Origin: Ehretia macrophylla
Taxonomy: Eukaryota; Streptophyta; Magnoliopsida; Boraginales; Ehretiaceae
Assembly: GCA_037974665.1 (NCBI GenBank)
Contig: CM075773.1
Coordinates: 50,391,417 to 50,455,416 of the forward strand
Direction: 5' to 3'
DNA length: 64,000 bases
Position numbers and translations under genes: made by a program. Position 1 is the stretch's first letter. Every line of letters starts with the position of its first letter. Below are positions 1 to 64,000 of this stretch, piece after piece. The notes beneath the pieces were generated by a model. The model ran no database searches. It saw only the letters and a program-made list of their open reading frames with translations, and was not told the origin of the DNA.

Positions 1-3000
1 CAAAGATGTAGCATTAATAACACATATTTATATAGCAATGGTTTTGATGTTCAATGCATAGAACAAAAATACCATCCACAATATAGCCAGATTTAGTTGT
101 TCCTAACAATTTGACTGAGTTTTATATGCACGAAGTTGATAACCTAATCGTAAGAGGATTTTATCCATGGACCAAGTATTTTTAGAACCGGAACTTGTAA
201 GAGACATGGAAAAATTAGAGTTTGACTATCACATAGTGGTAGCTAACAAGTGTCGATGCCCTTGTATTCAAACTCTCGAATTATTTCCTACAAATGACCA
301 CCGTAATTCACCAAAAATCTAACGGTATTATAAATGCTCATCATATCTAGTTATAGGGTTAAACCCTTAGTCTTTAACTTAAAGCAATTCAGAGCTTTAG
401 TGACCGTTTTTATGACAATTGTAGCACATAGCTCATATTTGTCACACATACATCTGACCTTCTTGGCCTCTCAGTCAGCTTATCCTTCCCTTTTGTCATT
501 GGAGTCATTTCCCCTTGTGCTTGGATCCTCATGACCCTTGCTTATTGGACTTAGCTACATAAGCTTGACCAATGGCCTAGATGGTTAAGAGACGTTTCCT
601 ACAATCTCCAATTGACATTTTATGTTTGGAACATCTTAACATCCCTATTGTACGTCATGTTAACAATTATTTGCACACAGCTGGATGGAAAGGATATGAT
701 GATAACTTGCACTAGTTGTTCATCAGTGAGAATGTGGCCAATTGGCTTCAATTCTCAAATTACGTTCGACATCTTGGAAATGCTACCCTTTATGAGCATT
801 GTAATGCTTTCAGCATATGTCGAACTTGAGTGTAAGCTGACATGGCTTAGAAATGGAAATTCAACTGAACTTCTCTCTCAAGCTTTCAAAATCCTCAAAT
901 TAGTAGGTCATACTTCCTAATAAGTATTGATGTGTGATACACAATGCTCAGCAACGTGATGCAAGCAATATTATTTGTCCAGCCAGATAGTTCTCTACCT
1001 CTAATACTGAGTGGTGTTACTTCCCATTTATGGTTCATCACAACATAACTCAGTGTTTCAAGCACCTATTTGTTGCTCAAGGATATTCTGAAGTTGATGA
1101 TGGCACATTTGCAATCATCATCGATCATTTTTCCCTCAGCAACAATATTTTACAGTTATTTTAAATAGCCACAACATAGACATCTGTGATGTTTGGTACT
1201 AGCACATTTAGATGTTTAATTCTACTTGAACAAGTATTTAACTACAATAAAGTGACATAAGGTATAGTACCAATAGATTGTAGAACAACCTATCAAATTC
1301 TATAGATCAAATGTCACAATGATCACAATTTAATCCTATTCGAGTAGAAACATTAGTTTTGAAAATGAATTACTTAAATTCATATGTTTGGGAACTAATA
1401 GTTCTAGATTAGAATCACACCAATCCCAATCTTAAAACTCTCACTCAGATAAAGGATTAATAAACTAATTATTAATTTAATAACATATGCAATATATGCT
1501 TATGATTCATACATGACAATAAAGGCAAATATGAACATGTTACTCAGATGAATTAGTATTTAACATATAAAACCAATAATGTTAGACAAAAATAAATATT
1601 TCTCAACGGTCTCTTCTCTTTTACAATTCGGCGTGGTCCACTAGAGTTGACACATTCAATTCTTTTAACACATGTGGACCATGACAATTAATAATGTAGA
1701 AGCTGTTTCAAACATATCGAGACTCAAAAGAAATATTTTGGTTCTACATGTTAGGAGAAATAGGAATTCGTCTAACATTATTACATGCTCATCAAAGATA
1801 TCTCATACAACATTTAGTATTACACGTAAATATTAAAAGTAAAACGAAATATGGGATAATCAGTTTGGGCCATTGACAGTACGTGTTCGTATGTCCAGTA
1901 GTAGTGGAAGTCTTTCTCGCAATTTGTTTAACTCGCACATTCTTCGAATGACTACTAAAGTACTCAATAAAATAAACAAACTTTAATACATAACTATCAA
2001 ATAAATTAATTCCAAAAAAAAAATATTAATAATGCACGTAGCGTGTGTTAATATTGTACACAACATGTATAATGAAATTACACAAATTTCATACTTTGCA
2101 ATGAAATTACACAAATTTGGACATTTAAATGAGATTATGAAAATTTTGTGCCATTAATTGTAAGAATTACAATTAAATTGCAAAAATTTGGGCAATTTAA
2201 TAAAATTACTCATAATTTCATGTCATAATTGAAATTAATTTAAATTATGTATTAGTCTAGCAAGGAATAAGGGTTAAATCACAATTATCACAAAGATAAT
2301 GACCCTCATTTAAAGGAAAACAAAACTTATCTTGATTAAATCAAAGAGAGTGATACACACAACATTTTAAATGTTATACAAAACAACAAATAAAATTACA
2401 CAAATTTTATGTATCACGATGAAATTACTAAAATTTCATGCCTTTAAGTCGTAAAATTTCAAATTTTTTGGCTTTACTCAAAAATAAAATTTTACACAAA
2501 AATTTCATGCCTAGAAATATAATTTTACAACGCATATCACTTAGATTGAGGCATTATGTGATAAATACCATAATTTCTAAATCTTAATTTGATTTAATTA
2601 AAGTTTTGTAGTCTAGAGGTGAAAGTGCGAGTCTAATTAAACATATCACTAAGATATAGGACTTAAACAAGTGACATAGGGCCAAAAATACAAATAATAC
2701 AAAGTTTTGTGTGCATGGGCTCAAATCTAAAAATATCACAAAGATAGGGGGGATAAAAACAATATTCTATAACTAATATAAAATAGTTTTTTTTTTCTTT
2801 CGGTCGGATGGCCGGACCACCGGACGGCCGTGTTGCCTAGTGCCCACACTGCCGGAAGGTCGCTCCCGCCCGGAGTCCACGGCGCCTTGTGGCGCCGGTT
2901 GGCTGCCTTCGTAGCGCCGGTGGCCCATGTGGCCGCCACATGGTTGCCCATGTGGCGTGCCACGTGGCTGCCAAGTGGCACCACTTGTGTGGATGGAAAA

Positions 3001-3629
3001 AAAACCCTCTTTCTTTATTTTTTATTTTTGGGAAAAAGTAAATATTTAAAACTCATTTTAAAATTTAAAAACAAAATAAAAAATAATCACTCTCTGCCAT
3101 GTGTCACCACGGAATTGGTTCAAGGGTTTCCCATGTCACCCCACTTTCTGATGTGCGCACAAACACACAAACACCAAGAATACGCAGTAAAAACATACAA
3201 ACATAGTATGCATTAAAAACTTCAAAAATTCATAATTTATTCATACAACATCCAAAAATTATGAAATTTATGTCGTTAGAATCTTTGAAACATGTAGTTT
3301 CTACCAGTACCAATTATATGCACAAATCTTATTATGAACAGTAACACAATTAAAAGGCAAAATGTTATTCTAACTTTAAAAATTCATAATTAATTCTACA
3401 CTTAGCAAAAAAATATGAAATCAACTGCGTTAGAACCCTTAAAATACGTGCTTTCTAGAAGTATCAATTTTATACCCATATGAGATACTTCACAGAAACA
3501 TTATTCTACGAATAATCCGCTTAAAATTCGTGAAACGCTAAAAATTTGTGAAACGCTAAAAACAAGGGTATCGATGCATACAATTGAATATCGTACAGAG
3601 AACAAACATTGAGGCTCTGATACCAATAT
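1..3629 (-). other. Probable internal remains of an LTR retrotransposon, no intact gene
   Basis: No convincing coding region is visible; the open stretches are short and lack recognisable motifs. A tRNA-Met-type primer site and an LTR lie at the right end on the minus strand, so this stretch is in the position of the internal domain of that element, which would continue off the left edge. A GC-rich patch at about 2800-2990 carries direct and inverted copies of a GTGGC/CCATGTGGC motif that contrast sharply with the AT-rich surroundings. Assignment of the whole stretch to one element is an inference. Confidence 0.35.
3613..3625 (-). other. Primer-binding site, initiator tRNA-Met type
   Basis: The minus strand reads TGGTATCAGAGCC, the primer-binding sequence used by many plant Copia and some Gypsy elements. 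It lies 4 bases from the inner end of the LTR at 3630-4077, the expected place for a minus-strand element. Confidence 0.65.
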
Positions 3630-4077
3630 TGATTTAAAGTGAGATATTCACACATACCTCAAAATTGCGGAAGCGAGTAATCAACGATATTGTTTGTTAC
3701 ACTTCACTAGTAAGGAGTCGTAGTGTGTAGTACAAGACCACTCACTGATTTTTCACAACCTAAATGCCTAGGGTTTTTAGAGAGCTTTTCACAGAGTGTT
3801 TTATCTTATGTTAGAGACAATAGACAGAACCCCTCATATTCTGTATTAAGCTTTCCTTTATATATGTGGGTAGTGGGCTTCCAACCACCTGAGTCATATT
3901 TAGTTGATCCACCCCAACTTGGGCGGACTATGACCCAAGTCCAACATATTCTTTGACCATTGGATCATTTAAACTTCTGATGGTAAAAGATGAACTATTA
4001 CAAGTAGATCACATGTACAAAGAGTAAGAATAACATCAAATTAGGATGAGATAGGTGTGAATTTTGTAAAAATAACA
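3630..4077 (-). mobile_element. LTR of a minus-strand retrotransposon (5' LTR or remnant)
   Basis: Read on the minus strand this 448-base segment begins TGTTATTTTTAC and ends in CA just before the tRNA-Met primer site. It holds a good TATA box, then a leader-like stretch, as in plant Copia LTRs. The partner LTR is not in the window, so target duplication and age cannot be judged. The outer boundary at 4077 rests only on the TG end and is less certain than the inner one. Confidence 0.55.
3856..3864 (-). promoter_or_regulatory. TATA box of the LTR promoter
   Basis: The minus strand reads TATATAAAG inside the LTR, about 230 bases before its inner end, in the position expected for the U3 promoter. 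Confidence 0.5.
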
Positions 4078-6505
4078 ATTCAAAGATAGGAGATACATGT
4101 ATCTTTTAAAATGTTCGATCTTTGTTAAATAGTACTTAATGTCATATTTTTTAAAAAATTAAATGCTTCCTTTATTTGATTTCTTTAGTAATGGTAAATT
4201 ACTTAGAGTAATTACATATTATAGTTTCTAAATAATGTGATTAGAAAGTTGAATAGATTAGTAAATTACTTAAAGTAACTACATATTATTATCACACCCG
4301 TGCATCGGACGGGACAAAGCTTGTTAATTTAAAGAGGATACCATGAAGGAGAAAAGTGTTTTCTATATTTCACAATGATACCCATATACAGTATTTATAA
4401 TACACTTTAGATGAGCACTATAACTAACGATAAGGATTACAACAAATCAAATTTAAAATACAACAACTTAATCTAAAGATAAATCAATCCTGATAGCTAC
4501 GTTATCAGTTATACTGTATATATATAGTTAAATATTTTTCCCTATCAAACTATTTTCTTCAAACAAATGGACCCTTCGTCATGGAATATACGTACGCAAG
4601 GAAACTTGGTACGCATGTATACATATAAGACTTCCTGCCATTCGTATAATAATATTTTGTGGAGTAGATTACATTTATGCTCTTAATATTTCAAATCTTG
4701 AATTCTACTTCTTCTTTACATATATTTGAGATAGCAATTTAACCCCTTTCTGAGGTTTATTTTTCTCTTTATTGAGTGTATTTTTCTCTTTGGTTCATAA
4801 ACTTCAAAATAATTTCCCATGGCATTTGCTATATATATGTGTGTGTGTGTATTCCTTTCGCAAAAGCAAACTCTTTCTGATCTTTCATCAAAGTTGTTTA
4901 ATAAATATGCAGAACAATATATTCTTGTGCCAAATCATTTTTGTAGTTTGCAATTATAAGAATACTTTGTGTAAGAACAACTAGAGAAGCGCTTTCTAGC
5001 GGAAGATTGTTAAAACTTCAGACAAGGTATTATATTCCTTTCACCCTCATTGACTTTTCTTCTATGCAAGCCAACATTACATTCATAAATATAATAATGA
5101 TTTACAACAAATTTCAAATATACCAAACCATTATCGACTATTTTTGCATATCTTGTTTTCTGAAAGTTGAAATCGTAGTAAAATAAGAAGTTTAATTATA
5201 TATTTTTATTAAAAAGGGTATATCAACTCAGAGGTGACATTGTTTTTATCTTCTTTGTGAAAAAAGTAAATGTGCAAGTGCCCCACTTAAAACTTGAAGT
5301 GCAGTCAGCGGCGGATTTCTGGTAAATAGGTACAGTCCTAACGAAGAAATTTTTTTGAATCCGCCTCTGAGTACAGTCCTGTTATTAGTTCACCATTTTT
5401 TAGTAAATAGGTGCCAATTCACTATTTGTAACGAACTGATTAATGTATACATATGAGTAAGCCCCGGTATACATGTTATGGAGGTTGTATATGCAATGGC
5501 GATGCATATTAGGGTTAGTGGGAGTTGCAGAAATTAAATAAAAAACTTAAATATATCTATTTATTTTTAATTAAAAAAAATTAATTAGTCCTACTGAAAA
5601 AATTATGTAGTTTTAAAAAGAATAGATATCTATATATTTTTAGTTAAGAAACTAATTAATCCCACTAATATATATACTGACATATTCGGAAAATCATGTG
5701 TTTTTTAAGCTGCTACTAAGACGAATTAATGAATCTGCACATTACATTAAGAAATATGATTTATATGCTAACCAAAGATCTCCAATTGCTTAAAACTTTT
5801 TTCTTAATGTATCTCATAATGAAATTTCTCTATATATGGACTTCGAGTATTTTTTAGCAAAACCATTATAAATCTACATCAACTCGATATATAGCAAATG
5901 TAATTGAACATGCTAAATATCACTTTCCCATTCTAAGAATTGGGTTCAAGCTTTTATATACCTACCTAGCTTGATTGAACAAATTAAATTGAAGCACATC
6001 TTCCAAAATTATAATAGCAAGTCTTGAAGATGAGTTCCTCCACCCTCAAAATAAGTAATCAACACGTATTATTTGGAAATAAAGAAACAAAATTATAAAG
6101 AACCTAAAACTTTTCTAAGCGGAGAGAAAAGGTGCCTTAAACTTACTCTGATATCGATGATAATCAAGATCTCCATCCCCATATTTTTTTATCAACTATG
6201 TTTCTCATTGATTCCCTCGTGGAAATCTAGCAATTGGTAGCATAAAGTATAAATCCAAGTGAATTAAAGAAATTTACAGAAAAACCGAATTCAATTCCCA
6301 AATGCAAATCAAGTACATAACCATGCATATTCCACAGATTATTATCTCATCGAACCATACAAGCGATACTACACGCCTTGCTGCCACGATCCCTTTGTCG
6401 CTCCAATCCGTCAAACATGAAATACGGTGCATGAACAACCCCCAAAACACACACATACGTACACACACAACACACAAGACAGGGTACAAGCATAATTATT
6501 ATAAA
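4078..6505. other. Intergenic, no gene seen
   Basis: AT-rich DNA between the LTR and the NF-YB gene. Apart from a very small hAT-type element at 5306-5369 and a short TG microsatellite near 4838, I see no coding or structured feature. The part next to 6505 is the 3' flank of the NF-YB gene. Confidence 0.5.
5306..5369. mobile_element. Very small hAT-type MITE (64 bp)
   Basis: The segment begins CAGCGGCGGATT and ends AATCCGCCTCTG, which are imperfect inverted repeats of the plant hAT terminal type. It is flanked by AGTGCAGT (5298-5305) and AGTACAGT (5370-5377), an 8-base target duplication with one mismatch, the length typical of hAT elements. Only about 40 bases separate the two ends, so it is an extreme deletion derivative. 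Confidence 0.65.
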
Positions 6506-7021
6506 TTATTTTGTATTGTTTCTTAAATATTCCGGCAGTGCAAATCTCCTTGGGAAAGAGTTGTTATCCTGATCGTCAAAACCCTTACGGCTTGGTGGTT
6601 CGTCCCTTCCTTCGACATACTTGTTGACAACTCCCGGGTCGTTCGACTTTCTGTATCTCTGCATATACCTTTGCAGCGTCTCAGCATAGTTATCAAACCC
6701 TAGACTTTCAAGAGCCCAACATATATTGTCCGCGTTCACAATCCTCCGCTTCTCCTTCTCACATCTATCAGATGCCTCCCCAGTAACAAAGCAAATGAAC
6801 TCAGTCACACACTCTTGCATGGTTTGTTTCGCTTCTTTCGATATTTTCGCATTTGGTGGTAGGATTTTCTTCATTATCCTCCCAACATTAGCTATCGGCA
6901 GCAACCGATCTTGTTCTTTAATCAATTCAGCCTCCCCTGAAGAATTACTGCTACTAGCACTTCCATTATTGTGCCAGAGGTATTCTCTATTATTGAACAT
7001 GGAGCTTGTATTATCAACCAT
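6506..7021 (-). CDS. NF-YB: Nuclear transcription factor Y subunit B (NF-YB/HAP3)
   Basis: Encodes 171 residues in one exon, usual for plant NF-YB genes. The central histone-fold domain spans about residues 36-126 and includes the conserved blocks [47 protein letters not shown] and DICWAL-like [15 protein letters not shown] pairs with NF-YC through this fold, and the dimer recruits NF-YA to bind CCAAT boxes in promoters. The N-terminus is serine/asparagine-rich and the C-terminus is short and charged. The [17 protein letters not shown] block points to the non-LEC1 NF-YB4/NF-YB5 group rather than LEC1. The start is the first ATG after a TATA box 50 bases upstream. A CACTA transposon end begins only 158 bases upstream of the ATG, and the promoter plus first ~40 codons recur twice in the array beyond it. 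Family assignment is secure; the exact paralogue is not. Confidence 0.92.
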
Positions 7022-7070
7022 TTCCAGAAAGAGAAAGTAGACTAAGTGTTCCTTTTTTAGCTAAATTGCT

Positions 7071-7077
7071 CTTTATA
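7071..7077 (-). promoter_or_regulatory. TATA box of the NF-YB gene
   Basis: The minus strand reads TATAAAG 50 bases upstream of the ATG, giving a predicted transcription start near 7040-7048. The same box is preserved upstream of both partial copies of the gene at 8609-8730 and 10289-10410. Confidence 0.55.
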
Positions 7078-7179
7078 GACATAAGAAAGTACAAGTAGGT
7101 ATGTTTGCTTCATACCCCTTTACTCTAGAGAAATTGTGATTTAGACCCTTCACTCTTCTAAAAATAAACCAGAAACCCT

Positions 7180-8608
7180 CACTACAAGAGAAAAGGCCTG
7201 TGGCTACGGACCGATTCCATAGCCATGGCGTCGCGACATTGGGACGGGCTACGGAATTCCGTAGCCATTTCGTCTGTCAGTAACGGCCCCATAGCCAAGT
7301 TGAAATTTCGTAGCTAATCTGTAGTCAAATCCATAAATTAATTTGTATTTTTTTTTTACGTCCGTAGCCATTCCGTCTCCAATTAATTTTTTCACACTTT
7401 TATTAATTATTAAAGTCTGTAGCAAATCCGTAGCCAACTTGGTCGTAAATGTTCCGTTGCCACATATCTATAGCCAATCCGTAGTCATTCGAGAGCCACG
7501 TATCCGTAGCCAATACAAGGTTCATAGCCAATCCATAGCGTTTTTGTAGCCACATATCCATAGCCTTTTGGTCGCCACGTATTCATAGTTAATCCGTAGC
7601 CAATTAATTATTTAATTTTAAAAAATTATAAAATTATAAAGTTAAAAGATAAAAGATAAAAAATTAAAATTAAATATACTAATTAAAATTACAAAAAATA
7701 ATAATATTTACAGTAAAGTTAAATTATTTACAAAAGATCTCAAATTCTATACAAACAAAATATTTTAAATTTACAAAAAAACCTAAACTGATCTACTATT
7801 GTCTTCTAATCATCTTGCTCATGTAATTTCATTGCCTGCAAAGCTTTCCTTTTATCTTTCAATACTTTTTCATACTCTTAATTCCAAAGTCATCTCCTAT
7901 TGCACCAATAGACAAATATGCAATAAATAACAACAATAAACTGGAGATGCTTCCCTACCAATGCGAACTCCGTGCGAGCCGAATCCATTAACCAATTATC
8001 AGTATTGAACTACAAACATGGTGCATACTTAAAAACATACAAGCATGGTGCATACTTAAAAACATAAGTAAACACATGATTCCATTATTTCAATTCTAAC
8101 TTAGCATGACTCTATTATTTCAATCTATATTAGCACATAACTCCATTATTTTCACATATTTAATGCTAAAAGGAAATGAAACTATGGAGGAAAGCTACAA
8201 AATAACATATTCAATTCACAAAATATAACAAAAGAATAGCACCACCAACCAAATAACATTTCATATTCACTACATCGGCATTAACATATACATATTATCG
8301 GTATTAGCATATATATATTGAACTATAAGTATGGTACATACTTAAAAAAATATAAACTAGCACATGACTCCATTATTTCAATTTTAAATTAGCACATGAC
8401 TATTATTTCAATTCTAAATTAACACATTACTCCATTATTTCAATTCTAAATTACCACATGACTCCATTGTTTCACATATTCAACACTAAAAAGAAATGAA
8501 ACTATGGATTGAGAAACTACGTAATAACATATTCAATCTCGCAATATGCATATTCAATGATCATAATATAACAAAAGAATAACACTACCAACCAAATAAC
8601 ATTTCATA
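7180..8608 (+). mobile_element. CACTA (En/Spm) transposon left-end fragment, copy 1
   Basis: Begins CACTACAAGAGAAAAGG, the canonical plant CACTA terminus, followed to about 7605 by dense subterminal repeats of a GTAGCCA core, many in the form AATCCGTAGCCAA or close to it, which is the arrangement that binds CACTA transposases. The rest is AT-rich with no transposase reading frame, and has internal repeats of motifs such as CCATTATTTCAATTCTAA. No matching right terminus ending in TTGTAGTG is present; the fragment instead runs directly into a partial NF-YB copy. It is therefore a truncated, non-autonomous element. Confidence 0.8.
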
Positions 8609-8730
8609 TTCAACCAATCTTGTGCTTTAATGAACTCAGTCTTCCCTGAAGAAGTACTGCTACTAGCATTTCCATAATTGTACCAAACATATTCTCCATT
8701 ATTGAACGTGGAGCTTGTATTATCAACCAT
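8609..8730 (-). pseudogene. NF-YB 5' fragment, copy 2
   Basis: Carries the start codon (8728-8730) and about 40 codons matching the N-terminus of the NF-YB at 6506-7021, with substitutions (for example EYVWYNYGNASSS where the gene has [13 protein letters not shown]). Homology stops at the segment corresponding to DRLL at the start of the histone fold, and the frame runs on into CACTA sequence for roughly 20 codons before a stop. The promoter copy, including TATA, extends upstream to 8884. It cannot make a working NF-YB because the histone fold is absent. Confidence 0.8.
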
Positions 8731-8884
8731 TTCCAGAAAAAGAAATCAGACTAAGTGTTCCTTTTTTAGCTAAATTGCTCTTTATAGACATAAGAAAGAG
8801 GTAGGTATGTTTGTTCATACCCCTTTACTCTAGAGAAATTATGATTTAGACCCGTCACTCTTCTAAAAATAAACCAAAAACCCT

Positions 8885-10288
8885 CACTACAAGAGAAAAG
8901 GCCTGTGGCTACGGACCGATTCCATAGCCATGGCGTCACGACATTGGGACGGGCTACGGAATTCCGTAGCCATTTTGTCCGTCGGTAACGGTCCCATAGC
9001 CAAATTGAAATTTCGTAGCCAATCCGTAGTCAAATCCAGAAATTAATTTGTATTTTTTTTTTACGTCCGTAGCCATTCCATCTCCAATTAATTTTTTCAC
9101 ACTTTTATTAATTATTAACGTCCGTAGCAAATCCGTAGCCAACTTGGTCGTAAATGTTCCATAGCCACGTATCTGTAGCCAATCCGTAGCCGTTCGAGAG
9201 CCATGTATCCGTAGTCGTTCGGTAGCCACGTATTCGTAGCCAATACAAGGTTCATAGCCAATCCACAGCGTTTTTGTAGCCACATATCCATAGCCTTTTG
9301 ATCGCCATGTATTCATAGTTAATCCATAGCCAATTAATTATTTAATTTAAAAAATATAAAAAAATAAAAAAATTATAAAATTAAAAGATAAAACAAAAAA
9401 AATTAAAATTAAATAAACTAATTAAAATTACAAAAAATAAATAATATTTACAATAAAGTTAAATTATTTACAAAAGATCTCAAATTATGAAACAACAAAA
9501 TATTTTTAATTTACAAAAAAACCTAAACTGATCTATTATTGTCTTCTAATGATCATCTTGCTCATGTGATTTCATTGCCTGCAAAGCTTTCCTTTTATCT
9601 TTTAATACTTTTTCATACTCTTAATTCCAAAGTCATCTCCTATTGCACCAATAGACAAATATGCAATAAATAACAACAATAAACTGGAGGTGTTTCCCTA
9701 CCAATGCGAACTCCGTGCAAGTCGAATCCATTAACCAATTATCAGTATTGAATGATTCCATTATTTCAATTCTAACTTAGCATGACTCTATTATTTCAAT
9801 CTATATTAGCACATGACTCCATTGTTTTCACATATTTAATGCTAAAAGGAAAATGAAACTATGGATTGGAAAGCTACAATATACATATTCAATTCATAAA
9901 GTATAACAAAAGAATAGCACACCAACCAAATAACATTTCATATTCACTACATCGGCATTAACATATACATATTATCGGTATTAGCATATATATATATTGA
10001 ACTATAAGCATGGTACATACTTAAAAAACTTAAACTAGTACATGACTTCATTATTTCAATTTTAAATTAGCACATGGCTCTATTATTTCAATTCTAAATT
10101 AACACATTACTCCATTATTTCAATTCTAAATTACTACATGACTCCATTGTTTCACATATTCAACACTAAAAAGAAATGAAACTATGGATTGAGAAACTAC
10201 AAAATAACATATTCAATCTCGCAATATGCATATTCAATTATCATAATATAACAAAAGAATAACACTACCAACCAAATAACATTTCATA
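8885..10288 (+). mobile_element. CACTA transposon left-end fragment, copy 2
   Basis: A second copy of the fragment at 7180-8608 with the same CACTACAAGAGAAAAGG start, the same GTAGCCA subterminal repeats (to about 9335) and small insertions and deletions. It again ends without a right terminus, by joining a partial NF-YB copy at the same junction. Confidence 0.78.
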
Positions 10289-10410
10289 TTCAACCAATCT
10301 TGTGCTTTAATGAACTCAGCCTCCCCTGAAGAAGTACTGCTACTAGCAATTCCATAATTGTACCAAACGTATTCTCTATTATTGAACATGGAGCTTGTAT
10401 TATCAACCAT
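10289..10410 (-). pseudogene. NF-YB 5' fragment, copy 3
   Basis: A third copy of the NF-YB start codon (10408-10410) and first ~40 codons, with the promoter copy reaching 10566. Beyond 10566 the sequence continues as ordinary intergenic DNA rather than a CACTA end, so this copy marks the far edge of the array. The histone fold is absent. Confidence 0.78.
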
Positions 10411-10566
10411 TTCCAGAAAAAGAAATCAGACCAAGTGTTCCTTTTTTAGCTAAATTGATCTTTATAGACATAAGAAAGAGGTAGGTATGTTTGCTTCATA
10501 CCCCTTTACTCTAGAGAAATTGTGATTTAGACCTTTCCACTCTTCTAAAAATAAAACAGAAACCCT

Positions 10567-13500
10567 TTATGTCAACTTTTCAATGAAATTCACGCATTCT
10601 GCCCTTGGCATTAACTTGCTTTTTTTTTTTGCTCATCTCTATTATTTTTCTGTTTACCTTTTCATCTCCCTTACTTTATCTTTGGAAACATCCCATTCTA
10701 GTACTTGAAAAAATAGATAAGTCACAATAAAATGAATCCATGAGTTATTGGAAACATTTTCCTAAATCCTTGTAACTTTACAACATTAATTATTTTTAAC
10801 AGAAAAAAAAAGGTAGCGTGGTCATTTCATGCACTATTTTCGTATTTCTTCATTCTTTTCATTTTTCCCTCTTTCTTCCCCCTTCAATCTCTCTCACATA
10901 CATACAGGGAAGACACACAATCACACACACACACGATGCACAAACCCAACACACATAAAAAGTGACGGAGTCAGAGATTGGGGGTTTAGTGACAAAGTCA
11001 ATAACTAGAAGTTGAGGCACTCATTTATGCATAAATAATTTGTATAAATTATAAGAAAGAGTTGTTGACTTTATGCCTAGAATTAAGTTTTTAATTATGA
11101 CAAATCACAATATGCCATAACTAAACTAATTCTTAATTTAAGCACATTAATTATATAGAACAAATGAAGTCTTCAAGGCACGACTCTCCCTCCTATAATG
11201 CCATTTTATGGCAATTATAAAAGTGTAAGTACTAAAACATATATGGAGTTTTCAACACATAAGTCCCCTTAATATAGTAATGACTTAACATATGAAAGAG
11301 AAAAATAAATAACTATAGCCACTGTATATAGAAAAAGTCTCTTTCATTAGATGTAAAGAAAATCATTGTTAAAAATTGATTTTCGTTTAGAAAATTTATC
11401 AGCACCCTATTTATAATGAATTAGAAATCCAATTCAAAGTGAAATTAAAAAATTTCCATGCATAAAATATATAAATTAAAATAATAATTAGACATGAAAA
11501 TGAAAATAAATTGGACTACTGCACCACAAAGTATAATTACACGACCTTAGATAGCTCCAAAACTAATATGCACTGGTCAGATTGTAGAAGTTTGAGTCAA
11601 GAATTTGCCCTTTAAATTTCAGCTCTATTTGAAATCACCATCTAATTGTATGTTTGATGAATACTGCCCAGTTATTTCCTATATTTTTCTCTATTTTCTC
11701 TCATCTTCTCACTCTCTTTGATCACTCAATACAAGTATAGAACATATCATTCTCAATATGAGAAAACAAGAGAAAATAATTGAAAAGAATTGTCGGTCAA
11801 AAAGTAGAAATAAGGCACATTTTCTCACTTTTCCATCTCTTATCACTTTTATTTTCATCACTTATCATTGCTTCTGGGTCGGCACAGATGTTTAGTGGGT
11901 TGAGTTGGGTTGGGCTTATTTATTAGAATATAGGACCCAATTCAACCCACGAGCCCGCTATCACGAGTAGCGAGTTGGGCTAGACCAACTCATTTTTTTG
12001 TGATTAGTGTAATCTGAATATATAATTATACTAATACACAAACACCAATATATTACTTGGATAGTTAGATTAATAATTAAAAAAATAAATTTAAACTTAA
12101 TTTTTTTCAGAAAAGTTAATTTAACTATTAATGAGACAGTACATAAGTTAATTGATAACATTAACAATTAACATAAATGATAAAATAATACATAACAAAC
12201 TACCAATTAATGAGACACGAGTACATTAGTGATATAAATATAAAAATAAAATATTACATAAACGCTTAAGGAAAAGTAGTGCAAAAGTTCTCCATTTTGT
12301 TATGCTCCTTGTACAGGTACTAGGCCTGCTGGTGGTTGTGGTGTGCTTGGAGATGGCAGTGGTTGAATAACCACTTCAATATTAAAATAATTTGTGATAT
12401 TTGGGTGTTGAGATACATTATATAAGGTGTCTTACAAGCGTCTCAATTCTAAATTTACGTCAAAATATAAATTGATGTTGATAATATTTACAAATTACAT
12501 ACTCCTGTTATTCAAAGTACGTAAAATGATTTCAAACATCTGACGAATGTAATCGTCGTGAAAGATTTTCTTCTCTCATGGGTATAGTTATGTATAATAT
12601 TGTAGACTTGTCATAAAATAAAGTTGAATATACTTATTGACTAAAGCACTATGTCATTAAGTATTTATAGAAAAAATTATATGTATGATTATAAAAATTG
12701 TACCTAAAATCTTTTTAAAAAATAATATGAAGGGACTTAAAGTTACAAGTTGTAAACTTGCAATTTCACTAAAATGATTTGATAACAAGTCATTTAATAT
12801 CAACTTAACAAATAAATTTGCTACTTGTTATTATTAGTTTGTTAAAAAAAATAGCTACTACGACTTGCTAGTTTGTTTAAAAAAATAGTTATTATGACTT
12901 ACATTGCATGCATAATGTATAATATTTCTATTTATTTTAATAGGTGAGCTCAAATTGTACTTAATTTGTGTTGGGCCTGAGTTGGACTCAAGTTGGACCT
13001 TATTTAGGCTCGAGTTGGGTCTGTGCTGGGCTCATGGGCTGAGCTGGGATGGGTTTGGGTTTAAATAGGCCTGAGCTCAAATAGGCTAGGTAAAAAATTA
13101 TATGACCCACCTTGGCCTACTTATATGTGGTGGGTTAGGACTAGTCGAGTTTACTTTCAATCGAATTAGGCTAGATCCGTAATGGTCAGTTTTTAGTCAA
13201 CGCAAGCACAATGCCACCATAAGTACATGGCTATAACACATGCCCAGCCACACTTACACAATGTTAGATTGCAGAAGGGAAAACAAAGGAAAGTATAAGG
13301 TAGTGAAAAAATAACAAAGGAAATCAAAGGAAAAGGATTTCTTCGATTCGAATGGAGAAAACATAATATGGAAAAGGAAACAAAATAATTTTATAATTCT
13401 TTTTTCAAAGTTATGAAGTCCTTATCAACTTTTCTAAAAATTGACAAAACGATGATTTTACTTTTCTGTCTTATCTAATCAACTTTTCTCAAATGATTCA

Positions 13501-15430
13501 TGTGCTCAAAATAGTCAAGATTATTATTTTTGGGTCACACTACAAAATGTGTCGCAGACGTCACATTTATTTGTGGCACGTACATCATGCTTTGGTGGAG
13601 TCTATGTTTCTATTATTTTTGAATTGGTTGTACGACAAGCTAATTCAAGTAATTTTTCAAGATCTTGACCTTAAAAAGTCTAACTTATCTTTGAAGAAAG
13701 TGTCTTTAATGATAAATGATTAAGGTGAATATGTTGATCAGATTAATACTCTTGAGATTAAAAAGAAATTATATTAAAGGAGTTATTAATTAATTTAATT
13801 TTTTTTATATATATTTTTTGTACACGTACTTGTACATGTACAATATTATTCTTTTTTACCAAGAAACATATACGACTTACAAATCAAAAACAATGAATGT
13901 TGTCTAAAGTTAATATGTGGATACATAAAACTTCATAAGTTAATACATAAAACTTCATAAGTTAACATGTATATACACACCTTACATGTACATACATAAA
14001 ATCAATGAATTCATCTATACATGCAATGAATGTGACTTCAAATTTAATACTCTAGAAGAAAAAGTGTTTCAACATGTTTCATGTACGTAGAATATAATTA
14101 AAATAAACAGTCATTAGTTTTACTTGTAGACTTCAAATAAACAGAGGCAGTGGCCTTACCTTGAGGACTCCTCGTAATGCATCAATTATCCATATAGTTT
14201 CTGACTCCTTATTTTTCTCAACCACCTACAACAATAGAGTATGCCGATAACATAAATATGTTGAAGAAAAGTGAAAACAAGTGACATATACAACTCAATT
14301 TGATGGATTATGTTAAGGTTTGTGCAATCAATTTGATTATGGAGATTTTAGTGTATGGAAAATATCGTATTAAAAAAAATTGTTATCATATAAATGTTAT
14401 CCCTCTAAAAACTGCAAATTGTTACAATATAGAAAGTGGCAATCTATATTTCAACTAGCATGTGAACAATTACTTTCAGAGTATATATATAGTATAACCT
14501 TTTTAAATTAATAATCGATAAATTAATAATTTCTTTTAAATAATAAAAATGTCCGGTCCCAACTTGGGAGTAGTGTAAAAAGTTAATAATTTTAATAAAA
14601 TTATAAGATAATACATTTAAAATATTTTCTTTGTATTTGATCGATCCAAATATTTTATAAATTAATAATTAGTTAAAAATTACATAATAAATTGACTATG
14701 AGATTGGAGAAACTTGTTCTAATTCTAATTCTGATACGAGATTAGAGAAACTTGTTATAAACTTACTAAATTAGATTCTTATTTTCTATTATCATTAGAT
14801 TTTTCTACTTGTCATTTTAAATTGGCCAGAAAAAATATGAGTCACTTTTCAAAGAAGATACCATAAATATAATATGTTTACTATTAAGTCAAAAAAAATA
14901 AAAATATCTCGATAAATTAATAATTATTAATTTATTGATAAATTAATATCTCGCTAAATTAATAGAATTTAGTAGTCACAACGCTATTAATTGAAAGAGG
15001 TTATATTGTATATGAACATATTGCATGTATATGCACAATCTGTTTGATAGTTTTCCACTTAAGAATTCTCTTATTTTTTGTTATTATTATAGTATATATT
15101 TTCATTAATATTTCGTGCAGAAGTAATGGTCCTTTACTCCTATATATGGGCAACGCAGGGCTACAAGTTTCATGTGTTTTCTGAAATAACAAAACTAGTA
15201 CACTAACTAGTGAAGCCCTATGCACGATTTTTTCTTTTGGTCGATGCCTATGCATAATCACGTAATTCGATCTTCCCCTAATTTCATTATTTTTTAGTTA
15301 TTAAGAAGTGGAATATGAATAATTACTTAGATTATGCAAAGATTAAAAATCTCGATTATTCATTGTAAAAATTAATCTCATAATATTACATGATTCAAAT
15401 CTCGACTCTTAGTGAATATTCTACAATATT
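10567..15430. other. Gene-poor intergenic region
   Basis: No intact gene is visible. A CA microsatellite lies near 10920. Two blocks near 11885-11990 and 12945-13150 are rich in GGGTTGGGCT/TTGGGCCTGAG-like motifs, suggesting decayed transposon sequence. An exon-like segment on the minus strand lies at 14160-14225. The rest is AT-rich without structure I can name. Confidence 0.45.
14160..14225 (-). pseudogene. Possible orphan exon (22 codons)
   Basis: On the minus strand a 66-base open segment is bounded by a TTGTAG acceptor and a GTAAGG donor and translates to a protein-like stretch beginning VVEKNKESETIW and ending DALRGVLK. No neighbouring exon of the same gene is recognised. I do not recognise the family. 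It may be a gene fragment carried here by a transposon, or chance. Confidence 0.3.
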
Positions 15431-15438
15431 CTTATGAC

Positions 15439-15620
15439 CAGAGGCGGAACTAGAAAATTAACATTGGGAGGACCAAAATATTTTTTTAATAATACTACAT
15501 AGAATTTTTTAAAAATAGGGGTGGCCAATAATTTTTTTAACGATATTACATAGATATTTTTTTAAAAATTTAAAACCTTGGGGGGTCGGGGCCTCCGTCG
15601 CCCACCTAATATTGCCGCTG
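15439..15620. mobile_element. hAT-type MITE with perfect 8-bp target duplication
   Basis: Starts CAGAGGCGGAACTAG and ends in an imperfect inverted copy (CTAATATTGCCGCTG). Both sides carry CTTATGAC (15431-15438 and 15621-15628), a perfect 8-base duplication. The 182-base interior is AT-rich and non-coding. Confidence 0.75.
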
Positions 15621-15654
15621 CTTATGACACACCAGTGTGACTTGTGATAAGTAG

Positions 15655-15864
15655 TATGGTTATATTAGAAGACATGCACTAGATGCAGATGCAGAGATAC
15701 AAATTATAGAGCAAGAGAAAGATGACGAGCAAGATGAAGAAATTGGACTAGATGACTATATTGCAGAAGAAGATTTAAGAAGTGCACACACTCAAATGGC
15801 TATGGAGGTCTTACGTGATCATATTAGGGAGAGGTTGGTGTACGATAAGGAAAATAAACATTGA
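15655..15864 (+). pseudogene. C-terminal fragment of a PIF/Harbinger-type nuclease
   Basis: An open frame of 69 codons ending in TGA begins YGYIRRHALDADAE, reminiscent of the LHNFIR... segment that precedes the acidic tail in plant ALP1-like/Harbinger nucleases. A run rich in Glu and Asp follows (EQEKDDEQDEEIGLDD), then a helical tail (AMEVLRDHIRERL). A stop codon immediately precedes it and no upstream nuclease domain is present; the hAT MITE at 15439-15620 lies just upstream. Assignment rests on overall pattern only. Confidence 0.4.
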
Positions 15865-17548
15865 ACTTCTTGTTTTAATTCTTAATAGATTTTTTAAATC
15901 TTTCTATGTATTTTAATTATTCTGAGATTGTTACAGACATGTTATGTAATTCTATAATTTTTTAAATAATTATATAACTTTATTTGTAGTTTTTATGATT
16001 TTATAACTTTTTAGTAGTTTTTTTTTATTTTTTTAGATAATTTGTTACAAATTTATTCTTTTTCTCATATTTATACTTTTTATATTTAATTATGTAGTAA
16101 GAAAGAGTTTCAGCTAGCTCTAATATAAGTGGTTTGTGAGCCAAACAGTTTAATAGCTTTATGTTTGTCTTTTTTGGTCTTTTTTATTACTCACAACATT
16201 TTTCTTGTTACGGGCCAAACACTGCATAAGTCATTATAGCATACACACATTGTGGATAGAACTCTAATAAAAGATTTGGACGCTGCTAAGGATTCTATGC
16301 CAACTTGTGAATCCATTATTATAATTGTTTTTTTATTATATATATATATATATATATGGGCTGCAGATTCTCTTAAAATAATCGTTAGGTTGATAATTTC
16401 AACAGTCAGAATTCCACAGCCTAAAGAGAAAAAGGTGCATCATAGCATATATATATATATATATTTTTTAAAAGGATTTAATATGATTGATGTCTCTCTT
16501 TTGGTTACATGGTTTCTTTTTACTTTCCTTAGCTGATGAAAGGGCATCAACCAATAAACCATCTATGACTTCAAGTGTATATTATGCTTGAAGTTTATGG
16601 TGGCCAAGTATAGTCTGTGAATAAATCCCTCGCAAATAACAGGGTCTAGCGAAGGTAGTGGACAATATAATAGTATATTTCTAAGATTTAAAACGTCAAT
16701 TAAATCTTTTAATAAGTAGTGAACGACTTAGACCTTATATTGAATCAAAACAAATCAAATCAAGTTTTTTTCTTATTACGTAGAGTCAATTATGTGAATC
16801 TATCAACGCTACTCATTTCTATCGAAACCCATTCATAAGCGTTCCAAGAACTTAAAAAAAGAAAATGAGTGGACACTTGGGTTCTCAAATAGCAAAACTA
16901 ACCCCTCTTCCTTTCCTCTCAAGATGGAATGACTGACTATATTTGGTTCTTTTTTTTTTCGGTATAATCGAATTCTGCCTGTTCCAGGAGAGAATACTCA
17001 GCCCAATATCATTACACTCTGATGGGCTCAACTAGCTTTCATCAGTCAGGAGCTATAGGTCATCTGACCAAGTAAAACTTTTGTGTGTGTTTTTTTTTTT
17101 TTTTTGGATAAATATTTTCACCAACCAGCGCACAATGCACAAGTTAGTCAAGAGTTATTCCAACGTCTTTACAATTATATTTGGCTAAAACCTGGGAGTA
17201 CAGCGATGCACTTCAACATATATATGCACTATATTAGTTAAGAGTTTGATCCTAATTTTGCAGTCAAAAAAATTTTAAGCTAGGTTTTACCTTTCATTAT
17301 TGCCACCAGATTACCTCAGTTAAATTTTTAGGTTGTGCCCTGGAATGAAAACATCATGAAATATATAAAATAGAAAAAAGGACTTCTTCCTAGAGGATCA
17401 ATTATTTGGTGTTTTATTCTTTTATTTGTCGATTCACGAATCACGATTTGACAACTATTGTTATCTCTACTCCTTTCGCTGCTTAATTTCTCTCTTCAAT
17501 TACCTCACGTAGCAGTGAACCAATGTTCGGCTATTTCTTAGTGAAGGC
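15865..17548. other. Intergenic, no gene seen
   Basis: AT-rich DNA with TA microsatellites at about 16335-16357 and 16448-16464 and T-runs near 16950 and 17090. No coding or RNA gene recognised. Confidence 0.45.
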
Positions 17549-17605
17549 TTATCTAAAATCCGTCTTAGAATAATTGGCACAAAAACAGAAAAAGAAACAG
17601 TTATG

Positions 17606-17611
17606 TTTATT
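17606..17611 (-). terminator. Candidate polyadenylation signal of the NPF gene
   Basis: The minus strand reads AATAAA about 225 bases after the stop codon of the transporter gene, a usual distance for a plant 3' untranslated region. Confidence 0.4.
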
Positions 17612-17831
17612 AACACCATAATATGATCTCTGTAAATACATAGATATATTACTATGAATTCCCATGACAGGTCGGATTTGATTCCCCATCAATGTTAATT
17701 CATTCATACAGTAGAACCAACAAAGAGGAGGAAAGATATAAAAAAAACTTGAATTCAAATTCGCCCGGCTCATCCTTCTGATAGAAAGAAGGTTTCTCCT
17801 GGATCATGATTTGTATTCTGCTACCTCTGCC

Positions 17832-20800
17832 TCATACTTCTTCATACTCGTTGTCGTCGTCGTCGTCTCCATGCTTCCCTCCATGCTTGATGTTCTGGTA
17901 CCATCTGGCACAGGCAATGTAGACGAACAAATCTATTGCTGTCAAACCAGCTAACAGAAAGTAAAACCTGTCTAAATGGCCCTTGTTAAGGTTTCTTGGG
18001 ATCCATCCAGGCATGTTATCTTCGGAGGATATTTTCACAACCATGGTTACGATCAAGCTACTAACATAGTTCCCAAGCGATATAGATGTCATACATAGTG
18101 CACTTCCGAAACTCTTGAGTCCATCCGGCGCTTGTGCATTGAAGAATTCGAGTTGGCCTACATACATGAACACTTCTGAAGCTCCAATCAGGGCATATTG
18201 TGGGACTTGCCAGAAGATGCTCAATGAGCTTGAGCCATCGCAGTGAGTGCAATCTTTTTGAGCATATTTTAACCTGTAGCATTCCACAATTCCAGCTGAA
18301 ACCATAGCTATCACTGCTATAATAAGCCCGATCCCCATTCGCTGAAGCTCTGTGAGCCCCTTGGGGTCATTTTTCTTGATCCTGCTCACAAGTGGATCGA
18401 TAATGTGCCGGTAAAGGAATATGAAAACTGCTACACTGAGAATGTCAAAGCTTGACATGCTTGCTGGAGGGATTCTGAAGTTTGAAATGGTAGTTTTCAT
18501 GGCAGCACCTTGCTCGACAAACAGAGATGCCATCTGGGTGAAGACAACCGAGTAAATTATAGTGCACAGCCATATTGGCAGCAGCCTTAGTATGCATTTG
18601 ACCTCTTCAACTTGTGAAATGGGGCAAAGGCGCCATGGATCGCGATCAGTCTGCTTCTGGTCCTTAAAATCCCTTGATGTAACGAAAGCTGCTCTATCTA
18701 AGAATCTGCGACAAACATAAGATCCCAAGTTAGCATCAATAGGACATGTAGTTGGATCTACTTAGTCACGATATGGTTTGTACTTACGTGAAACCATGTG
18801 TGTGGAGCATCTTTCTACTGCCACCCATGGAGCCTTCTTTTACATCCACATCATACAAATTTTCTTCTCCTTGTGACATCTCTACCTTGCACTTCTTCGA
18901 TGATGCTACTATCACTTGGCCAAACCTTGAAAGAGGGTTGCCACTGGGCTTAAAATGCCGGTATCTCGCGGTGCCTCCAAGAAACAAGACTAATGCTGCA
19001 AATGCTGATGCAGTAGATGCCCAAAACCCAAGCGCCCACATTCCTTCGTCCTCAAAATAGCCCAATATGGTGTTGGAGAAAAGTGAACCAAGATTCAGAG
19101 CCAGGTAGAAATAGCTGAAGAATGCGACTTTTGAGTACCCCTCTTTTGGATGCTCTTCGTCAAACTGATCAGCCCCAAATGTAGCAATATTAGGTTGGTA
19201 TCCTCCGTTCCCTAGCGCAACCATGTAGATAGAAAGATAGAATAGACCAATCTGCCAGCTTGAATGCGATCCACATTGAGTTGTTTGATCCCCGCAGCCT
19301 CTAGGTCTGAGCAAGAAAAGTTGTGAAGAGAGTGATAGCGATACCAGACCCTGCAATGCAATGCCAATGGAGCAGTTAGACTCTATAAAGGGCAGCTCGA
19401 TGCACGAAAATCTCAGCAATAATTTGGCAAAAAAGGTTATGATACTTACAATGACAAAGATGACCTGAAAGATGGCACAAGTTTTGTATCGTCCCCAATA
19501 AGAGTCACTAAGGAATGCACCCACAAGAGAGAAGATGTAGACAGTTCCAGTCCATTTACTAACACTATTGGCAGCATCAGCATTGTTCTGCTGCAGGACC
19601 CTTGTGAGGAACAAAACCAGGTTCACTCCAACACCAAAGAACGCGAGAGTAGCCAGACCTTGATTCACTGGGTAATTCGATAATGTAACCACAATTATTC
19701 ATCAAACAGAGGAAATAGAAGACATTTGAGTATATTGTATTGAAATGTATGTTAAGATGATTTTGCTGAACAACGTTAAATTTCAACATGAATGGGAAAA
19801 AGAAGCTAAAGATGTGGTGTTGTGAGTAATTTTGTAATCCGTTGCCTTTTCACCCAGATATTGTGAAAGTGCTTTTATAGCTAACGTTTTTCCTTAACTT
19901 CGGGAGAATGGATGCCTTCTCTTGGAAGGGGTTCCAGTGAACCGGCCCGGGCGACAATTTACTAAAATTCTGAGGGGGAAGATAGAAATACTGATCTCTG
20001 ATGTAAGAGAAATTACGGCCACAGTTAACATTACTTATCAAGCTACAGATGCTATAGAAGCACAACAATTATCTTTCTGCCTCTACAATCAAATATAAAA
20101 CTACATGTGCAATCTCCACGAAACGAACCAAACCTTTTTTCATTAATGGCGTCGATTATATGGATTCAACGATACCACGCATTTATATTAAAGAGCCGTG
20201 CTAATTATAGGAGCTGTGCTTATGTGGACGAATCGAAGGAAATGTTTTTTTCCTTCCTTTCCACTAATATGGTGACAAGGTGACTGTCAGTGTCATTACC
20301 CAACTGATGGAACTGGACAAGACTTTAAGTTATGGCCTTAAACACCTCCTCTTACAGTGGCGTCCAAACTAGTGAACCAACTTAATCAAGAATAAAACAA
20401 CTGGTTTCTAGCTAGCATTTAATAATTGAAATAACTGTTGAATGAGGTGATTGATCGTAGTGGTCTTTTCCCAATTTGGAAAATACCTTAGTGGGACATT
20501 TATAAAAATAAATAACTTAAACTCCGAATTCTTTTAATTATTTAAAAACCCACTGTCGTTATTATAAACAAATTTTTTTTTTTTTCTAGAAACGATTATA
20601 TTAAAAATTTGGAAAAATTTTATGACCATAGTTTTCATGAATTAACCTAAGATATCGGTAAGTCTTTTGTCGAGCTAACAAGAAAGATCAAACAGATAAT
20701 ATATATGTCGTACTAGCCGAAAAAAATAGAATGATCTATTTATTATGTATATTGCATTTGTAAGGATGATCTGCATGTGCAGCATTAGAACCAATATTCA

Positions 20801-22616
20801 TAATAGATTCAATGGCTAATTTAATGTCCTTTTTCTCAATTTGGTTCCTTGGAGCTTGCCTTTTCACTGAATTATATAACCTACACTTATTTGAAGGAAA
20901 TATATTTGGAAATAGAACTCCTATTGTTTTATGGTCGAGCGATGCACACGTGTCATACAAAAAAACCAAGCAATAAGATATCTAAGTGATTCTTATATGT
21001 TAAAACACGTGCCAAACACATGCATCTAACGGCCTGTGAGGCTCGCTTAAGTATATTCTTATTTAAGCTAGTAATTGGAGAAGAAAAAAAAGATTAAAAA
21101 GTATGGAAAAAGAAAGAAAAAAAGAAGGAAAAGAGAAAAAGACAAAAAAAAAAAGAAAAAGAAAAAAAAAATGACATCTGTGATCAACCAAGAAAAATTA
21201 CAACTCTGAAGGTGACAAGTTTGGACCCCACCAAGAAGGGAGGTTGAAAGGAAGATGACAAGTTTGGGCCAGAATGATTTGGAAAGAGTTAAAATTGATT
21301 ATGTGAGAGAAAATCTCACTCTCTACGCACTGTGTATTTTATTTTTTCATTACTTTTTTCTTTAAAAAAAAATTCAAGGGAGACTAAGTCAATATATATC
21401 AAAGGATGTCGATAAAAAAATTAATTTCAGAATTTAGGATTTAGGGTTTACTAAACCAAAGTTTGGATGGTAATTTTATTTCATTACTACGTGGTCCTCC
21501 CGTAACATTACGATGTTACGATAGAATTCAAATTTCCCTCCCTCTCCCACGTACACAAACACACACACACTATCTTCTCCATTTACTTACTTTGCTGTCT
21601 TAGAGCTAGGAGCCACTCCCTGAACACCAGCATGCAACAAAGCTTTAGTGCTTTGGGACACTTGGCTTAGTTAAAAATTACACGTTCCTCTACATGCTAT
21701 TGTCATTTTCCTATATTTGATGATGTTATTGGCGTTTACAACATCACTTATCTTTAATATATCTTTATGTGGTTGTGATCAAAATGAGCGTCCCATGTCT
21801 TTTTTCCATTTATTTTTCTTTTTTATAACGAGAAACTCACTTAATTTGAATCACATTCAATTTACTCGAAGCTATATATCTCCTAGTGTATGAGATGAAA
21901 AAAAAAAATACTACTTGATAATCGAAATACAATTTAACATCTCATAGCACCCCAAGAAAATGAAGAAAGAAGAAGAAAAAGGTTATAAATAGAGAAAAAA
22001 AAATGTGTGTATAGATATATATAAAAGGATAAACACAATGACTTATCTTATCATTTAAGAGGTAAAAACAATAAGCAAGTGATGATATCAATAGGTTCTT
22101 TAAAAAAGTTACAGTTTCCAAGAAAATTGTACTTACAAAGTATGATGATTCCAGCAACCCATTTCCCAGTTCTTTCTCTCATTGCAGGCTGGCCATGCAA
22201 ATCAACAGTTCCATCACGAGTACACTCTTCTTGATCTCCTTTAAACTTCCCCTGAAATTTCCAAAAAGATTTAGGATTAATTGATCATCATGTAATTATA
22301 CGAGTTCTTTCAAGATAATGCAAGAAACATGACTCTTTCGAGCTGGGTCACGTGTCTCGGAATTTGACCGTGTGAGTCTGGAGGGCTTTTAAAAAAAGAA
22401 AACAAACAAACAAACAAACAAAAAAAAGTGGAATTGAAGAAGCATGTCATGGCACAAATGAGGCTCCATTGATAGAGCTAGAGGATATGTGTTTTTTTTT
22501 CCTTTTTTTCTTTTTATGGTGTTAACATGGGTAGCTTAATTAGTAAATTAAAGGTGGTTCAAAGAAGAAGATGGTGAATGAAAACTAACCTCCTTGGACA
22601 CTTCTAAGGGTGCCAT
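17832..22616 (-). CDS. NPF7.3: NRT1/PTR family transporter, NPF7.3 (NRT1.5) type
   Basis: Five exons on the minus strand: 22590-22616, 22137-22251, 19450-19667, 18788-19350, 17832-18705. All introns are GT-AG (338, 2469, 99 and 82 bases) and exon lengths keep one frame of 598 residues, close to the ~600 of the family. The N-terminus begins MAPLEVSKEGKFKGD. Diagnostic segments are NQGLATLAFFGVGVN (helix 1), GCGDQTTQCGSHSS, NIATFGADQFDEEHPKEG, FFSYFYLALNLGSLFSN, MASLFVEQGAAM, SSLSIFWQVPQY and GWIPRNLNKGHLDRFYF. The acidic tail has five Asp in a row. Helix 1 has ILLNQ where most NPF proteins have ExxER, as I recall for the NPF7.3 group and in line with atypical proton coupling. In Arabidopsis NPF7.3 is a plasma-membrane protein of root pericycle that moves nitrate and potassium into xylem. 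Long intron 2 holds a gene-like fragment. Orthology is strong; transport activity is inferred. Confidence 0.95.
20736..20969 (-). pseudogene. Gene-like open fragment inside NPF intron 2
   Basis: A 77-codon open frame within the 2.47 kb intron has a protein-like second half (SVKRQAPRNQIEKKDIKLAI, then ESIMNIGSNAAHADHPYKC). I do not recognise the family. It has no visible partner exon or termini and could be a captured exon or chance; it is not part of the transporter. Confidence 0.25.
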
Positions 22617-22752
22617 TGATGATGACAAAGGAAATTTGGTAGCTAAATAACAAGTTGATATATGGAAGAGGAAAATTAGGTGATTGTGTTGATAAACAAA
22701 ACCAAGAAGAGAAAGTTCTAGTTGGGAATTAACGAAAGAAGTGGAGGTGTGT

Positions 22753-22759
22753 ATTTATA
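22753..22759 (-). promoter_or_regulatory. TATA box of the NPF gene
   Basis: The minus strand reads TATAAAT within CTATAAATACAC, 137 bases upstream of the start codon at 22614-22616, implying a 5' leader of about 100-110 bases. Confidence 0.55.
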
Positions 22760-22776
22760 GACTTTGAGAAGGAGGA

Positions 22777-22793
22777 GGGGGGGGGGGGGGGGG
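22777..22793 (+). repeat. G17 homopolymer next to the NPF promoter
   Basis: Seventeen consecutive G on the plus strand, preceded by GGAGGA, starting 17 bases upstream (on the gene's strand) of the NPF TATA box. Such a tract can form a quadruplex and is prone to length change. Confidence 0.9.
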
Positions 22794-24292
22794 AGTTGGG
22801 CATGCAGGTGACCGAATTTTTTTTTACAATAATGTTATGTTGTGCTAATTGTTTGGACATAGAAATGGATGGTTTGTTTATTGTTGTTTTGCGCAAGCAT
22901 GAGACCTAAATGGGGTCCCTTCCAATACCCACGTTGTCTATGATTTGGCTTGTCTGATTTTGGCACCTGAGATAATGGCTTGAAAAAGTTTTCTTTGGGA
23001 TTTTGAGACTTTTGGTTTAGCAAATAGACTCCTTTGATTTGACACTTAACCCACAAATTTGCAACAAAATTTAATGGAATGGGCAAATGAAACAAAAAAA
23101 AAAGTTAGGTCACTAGATGATTTGAAACCAACAAAAAAAAAACAAATTTAATGGGTGATTTGAAAACTTTAGTAGTTTGTGACGTAATTTATCTTCTTTT
23201 TTTTTTTTAAATGGAGAATACACTTGAAATATATTTTGAATTCACGTAAAGATATAAATTTCAAGATACATAACTATATTCTAACCCACCGAAACTAATC
23301 TTAAAGTGAATGTCATCTTAATTTGACCCCAAAACAAGAATAATTTTCCTACTCACAACCCAAGCCTTCCGGTCCATCTCTAAACTAACTCATTGGGTTT
23401 GTTATACGTAGTTTAATTTGCACAAACTAACTCGATTACCTATCATTCATTATGCTATCTTCCACATGAAAACTTAATCCTCATAGTTCAATATACATTA
23501 TCTAGGACTACTTTCCTTAATACCAAGGACATGAGAATGAACTAATTTCATGTATTTTGTCTGAAATTATTATTCCCATATTCGTTGAAACTATATTATT
23601 TAGGGAATAAGATTCCCAAATTCATTACTTCATACCAAGTATGAGAATTGACAAAAAGTCGGGAATGTCATTTCATTTCTAACTCATTCTATCATTCCAA
23701 TCGCCACCTTAATTCATTATCATGGTTCTTAATTAGTTCATTCATATGTAATCCATCTTACTTAGCTTTTAGATGATGCCACCATCTTCATCAATTATAT
23801 TACATATATCTCTTTTATGTTCTATAAGTATTATGCTTCCCAAAAAACAAATATGGAGTAATCCCAAAAACTTGAGAAACTTGAACCTAAAAATAATTTC
23901 TCTTAAATCTCTTATTGGAATATGTATTTTCATTTTCCGTCGAACCAAAAACAAAGTTAAAGTTCATCATAAATATTTCTTGATCGTTAACCGATTTAGA
24001 GCATACGTAGAAGCATGCATCTACACTATAGAATTTATATATAGTCTTGAAGTGGATATAATATAATCCAACCTAAAGTGAGTCCTCGTTACCATCAAAC
24101 AATAAAAAAAATAAAAAAGCAGAGTTAAAGAATCACTTTTGGAGGATTAATTTTAGTTGGTAGCTAAAATGTATTGCTAACTAAGATGTCTACGTGATGC
24201 ATGCGCTACCTATTAGCACCTTGAATTTGAACACTTTCGCGAAAAGAGGATCAATTATCAAGTCATATTTACTGTTCGAGAATATGAAAAGA

Positions 24293-24960
24293 TGATTCCA
24301 GACAATAATAGTTGAACACCTTAGGTTTATTCGTGGCTAGCTATGTTGTTCGATCATAATTAAGTACTCTTGTCTCTTGTCAAGTGAATGTTGAATTATA
24401 AGGTATATAATATACCTTTGATAGATTTCGTACCTCAAGTTGCTTTATAATGTCTTTTCAAATTCTATTACTAACAGGGACAGATTCAGAAATTTTTCTT
24501 AATAAAAGCTAAATACATAATTTTTTTACTATATGAATATATATATTTTTTTCAGTGGGGACTAATTAATTTTTTTTACTTAAAAATATATAGATATTGG
24601 GGTCCAACTATATATCCGCCCCTCATTACATACACTAAATCTTTTTTTTTTTCTTCCTCTTTTTTTTTTTTTAATGACGAAAAATTCTCTTGAAAAACCA
24701 TTTGATTCTAGATAATAATAATTGAAGCTCTCTCGTAGGATATGCTTCAGTTTAGTTGTGCATCTTTAGCTTGCTACTCAATTATTATGATTTATCAAGG
24801 ATAAGATTCCATAATTATGGTTATGTTGTTCGATCATGGAGATTTGTATTCTTGTCTCTTGTCAAGTGAATGTTGAATTATAGGGTAAATAATATACCTT
24901 TGATAGATTTTATACCTCAAGTTGCTTTATAATGTCTCTTCAAATTCTGTGACGCTAAAT
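24293..24960 (+). repeat. Diverged direct duplication split by a hAT MITE
   Basis: The block ATGTTGTTCGATCAT...CTTGTCTCTTGTCAAGTG...TACCTCAAGTTGCTTT... occurs near 24343 and again near 24826. A leading motif GATTC(C/T)AGA(C/T)AATAATA occurs near 24293 and 24704. The two copies have different spacing because copy 2 has extra sequence, and a hAT-type MITE sits between them. Confidence 0.7.
24475..24624. mobile_element. hAT-type MITE
   Basis: Begins CAGGGACAGATTCAGA and ends ATATATCCGCCCCT(C), inverted ends of the same GGCGGAT family as the other hAT MITEs here. Flanks ATTACTAA and ATTACATA match at 6 of 8 positions, a plausible decayed target duplication. Confidence 0.5.
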
Positions 24961-25213
24961 CACATTTCTTCTTCTTTCTCATCGAAGGAAAAAGTGTACG
25001 TTTTATTCCCAGCCACATAACAGACTAGAATGCAGAATCATTCTAAAAGCAGCTATACAAAAATTTCTGAAAGGGCTAAATATCTTTATTCTCATTCTTT
25101 TGGTTTTCACTTTGCCTACAGAAATAGAAAAAGGTAAAAAGAGTTTGGCTTCAATAATGGTTTAGAATGCAGTGATTGTAATACTAATCTTAATGCTTGC
25201 AATATAACTATTG

Positions 25214-25630
25214 CGTGTTAGCCAAGGACTTGTGTTTATTTTTTTAGCTTAAATTCAGAGGTTAATCGTACTACAACCAATAGGATTACAAAATAACGAA
25301 CTTTGGGGATGTTGGCATTGTTCTGTTGTATAAGTTTGGTAGTCTTCCGATTCATATGGTTGGTTATTACGTGAGAGCCAAGGACGTGTGTTTATTTTTT
25401 AGCTCAAATCCAGAGATTAATCGTACTGTGTCCAATAGGATTACAAAGCAACGAATGTAAGGGATTTTTTTTTTTTTTTACTCGATCAGCAATGAGACTT
25501 TCATTGTAACAGACTCATAATTACAAGAGGAGTATATACGCTCTCTGGTCAAAATACAAAGTGTAAAAATGTAAGGGATGTTTCACTATTTCATTGTATA
25601 AGTTTGGTATGGTAGTCTTCCAATTAATAT
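25214..25630 (+). repeat. Tandemly duplicated segments with a later insertion
   Basis: A block containing AGCCAAGGAC(T/G)TGTGTTTA and GGATTACAAA occurs at about 25222 and again at about 25374. A second block containing TTGTATAAGTTTGGTA occurs near 25325 and 25594. The second copy of this unit is interrupted by the poly-T-headed insertion at 25466-25567. Confidence 0.65.
25466..25567 (-). mobile_element. Short LINE-type retroposed 3' end (102 bp)
   Basis: A segment starting with about 14 T is flanked on both sides by AATGTAAGGGAT (25454-25465 and 25568-25579), a perfect 12-base target duplication. On the minus strand it is a short transcript tail ending in poly(A), preceded by TTGCTGATCGAG, as seen at plant LINE 3' ends. 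It shows target-primed reverse transcription that stopped after about 100 bases. Confidence 0.7.
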
Positions 25631-26077
25631 GTATAAGAATTCTAGCTAAGGATGCTATGAATTTCTTAAAGACGTACTTAACATCAGCAGATCTTATCCC
25701 CATATATTAAAGAAATATCCTTGTGCATATATATTTATATATATGTAGGACTTAATCTGAAAGTATAACATAAAAGTATCTTTCCTTTTGAGGATAATAT
25801 TTTTTTTCTTTCCTTTTTTGTTAATTATATATGGGGCAAAGCAAATGGTGGACTGGTGTAAATTATTGTAGATGGCTTGAAACCTCACAAACTTAAGAGT
25901 CAGTCGTTGCTCTTTTAAAAATATAAAGCACTAGGCCGAGACTATACATTCTATATATATATATATTACATAAATATTTGTCAAATACATTCTGTATATT
26001 ACGGGATGATATTTTATCATCTCTTTTATATGATAAGAATTTTTATTGCATAAAAGAGAGATTTGATATTAAAGCTA

Positions 26078-26453
26078 AGGAAAAATTGCAAAAATTAACA
26101 GTCTTTATTATTTTTCTAAAATTTTAAATTCATCTCTATTGTTTAAAATTAGTCAATTTAGTCCCTACTATTTTCCAAAAATTTCAAATTCGTCCATATT
26201 GTTGAAAATTAACCAATTTAGTCCCTATTATTTTCTAAAAAGTTTCAATTTTGTCACAATTTTATTTTTCAATAGTAAGAACTATTTTGAATTTTATATG
26301 AAAATAATAGGGACTAAGTTGAAATGTTTTAAAAATAATAGGGCGAATTTAATTTTTTTAAAAAGAAATATGAACTAAATTGACTAATTTTAAACAATAA
26401 GGACAAATTTGAAATTCTAAAAAAATAATAGTGGCCATTTGTACCATTTTCCC
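26078..26453. mobile_element. Mutator-type MITE with long inverted repeats
   Basis: The left arm AGGAAAAATTGCAAAAATT pairs with a right arm ending GTACCATTTTCCC. Inverted similarity extends inward well beyond 100 bases, with GGACTAA/TTAGTCC and CAAATTTGAAATT/AATTTCAAATTCG motifs in opposite orientation. Flanks are TTAAAGCTA on both sides (26069-26077 and 26454-26462), a perfect 9-base target duplication, the length produced by Mutator-like transposases. The interior is non-coding. Confidence 0.78.
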
Positions 26454-26812
26454 TTAAAGCTAACATAACAAACTACGCGAGATGACAACCCTTGTTCGAA
26501 CAAGTCCGAAATGGGGTACATTATACAAGAGTTCTTACAAACAAAAGAGGATGAAACATTAATTTCTTAACATAAAAATGTTTCCTTTCCATGTATTCTA
26601 GTTACCTGAAAAATAACATGCAATTTAAGTGTATGAAAATAATTTATCAACCAACAAAAAAAAAATACATTCTTAGAGAATATGATCCAATGGGTATCCC
26701 AGTAATTAAATGGCCTAGAGGAAAGTTAAAACTATTGTATTCAAATTGTTGTCTCCTTATCTAGTGTGATTTGGATAAACGCAAGTCTAAGATAAGATGC
26801 TAATACTTGAGC

Positions 26813-27078
26813 CACTATTACATTTTGGATCTTTTGTAACACTCAAATTGAAAATTAAAAAAAAAAAATTATTGTGAAAAAAAAAATCCATTGCAATAAG
26901 TGTCTTATTGCAATGATTTTTAACTTTGTATAAACTAAAACCTTTTGCAATGGTTAAAAATTACATTTTGGCAATGATATGTAATGATTAAAGTTATGTG
27001 CAAAGACTTTTAGCCTTTTCTGCAATAGTTTTAAATATCTTTAAATGTTGCAATAGATAAAAAAAAAATGTAGTAGTG
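26813..27078. mobile_element. CACTA-type MITE
   Basis: Starts CACTATTACATTTT and ends AAAAATGTAGTAGTG, an inverted terminus close to CACTACTACATTTT. Inside are repeated TTGCAATGG/TTGCAATAG motifs in both orientations, resembling CACTA subterminal repeats. The three bases on either side (AGC and AGT) nearly match. About 266 bases and non-coding. Confidence 0.55.
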
Positions 27079-27817
27079 AGTTTATGATTGATCATTCTAA
27101 CATTACACTAGAAGTCTTGACTAATTTATTTTTCAAAATGAAAATTTTATTATTTCTAATAAACATGACATCAAAATACTTACATGATTTAAGAATCTGA
27201 ATCAATTTTGCAGATATATGCAGAAAAATGCGATTAAAAAAACTTTGCAATTATTCATTAATTTGACACTGCTGGCGGGTTTAACCTATATAAGTTAAGT
27301 TGCAGTCAGTTTCATTCTTATTAGAAAATGAAGAGAAGTGATGATATTTACAAAAGGTTTAAGAACTTGGTTGCTGAGAATATATGATACTAGATACTAG
27401 CTAGACATAAGTAAGCGGGGAATAGAACTCTCGTGGTGAAGGTTATACCTCAAATTAGGATAAATGCGGGGAACAAATAATTCTAGGAGGAATTATTCGT
27501 CTTCCTTTTCTTTGATGTCATAATATGCCTATTCTTCAAGATGAGGAGTATAAATAACTATAAAAAAAAAAAAGCACATAGAATTGATTCTGCATAGTAG
27601 TAACAAATTTTGGGATGGACATAATACGACATAGGAAAGGCTTAAGTGTTAATAGTGATTCATGAATAATCAACATCATTCTACGTTGAGTCACATCATC
27701 ATATGTTGAGTTATAGCTAGATAATTTCGCAAAACAATATGCAGAAAAAAAAAAAAAAAAAAAAAAGGTTCATAAAAGCACATGGATATGAATTGCAGTA
27801 TGCCAATAACATATACC

Positions 27818-28043
27818 CAGGGACTTATGTACTATTCAAGGGTGAGTGGAGACTGTAGTTTTTATGGACCCCAAATTTTCTAAAAATATATTTATGTCTT
27901 TTGATACATTTTTAGTGTGAAAAAGCAATTAGTCTCCACTAAAATGAAAATAAATACTGTTCATATATATATATATATATATATATAGAAGTTTAATTAA
28001 TGTGTTTTAACTCCTATAAAACAAAAATATAGATCCACCCATG
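27818..28043. mobile_element. hAT-type MITE with internal TA microsatellite
   Basis: Begins CAGGGACTTATG and ends GATCCACCCATG; the ends are imperfect inverted repeats related to the other hAT MITEs here. Flanks CATATACC and TATATAAC agree at 6 of 8 bases. A TA run of about 24 bases lies at 27965-27989. Confidence 0.4.
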
Positions 28044-28419
28044 TATATAACTTTAATATATAGCGTTATGAGAATTTTAATGGTAGTGAATCCCCACATA
28101 ATGTTATAGTGTTAAGAATCTGAAATCCATAACTTTAGGTTTGTGTCAAATTAACTTTAGGTAAAAGTCATCAATGCCATTCAAGATAAAAAGATGTACA
28201 AGATATGACATCTTGCAACCATGAAATTTGGTAACTATTAACACCAAAATATATATTACATTTTTGTGGTTTTCAGTGATTAAACATGATTTTCATACAT
28301 CATCCATTGACACTAAGGATCAATCCCCTTCAAAATTTTGGTTTTTGTCTAAGCCACAAATCTATTATAAGAAAACATATCAGCCCTTGTTTTATTACAA
28401 CAACCGTGATTCTCTGGGA

Positions 28420-28576
28420 TGTATTGTCGCCACTTGTTGACAATTTCCCGACATGGTGGTGGCGACGTCTAAAGCTTATTGAAGACTGCAATCGAATCCT
28501 TCAAAGTCATGAGCACGATCGAATCGCCCGTATTTATAGGGAAGCTAATCAACGTATAAAACAGTTAGCTAATTAA
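28420..28576 (+). pseudogene. RNase H-like fragment of a LINE-type element
   Basis: The reading frame ending at 28576 contains KLIEDCNRILQ...RIARIYREANQ, resembling the end of the RNase H (RVT_3) domain found downstream of plant LINE reverse transcriptases, where the IYREAN block precedes a conserved Asp. Here the following ADxLA-type motif is altered and no other domain part is present, so it is a remnant. Assignment by pattern only. Confidence 0.4.
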
Positions 28577-30390
28577 TTTTAAATTGCATTGACCTCTTGA
28601 CCTCACATTATTGTTCATCAAAAGTTGCATCAGTTGATAGTGTTGTGTTAGAAAAGAACAAACGAAAAAAAACTTCCCATAAGATGATTGTTTAACATAT
28701 GTAACGACTTCTGTCTCTATTGTATTAATGATTCATTGAACCATTCGTTTCCCCTTTACTCTATTATGTACACATTCATCGCGCTAGCTGCTTGCTGAGT
28801 ACTTACTTTTCGTAAAAGCAACAACTAGAAAAACTTGGCTAAGATTGCAAATGATAATATTAAGGATGGACCTTAAAAAAAATATGACGTTGGAAAAGAG
28901 GAAAAAGGTGACAACAACTCCCATTTGGGTATATAGAGGTGGGCATATCACCATTAACTGAAGATGTAGACAGGCGAGTAATAGGGCGCCTCTTAAGCAA
29001 ACATGTAATTGACTTTTTAACCTTTTCTCTAATCTTTTTCTTTTAACGACATAAAATACTCCTAAAAAACCAGTTCACGATAGGGTTCAAATTTTAGGAC
29101 ACATATTTCATTTGAAAGAGATCCTATGCTCTCTTTGGTTAGACACAAGACTATATTCGATTGGTTTTTAAGGAGAATAATCTCTTAACTAATTTGAACA
29201 CGAGATATAAACAAGTGTGTCAAGGTCTACTTAATTTGTCTTAGGAAAAATAGCCCCTTAGCCGGAGATGTGAATAAGTCTTCGTGTCTACTAGACTGGT
29301 CTCAAGAAAAATAATCTCTTAACTGATTCGAACTCGAGATATGAATAAATCTCATCCTAACGCGTCTATCGCACTGTCACTAGAATAACCCTTGGGGTAT
29401 ATGAAGGGTACAAGAGCTAGCTAGGTTGTGAAGCAACATTGATTTTCCTTTCTACACTAATCATTGTGAAGCAACATTAATTTTCCTTTCTACACTAATC
29501 AATATACACTTACCAAACCGTGACTCTGAAATGCAATTGCTCGTATTATGGTCCATACCACTCACTTATCTACAACGACCCTTCAGGAGCCATTTTGGAT
29601 TTTGTTACGCATTCAAACACTAATTAATCATACGTTACCATCTGAAAAGCTATACTCATTTTTTGAAAATTCCCAAAAAACATGCCTCCAACGATCACTT
29701 TTCTAATTTTTCAACATAAATAATCAAATTTATTATGTCTATATCCACGAGTCAGATCCCACTTAAATGCTCTAAATTAAACATCAACTTCAATTTGTTG
29801 CATGTCACGTTATTCAATTTGAAATATTTATTGGGAACTAACTTGCTATCCTCATTTGCTAGCATGATGCAGACAATGAGCATACTAATAAATATTAATT
29901 GGTTGCCAGCTCCTTGAATAGTGCAACCACTAAGGAAACAATTTTTTTTTTTTTTTGTGCGATGAAAATAATTACAAGACTTAGTTAGGTCATTTCTACT
30001 GTTCTAACCTTAAAGAGGACGTGACTCTTGATGCTACAATCTCAATCCTCAAATTCACAGATTGTTAAAAAACTCGTTGGTATCGATTACATGGTCTATG
30101 GACTTTTGTTGCTATTATCTACTTAGATGAAAAGTCGTTAATTAAATTAAATTGTTAGAATATGCACTTGTCTTATATAGAAAAATTATAAATTTTTAAA
30201 CCACCATATAAAATATCGAGTTACTTCACCTGATACCAATTGATTTTATAATAAAATCTCAATTAAGAAAAAGAAAGAAAAAAATAATAATGCGAGAACA
30301 TATAAGAATTACGTGGTTCAACTATACTTACGTCCATAGGACAAGAAACCCTCCCAAGACCTAAGTTAATGCTCTCTAAACTATAAACAA

Positions 30391-30530
30391 TGAGACGTGG
30401 CTCCTAACTACAAGTTAGAAGATTTTACTTGTAAAAATTTAATGCTAATCCACCAAGTATTGAGACGTGGCTCATAACTACAAGTTAGAAGGTTTTATTT
30501 GTAAAAATTTAGTGCTAATCCACTAAGTTT
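30391..30530 (+). repeat. Tandem duplication, period 70
   Basis: Two copies of a unit starting TGAGACGTGGCTC and containing ACTACAAGTTAGAAG and TGTAAAAATTTA, at 30391 and 30461, with a handful of differences. Confidence 0.85.
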
Positions 30531-30570
30531 AAGGTTCCTATCTTCTACTCTAATTAGATTTTACTTACCT

Positions 30571-30670
30571 TTATAAATTAATTTAAAAAAGTATGAGTCA
30601 GTTTTCAAGGACTATTACCCCCATAAATTAATTAAAAAAAGTATGAGTCAGGTTTCAAGGACTATTACCC
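30571..30670 (+). repeat. Tandem duplication, period 50
   Basis: Two copies of a unit with AAATTAATT, AAAAGTATGAGTCAG and TTTCAAGGACTATTACCCCC, starting near 30571 and 30621. Confidence 0.85.
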
Positions 30671-32241
30671 CCACTAAATAGGATTCGTTGAATTCTCGCA
30701 TTAGAATCTATGAGATTACGTCATATTTCTGGTCATGACGCGACAACAAAGGATTTCAACGTTGGATTGTGACATACAATCATGGCTTGATTTAATTTTA
30801 TTGTGTGAACCACTATAAATATAGGATGAATTTCATCAAATTAAAAAAAAATAAAAAATCTCATATTTCTGGTATAATTTGTGGCCACAAGTTATTTAGA
30901 ATGTGCCATATGTATCCTCTTATCGAAGAGTCAGCATCTGCTAGACATCTAACTTGTAATATCATTCCAAATGTGCAACTGTTAAATTTACAAGTGGATC
31001 ATTTAGTGCTAAAAATCAAGCATGCTTAGGTTTAATCAGCATATCTTCTTTTGAACACAGATATGAAAAATAAAGGGAAAATGGTGACTATGCGCTTAAT
31101 TAAGCTTTTATCTAATACTTTTTCTGTCCTAGTGGAACACATAAACGTATGTGTGCTGTCATTGAGTTTATCATAGTTAGGTCATTGCGTTGCACAAAAA
31201 GCGTCAGTCTTCTTTTTATACAGTTTACCTAAAAGAATTTTTAGAAAACAGGATTCAAAAATAAATGGATTGCTTCGAAGAGGAGAGGTCGAATTGGGGT
31301 ATATGAAATATAATTGAACCATTATAAATCAATTCTTGTAAATTTAAGATGAATGACTGGTTGATTTATGTTACGAAAGAAAGACATTAAGTTTCAGTCT
31401 TCTTTTATATTAGTCTGCCTAAAACCACTTGAATTTTTTTCCTTTGCTTTCTGCAGATTGAATCAAATATTATAGCCTTCATATGGTTGGACAGAGTATT
31501 AAGGCAATATAGCTTATTGTAATTATGATCTTGTGCTTGAAAACTTCTATCTCTTCTCGCCTTTGGATGACCTAGAATAGCATTAAGGCATACCGCGTCA
31601 CGTGGAGATAGAATAAAGTGGTTCATAGTAAAAACTCCAATCGCTGACATATGTCCCAAGGTAAACCATCGCCTATTAGGTCCCGCAATTGATTCTACCA
31701 ACGGTAATGAGCTAGGGCTATGAATTTTTATAATATGATCGAATCGTTTCCACGAATATTATTCATTTTGTACCAGGCGTGACCAGAATAGGCTGTTTCA
31801 CAGTGTTTGTAGTTTTTGAGTGAATTTAAAGGGTCTTGCATAACAAGTTATGAGTCATCAGAAAATAATATATGTTTTAGTTAGGGCATTGCTCATATCT
31901 CTAAAATCCAGTTCAGCCATCAACTTAGCCTATTTTGAGCTATAAAAATGAGTAGGGTAAGACATGAATCGAAATATTAATAAGCTATACATACTAATTT
32001 GAGGAAACTAATGATTGTCTGCTTTAACGAGTCATTGTTGGTGGGATTGGTTGGATGACGTCTTTAGATAGTGTTGATCCAAGTTGTGCATGGTGTGTGA
32101 TAAATTCATTCATGTTTTGCAAAGCAAATCTCCAAATAAATTAAAACTTGATGATTACAGCAATATAGGTCAGATGGGTCGTCGTCAGTGGGCGATTAAT
32201 CTCATTATATGGGGACATTGACCTAAACAATAAGACGGAAT

Positions 32242-32874
32242 GTGGGCGATGGCAATAACACTTTCTTGTGGTGGGATTTGTGGCACCCACTGGGACAACC
32301 TGAAATTGTCACAGCTTCACGCTTTGGACTTCAAAGTAAAGTTTGTGTGGTAATCAAAGGGGATTCATTTCGCTGCCCTAGATGCTTGTTGTCTCTTGAT
32401 TCTACCTTTGTGGAGATTAACCCTAACAATGAGGACTATATCTATTGGGAAGGTGGCTATAATGGTGATTTTGATACAAAAGCAACGTGGGAAGCAGTTA
32501 GACACCGCCATCCAATAGTGCCTTGGTTTCACTTACTTTGGAAAAACTATCACATACCAAAGCACAACTTTTGCTCTTGGCTTGCTATCCTTGATAAATT
32601 GCCAACACGGTATTGTCTTATGAGTTGGGGATTTCAACTTCACGGGGTTTGTATCCTTTGCAATATGGTCCTGGAGACAAGGGATTATCTGTCCTTTGAA
32701 TGTTCGTTTAGCCGAAGAGTTTGGAGTTGTGCAGCAAGAATCAAAATTTTGGGTATTCAATGGGATAACATTTTACAAGGCTGCAGTATCATTGCAAAGA
32801 CAAAGACATTGCAGGCATCTATTATTAAACTTATGTTTTGTGCTTATATTTATCACCTTTGGCGTGAGCGTAAT
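32242..32874 (+). pseudogene. LINE reverse-transcriptase C-terminal zinc-binding domain (zf-RVT), part 1
   Basis: Begins with GDGNNTFLWWDLWHPLG, the usual block between reverse transcriptase and zf-RVT in plant LINEs. It continues with the zf-RVT core (FHLLWKNYHIPKHNFCSWLA, LPTRYCLMSWG, CILCNMVLETRDYLSFECSF, SRRVW). It is open to YHLWRERN, where the hAT element interrupts it. Reading frame resumes at about 33887 as the part after the insertion. There is no reverse-transcriptase core, so it is non-functional. Confidence 0.8.
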
Positions 32875-33880
32875 CAGAGGCACCCCTGGTCCCCCCAATT
32901 TTATATGTTTTTAAAAAAAATTAGTTATATTTTTAAAATAAATATTTATTGGGCCCCCCCATTAAAAACAAAAAACAAAAAAAAGGACTGAGCTTGTTGT
33001 ACCGCACCAAGTTCCAAAAAGTTAACTTCACCAAAACTTTGTCCAAAAGTGCACAAATGAGTTTTGATCAAAAGCAAAAAGCACATTTCATCAGGGCAAA
33101 TTTCAGTTTTCAGTTTTAGTTTTCTGCATTTCCGTCGTTTCAACTCACAAAGGCCATAGCTGTCGCTGAGGTAATTTTTTTGTTTATTTATTATTTTTTA
33201 ATCTGATTTGTGTTTAGCTGATAGATGATAAACATTTTTCTTTATCATTTGAGTTTGGTTATATGATTGTGAATTGTGATTGGTTTTTTTATGCATTCTC
33301 AATTATTTGTCTTTTATTTATTTTTTTCTACAATGCACTTACTCTTGAATCTTGTCTTTTATTTATTTTTTTAAAAAGAGTTTGTATTGTAGTTAATTTT
33401 TTTCCAAAGTAATTTTATGCATTATTTTTTTCTTATTGTTATTTTATGTGTTGTTAATAGGTGAATATTTTGAGTCACAACACTAACAAAGAGATTAAGG
33501 TAAGCAATTTTGTACGAAATACTTGTAGAGTTGCAGTAATTTTTTATAATGTATATTTTCTATTAGATGATATTTTCATGGTCAATTTTTTATTAAAAAA
33601 ATGGTACTTTCTATTGATATATTTTAGTTTGCTTTATTTATTTATTTTTTAGGCTAGGTAATTTTAGAATTTCTTTATATATGATAAATTTAAGAGATTT
33701 TTTGTATGAATAGTATTTTTTATTGGATATATATGTACATAACTAATTACTTTACATAATCTTGTGTCATTTTGTTAAATAGTATTCTTTACATGTGTTT
33801 GTATTTACAATATATTATATCGTTAATCTTTTTAACTAAATCTCGGTCCCTCCTATGTTGAAATCTTGGGACTGCCCCTA
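32875..33880. mobile_element. Non-autonomous hAT element inserted in the LINE
   Basis: Starts CAGAGGCACCCCTGGTCC and ends GGGACTGCCCCTA, with terminal inverted repeats CAGAGGCA/TAGGGGCA. The LINE frame stops at RERN before it and resumes with RIFRNKVTNEEQVINSI after it. CGTAAT is present on both sides, consistent with a hAT target duplication with decayed ends. The ~1 kb interior is AT/T-rich with no transposase frame; a leader-like segment at about 32985-33170 ends at a GTAATT donor-like site. Confidence 0.72.
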
Positions 33881-33886
33881 CGTAAT

Positions 33887-34130
33887 GCACGGATTTTCAG
33901 GAATAAAGTTACAAATGAGGAGCAAGTCATCAATTCTATTTCCAACGATATACGATACACACTGATGTCAAAAGGGAGATTTAGAAATCATCGATTCAAT
34001 AGAGAGATCTGTAACCAATGGAAATTTAGTGATTTACTTGTGTTGTTTCAGGAGGCTTTTTGCTCTTTTTGTTTCGTTTATGGTGTTATCATTTTTTTTG
34101 ATAATGAAATAAAAACTTTCTTACTAACCC
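33887..34130 (+). pseudogene. LINE polyprotein end, part 2 after the hAT insertion
   Basis: Continues the zf-RVT domain frame with RIFRNKVTNEEQVINSI, then RNHRFNREICNQWKF, and reaches the LINE 3' untranslated tail (TTTTTGATAATGAAATAAAA) before the poly(A). Confidence 0.6.
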
Positions 34131-34332
34131 GCAAAAAAAAAAAAAACAATAAGACGGCTACCATCCCACTCAAATCTCTTTTTGGTTTAAGAAACTAGCC
34201 AGTACTTTGTGATACATGCTTTATGGATATGAAAATTTGTTCTACGCACATTAATATATCATATCTTGTTATTTTTCGAATGTAACATTAGCAAAAGAAT
34301 TTGGTGGCATTTGCTTAAGGTGGCATAGATCA

Positions 34333-34363
34333 CTGCAAGAATTTGTAAGTGGAATTCTTGCAG
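34333..34363. repeat. Short perfect hairpin
   Basis: CTGCAAGAATT and AATTCTTGCAG form an 11-base perfect stem with a 9-base loop. Confidence 0.7.
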
Positions 34364-34410
34364 CAACTGCGTTATTAATTTCCACAAGAAGAACAGACTC
34401 CAAGAAATTG

Positions 34411-34601
34411 CCTCAGGGATATGGTTCATCGATAGTGAAGAAAAAATCGCTCTTACGAAATTGTAAGTTTGACACTCTAAATTACTCTGGAGTTTTCCCC
34501 TTGACTAACTAGTGCATGTATGGAAACGCATCGCTATACCGAAGTACACCAATTGATGATCAAACTTTGTCAACTGAGTTTTTACATCATCCAAAAAACT
34601 A
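34411..34601 (+). mobile_element. tRNA-derived SINE, diverged copy
   Basis: Shares with 35622-35843 the block AAATCGCTCTTAC, the B-box-like TAAGTTTGACACTC, the segment CAATTGATGATCAAACTTTG and an end in CATC plus A-run. Flanks ACTCCAAGAAATTG and ACTCCTAGCAATTA are similar, consistent with an old target duplication. Confidence 0.55.
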
Positions 34602-35621
34602 ACTCCTAGCAATTATTGTTAAGCTGCTATTTTGTGCAACCACTTATCAGCTAGCTATGGTATGAGACGAATGCTAGATTTCATGGTCTCCAGCCAAGAT
34701 CCGAGGAATAAATTATTGAGCAAATAATTAGGCAAGACATTAGTCTCATCAAGATCACCTCAAGTAGGAAATTTAGACATAGTATTTTGAACCATACTCT
34801 TTCTACAGCTTGGAACATTGTTTAAGTATTCGAAGACTTGTGAGGAGAAATGAGTTTTAACACACATTTATATAGAATTTATACTTGACTTAAAAGGTTA
34901 AAATATTACGTTTTGAGCATATTCAAAGATGATACCAAAGATATTATAATTATGTGAAAGTGTACCTTAAATAAAGATGCCATATATAAACTCATTTACC
35001 AGCGAATCATCGTTGTTATATTCCCGCCTCTTATTTGAAAATACTACTACGGACTTTTTATTGATGCCATACAAGATAATTGAGGGTCACTCACAATCTC
35101 TTAATAATTTGAAAAGTAAGAAAGCAAATAGAATGGATACCCTCAAAATTGATTATACTTTTATAGAGAGGAGACTCCTAAGTTATGTCCCTACATAAAA
35201 ACATTATACCTCTAATAATTGTGTCCTTTAATTAGAATGGAATTTAAACCAAATATTTGTGATTATTCAAAAGCTATCATGGACATTTATAATATTAGAG
35301 TCGTCCCATGTGACCGTACAGATTAAATGCTCCAATTTCCAACACTAACAACTCATTTTTTTCCTAACGTACCTTCTAATTGTGGAATAATTGTTTCTCC
35401 TTCTCCGCTTAGCTAACCATGAGAAATCCCAACACTCAAAGTGGACTTTCCATTTAGGGGATAGGATACATGTAGTTCGACTTTGTTTGTTCTATGCATG
35501 CATGTATCTGCTTTCTTTGTTCTTGCAATGGGGCTTATGACGAGTTGGAGCAGGTGGTGATTTGGGGTTGTGCTAATCTCCATAGTGGTTATAATTTTAT
35601 CAATAATTAAAAACACAAGAT

Positions 35622-35843
35622 GTGCCCTAGGGGATGGTCTAATAGTAGTTAGTAAAGTGAAATCGCTCTTACAAAGTCACGGGTTCGACATTCTCTACTG
35701 TTTTGAAAGTTCCGTTCTTGACTGATCTGATTAATATGTGAGGGTATACCATTGTACCAGGGACTTTACCAATTGGTGGTTGGGCTCAATCGAATAATTC
35801 GATAATCAAACTGTGTCAGTTGAGTTCTCGCGTCATCTAAAAA
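35622..35843 (+). mobile_element. tRNA-derived SINE
   Basis: Has a polymerase III A-box-like region (GGATGGTCTAATAGTAG) and a B box (GGGTTCGACATTCTC) about 35 bases later, then a tRNA-unrelated body and a terminal A-run. Flanks AAAACACAAGAT and AAAGACACAAAAT are near-identical, consistent with a target duplication. About 220 bases. A related diverged copy lies at 34411-34601. Confidence 0.65.
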
Positions 35844-35856
35844 AAAGACACAAAAT

Positions 35857-37270
35857 ACAAGCAGGAGGAGAAGAAGCAACACATAGGAGATCTTATCCTA
35901 GAATCACCATAACATTTTAACTCTTTACAATACTTCAATTAAAAAATTGTCACATAAATTAAAAAATTTTGCAATGATTTTATTTAATTACAATGGCACA
36001 TTTTGGTAGTAATTGTTCATGAGATTACTTTTTTTTAGTGATTTTAAAAATATAATTTAATTAATTTACGGTTACTTATTATTTACAAAGAAACTATTTC
36101 AATAATAAATTTGAAAAGGAACTATATACAATAATTAAAGTTATTTATAACGTTTTTTTAAGTGACAGTTTTAGGTGTCGTAATATATAAAAGATTAAAT
36201 GTGCCGAAAAAGTCCAGTTCAACATATTGGCAAGTGATTTCGGAAAAGAAATAATCTAGTTAACGCTATATGACCTTTAAGATTTTAAAAAGTTGCAAGA
36301 TTTTAGAAAAGAAATCACACCAGAAAATTTGCTGTGGTTAATGGGAAGATAAGGTCTTTTATTCACATTTATCCCCCTTTTTTTTTTTTTAAAGGAGGAC
36401 TAAACTATACAACACATATCAATTGTCACTCATGATAATTGATCTTGAAATCCCTTACTCTCATAATAAGAAACATACCATTAGACCAAAGACGTGTTGG
36501 TGATTTTTTTTACAATTTATAGAAATAAACATCCATCCACCAGATTTTGTGAATATGTCCTGAAGCTGAAATTTTTCTTTGGTTAGAGCAAAATAATTTT
36601 GGCTTGTATTGTTATTCTTTCTCAACCATACATTTGAATTTACAGAGGCATACAAGTCTACATTATATCCACCATTCCATTTAAATAAACTAAGTTGGTA
36701 ATTAATTATGCCAAGGTGTATTAAGGCTAGGTCTTAAGCATCGAAACATTTGACATATCTCTATTTCGTGCACTCGATGGAAAACTTTATACATATACAG
36801 ACGATATATTTTAAAATTAAATATAAATGAAAAATCTGAGGACCTATTCTGATGTGGGAAAAAATCATATTTTCATTTTTTTATAAATGAACAGTGTTAG
36901 TGGTATAAAGAAATAAAGTGAAGGAAAGGGAATGTCATACATACAATAGATAGAAATGCTAATCAACGTGGGAATGTACTTGGTGGCAACTAGTAACTGA
37001 TTTGGAGTATGTATTGGGGTGCACTATTACATTCGTTGGTTGAGGTGTACTGCTACATCCATGGATTTTTCAGTTAGTGATCATGCTCTGCCAGTTAAAT
37101 TTTTACGTTAGCAAAAAAAAATGTGAAAATGCATTTTTTAATAAAAAATTAGAAGTTAATTTTTTCTAACTTGACTTGAAATAATTACAACACTATTTGT
37201 TCAAGTTCCATCTCGTATTGGAGTATAATTTATCACAAAACGTTATATAACCCATAGTTTTTTCCAAGAA
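35857..37270. other. Intergenic, no gene seen
   Basis: AT-rich, with a TTGCAATGA/ACAATGGCA-bearing stretch at about 35940-36190 that may be a decayed MITE. No gene recognised. Confidence 0.4.
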
Positions 37271-39217
37271 AATCTTGTAACATCCCGATTTCTCACGAGA
37301 CCAGAGCCTCAATCCAATACCCCATGGCACGCAAAATGAGAAAAAATTGGCGGAGTTTCTCCTGTTTCTAGGCCTAACTAGTTCCCTGTAACCAAAAGAT
37401 AAAACCATAAACCACGTACTACAACATTCTCAACAACTCCAAACTTCAACCGCGCAACTTTCCCAACACTACGGCCATCCGAGCCTTAGTCTACGACATT
37501 AAAGACATACAAGTATGCATTCATTAACTGTTGAAAGTGTATGATTATAATTCCACTTATCATACCACTCTAATATTCCCTATCTATCTTTCTTATATTT
37601 TAAGACCTCCAACCATCTTCTACTATACCACACAAGCGTGCAAACCACCTGGCAATAAGAGTTATTACAAACCTACTACAACTATCAATTCAAATGAGAC
37701 TTAATTTCATATTACATTCCTTATAACATCCAACATATACGTGGCACGCAGACCTCAAAAGAAATAACCAGCACAATCTACATAGAACATTTACTAAGAC
37801 TAGAACGTCTAATCAGAAACTCTCGAGCTTTCTCTCCCACAGACTCCGAAGACACCGAACCTAAGATGGTTAGAAAGAGGGAGTGAGCATACAAAACACG
37901 TATGCCCAATGAGAAAGGGAACATATAATAGGGGAATTTGGAAAATAGTTTCGTGCAATGCAATAGTCATCAATAAACAAATTATCAATATGAAACCACT
38001 ATAAATTAAATAAGCTAAAAAATTCATATTAAGAAAGATAGTCAACCACCGTAGAACAATTATAATAAGCAATCTAAAAGAAACAATAACAATATAACAC
38101 ACAATATAATTACACATGCTATTTAACATAGTAAATAATACAACAAATGTAACAATTAAATGTAACTCTCCAAGTACTTAGGGCCCAAATGAGATGTACA
38201 TATAAAAAGGATATAAGGTAACTCCCTAATGACTTAAGGCCTAAGCGAAAGTTACACAATAAAGGAATACCAGTAGACCTTGAACTTGTACCACGGACAG
38301 AAATCTCAATATGATAATGTCAATGATAACGATAAGCCGGCATACCACATTATAACTCCAAAATAGGTGTACTTCGGATGTACCTTGAATATCCTACGAC
38401 TCAACTCTCCAAGGACTTAGGGCCCAAGCAAGAAAATGATTGGGCAACCATGGTAGCCGAGGTATACCGGCAAGCCCGATGCAGCCCAGCTTCCCCAACA
38501 CTACCATATCCACATGGTTGTGCAACCACGATGCAATGCACTCAAGATGATAACAGATAAGATAATCCAATAAACACATAATCGAGGGACAACAAAGTAA
38601 GTTGCCCTCGCACACAATATGGTAAACAATAAGCACACATAATTTCGAACAATTATATTAAATCATATAATTTACGAACAATAAAGTATCTCAGATGCAC
38701 AAAATGATGAAAACTCTCTCACCTCTACCAAGCTCCAAGATGTAAGAATTGGCTCTAACTCATTCTCAAACACCTTGAACATACAGTCAATTATTACTTC
38801 ATGAATTACAAACTATCTATAAGCATTGTTAACACATTAACTTTATAACAAGTTTAATTTCAATAACTCTAAAAGAACTTCAAGTGACAAACAATAAGAC
38901 AATTACACATAAATTCTAACAAAGTTCAATTAACTAAATCATACCTTAAGGATCATTATCATACTTTCCATTCTACTCCTAAGATTTGAAATAATCTTAC
39001 TCATGGTCATTAGCTTGCATATTACTTTATTTTCTTATAACTAAAACAATCATTATTTATATAACTAGGTTAACTAACTTATAGTTTTATTTAATTAACA
39101 TACGATATCTATTAAAATTTTATCCTTAGAAAAATGTCACATTTTATATACTTCAATTTAACACATAATCCAAGTAATCAACAAGTCATAGTCCTAACTT
39201 CACACATACAATACAAT

Positions 39218-40444
39218 TGTTGTGTGAATTCTAACGCAAGTGCACGTATCGTAACAAGTAATCAAATGACAAATAAAGATCGTTTCCACGAGGACTGTGA
39301 TTACTAACTACCGAAATTAATTTAGCTTTAACTTTATTTGGACAATCAAATATGAGAGATTTTGAGTAAAAACTAATAAATAAAGTACTTTTGGAATTAA
39401 CAACTAAAGCGAATACGAAATTAATAAAGAAGATAAATCAAGGATTAAAATGCTCTAGGGGTTCCGACTTTACCAAGATTAATCTTATTTGAAACTATTG
39501 ATCTAAACCAATTGAAACATATTACTTACGTTGCCAGCAATTTCGCTAAGGTATATATTAATCTTTCTCAAGCATCAATAACCTATCCCAATAAGCAAGC
39601 TAACTACATCTCTGTGATAACTGTGAACTCATGGAACGCTTTAAGCCCTAGAAATTCAAATGCTGCACTAGATCTCATAACTATCTCTAGCTTATGACGA
39701 TTTAATGGTATTTTATACGTGGTCTAATTTAGTTATCACTTCTCAGTCTTAAACCAAATCACGAATCATGTAATTGTTGATCAGGTAACCATAAGCATTA
39801 AACTCAGCATAAAATACTCAACGCAAATATGGAAAAGTTCATCAATTAATTTAAAACCAAAAACATCAAATATTCATAATCTGGCTACATCGTAGCCCTA
39901 GAAAAATAACTTAGAACATCATAATGAAATTAAATAAAATATCAATTGTAACGTAAAACATGATAAGAAAGATAGAGAAAACTAGGATTTGGAGAAGAAT
40001 TGGGGCAGAAGTCCGTCTTCGGATTGTTCCTCCATCTTCAACTAGCGAATCCTCTCTTTCTCTCCCTCTGAAACGTTGTTTTTTCTGCCCACTTGATGGC
40101 TGCCTCCAAAAAGTTTCCCTCAAACGTTTATTTCCTTCTCTTTTAACATAGGGTTTCTTCTCTTCGCGCATTTTTACAAAATTACCGTTAAGAATCCTGC
40201 GATACTGCGCAGCTGCGCTATGACTGCGCTACTTTAATTTTTAGCAATTTATCCACAAGTTGCATAAAAGCTTGTCCTTGTTCATTTTTCTTCAATCTTT
40301 GCCTCAAAATCCATGTCTTCTCATAAAATTCACCTACATAGCAAAACAAACATGGAAACAATTAAATTGCTCATAAATTACTTAAGAACGAACAAAATTT
40401 AAGTAAAAAGGTTCTAAAATAATATATCAATAATACACACAACA
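39218..40444 (-). repeat. 3' LTR of the Athila-type element
   Basis: Begins TGTTGTGTGAATTC and ends CACAACA in plus-strand reading. It pairs with 46572-47797 along its whole length. The 12-base palindrome GCGCAGCTGCGC is intact here (40207-40218) but mutated in the other LTR. Confidence 0.92.
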
Positions 40445-40460
40445 AATACCCCCAAACTTA
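40445..40460 (-). other. Polypurine tract of the Athila-type element
   Basis: The minus strand reads AAGTTTGGGGGTATT immediately before the 3' LTR, the second-strand priming site common in Athila-like elements. Confidence 0.75.
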
Positions 40461-43400
40461 AGCTTTGCTTGTCCTTAAGCAAAAGACACAACTAAAGAAA
40501 GAAACAACCTAAAACTAAAGACTTAACACACGACAACCCATGAAAGCAATGCTATAGGATAGTAAATTTTCACGGCTTCAGTAGCTTTATTTCACAACTC
40601 AAGTGGTAACTCTCAATCATAAGCATGAGAAATATTAACTTCACATAATTTCATTTTACTTCAAATCCCCCAAGTGAGTGTGTGAATAGCCCATATCCTA
40701 ATCAATTATACCCGGATGAGTTTATGCAAGCTAAGCGGATTTTCAATGTGAATCTGTTATTTTCAATCACTTAGGACTTCATAGGGTTACTTTTCATGTC
40801 ACTCTCCACTAATGTAAGTTAATCATAGCATTAAAGATCAATAGGATTTTACATTTGGTTGTAACGTGTGGCTAGGGACAAAGTAGGATAATGGATATAA
40901 TATAAGGCTAAACTACCTATAACCACACAATTATTCAAGAATGTTCAATAGAGCACATGTCAACTCTACTTCTTACCACCAAAACTATTCAACATATCTC
41001 TTATCTTCCATCTTTCATTTCACTTCCTCAACAATCATTCATAACATTTAAAAACACATAAAGAGTCCACATTCTCCCAAACTTGCATTTTGATATTAAT
41101 TACAAGGAGTGTGACTCTTCTCTTTTCTTTTCATTCTTCTTTTTTTCTTTTGTTTTTCTCAATATTTCATTCAATTTTTTTTTTGAAACAAAATAACACA
41201 TCACCAAATCATCAAACCTCCCATCATTCAATACAAAACATGGCTCCATATAATCATTCTAGAACAATCATATGTTACAAGTAGGAAGGTCATTAATTGG
41301 GATAATTAATTTGACAAGTTAAGGAAGAATTTGTAGGTTGCACATGAAAGAAAATGCTAATTAGGCTCAAATTGGTGGACTAAGGATATTCAATTATTAT
41401 AAAGGTTGGCTTGAAAGGCTCAAACGATCCAAAGATGACCTAAATCATTTCTCTAATGCTATGTAACCTAGGATTTCGCCTCGAGTGACAATCAAGTAAG
41501 TTCTAAAGTCCTATGGTCATTTTTCTGTTCACTTAAACTCACATAAACCTTCTCTAAGTAACAACATAATTAGGCGAGGCTAAGTGCGCAGTAGGTGGGG
41601 ATTTTTCATAAAACAAACTATGCTTCAATCAATTATCCTCATTACTATCATGTCATACATACGCTACTCATCATCGGCCTATTTCTTATCTTTCCAGCAT
41701 CACTTTCAAAATTTGTTTTTTTTTTTTTTTTCAAATTTTTCTGATTTTTTTTAATGGAATTTAAATAACTAAACACATAAGGAAAATAACTAAAACATGT
41801 AACACTAATACCAAAAACTCAAACCAAGTAAAGAGACGCCGATGCCACCCCCAAACTTTAAACAAGACATTGTCCTCAATGGCAAAAGTAAAGAAAAGAA
41901 CGCAGAGGACTTCCCTGAATATCCATGGTGGTCATTGTCCGAAAGCTTCTCAAATGGTTCAGCTCCAATTAGGCAAAGCAACTTGTTCCAGAAGATGTCT
42001 TTGGCATGCTGACATGCTAAACAACCTCTTCAGTTGACACCACCCAATAACACAAGTTCGACTGCAAGTAGTATTTGCTCTAACCAAGGACACTACTTTA
42101 CAAGTCAGTCACAGCTCACAACTTAATTATAAGCGAAGAAAGGCATACTCACCACCATAACATAGCCCAAACCACCACAACAATGAAAATACAATGCAAT
42201 CATAAATCATCCAACCAACACATCTATTCACAATAGAAATAGTCCTTAAAGCCACAAGACTTCCATAAAGCTTTTTGCCTCATTGAGAATTTTAATCAAA
42301 CCATTAGTATTCAAGCAAGACACACAACATACTCCATCCAACAAACATAATTCCCAACCCAATCACTTTCATCACCATAACACAACTACAATCGCTATAA
42401 CTCAGGTGGAAAACATGGTCCAATTACAGGTCAACCAATCACCATGGATGTGCACAATAAAAACAGACTTGAATGCAATAAGATTTTGACTATTCTTTCA
42501 GCCTTATGGAGAACATGAAGCAAACAGTTAACATACAATTCAGACCTACAACATACTCCACCCAACAAACACAAACCACCAATATCCCCAAAGTATTCCA
42601 CTGAAAAACCAATAATATCAATGCCATCAACACAAAAAGACCACGAACTTAAAAAAACTGTATGTAATTGCCCCTGTTCGCGTGCGTTCTTCATATTTAT
42701 TATTATTTTTAATTATTTTTTTTAAGCCAATAACGCACACACACAAACAGAGAATGCCTTACTTGAGTGATGGGAGTATCCTCAATCGTGACCACTACAA
42801 GCTGTCGTTATTTCAGATCTGACGCCAACGTCTCCTACAAGCTTGAGCGGCTCGTCATGGTATGGTTCAAAACAGGGGTTGACAGGAGAGGGACATTTAG
42901 GTGATAAAGAACAAGAATAAGAGGCTGCTGCTTCTCGTAGGTGCGACGTTGTCGCCGCTCCGTCGTCGGCGTCGGTATGAGCTCGTCGGTGTGGGTGTTC
43001 AACTAGTGGAATGGGTTCTTTTTTTTCAGTTATAAGTGTAGGAGGGTGACTTGAGAAAAAGAGGCATAAGATTGAGAGTTGTTGTTGAGAGAGATCTGAT
43101 GGTTTGGGTGGTAATAGGGCTTAGGGTTTAGAGAGAAAGAGAGAATTTGTGTTTGGGTGTTGATGGTAGCGGCTGAGAGAAGGAGAATGATTTTATTTGG
43201 ATTTTTTTGTTTTTGATGATTTTTTTTTTTTTTTATGAAAGTCAAAACACAAGGACGTAAGCGCAGCTGCGCTACACCTGCGCTGTATTTTCGAATGTCA
43301 AATTGAAGGACGTAAGCACAGTTGCGCTACGCCTGTACTCTTTCTTTTCCAATAGCCCTCTAGTGAACGTAATTTTTATTACCGTGAGCGCAGCTGCGCT

Positions 43401-43723
43401 ACTTCATAGCGCAATAGCGCTACTGTCACAGCTCTGATTTTCTTTGTTTTTCTCTCTAAGCAAGCATCTTACTCACTCCCAACACCGATTTCTCCATTCT
43501 TTCTCCCTTAGTCAACTTGGTAGTGCATCTTTTTGTCTCGGCTCCCTCCAAACTTGTTCTTGAACCTAACATGACAATAAAACTTATCAATTAGCTACTA
43601 CAACTATAACTCAAAAATTCACAAAAAGTAACTAAAACTATTAAATTAAGAAAAGTAAAAAACTTCGGGTTGCCTCCCGAAAAGCACTTGTTTTAACGTC
43701 GATGGCCCGACAGAGCAATTTCT
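40461..43723 (-). other. Long non-coding stretch between the coding part and 3' LTR
   Basis: About 3.3 kb with no substantial open frame on the element's strand. In Athila-type elements this place can hold an extra envelope-like gene; I see none. The end near the coding part (43255-43430) carries repeated GCGCAGCTGCGCTAC-type palindromic motifs. Confidence 0.6.
43255..43430. repeat. Repeated palindromic GCGCAGCTGCGC-type motifs
   Basis: Copies or near copies lie at about 43261, 43319 and 43387, the first and third containing GCGCAGCTGCGCTAC, about 60-65 bases apart. The same motif is in the LTR at 40207-40218 and, mutated, at about 47556. Confidence 0.8.
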
Positions 43724-44272
43724 TCATGATGAGTTGAGATGGATAACGGTTCTGTGTTTGTCAAACTCATCATCCCAATAAGCTTTCAACAGTTGTTCGT
43801 TGACCTTGAACGTCCCTTTTTCTGAATGGGTGACTTCCACAGCACCACAAGGCAACACTTTAGTCACAACACAGGGGCCAGACCATCTTGACTTGCGTTT
43901 TCCAGGAATCCGTGGGTTATAAAGAAGTATTTGTTGCCCAAGAGAGAAATCTTTTCCCGAAACGAGTTTGTCATGCCACTCATTTGTCCTCTCCTTGTAA
44001 CTTATTGCTTTCTCATTCGCTTCATCACAGGATCTTTTTATCTTATTCAACTGCAATAATTCTTTCTCATTCACTGCTTGTACACCCATGTTTCGTTGTT
44101 TAATAGACCAATATTCCTTGTGCTCTAATCCCACCGAAACAAAAGAATTATCTTTTAACAAGCTCGCCTCCAAGGGATCCAATTGACCCCCATGGTTACA
44201 CCCTATAGCTTTTACGGCATCAATGCGCAAACAACTGTCGCTAGGTTCTGGGTACATGTACGCTTTGAACAC
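43724..44272 (-). pseudogene. Athila-type polyprotein, deletion junction and integrase C-terminus
   Basis: The first part (NVFKAYMYPEP type, DPLEASLL) follows the protease region; the second part from about 44160 (EYWSIKQRN, LQLNKIKRSCDEANEKAI, YKERTNEWHDKL, LYNPRIPGKRKSRWSGP, VLPCGAVEV) is the integrase C-terminal region. The whole reverse transcriptase, RNase H and integrase catalytic core that should lie between is absent, and the junction keeps the frame. It is in the same frame as the gag and protease segments, from which it is separated by one stop codon. Confidence 0.8.
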
Positions 44273-44320
44273 ATTAAATGTTACATCTTCGTCTTGTACT
44301 CGTAACCTAAGCTCACCCTT

Positions 44321-45310
44321 TCAAACATCAATAAGTGTTCCCCTAGTTGCAAGGAAAGGTCTTCCAAGAATTATAGGAATTTCCTTGTCTTCCTCCATGT
44401 CTAGCACTATAAAATCTGCAGGAAAGATGAATTTATCGACTTTGACTAGCACATCTTCAATAACTCCTCTGGGGTACTTTAGCGAACGATCAGCTAACTG
44501 CAGTGTAACAGTTGTAGATCTTGCCTCTCCTAAACCAAGCTTCCTGAAAATAGACAAAGGCATCAAATTAATACTAGCACCTAAATCACATAACGCTCGC
44601 TCAAAAATAACATGGCCAATTTCACAAGGAATAGTAAAACTCCCCGGATCCTTGAGCTTTTGTGGTAGTTTCTTCTGTAGGATGGCGCTGCACTCCTCAG
44701 TAAGTGCAACTATCTCATAATCTCCAAGCCTCATCTTATTTGAAAGAATGTCTTTCATGAACTTCACATAACTAGACATTTGTTCAAGTGCATCCGCGAA
44801 TGGAATATTGATGTGAAGTTTCTTGAAGACTTCAAGAAATTTAGCAAATTGCTTATCAAGCTTATTTTTCTGCAATCGTTGAGGGAATGGCACAACTACA
44901 TGCGGCTTCTTCATAGGTTGTGGCTGAGCTTCTGCTTTCTCTTTATCGTCTGCCTCATTCTTTGCTTCACTTTTTTCAACATTCTTAGTTTTCACTGGCT
45001 CCTCTAACTCTTTGTCACTTCTCAAAGTGATCACTTTGCAATGCTCTGTGCCATCTCTTCTAGGATTCACCTCTGAAGTACTAGGTAAACTTCCTTGTTG
45101 TCTTTCAGAAAACAAAGTAGCCATTTGGCTCAACTGCATCTCTAAATTTCTGATTTGTGCAGACTGGTTTTGGAAGTTTGTCCTAGTTTCATTCATAAAC
45201 TGAGTTTGGAAATTAGCCAATTGTGTCTGTGAACTCGCCAATTGAGCAATTACCTCTTCCAAGTTCACCTTCTTCTCTAGTGGTGGATTATTCTGCTCAG
45301 GTTGCAACAT
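44321..45310 (-). pseudogene. Athila-type polyprotein, protease region
   Basis: Contains a coiled-coil-like start (QLASSQTQLANFQTQF), a linker rich in Glu/Lys, then an aspartic protease with CDLGASINLMPLSIFRKLG and the downstream IPIILGRPFLATRG block. A stop codon follows LIDV, where elements of this kind normally read on. Upstream, 26 codons in the same frame with three stops join it to gag. Confidence 0.82.
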
Positions 45311-45388
45311 ATTCTGAGTATTTCTCCAGGAGAAATTCGGATGATTACGTCATGCTGGATTATATCTGTTAGAGTACTAATTGTGTTG

Positions 45389-46405
45389 CTACCCATTAAA
45401 ATTCCCCACATACTGTGCTTGTTCTGTTGTGCCTTGCGCAAATGGATTTTCAACCTGACATTCTACACTATGATGTGGACCACAACAAAACTCGCACACC
45501 ACTGTCGCTTGGACAGCATTAGCAGTCATTTGATTATTTTGCAACTGTTTCGCGAGATTGTCAATTTTCGCTGTCAAGGCAGTTATGGCATCAATCTCAT
45601 GATTCCCAGCTGTCTTCTTTGGTGCGACTCTCTCACTTGACCACTGCTGGTGGTTCAAAACAATATCCTCTAGCAACGCATAAGCTTCATTTGTTGTCTT
45701 GTTCATTAAAGCTCCTCCTGCAGATGCATCTATCAAAGTTCTTGTGGAACTAATTAACTCATTGTAAAAATTATGAACTTGCATCCACCTGGGTACACCA
45801 TGATTAGGACACTTCCTCAGCAATGCCTTATACTTTTCCCACGCTTCACATAGAGTTTCTCCTTCATGTTGAGCAAAATTATTAATCTCTATGCGCAGCT
45901 TCGCTGTCTTTCCAGGTGGGAAGAATCTTGACAAAAACTTGTGCACCAAATCCTCCCAAGTTGTGATTGAATCTGAAGGCAACGAGTTCAACCATTCCTT
46001 AGCTTGATCCCTTAAAGAGAAAGGAAACAAGCGAAGGCGCAGAGCTTCATCAATGACTCCATTGTACTTAACAGTTCCGCAGACTTCTAGAAAATTCACA
46101 ATGTGTTGATTAGGATCTTCAGAAGGCAGTCCATGGAATTGAATATTCTGAATCAATTGTAGTGTCACTGTCTTCAAATCAAAATCATGCGCCTGAATCG
46201 CTGGCCTTCTAATCACAGGTTGAATTCCAGTGGGTGGTAATGCATACTCTCGCAGTGTTCTAGGCGGATTTTCCTGATTATTTCCTTCTTGTGCTACCAC
46301 AATGTCAATCATATTTCCTTGCAGATGATGGGTAGTTGTAGCCACTCTTTTCTCTTTTCTATTCTTCCGACAGGTTCGTTCTATCTCAGGATCGAAAGGT
46401 AACAA
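45389..46405 (-). pseudogene. Athila-type gag region
   Basis: 338 codons with the retrotransposon gag core at about residues 85-200 (PNQHIVNFLEVCGTVKYNGV, LRLRLFPFSLRDQAKEWLNS, FLSRFFPPGKTAKLRIEIN, LCEAWEKYKALLRKCPNHGV) and a C-terminal zinc-knuckle-like CEFCCGPHHSVEC. It terminates at an in-frame stop after NFNG, so it is no longer continuous with protease. The primer site is about 140 bases upstream, so the start is near the original one. Confidence 0.85.
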
Positions 46406-46547
46406 ATTACTACTTCCTGACTTTCACATGCACGTAAAGAAATATGTTCCTGAAACACACGTAACGAAAATAAGATAACAACATAAAACTAAATAAAATC
46501 CAAAGTAAGATCAAATCTATTTGGTATCGATATTAATAATTGCACAA

Positions 46548-46565
46548 TCCCCGGCAACGGTGCCA
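46548..46565 (-). other. Primer-binding site, tRNA-Asp type
   Basis: The minus strand reads TGGCACCGTTGCCGGGGA six bases inside the 5' LTR. As recalled, this matches the 3' end of plant tRNA-Asp except at one position, as in Athila/Tat-type elements. Confidence 0.75.
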
Positions 46566-46571
46566 AAAATT

Positions 46572-47797
46572 TGTTGTGTGAATTCTAACGCAAGTGCACG
46601 TATCGTAACAAGTAATCAAATGATGAATAAAGATCATTCCCACGAGGACTGTGATTACTAACTACCGAAATTAATTTAGCTTTAACTTTATTTGGACAAT
46701 CAAATATGAGAGATTTTGAGTAAAAACTAATAAATAAAGTACTTTTGAAATTAACAACTAAAGTGAATACGAAATTAATAAAGAAGATAAATCAAGGATT
46801 AAAATGCTCTAGGGGTTCCAACTTCACCAAGATTAATCTTATTTGAAACTATTGATCGAAACCAATTGAAACATATTCATTACGTTGCTAGCAATTTCGC
46901 TAAGGTATATATTAATCTTTCTCAAACATCAATAACCTATCCAAATAAGCAAGCTAACTACATCTTTGTGATAACTGTGAACTCATGGAACGCTTTAAGC
47001 CCTAGAAATTCAAATGCTGCACTAGATCTCATAACTATCTCTAGCTTATGACGATTTAATGGTATTTTATACGTGGTCTAATTTAGTTATCACTTCTCAG
47101 TCTCAAACCAAATCACGAATCATATAATTGTTGATCAGGCAACCACAAGCATTAAACTCAGCATAAAATACTCAATGCAAATATGGAAAAGTTCATCAAT
47201 TAATTTAAAACCAAAAACATCAAATATTCATAATCTGGCTACATCGTAGCCCTAGAAAAATAACTTAGAACATCATAATGAAATTAAATAAAATCTCAAT
47301 TGTAACGTAAAACATGATAAGAAAGATAGAGAAAACTAGAATTTGGAGAAGAATTGGGGCAGAAGTCCGTCTCCAGATCGTTCCTCCGTCTTCAACTCGC
47401 GAATCATCTATTTCTCTCCCTCTGAAACGTTGTTTTTTCTGCCCACTTGATGGCTGTCTCCCAAAAGCTCCCCTCAAACGTTTATTTCCTTCTCTTTTAA
47501 CATAAGGTTTCTTCTTTTCGCGCATTTTTACAAAATTACCTTTAAAAATCCTGCGATACTGCGCAGCTACGTTATGACTGCGCTACTTAATTTTCAGCAA
47601 TTTATCCACAAGTTGCATAAAAGCTTGCCCTTGTTCATTTTTCTTCAATCTTTGCCTCAAAATTCATGTCTTCTCATAAAATTCACCTACATCGCAAAAC
47701 AAACATGGAAACAATCAAATTGCTCATAAATTACTCAAGAACTAACAAAATTTAAGTAAAAATGCGCTGAAATAATATATCAATAATACACCCAACA
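46572..47797 (-). repeat. 5' LTR of the Athila-type element
   Basis: Starts TGTTGTGTGAATTC and ends CACCCAACA in plus-strand reading, with 1226 bases paired to 39218-40444. The palindromic motif near 47556 reads GCGCAGCTACGT, two transitions away from the other copy, consistent with decay of methylated cytosines. Confidence 0.92.
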
Positions 47798-49494
47798 ACA
47801 ATCTACAAGCAATGTAAACAATATAACAAGATATAAGCATGTTCACTCAATTGATAACAAGTATACATGTAGTTCAAGTCACGAACCCCTCTATCAAGAT
47901 ACGTGTACTACACAAATACATTTAAACACCTTATTAATCAATTATAAGGCAATTATAACAACAAGAACCATAGCTAAGTAAATAATAAGAATTTAAAGCA
48001 CGAAAACTATAAAAATACTATTTATAACCCCAATTTCTATAAGCTACTTCAACCAAACGAGCTACGAAATTGGGAAACCGACTTCACTATCCACTCTTAG
48101 GCACACTATGACACGTTTTTATGCTACGAAACCCCACTTTCTCAACAGAACCCCGAAAGTCCACCTAGCACGTTTGAACAACAGCTATATTAACCGAACA
48201 CCCAATCAACGCTACAATTGCGCCAAAGGTAATTCTATGCACATACAAGACTAACCCCCAATCCATAACGAGCACGGTCAACACTTTGGTCAAACGTCCC
48301 TATATCGTTTCAATGCAAATTTATTGATTTATCAAAGGGGAACTCATTTAATTCACACATTTAAGCATTTTGACATTAATAGCATCTAACCAAAGTGATA
48401 GAACGCAATTCGGATCAAAAATCCCAAAATTCGCAGGTTACTATTCATAAGCACTATTCATCATCTTCCAAATCAAGCATACTCCATTTTCAACTGTAAA
48501 AATCTCCAAATAGCTATAAAAGAATGTTCTACTAACTCATTAAAAAGCAATTTAAGCATGTACAAGCAAAATAAACACAAATATTAAAAATTAAAGTTTA
48601 CACTTAAAACTTTCAAATACAAATCTAGGATGAATCCCACACCAAAAATGACTCTTAGAGGCAAGGAGTAGGTCTTGAAGAACTTGTATCCACTTGCAAT
48701 TAGCTTGATTGAGCTTGGAATTGAAGATGCAAGGAGAAATTTTCCTCCTTGCACTAAGGGCTTCACGGGTTCATGGGGGGGATATATATAGGGGGAATTT
48801 TTGCATTTGTTATATGAGCTATTGTGTTAAATGAGTAGTATGTTAAGTATTTATTTAGTGTAGGTTAGTTTAGTTAGCTAATTAGATGCAAGACTAAGTT
48901 AATTCAAGTCAAAAATTGCAATTAAAGTCTAGTTAGCACAAAATGCAAGATTTCACTATTTATACAGAACAAAAATTATTTTTCTAATGCATCATTTGGA
49001 CATGCAATATACCAAATTATATTTTTCTTATGCCTCTTAGATGACAAGTATTGTGAGAAAAATTTAAATTCAGGAAAACGAAATAGTAAAAAACACTATG
49101 AATAGTAACTCTTTACTACTGTTTAGAAAATAACATATAAATGCACATAATTTTAGACTAAAACAGTGAATGCACATGCATGTGGGTCCGTGGTCTCACA
49201 AAACTAATTTCAATGAGTTTTCTTTTCCCCAAGTAATTTTGAGATGGACTTAAATAAAGACGGGTTCAGAATTTTTATTTAGTGAAACTAAAATTAAACA
49301 ATTTGACACTCACAGTGAATATTTTTTTTTAATGGAGATAAATTATGTTTTAAAGATATATTCAAAATACAAACGTTTTTTTAAAAAAATGCAAAAGTTC
49401 AGCCCATTTTTCTAATAAAATTTAAATAATAACAAAAGCTTTTACTCTCAAAACTTATATTTAGCCCGGAAAAAATAACTTATTCAATCATTTG

Positions 49495-49497
<3 letters not shown>

Positions 49498-49551
<54 letters not shown>
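49498..49551. repeat. TA microsatellite
   Basis: About 54 bases of uninterrupted TA repeat. Confidence 0.97.
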
Positions 49552-49553
<2 letters not shown>

Positions 49554-49754
49554 TCTTAGTTTGGTAATAAAGATTGAAAAAAGATTACTTTCAAATGAAA
49601 AAAATTACTTTTTCTCTTACTTTTCGTACTCTATTTTTATTTTTCTTCTACTTTTCTTTCCCTATTTTTATTTGAAAAAGAAAAAATCTTTTTATTTATT
49701 ATCTTTATTTCTCCTATTTGGGTCAATGAGAGCCCCAAGATTTTTTTTTCTTAG

Positions 49755-51165
49755 GACATCCTCAATAGAATCTCTAAGGAGTCTTTAAATAGCAATAATT
49801 ATTGTTTTAGAGACTCCATTAATCAAAATTCATCACTAATTGGGGTCTCTAAAATACTATTTGATAGCTTTTGGCAAAATCATGACATCACTCAAGTTTT
49901 GAGTCTCTAAAATAATACTTAGTCTCTATTTTCTTTAACAAATTTGTTGAAGAAAATAGAGACTATACAAGAAGACAAAAATGAGTCTAAAAAAAAAATA
50001 ATGTCAGATTGTCTGACATCGTCAGATCTGAAAAAAAAAAGTACAAAAAAACGAGCACAAACAGCAACAAAAAAATTTAACAAACATAAAAAAAATTACA
50101 ATACAATTATTTTTTTCAACAAATAACAACAAAAAAAAAAGGTAAACACAGATCAGAAAAAAAAAAAACATAAAGTTTGTGTTGGTAGTTTCGCCAGTGG
50201 TGGGGTGGCAGCGGAAAAGAGGGGGGAGGGGTGGGATGGAGCGGAGAATAGGAGGGGGGAGGGGGGGCGCTGTTACGAGAAAGGGAAAAAAGGGTGAAGG
50301 GGGTGCGCTGCTGCGTGAAAGGAAAAAAAAAAAAAAAAAAAGGGAAGGGGGGCGCTGATGCGCTGCAGGGAAAAAATAGAAAGAAGAAGATGAGGGGGGG
50401 AGGTGGGGAGGGGGGGTGCTAAAGGGAAAGATATGGTATGGGGGGTGGGGGGTGGGGAGCTTTTATAGCTAGGGTTTTTAATTATATTTTTTAATTGAGT
50501 TTTTTAATATATTTAATTATGGTTTTGTATTTTATTTTTTAACGTTATTTTAGTTTAGGTTATTTTTTTATGTTTTTTTAGTTTAGGTTATTTTTTTAAT
50601 TATTTTTTTCAATTGAGTTTTTTAATATATTTAATTATGGTTTTGTATTTTATTTTTTATTGTTATTTTAGTTTAGTTTATTTTTTTATATTTTTTTAGT
50701 TTTAGTTATTTTTTTAATATATTTAATTAGGGTTTTGTATTTTATTTTTTTAGTTTAGTTTTTTAAAATATAGTTTTATTTATTAATTTTTATTATTATA
50801 TGTTTAAATAAAACAACCTAACTATCCTTTTTTCTTAATTTTTTAAATGTTATCTTTGTCGTAATTTATTTATTTTTTGGTTAAAATACTCGTTAAAAAA
50901 GTTGAGATAATTTAAATAATAATTAATTAAAAAAAGTAATATATGATAAAAAATAACACATAATTAAATTATTATGTAAAATTAAAATTAACACAATACA
51001 GAAACTCAATTTTATAAAGACCATCATCGAGAATATTTTTTTTATCTTAATCTTTAAATAAGTCTCTAAAATATTTTTTTCACCTTAATCTCTAAATAAA
51101 TCTCTAAAATTAATTTTGTTCTTTATATAAATCTCTAAAATAATGGCCTCCATTGAAGATAGTCT
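49755..51165. mobile_element. Candidate DNA transposon with TCTCTAAAAT subterminal repeats
   Basis: The left end has GGACATCCTCAATAG and the right end, inverted, GAGACTATCTTCAATGG. TCTCTAAAAT-like motifs repeat near both ends, in both orientations at the left end (about 49769-49970 and 51050-51140). Between them are a G-rich stretch (about 50205-50460) and T-rich tandem repeats. There is no transposase frame and I could not find a clean target duplication, so the family is open. Confidence 0.4.
50493..50760 (+). repeat. T-rich tandem repeat, about 3 units
   Basis: A unit containing TTTTTAATATATTTAATTA(T/G)GG, TTTTGTATTTTATTTTT and TTTTAGTTTAG(G/T)TTA recurs near 50501, 50618 and 50711, spacing about 118 then 93 bases. 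Confidence 0.8.
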
Positions 51166-51749
51166 CAAAAATAAAAATAAAAAAGTCAAATGCCGTCAAT
51201 CTGGATATGATCAAAGTTAAACCCCCAAGAAAAATAAATCTTTATTAAAAATAATAATTAAAAAGATAAATAGAGGATCATCTTGCCTCACGAGAAGATA
51301 AGATAAAACTTTCTTTTGGTTCAAAGCTGAAACTCAACAACACAAAAGGTAAACTTTCTCTATATTCAATCTATTTTATAGATAGATAATATTATATAAT
51401 TTGTTTATTAATAAAAGTTTAATTTATTTCATGTCAAATAATTCATTTATCAGCTTTTGTTGATTGTTAAATGTGCCAAGAACCCAAAAGAAAAAGAAAA
51501 CTAGTATAAATCGTTTCTGGGTATTCTTTTTTATGTCTGGAAATTATCGTAAAAGGTTAAAGTTTGAGCCTTTTTTAGATTTGGAACCCAAAAGAAAATA
51601 GAAGAAAATTAATATAAATAAATTCTGGGTATTCTTTTTTATGTCTGAAAATTATCGTAAAGGTTAAAGTTTGAGCCTCTTTTTAGATTTGGAATAAGGT
51701 TTTGTGTTTGATTTGTTATAGATAGGTTATATTTTGTGCAGTTTCGTAA

Positions 51750-51940
51750 ATGAAAAGGTTGGGCAGCCCGGTACATGAAATTCGCACAAGTATCAGACCC
51801 TCTTTAAGTTGGAATTCAAGAGATTGTTTCCATTATTCGACTCCATGACCTCCGGAAGGTCACACACTAAATTCCAGAGATTGTTTTCATAATTCGAATC
51901 CATGACCTCCCGGAGGTCACAACAAGGTTCCCCTCCTTAA
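51750..51940 (-). mobile_element. Antisense SINE fragment with internal duplication
   Basis: The plus strand shows the 3' part of a widespread plant SINE (GGGCAGCCCGGTACATGAA) followed by a polymerase III B-box region in antisense: GAGATTGTTTCCATTATTCG and CTCCATGACCTCC. The last ~50 bases occur twice (near 51818 and 51869). It is shortened relative to the intact type as I recall it. Confidence 0.55.
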
Positions 51941-51959
51941 ATGGAAATGGTGACATGAG

Positions 51960-52450
51960 ATAAAGAAATGAAAAATAGCTTAAAAGCTTGCTTTCTTATT
52001 GCTTAAAAGCTCTGATGCTTAAAATTCTCGAAGAATAACAAAAGATACATAAGGATTGTTATGGAAAATTGTTGGCCCAAATAAATTAAACTCGAGGAGT
52101 TTATAAGGAATATAAGTAAGGGGTCAGGTGGTTTTGAATTTAGCTTTTTTTTGGCTTATAAGATGTTTAGTGAGGGGAAAAGAACGTATAAGCTTGGTCT
52201 CTTATTGCTTATCAGCTCTCAAGTTTAGAATTTTGAAAATGAAAACCAGAATGTTGATAAGCATTGTTATGTATATAATTTGTCGGTCCAACTAGCTTAA
52301 ACTGCAAGAGCTTATAAGCCCAAATGAATAAATAAGGAGTAAGGTGCTTTCAAAGTAAGTTCTTTTTAGCTCATAAGTCGTTTTGCCAAACACCCATGAT
52401 GAGCTTATGAGCTGCTTTGGCGAAAATGGAAGCTTAGCCAAACACCCTCA
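51960..52450. mobile_element. Remnants of TIR transposons (GGGTGTTTGGC termini)
   Basis: Ends of the common plant type CCAAACACCC occur at about 52388-52397 and 52439-52448. GCTTATAAG/GCTTATGAGC motifs and two related copies of a CTTATTGCTTA...GCTCT block lie near 51987 and 52200. Layout suggests two overlapping or nested elements; the superfamily (hAT or PIF/Harbinger) is not settled. Confidence 0.4.
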
Positions 52451-54693
52451 AAATGATTATATTGATAAAGAGTAGAAGTGTTAACAAGATGCTGAGTATT
52501 ACGAAGTAGCTTATTTTTCCGTGAGTTATGGATAAGGGGTTCATGCCTTTGTGCGGAAGCATAGAACTTAAAGCACTTCAGACTTGTTTGTGAATATTTC
52601 AGTTAGCTGTTGGACATGCTATTTCTGTTCCTTTGTTTACTTATGGTTTCCAGAGGACATGAATCCATATTATGGAGGAATATTGACATGATGGTAAGTA
52701 GTAACTATGCAATATTGTTAATGCCACAATTACATGAGAAGAGAAAATCCTTATGGTATTTGCATGATCTTTGACTTGCTGGAAAAGTAGTTGTCATATA
52801 TTGCAATCCGAGATTACTAGTGAGAAATTTCTGGCCCATGTGCCATTGGGTATTATAAGTCGATGTTACCAGAAAATCACAAGTCGGCTACTTATCTAGG
52901 GAATGGTATATGGTTAATATGACTGTTTGATTGTTTTCTTAGGCTTGTATTACAACAGATAATACTTATTGGTGGGAAGAATTAACTTATTTTACCCTGT
53001 TGCATAGAGGTAACACGAAAAATCAATGTTTGCCTAGCAGATCAGTTGGATGTTTGTGGAGGGCAGATTTTCCGACATAAAGATTAACATGCTTTATACA
53101 GGGTGAAATTCACATGGAAAAGGATATATGATGGGGCACAGAGAAGGATATTAGGTGAAAATTTGTAGGCTTGTGAAGTTGATCACTTGGAGATGGCATG
53201 GAAATATGTTGAATGAAGAAAAGAGATTACTCAAGGAAGATGGGCGTAGTCTGGAATAAGACGAGATGTGCCAAATTTTCTTCTCCTTAGGAAATAAGTA
53301 GTATGTCCAAAGTTGGAGCAAACTAAAACGTTGGTAATTTGAGAAGTTGGTAGCTTGTCTCTTGTTTTGCTTTTCAGAAGTTCTGAAATCAATTGAGAAA
53401 CATTAGTGCAATCGAAGTTACAGAAACCTGAAATCACCACCCACAACCCTGGAGATAGTAGTGTACAGAAATAGAGAGAGAGCTCCAAGAGTGGAAAGAG
53501 TACAAGCAGAACTTTACTAAATCTCTTGTTGAAAGAATGATAGAGTTTACAAATGATTAATGGATATATACAGGCCTAAAGGAAACTTCTAATACATACA
53601 AGAAATACAAATGAATATAAAGCTAGGAAATACAAGGCAAATCTGATGCTTAAAGACAGTGAGATGGTGGGAAAATTAGCCTATCTCGAGACTGTCTACA
53701 AGCACTGTCAAATGTCCTCATCTCATTGCTAGGTTATGTTACTAGAAGAAGCACCGATGGAGACAGACCTCATTGCTATGGAATGTCACGGCCATCCCCT
53801 ACTTAGCATTTCGTGAATGGTTAGGGCATCAAGCACAGTGGGTGCACATTGCATACTGCATGAAACTATAATCCTATAAGAACAACACTTGTCATGTTAA
53901 GTACTAATGCATTGTAATCATTTTAGAAAGCAAATCTCATAGCAAAGATATCAAGACATGTCAAAGCATTTTGTTATTGAGGCTATTGGCCTCCACAATT
54001 ATAAGTGACCATTATAAATAGAAAAAGTGTGCAATTTGGTTGGATACTTATTTGAATATGAATTCATGTTACTATGAAAAAGTCACTAACAAATGTTCAA
54101 ATTGACCAGAGGAAACTTATATTTCTTTTTCCTTGAGTAACCTCAAAGTCTTCTTGAATATGCCATTTTCATTGGATGCTACTTATATATGTCAAATGAA
54201 ATGCTATAAAATCAGCACGATGTTGCTAGTGCGACTTCTGTGGGCCAAATTTTACTTTCAAATTTTCTAACATATTCACTGAACAATAAAAAATGTAAAA
54301 GAACCATTCTCTCATGGCGAAGAAAAGCTCAAGTCTCTGCTCGTTGTACTTACTATTGGAAAAATCAAAATTTATTAGATGCCTTAAAAGTTAAGGAATA
54401 ACTTAAGTAGTGTTTTACCTCTGTTGTTTATAGCTAGAAGATTGCATATATAATGAGAGTGCCTTCCCTTTCTTTTCTTTATTTTTATTTTTATTTTTAT
54501 TTTTTTCCTTTTTTTTGGTGGATTGTTCCTTTGAAATTGTGTGGTTCCTCATTATAACCTCTAACTGGAAGTGAAGTGAAGTATTATTAATTTTGTGGTG
54601 ATTGTTGAGAATATTCTAGCTATTAATTGTGTGGTTCCTTATTAGAATTCTAGCTATTCTTCTGGTTTTTTCAAACTTCAGGAAAAATTCTAG
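52451..54693. other. Intergenic or intronic, no clear exon
   Basis: If the exon-like segment at 54694-54942 belongs to a gene transcribed to the right, its upstream exons would lie here or further left, but I can identify none. The minus-strand open frame at 53231-53488 lies in retrotransposon-like sequence and has no known domain. Confidence 0.4.
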
Positions 54694-54942
54694 CGTTGTA
54701 TGGATATCGGAGCACTTGGACAGGACGCTTCTCTGGAGGCAGCTCGTGAATTGCTCATCGCCATCACATATTCGAAACCAGATAGGGTTCTGAATCCAGT
54801 TGCAGCTGAAAATTTTAGTAGCAGAACTGGAGCTGTCATGCTTAATGCTGACAGAGCTGACGAGCTCAGGTCCAAACTGATTTCCATTTCTTATCTCCAA
54901 TCAGCTGAAAGCGGTTTCATGAAGTGTAATGGGCACGCATGA
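54694..54942 (+). CDS. Exon-like coding segment, unknown protein
   Basis: A stretch with good coding character reads RCMDIGALGQDASLEAAREL, then LIAITYSKPDRVLNPVA and RADELRSKLISISYLQS before a TGA, about 83 codons. It follows a CTAG acceptor-like site and is followed by plausible 3' untranslated sequence. A start at the internal ATG (54700) would give 80 residues. I do not recognise the family. It may be the last exon of a gene whose other exons are unrecognised, or an isolated fragment. The mixed helical, non-repetitive composition argues against chance. Confidence 0.5.
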   Translation, partial: RCMDIGALGQDASLEAARELLIAITYSKPDRVLNPVAAENFSSRTGAVMLNADRADELRSKLISISYLQSAESGFMKCNGHA

Positions 54943-56504
54943 GGCTTAGTTGCGACCATCTTTTGGTCTTGGCTAAATGTTGTTAACGTACTATCATGTT
55001 CTGTGTTTTAGAGTCCTTCGTTAATGTCTGTGTGGACAACGATGTTCACATTAAATAATCTGACATGTGTATTCTGTGTCTTAAGTGATAGTAACTCTTC
55101 GTGAGATGAGTGGGAATTGTGTGCTTGATTCAACCTGTCTTATATTCTTAATGAAAACAAACATAATGTTATTCAATCGGCGTGCTGCTGAATTCCCAAT
55201 ATTGTTCTCCTCCTTATCTTTTTCTTTCTCCTTGATTGTGGAAAATTAACATCGTGCCATCTCTATCCATCTTTAACTTCTAATTGAAAGGGCATTTAAT
55301 TTTTAGTACATGTAAGAAAATCCTAATAGATATTCATGAAACTACTGTTGTTAGTTTCCACGGAAATGATCTATTTTGGATCCACATTGTTACTGTGAAC
55401 CATTCTCAAATTTACACTTGATTCAAGACCTGAGGTGTTAAATTTCGCCACAGATGGTTTAAGATGATTTGCTTAGCCACTGATCGCACCTTCCCTTACA
55501 TAGTCGATCTTTTTCGCGGTTTGGACCTTGATTATAGTTGCTGCAAACTACTTCATGTTCTGGACACTGCAGGTCTTTGATGTGTTTGCTGTGATACTAT
55601 CTTGCTCCTCTTCGGAACAGAGAGGAATCTGCAAGAACTCTGCCAGCCTCTATATCTGGAAAGTTTTATCATCTTTAATGTCTTCATAGTTCCATAAATA
55701 CATTGACCTTATACTTGAGAACAAGTACATGGACATTAGAGGAAAGCAATGGGTGGTGGTTGGTGTAAGTCTCCAAAACGTCTGTAATGTTTTATAAGGA
55801 AGTTCACACACCCTAAACAAATCCATCCTGTATCCTTTATTTGCATGTAGGGAACTGGGCATTGACCCAACCTTTACGAGTATTTGGATTATATCAGTTT
55901 CGATGAATAATCATTCACTTTTGACGTTTTGATGGCTGTATGATTCCAGAAGACACCAAAATGCTTTCAGTCCAATAGTTTCTAATTGTGGTATGGGCAT
56001 TGAAACTCTCTTGTGCTTCAAAGGCTGTCTTTGTTGGTAGGGTTATAAGCAGCTTGCTTCTCTCATTTGGCTCTTCTTCTAGTTCTATTGTTGATTGCTT
56101 CGTGGCAATCAGTGAGTAATTACGCACTTTTTTAAGGGGGTTTGTTTTAAGTTAGCCATGAATGTGACAGTAGTTGAGCTACTGTTAGTCAGACGCAATA
56201 TTATCTTAATTATATGTAAAAGTTATTTGTCTAGGGGTTGAGAATAGTTTTATCTTCACATTATTAACGTCCCACATAGGTGAGAGACATAGTATAAGTA
56301 CGGTTTATAGATTTCTTTCAAACTTATCACATGAGCCTCAATTATGGGTCTAGAGTTCTGGATCTAGGTTACGATAATATCGACTGAATCAAGTATCGTA
56401 GTTTAACTCTTATGGCGATCCATGTGCTCTGCAGCCATAGCTAGAAAGAAGACTAATACAAACAAAGAATCCAAAACCATAAACTTCACTCAAGGGAGAG
56501 GGTT
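54943..56504. other. Intergenic, no gene seen
   Basis: Contains possible 3' untranslated sequence of the exon at 54694-54942 and, near 56268, a GTCCCACATAGGTGAGAGAC motif of the sort found in decayed Copia LTRs. Open frames on the minus strand (55650-55862, 55915-56127) lack recognisable domains. Confidence 0.4.
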
Positions 56505-56510
56505 TTATTT
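56505..56510 (-). terminator. Candidate polyadenylation signal of the H-protein gene
   Basis: The minus strand reads AATAAA about 270 bases after the H-protein stop codon. Confidence 0.35.
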
Positions 56511-56776
56511 CTGTTCTTTTATAATGACAAATTCATTTTAAGAAAAATCACGCTGAATTTATCTTAAAGTTGTAAATTATGTGGTGGTAATAGTGTGCTC
56601 CAACACGTGACAAAAAGAAGCAATAAGAAGTAAGCAAACAATTGTACAGCAGCAAATATAAAGATGTTGATTATTGCAGAAATAAAAAGATTTTCAAAAG
56701 AGCTTTTCAAAGTGACATCAACTTAAATCAGATCAAAGCAGTTAGTCCAAGTTGATTGCAGAAGCATATTCAAATT

Positions 56777-58799
56777 TTAATGAGAAGCATCCTCTTCTTC
56801 ACAGAATTTTGTGTACTCTTTTGCCCCCATCAAGGATTCTAACTCTGATGGATTGCTAGGCTTCACCTTGATCATCCAGCCATCTTCATAAGGGCTTGAA
56901 TTAATCTGCAACGCCAATGGCACCAAAATCATTAAAAAGCTGATTCTTCCTTTGGTCTAAAGAAGAAATTGGAAACTTTATCACATACTGGCAAGAAAGG
57001 AATTCTAGAGTAACCCAAACAACAAAAGAAACCTGCGAAAATGATTCTCGAGGACATCAAAAATATGGTGAGGGAAAAAAGGAGCTTATGGAGGAAGATA
57101 AATCTTTAAGGGCGGATCCAATGATTTTTTTTAGGTGGACGTTAACATACAATTTAACTACATTTATATTTTTAAAAATTTCTGGATTCAGTGGGAAGTG
57201 CAGCCTTCACTACCCTTCATATACATCCGTGTTTGTAGCTCTTATTGTATCTAACTGGGAATTATCACTCATTGGGGATATAAACCAAAAAATATTTGTA
57301 TGATTGCAAATAGCTTCTTGTAAGCCAGAAATTATACCCTCTTGGTACATACATTCAGTATGCTGCACTTTAGAGCTTGTAATTGACTAATTTTTTCATC
57401 AATAAATTTACTTACAAGGAAAAAAAAAATGAAAACAAACTTTTGGGATATTATTTGAGAAATTTGACATGGATTGCAAGAATTACCTGGCCAGGTGCTT
57501 CAGTTAACTTTTTATTAACCTCAATAACCTCTCCTGAGATTGGAGAATTGACATCACTAGTGGCTTTTACACTCTCAACAGCTCCAAAACACTTGCCTTG
57601 TGTAACAGAACCCCCAGTTTCTGGCAATTCCACAAACACCACTTCTCCAAGATGGTCCTGTCAACCATATTTATCAAATCGTGAATTGTATCGCGAATTA
57701 AACTGTCATTTTTTTTTTTCAAAGCAAACTTCAGCTTTAAACTTTGGAATGGACCATAACTAGAGGGAACAATTTGTACATATCCTAAATTATCTAGGCG
57801 AGAATTATAATCTTTGTCAAAAGAATTTGCTTGAGAACAATTATCGTTCTCCAACAATCATGGGTGTCTGTCTGGCGCATGAGGCATGAAGCACACGCGC
57901 CGGATACATCCATGATTGTTTTTAAGCCTAACCCGTTTGTCAAAATGTGTCTAATGACTGTATATGGTATTTGAACTGCAGAAAATCTTGACATTTAGTT
58001 GCCAAAGAGTGGAGTGATGCAGGATCTTACATGGTAGTTTTAGAATTCATGATTCATTAATATAGGATAGTTGTATTCACTAACCCTTTCTCTCACGTAT
58101 TACAAGAATTGAAAAAGCAGCTCTGAATTTGAAAGAATTCAGATTGAGGACTATAATCAGCAAAAAGAGATGAATCACACGTGAACATACAAAACTCTAT
58201 CAAGACCTAACTCTTATATTATGTTAAGAAATACGAGTTACATCCTGAAACCACCATACCTTTCTTTACAATTAATATTCCTATTGTTGTCTACAAATTC
58301 AACGTTGGCATATCACAGTGGACAGCAAAACATAAGATAAATCTGGTGGAGGGCATGGTAAATTAATGGTCTTTTTACAGTACTATTGATTTGATTCAAT
58401 ACTTAATTTGTAGTCACACTAGCCTCTATTGTAATTCTAAATAAAGAAGTTACCTGAGCATGGTCAGTGATACCAATTGTAGCAACTGAACCTTCATGCT
58501 TCACCCATTCATGTGAAGATGCATATTTCAATCCCTCCAAAACTGCAAAGCAAAAATGTCAGAAAAAACTTAAACTAAATCGAACCGAGCGTTTATTCCA
58601 TTAGGTGAGGTCGGATAAAAAATACGTATAAAGCCTTATTTGCTGCATGAAATGAAAGATAGACAGAGGTGCTGAATTTGAGAGAAGCACCAGTAGAAAA
58701 GCATCTGGAGAGGGAGAAGGCAGAAGAGAGATTGGCTTTGGAAGCAGTGGATACTCTAAGTGCATTGGCTGTTGAAGAAGCCCACATTCTCAATGCCAT
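56777..58799 (-). CDS. GDCSH: Glycine cleavage system H protein, mitochondrial
   Basis: Four exons on the minus strand: 58691-58799, 58454-58542, 57487-57657, 56777-56905, all GT-AG, giving 165 residues as in other plants. The presequence [18 protein letters not shown] is a mitochondrial targeting signal, with maturation expected just after RCFS. The lipoyl-bearing block [11 protein letters not shown] places the lipoyl-lysine at residue 97. Also conserved are [53 protein letters not shown] and the C-terminal [17 protein letters not shown] protein shuttles the aminomethyl intermediate between the P, T and L proteins of glycine decarboxylase in the mitochondrial matrix, a step central to photorespiration and one-carbon supply. 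Exon 1 uses a weak donor, GTGCTT. Intron 3 holds a degenerate hAT-type insertion. The start codon chosen begins the conserved presequence. Confidence 0.97.
57105..57235. mobile_element. Degenerate hAT-type MITE in H-protein intron 3
   Basis: Begins AAGGGCGGATCCAATG and ends near ATACATCCGTGTTTG, resembling decayed ends of the GGCGGAT family, with the internal features AGGTGGACGTTAA and TTCAGTGGGAAG. No target duplication is evident. Confidence 0.3.
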
Positions 58800-60021
58800 G
58801 TTTGTCTTCTTTACTTGCTGCACACCACTCTTGGGTCTAACTCCTTAGACCAAATAAGAATAGCATGAGGGTACTACCATATACTTCTTGTTTTTTTTTA
58901 TCTTGGATGGATGGTGGAAAATGAAAGCCTCATCCTAGGAACTAAAAATCTTGGACCAAGTGATACTTTTTTTATTAGTTTTTTTTTTTTTTTTTGTACG
59001 TTCACAAAGGAAACATTCTCACCCAATCTAGTCTACGAGAATAGACATGGTCACTTAATTCAATTTGTGGGCAAGCAAAACTTGCAACTCATCACCTAGC
59101 CTAATAGGTTGAGCGTGAACCAAAACATCAGGTGTAGTGCCCTGCTTTAGAAATACACCATGTGAGTCATGAACGGAACCTCAAAGCCAAGTGAGGGAAT
59201 TTAAACATGCGTCTCCCGCAGGATCTATCCCCACCCTTATTAGTAATGTGATGGACATATGGGCGAACATATTCACTGGTCAGCATAGCTTTAGCTTCCA
59301 TTGACTTCAAGAATAGAACCATTAAAAAGTGAGTTCAAATTATATTTTTTTTAAATTTCTGTATTTTTAAATTATTTTTAGATTAAAAAATTAATTTAAT
59401 TTCCAATAAAAAATATTACTCATATATGAATATTAATTTGTGTATTTTTAATTTCAATTAAACAAAAATCATAAATCCGCTTCAAATGGAAATTATATTT
59501 TTCTTATTCTCATGTAAAGCCTACTATTACCAGCGATTGTTGAAGTAAAACATTAAAATACTGACCAAAGTTTCGGCCTTGCCTGTCAAACTATCCCCAA
59601 TATGTAGTTGGGCTTAGTTCCCACCACCAGGCCACGGCCCACTCAATTCATGGATCACACAACCCATACGTTACTAACTAGAATAGAATCCAAATCCAAA
59701 CTGCTCATGATTTATTTAAACTATAAGAGATTTTTTTTTATTTTTTTTATGGAGGCTAAGCTTGTGACTCAAATTTACAACTTGAATTACATCAAATAGG
59801 CGCTCGATGCATAGAAACCGATACCATTAACAAGCCCAAACATTAACAGACTAACAACATCTAGTCGCATCTTTGTCGAAGGCCCAGAAGTAGTCACTTG
59901 GAAGGCCCAATACCAATTTGTTGACCCAAAACAGAAACAAAAGAAATTATAAATTCATCAATTATTTTTTTGTCAAATTATAAATTCATCGTCGAGTTTA
60001 TAAAATTAACTAGAGAATCGA
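58800..60021. other. Shared upstream region of two divergent genes
   Basis: About 1.2 kb between the start codons of the H-protein gene (left, minus) and the SAYSvFN gene (right, plus). AT-rich, with a T-run near 58980. No other gene is seen and no TATA box is convincing for either gene. Confidence 0.5.
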
Positions 60022-63000
60022 ATGGGTGAGATCGAGTGCGATCGGAGCAGCATGAGCGTCAATGGAGTCGCCGACGCGGCGGAGAAGAAAACTGTCCAAA
60101 TCACTCTCAAATCCGTCGGCCCTTCTCCGCCTTCTCGCCTCTCCATTCCCTCCCCTATTAAGGTAGGCATATATATGTATGTGTGTGTATATATATATGT
60201 GTAAATTTTCTTTTATATATCTTTATATGTGTGTGTGTTTATGTGTGTATGTATAATTTCACATCATTTGTCACCAAAAAGTAAGAAAAAAAAGCTCATA
60301 CGGGTGTATATATGTATGTATATGATGTATGTATCTAATTATGTACATTTGTATGAATGTATAAGCTTTTTTTTATCAGTTTTTCGCGATAATTAATATT
60401 GATTAAATCAATTTGGTGAATTAGTGTGAGAACTTTTCTTTTATCATCAGTTAGGTTTTATTGTATTAATTATGTGAGCGAAATCACTGAGCATTTTGCG
60501 AAAAAGGAAAATTGAAAAGCATAAGTCTTTCCGCTTTGCGACATTGTGAGAAGCTCGCGGTTCGAATTTTCAATACCTCTGTGTGTGTGTGTGTGTGTGT
60601 GTATGTTTGTGAGAGCTCTAACATAGTGTGAGTTTCATATTGAATGCTTGCTTATATATAGGGCAAATTTCATTACTAGTACCTCGAATTTGTTCGTCAT
60701 TAATATTACGATTATTTTTAAGTAGGTCCCAATATTCCAAATATATATTGAGTCCTTATGTTTACTTTTATCTTTCTGGTAAAAGGCGACGAGAATTGGC
60801 CATGTAACCATGCATGCACCGTTTTTAGGACTAACTTGAAAACCTAATTGAACATTAGGGGATCAACTTGGAAATTCAGATGATGATTTCACAGCGTATA
60901 AAAGTAATTTTGTGATTTCCGTTCAATTTGGCGGAAATATAACTGGATGGAGGCTTTTTGTGGTACATTGTGGAATAACGTGAAAAATTGAGTAGAATAC
61001 TAGTGAATTTGGCCCATATATTGGGTGTTGGGGGGGGGGGGGGGGGGGAGGGGGATTGTTTCCTCCTTCATCCATTTGTTAGATCTGTGAATAATTAGCT
61101 GATTTTGCCTATTTTTCTTGTTGTGTTGTAACTCCAGGAACAATGTTAGGAGTATAGGCAAAATCTTTTTCATGTCTTCGGTTTTTGAGAGCCTAGGGAT
61201 ATCTGATAGCCTTTCAATGTACTTCTCAAAAAAAAAAAATCTGATCACCTTTTAATGTACTTCTTAAACAAAAAAACATGATTACCTTTCAATGCTTTTA
61301 TCCCCTCATGCAGTCATCATTCTCTTTACCTATTACCTTATCCGAGTAATTGCCATGCAACTGTTGTATGAAGGATGTTAGCTGCCTGACATTTCATGAA
61401 ATACTTGATTTGTTTTCCATCTGTACGACGATAGGTGCATGACTTGAGAAAAATGATTGCTGTCAATGCCGATTTGCCTACAGAAAAATTGAGTCTTATA
61501 TGGCGAGGGAATGTTTTACATGATGATGACAACAGAGGGAATTTACTACTCCAACTTAATGATGGAGGTCCGCATGTTATCTCATTTATTCATCTTTAAC
61601 TGATTATAAGTGTTAGCTGCATCTTGATCTCCGTCTTCCTCGTTAAGTAAATACTGTATTACATATAGTTAAACATGTTAGAAGTATATGCATGTGAAAA
61701 AAAAAAAACTTTAATATATGAGGAAGCATATTACCTAATTGATTACTGGAAAAAAGTAGAAATAATGCAGGGTTTGTCATTTTCTCTTACTGAACCTACA
61801 ATGAATAAATTGAATACAAGATTAGGCTATGTGTCATTTGAGTTTTTAAGGATTACAATTATTCTTTACAAATGCAACGAAGAATTCCTTTGAGCATTAG
61901 CTATGGAAGTGAAGTGATTATATTGAAGCTTATATATCTTACATCTGCATTTCTGGTATTAAATAAACAATTGAGATGTGCTTTAGTTCGCTAGAGGCTT
62001 GTTTATGATGCAAGTTTCGTGAAGCTGAGAATTTTACTTTTCCTTTGTTTAGCATTTTGATCTTTTGTTTGCAACTTTTAAAGAGATTTTACAATAGGTT
62101 GTTGCAAGACAAGAACCTTGTTAATATATGCCTTGCGCGTTGTGCTCAAGTACCTAGATCAGCAGTAGGGACGGATGTAAATGGGGGCCAGCCCCATTGG
62201 CCGAGAAGAACATTAAAAATTCTATGTATTTTTTAAGAAAAAATAAATTTGTATGTATTTTTGGTTAAAAAAATAAATTAGCTCCCACTGGGAAAATGTG
62301 TACTTATATAGTTGAAAAATTATGCGTTTTAGTCCCCACTAAGAAGAATTTATGGATCCGCCCCTGATCAGCAATCATATTGAGATTAATGTTACAGTTA
62401 CTAGAGTTGCTGAGCCCGGTTCAATAAAATTTCAAAATGCAGCCCAAATGTTGTAACATTATTCAATTTCATGTTGATTTTATGGTGCGTTTGTAAATTA
62501 TCTTTTGTTGTTTTATGATTAAACTTGTAAGAGTCATACAGGGCAAGTAGATTTCACATGGAAGGTTATCCTTTGCTTAGCTCATTAAAATGTCTCCTCT
62601 CAACAATAAATGAAGCTATGGAAGGATATTGAAGAGATATAATAAAATAAAAGTTATTAAATTGCCAAAAGTTAGTTTTTCTAAGTGAATATATGTATCT
62701 TTGGGATGAGTAAAACAAATTAACAGTTCACTGTTGCTTGTTCAGTTTGTTGAAGATGCACGGACCGCATATACAGCTCAGTTACTGCGACCTTTTGAAT
62801 ATCATTGCTTCACGCATTCAGAATTTTTGTGAATACCATATAAGAAAATTTCTTTTAGCTTGTTCATGTAGTATGCACTTGTTATATTATAAATTTATGA
62901 CTATTTGCTTAAGCCTTCTCTGCAAGAAATTTCAGATCTAATATTGACTTGTCCATGTTATTCCGCATCATCAACTTATAATTTAGTCATCACTTGCCGT

Positions 63001-64000
63001 TGTCTTTGTTAAAACTCTTAAGTGCTATTTGACTAAAGCAGCAGTTCTATACTTCATAGATTCCTTGATTGTTGCTGTAAAACCAAATCCGCCTCCAAAA
63101 CATATACGGGATGGCTTGGGTGAGGATGATGACGAAGATGATCTGGTCAGTAGAAGTTAAATGGCTATAATACTCTTTGTTGTTTATAGCTTGAAAATTT
63201 TGAAAACTGTCTCTTTTTTTCTTTTCCTCTACGTTCAGAAGTTTCAACTTCCACAATCTACAAGCTGGTGGAAAAAGAGGTTATTCTTGATTTTGCGCAA
63301 TAAGTTAAAGCTGCCTGGTAAGCATGTGCCTGCATCTTCTTAAAGAAAGCTGAACAATGCTCTTTTGCCTTGGTGTAAAAGTTTAGTCGGCAATGCTCTA
63401 ACTCTCTGCCTGTGTTTGTTTGTGTAGATATGGTTTTGATGGCAATTTTCTCTCTGACTGTAAAGATGTGGGCCGTTATCATTTTGTGGTTTGTTCTCGC
63501 ACCTGTTGCCCATAGATGGGAAATTGGACCTTTATATGTAAGTCTGATTGTTGTTATTGGCGCCACCATTTCTTCCTGAACACCTGGCATATGCTGTTCA
63601 TTCATCTGCATCTTTTTACAAAAAAAATGTAACTAATAAATTACTTTCATAACCAATATCTTACAACGATGAATTTGGCCCTGAATTGGATCTGGAACTA
63701 ATTACTGGAGTATTATTTCCTCGAAGACATTCAAATATCCTGAATGAACAATAGTCTCATGTTCGTACTGATACTTTGAAGTATTTGTAGCTTTGTTCAA
63801 TAATGGATTCTTGTATTAAGGAAAGGTGGCTCCTTTAACCTAGTAGACGTTAGCTCTGCTATGGTTAGAAGCTTGGTATCAAATAGTAATATTTGGCTGG
63901 AACGGATAGCTTCAAAAACTTAAGAAGATTAAGTTTTTGTGGGGGTATTCACATTTGATATAGGTGCGTATGTTGCCTTAGTATATGCAATCTAAGGCTT
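60022..64000 (+). CDS. Ubiquitin-like and SAYSvFN-domain protein (SAYSD1-like), partial
   Basis: Five exons are visible: 60022-60162, 61435-61567, 63060-63145, 63239-63317 and 63428-63537, all keeping one frame (about 183 residues); the gene continues past the right edge. A ubiquitin-like fold spans about residues 25-100 (VQITLKSVG, HDLRKMIAVNADLPTEKLSL, IWRGNVLHDDDN, LQLNDGDSLIVAVKP). An acidic linker (GEDDDEDDL) and a basic stretch (SWWKKRLFLILRNKLKLP) follow, then a hydrophobic membrane segment (MVLMAIFSLTVKMWAVIILW) leading into FVLAPVAHRWEIGPLY, the start of the SAYSvFN domain. The SAYS...FN motif itself should lie beyond the window. Animal SAYSD1 works at the ER translocon in ribosome quality control; the plant role is not established as far as I know. 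Introns are 1272, 1492, 93 and 110 bases; intron 2 has a weak donor GTCCGC and contains a hAT MITE. Confidence 0.88.
60583..60604 (+). repeat. GT microsatellite in intron 1
   Basis: About ten GT units beside a CGGTTCGAATTTTC segment that resembles a polymerase III B box; the preceding TCTTTCCGCTTTGCGACATT resembles a plant SINE, so a SINE fragment is possible here. Confidence 0.6.
61030..61048 (+). repeat. G19 homopolymer in intron 1
   Basis: Nineteen consecutive G, then A and five more G, within the first intron of the SAYSvFN gene. The count may differ between reads because homopolymers are error-prone. Confidence 0.9.
62165..62365. mobile_element. hAT-type MITE in SAYSvFN intron 2
   Basis: Begins GTAGGGACGGATGTAAATGG and ends ATGGATCCGCCCCT, inverted ends of the GGCGGAT family. 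It is flanked by GATCAGCA on both sides (62157-62164 and 62366-62373), a perfect 8-base target duplication. Non-coding, 201 bases. Confidence 0.78.

Follow-up and report, generated by a model that had tools for sequence, protein, structure and literature searches.

The 64,000-nucleotide stretch of the Ehretia macrophylla genome analyzed here (the window) contains, on the minus strand, a single open frame (6509..7021) for an NF-YB-like protein of 171 amino acids, with a CBF/NF-Y histone-fold domain in the intact frame (PF00808, E=5e-24, 84.8 bits). Read along the plus strand, the order is the NF-YB gene with its own start region (c1), a CACTA transposon piece (U1), a partial start region (c2), a second transposon piece (U2), a third start region (c3) and then the native upstream DNA. 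The three copies of the start region (6902-7179, 8611-8884 and 10291-10566, all on the minus strand) flank the two transposon pieces (U1, 7180..8610; U2, 8885..10290; both on the plus strand). The c1 copy, delimited by alignment of the three copies and a paralogue, comprises the first 40 codons, the leader and the proximal promoter, with TATAAA read at 7072-7077, and is cut off at 7179 by a CACTA end that lies 158 bases from the real ATG. A scan of the window for terminal motifs places the CACTA left termini (CACTACAAGA) at 7180 and 8885; U1, recognized by its terminus and by related elements, lacks approximately the right two thirds, and U2, aligned with U1, is a second truncated left end. 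Both partial copies retain TATAAA and an ATG (8781-8786 and 8730 in c2, 10461-10466 and 10410 in c3, from copy alignment and open reading frames), each with a 58-codon frame composed of 40 NF-YB codons and 18 transposon codons. The c3 copy is joined directly to 10567..10601, the native promoter sequence immediately upstream of the CACTA insertion point, and beyond it 10602..10986 (both on the minus strand) is native upstream sequence that has been displaced 3.4 kb farther from the gene.

The U1/c2 and U2/c3 junctions fall on an identical base within codon 40 of the gene; position 6902 is base 120 counted from the A of the NF-YB ATG. The histone-fold match starts at codon 40; in the Pfam search, which was run with a 172-residue translation (the 171-amino-acid protein preceded by one extra residue), this is residue 41. 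Thus, the layout described in the original prediction is borne out by the motif scan and the aligned repeats: two left termini joined to start-region copies that keep a TATA box and a start codon, junctions at one point of the gene just before the fold, and a CACTA end 158 bases from the real start codon. An assembly artefact, or stutter, is ruled out by the overall divergence of the copies (4–8%) and the many indels: between U1 and U2 there are 58 differences in 1361 aligned bases and 12 indels, and the start regions differ at 22/274 (c1-c2), 18/275 (c1-c3) and 13/274 (c2-c3) positions.

Truncated CACTA pieces and their complete relatives

When the window is scanned for the CACTA right end, the 10-mer TCTTGTAGTG with at most one mismatch is present solely at 24045, 32264 and 61116, and the 8-mer TTGTAGTG has a single exact match, at 46157. 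In agreement with the original prediction, the array thus has no right end within or near it. U1 and U2 are fragments rather than complete members of the family. Among the 12 transposon-related regions that were fetched (L011-L022), six (L011-L016) match nearly all of U1, with BLAST identity of 81–85%; against L011, L012, L015 and L016, U1 is identical in 89–90% of the aligned ungapped columns. Four of the 12 regions could be delineated as complete elements that have two termini and TAT target duplications; the right terminus of one of them contains a mismatch. The flanks of these four are nearly identical, and they therefore probably represent one insertion that was copied together with its surroundings. 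In L011, the one complete relative inspected for a transposase, there is no stop-to-stop frame longer than 130 amino acids, introns being left out of the model, and the element is probably non-autonomous.

The complete relatives are 4147–4403 bp long, and the end of U1 maps to their position 1300–1349; each array piece corresponds to the left third of an element of this kind, truncated inside an internal repeat block. The truncation point can be read directly. At the cut the element continues as TTCAA followed by TACATCGGC (in L012, TTTAA followed by TACATCGGC), the array has TTCAA followed by CCAATCTTG, and the gene has AGCAA followed by CCGATCTTG. The U1/c2 junction (8608..8613) accordingly carries a 3-bp microhomology, CAA, between TTCAA of the element and AGCAA of the gene. 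In an alignment of six sequences, the 61 sites at which U1 and U2 differ divide into 26 changes in U1, 25 in U2 and 10 unassigned.

An empty site nearby and no dispersed copies found

A near copy of the NF-YB gene lies inverted ~54 kb away (C10:50344248-50344872). There the c region runs straight into the sequence of 10567-10601, i.e. this copy displays the empty site. The alignment of this inverted paralogue with c3 is unbroken and extends over the 35 bp past it (32 of these 35 bases are identical), and both read AAACCCTTTATGTCAAC; this is the only stretch beyond the insertion site found in common between the two loci. Comparison of the c3/upstream joint with the paralogue reveals no excision footprint. 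The paralogue differs from c3 at 19 of 275 positions, about as far as c1 does (18/275). It was considered as the source of c3 and rejected, given that c3 resides at the locus of the gene itself and is joined to the upstream DNA of that locus. For 10602..10986, the search of the same genome gave 605 candidates, and the 40 of these that were scored include no second copy.

In the search of this 1.58 Gb plant assembly with the promoter region, in which 11 of 11 candidates were scored, the region was found at four places only, all on contig C10: the gene, the inverted paralogue, c2 and c3. None of these four is a start-region fragment inside a dispersed element. The other alternative of the original prediction, in which the element captured part of the gene, hence finds no support in this search. 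Capture in the manner of Pack-CACTA, whereby a mobile element carried the start region and inserted beside the gene, would fit the location of NF-YB fragments between CACTA sequences. However, Pack-CACTA elements hold a host fragment between two termini with a target duplication, and the array contains no right terminus, so the unit could not move; furthermore, the search found the promoter region only on C10, and c3 continues into native upstream DNA. We regard such capture as barely credible. Another NF-YB gene as the donor of c2 and c3 was also rejected: of the seven more distant matches, four were fetched (L027-L030), which are only 60.7–64.8% identical to the gene as proteins, and the other three span coding sequence only.

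Selection and possible function

Over 39 codons, c2 and c3 differ by one synonymous and five non-synonymous changes, near the neutral expectation, which gives no support for selection on the 58-codon chimeric frames; by these counts, the two copies look like neutral debris. The gene beside the array may itself be decaying. Compared with the inverted paralogue, the fold shows two synonymous and seven non-synonymous changes (dN/dS 0.89), and dN/dS is 0.47 for the whole protein-guided alignment, which includes the frame-shifted tail of the paralogue. Compared with a relative on C17, dN/dS is 0.13 in the fold and 0.26 overall. Among the 120 matches listed for NF-YB, none exceeds 81% local identity; the high score of the match from Anisodus came from a doubled domain. 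The best matches of the neighboring NPF7.3-type transporter are 81–82% identical (Nyssa, Davidia).

The alternating promoter and CACTA repeats might conceivably form a copy-number-variable silencing platform for the remaining NF-YB promoter, somewhat like the paramutable maize loci in which promoter-proximal CACTA fragments and tandem repeats have been implicated; this reading seems quite improbable. In it, transcripts or small RNAs from the partial promoters and the CACTA ends would act on the promoter of the gene, and the gene, now drifting, would have come under epigenetic control.

Order of events

With the inverted paralogue as the fourth sequence, eight substitutions pair c2 with c3, one pairs c1 with c2 and none pairs c1 with c3. 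The eight c2-c3 substitutions are absent from c1 and from the paralogue. Two of them alter E and R of KEQDR, residues that are invariant in 14 of 14 aligned proteins, so at least these two changes arose in the c2/c3 line; the other six are unrooted, and with a diverged allele as the element-free partner, part of the eight could be older than the founding join. Because these substitutions are common to c2 and c3, two steps are favored, a founding join and then amplification. None of the eight is located to the right of 7037, and the lone c1-c2 site, 7169, is next to the CACTA end; this distribution would be expected of a hybrid c2 with a left part from c3 and a right part from c1. With the outgroup included and sites placed uniformly, the probability that all eight fall so far to the left is 0.003, a statistic that presupposes uniform mutation and was selected with the data in view; the permutation test without the outgroup is weak (p=0.043).

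Divided at 7094/7095, a boundary set after viewing the alignment, the pairwise distances form a low set of about 4% (c2-c3 left, 8/190; c1-c2 right, 3/84; U1-U2, 58/1361) and a high set of 8–10% (c1-c2 left, 19/190; c1-c3 left, 16/190). The right part of c3 differs from that of c1 at 2/85 and from that of c2 at 5/84 positions. The former value is too low for the crossover model, which predicts a distance similar to that on the left. The putative hybrid nature of c2 depends on few sites, with a single one shared by c1 and c2, and gene conversion could yield the same pattern as crossing-over.

The likely course of events is a CACTA insertion, a founding join to an element-free copy of the locus and an unequal crossover that added one unit. 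Insertion of a CACTA element would have taken place between CCCT and TTATG, 158 bp before the NF-YB start codon, and the DNA would later have broken or stalled within the internal repeats of the element. The broken or stalled DNA would then have been joined to codon 40 of an element-free second copy of the locus (homologue or sister), with which it shared 3 bp, yielding gene-c1-U-c3-upstream, where the start region is duplicated around a truncated element; such a join, linking a locus that bears the CACTA to one that lacks it, would account for the founding arrangement in one step. After further time, the direct repeats c1 and c3 would have mispaired, and unequal crossing-over, the probable route of amplification, with modest support from the site patterns, would have produced c1-U1-c2-U2-c3, the parts of which would have drifted afterwards without visible selection.

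In abortive gap repair followed by tandem duplication, as originally proposed, the element would have been excised, and the left break end would have recopied ~1.4 kb of it from the sister before the template switched back to codon 40, the start region was copied and the gap closed. The truncated, one-ended element and the 3-bp microhomology at the switch point agree with such repair, and PMC8277862 describes gap filling with template switching for animal DNA transposons. Gap repair alone, however, gives c1-U-upstream without a second start region, so that an extra switch is required for c3. An excised donor site would often retain a footprint, and the c3/upstream joint has none. Of the original proposal, a founding rearrangement followed by amplification is upheld by the site patterns; gap repair is possible but not the simplest founding step, and we consider it rather unlikely. 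A single repair with two template switches that built both units would explain the identical junctions, given that the one microhomology could prompt a switch more than once, but the eight substitutions, two of them at otherwise invariant residues, point to a shared history of c2 and c3 after their separation from c1. This origin, which we judge highly improbable, survives only with a diverged-allele template or with later gene conversion that equalized c2 and c3. Integration of an extrachromosomal circle, made of the start region and a CACTA piece, into the gene by homologous recombination should predict the same hybrid pattern as unequal crossing-over, but takes more steps, has no independent sign of a circle and itself needs the founding join; it appears exceedingly unlikely.

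Comparison with known systems

The locus is new, but the kind of rearrangement is already known. It offers an unusually complete record within one genome: the empty site, the complete relatives of the element, the microhomology junction and the shared intermediate substitutions make the order of events largely readable, and the array separates models that are hard to distinguish, namely capture, gap repair and unequal exchange. Should the array have an effect on the gene, it would provide a natural test of how promoter repeats act in cis; otherwise it would be no more than harmless debris.

The tandem repeat at maize Pl1-Rhoades and the doppia (CACTA) fragment directly upstream of this regulatory gene resemble the present arrangement, although the repeats there are distal (PMC11166354), without the alternation of promoter copies and CACTA pieces seen here; Pl1-Rhoades comes with expression, small-RNA and methylation data, whereas the present array is known from its sequence. 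Pack-CACTA and Tgm-Express likewise join CACTA sequence to host gene fragments, and PMC8903248 and PMC13317346 propose closely spaced elements with terminal deletions as intermediates. Unlike these, the array contains no two-ended mobile unit, and no copy of the fragment was found off this contig. In animal gap filling (FoSTeST), template switching similarly joins a broken DNA transposon to copied neighboring DNA, (PMC8277862), but here it is the flank of the element itself that was copied, and later homologous amplification would have followed. A close parallel is the duplication of the maize p gene, where a truncated Mule lies near the transcription start at the putative recombination site (PMC2686159); as one option, the authors suggest that the duplication arose during repair of a break left by Mule excision, and the array was later enlarged by unequal crossover. 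Both loci have a truncated DNA transposon in a tandem duplication, with later unequal crossover, which we infer in the present case, but at p whole genes were duplicated with a Mutator-like element, whereas here only a promoter and 40 codons were.

Structure of the array

The NF-YB gene (minus strand, ATG at 7021 to 6509; 171 aa; PF00808, E=5e-24) has an open frame. The start region that belongs to the gene itself occupies 6902-7179 (c1). Beyond it, two CACTA left ends (U1 at 7180-8610 and U2 at 8885-10290) alternate with two further, partial copies of the start region (c2 at 8611-8884 and c3 at 10291-10566), in the order c1-U1-c2-U2-c3, and c3 continues into upstream DNA. Both c2 and c3 stop in codon 40, the start of the histone-fold match, and retain TATAAA and ATG; each opens a 58-codon frame, the final 18 codons of which are transposon-derived. 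There is no CACTA right terminus in or near the array, and the original prediction, that CACTA left ends are joined to copies of the NF-YB start without a right end, holds. Over 1361 aligned bases, 58 substitutions separate U1 from U2, with 12 indels in addition, a divergence that rules out assembly stutter as the source of the array.

Copies in the host genome

The window lies at C10:50391417-50455416 of the host assembly (1.58 Gb, 20 contigs), and its proteins have their matches in flowering plants. The search of this assembly, by a method that skips very common words, returned 11 matches to 6500-7179 (11 of 11 candidates scored). The promoter region is present in four of these: besides the gene, c2 and c3, there is an inverted copy on the same contig (C10:50344248-50344872), 94% identical and located ~54 kb to the left of the gene, ATG to ATG; six of the other seven consist of coding sequence only, and one of coding sequence with 16 bp of leader. 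The inverted copy has an open frame of 146 aa with a frame-shifted tail and aligns to 4901-5277 and 6235-7179 of the window. The 957 bp at 5278-6234, downstream of the gene, are missing from it and have no clear terminal inverted repeats at the offsets tried.

The inverted copy also aligns, as one piece, to 10291-10601 (c3 and the next 35 bases); on the upstream side, the similarity thus reaches only 35 bp past the point of CACTA insertion, and no more was found in the window beyond 10601. Across the insertion point, the inverted copy reads AAACCCTTTATGTCAAC, identical to c3/upstream, and because of this identity c3/upstream is taken as the ancestral arrangement. For the query 10567-11200, with 40 of 605 candidates scored, no second copy of 10567-10984 appeared; this search is blind to alignments as brief as the 35-bp one with the inverted copy. 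Adjoining the native promoter stretch upstream, 10987-11200 is a dispersed repeat with at least 39 more genome copies (75–82% identity; 40 of 605 candidates scored).

The CACTA element and its junction

The query 6900-10566 has at least 90 matches in the host genome (40 of 1275 candidates scored). Twelve transposon-related regions were fetched (L011-L022), and delineation of six of them (L011-L016) yielded four complete elements (L011, L012, L015 and L016; 4147–4403 bp), each with TAT duplications and two termini, the right one of L015 with a single mismatch. Within the stretches fetched, only the right end is present in L014 and only the left end in L013. Apart from a single base in L012, the flanks of the four are identical; L014 has the right flank in common with them. 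Given this near identity, these five are probably copies of one insertion that spread inside a larger duplicated unit. In L011, the element examined, no stop-to-stop frame exceeds 130 aa, which makes this element probably non-autonomous.

The array pieces (U) are 81–85% identical to these regions by BLAST and 89–90% identical over the ungapped columns of a joint alignment. The end of U corresponds to 1300-1349 of the length of the complete elements and falls within a block of internal repeats whose period is ~310–345 bp. At this point, the elements read TTCAA (TTTAA in L012) followed by TACATCGGC, the U/c junction of the array reads TTCAA followed by CCAATCTTG, and the gene, at the matching point, AGCAA followed by CCGATCTTG, with 3-bp microhomology between element and gene.

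Order of events and mechanism

With the inverted copy as the outgroup, eight paired substitutions unite c2 and c3, one unites c1 and c2, and none c1 and c3. Private changes amount to five substitutions and a 3-bp insertion in c1, eight substitutions and one indel in c2, three substitutions and one insertion in c3, and seven substitutions and a 2-bp insertion in the inverted copy; one site in the four-sequence comparison is more complex. Two of the eight c2-c3 changes alter the E and R of KEQDR, both invariant in 14 of 14 aligned proteins, and these eight substitutions favour an earlier founding duplication, with the second unit added later. None of the eight is to the right of 7037, and the c1-c2 site, at 7169, adjoins the CACTA end. 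This distribution would be expected if c2 were the product of crossing-over between mispaired c1 and c3 (position of the c2-c3 sites, p=0.003 under uniform placement with the outgroup; p=0.043 in a permutation test without it). Gene conversion would be an alternative source of this pattern.

When the copies are split at 7094/7095, a boundary chosen after the alignment was seen, c1-left diverges by 8–10% from c2-left and c3-left; the left parts of c2 and c3, the right parts of c1 and c2, and the two U pieces each diverge by ~4%. These values fit two dates, which, for a plant substitution rate of about 7e-9 per site and year, would be very roughly 6–7 and 3 million years (order of magnitude only). 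One value is out of line with this scheme, the low divergence between the right parts of c1 and c3 (2 of 85 sites); those of c2 and c3 differ at 5 of 84. U1 and U2 changed about equally (26 vs 25 assignable differences, with 10 others unassigned).

The simplest founding step would be the joining of the element interior to codon 40 in a copy of this locus that lacked the element; once present, the direct repeats would be amplified by unequal crossing-over, which is expected between existing direct repeats. Abortive gap repair followed by tandem duplication had been proposed, and its later amplification is favoured. Gap repair could also have been the founding step but would require one more template switch, and excision donor sites would often show a footprint; none is seen at the c3/upstream joint in comparison with the inverted copy. 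Capture of a gene fragment by the element, also proposed originally, is not supported. The locus is confirmed, and well documented, as a promoter duplication associated with a transposon and later extended in tandem.

Constraint on the gene and its partial copies

There is no sign of coding constraint on c2 and c3, which differ by one synonymous and five non-synonymous changes over the 39 codons compared. The gene and the inverted copy differ in the histone fold by two synonymous and seven non-synonymous changes (dN/dS 0.89), with dN/dS of 0.47 over the whole protein-guided alignment, including the frame-shifted tail of the copy; for the gene and the C17 relative, the values are 0.13 (fold) and 0.26 (overall). 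The nine fold codons that differ between gene and copy comprise three changed on the gene side (all non-synonymous), four on the copy side (2 + 2) and two unassigned; all these counts are small. Relaxed constraint on the gene after separation from its native upstream DNA appears as plausible as new regulation.

Other features of the window

An NRT1/PTR FAMILY 7.3-like transporter gene lies at 17832-19698 (minus strand; best matches in Nyssa and Davidia, 81–82%). An Rfam match to plant snoR71 (45795-45901, plus strand; 45.2 bits, cutoff 40) is opposite in strand to a long open frame, 45389-46423, that looks gag-like. An AT-rich tandem repeat occupies 50475-50724 (118-bp period, 2.1 copies, 93%).

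Comparison with known systems

No earlier report of this arrangement was found among titles and abstract openings, a coverage outside which most subscription papers fall; the locus itself is new and the kind of rearrangement already known. Pack-CACTA capture (outlined in PMC8903248 and PMC13317346) and, in animals, gap filling (outlined in PMC8277862) have been described. At Pl1-Rhoades, going by the outline in PMC11166354, a CACTA fragment is promoter-proximal. Of the parallels found, the maize p locus comes closest: as outlined in PMC2686159, a whole-gene tandem duplication there has a truncated Mule at its putative recombination site.
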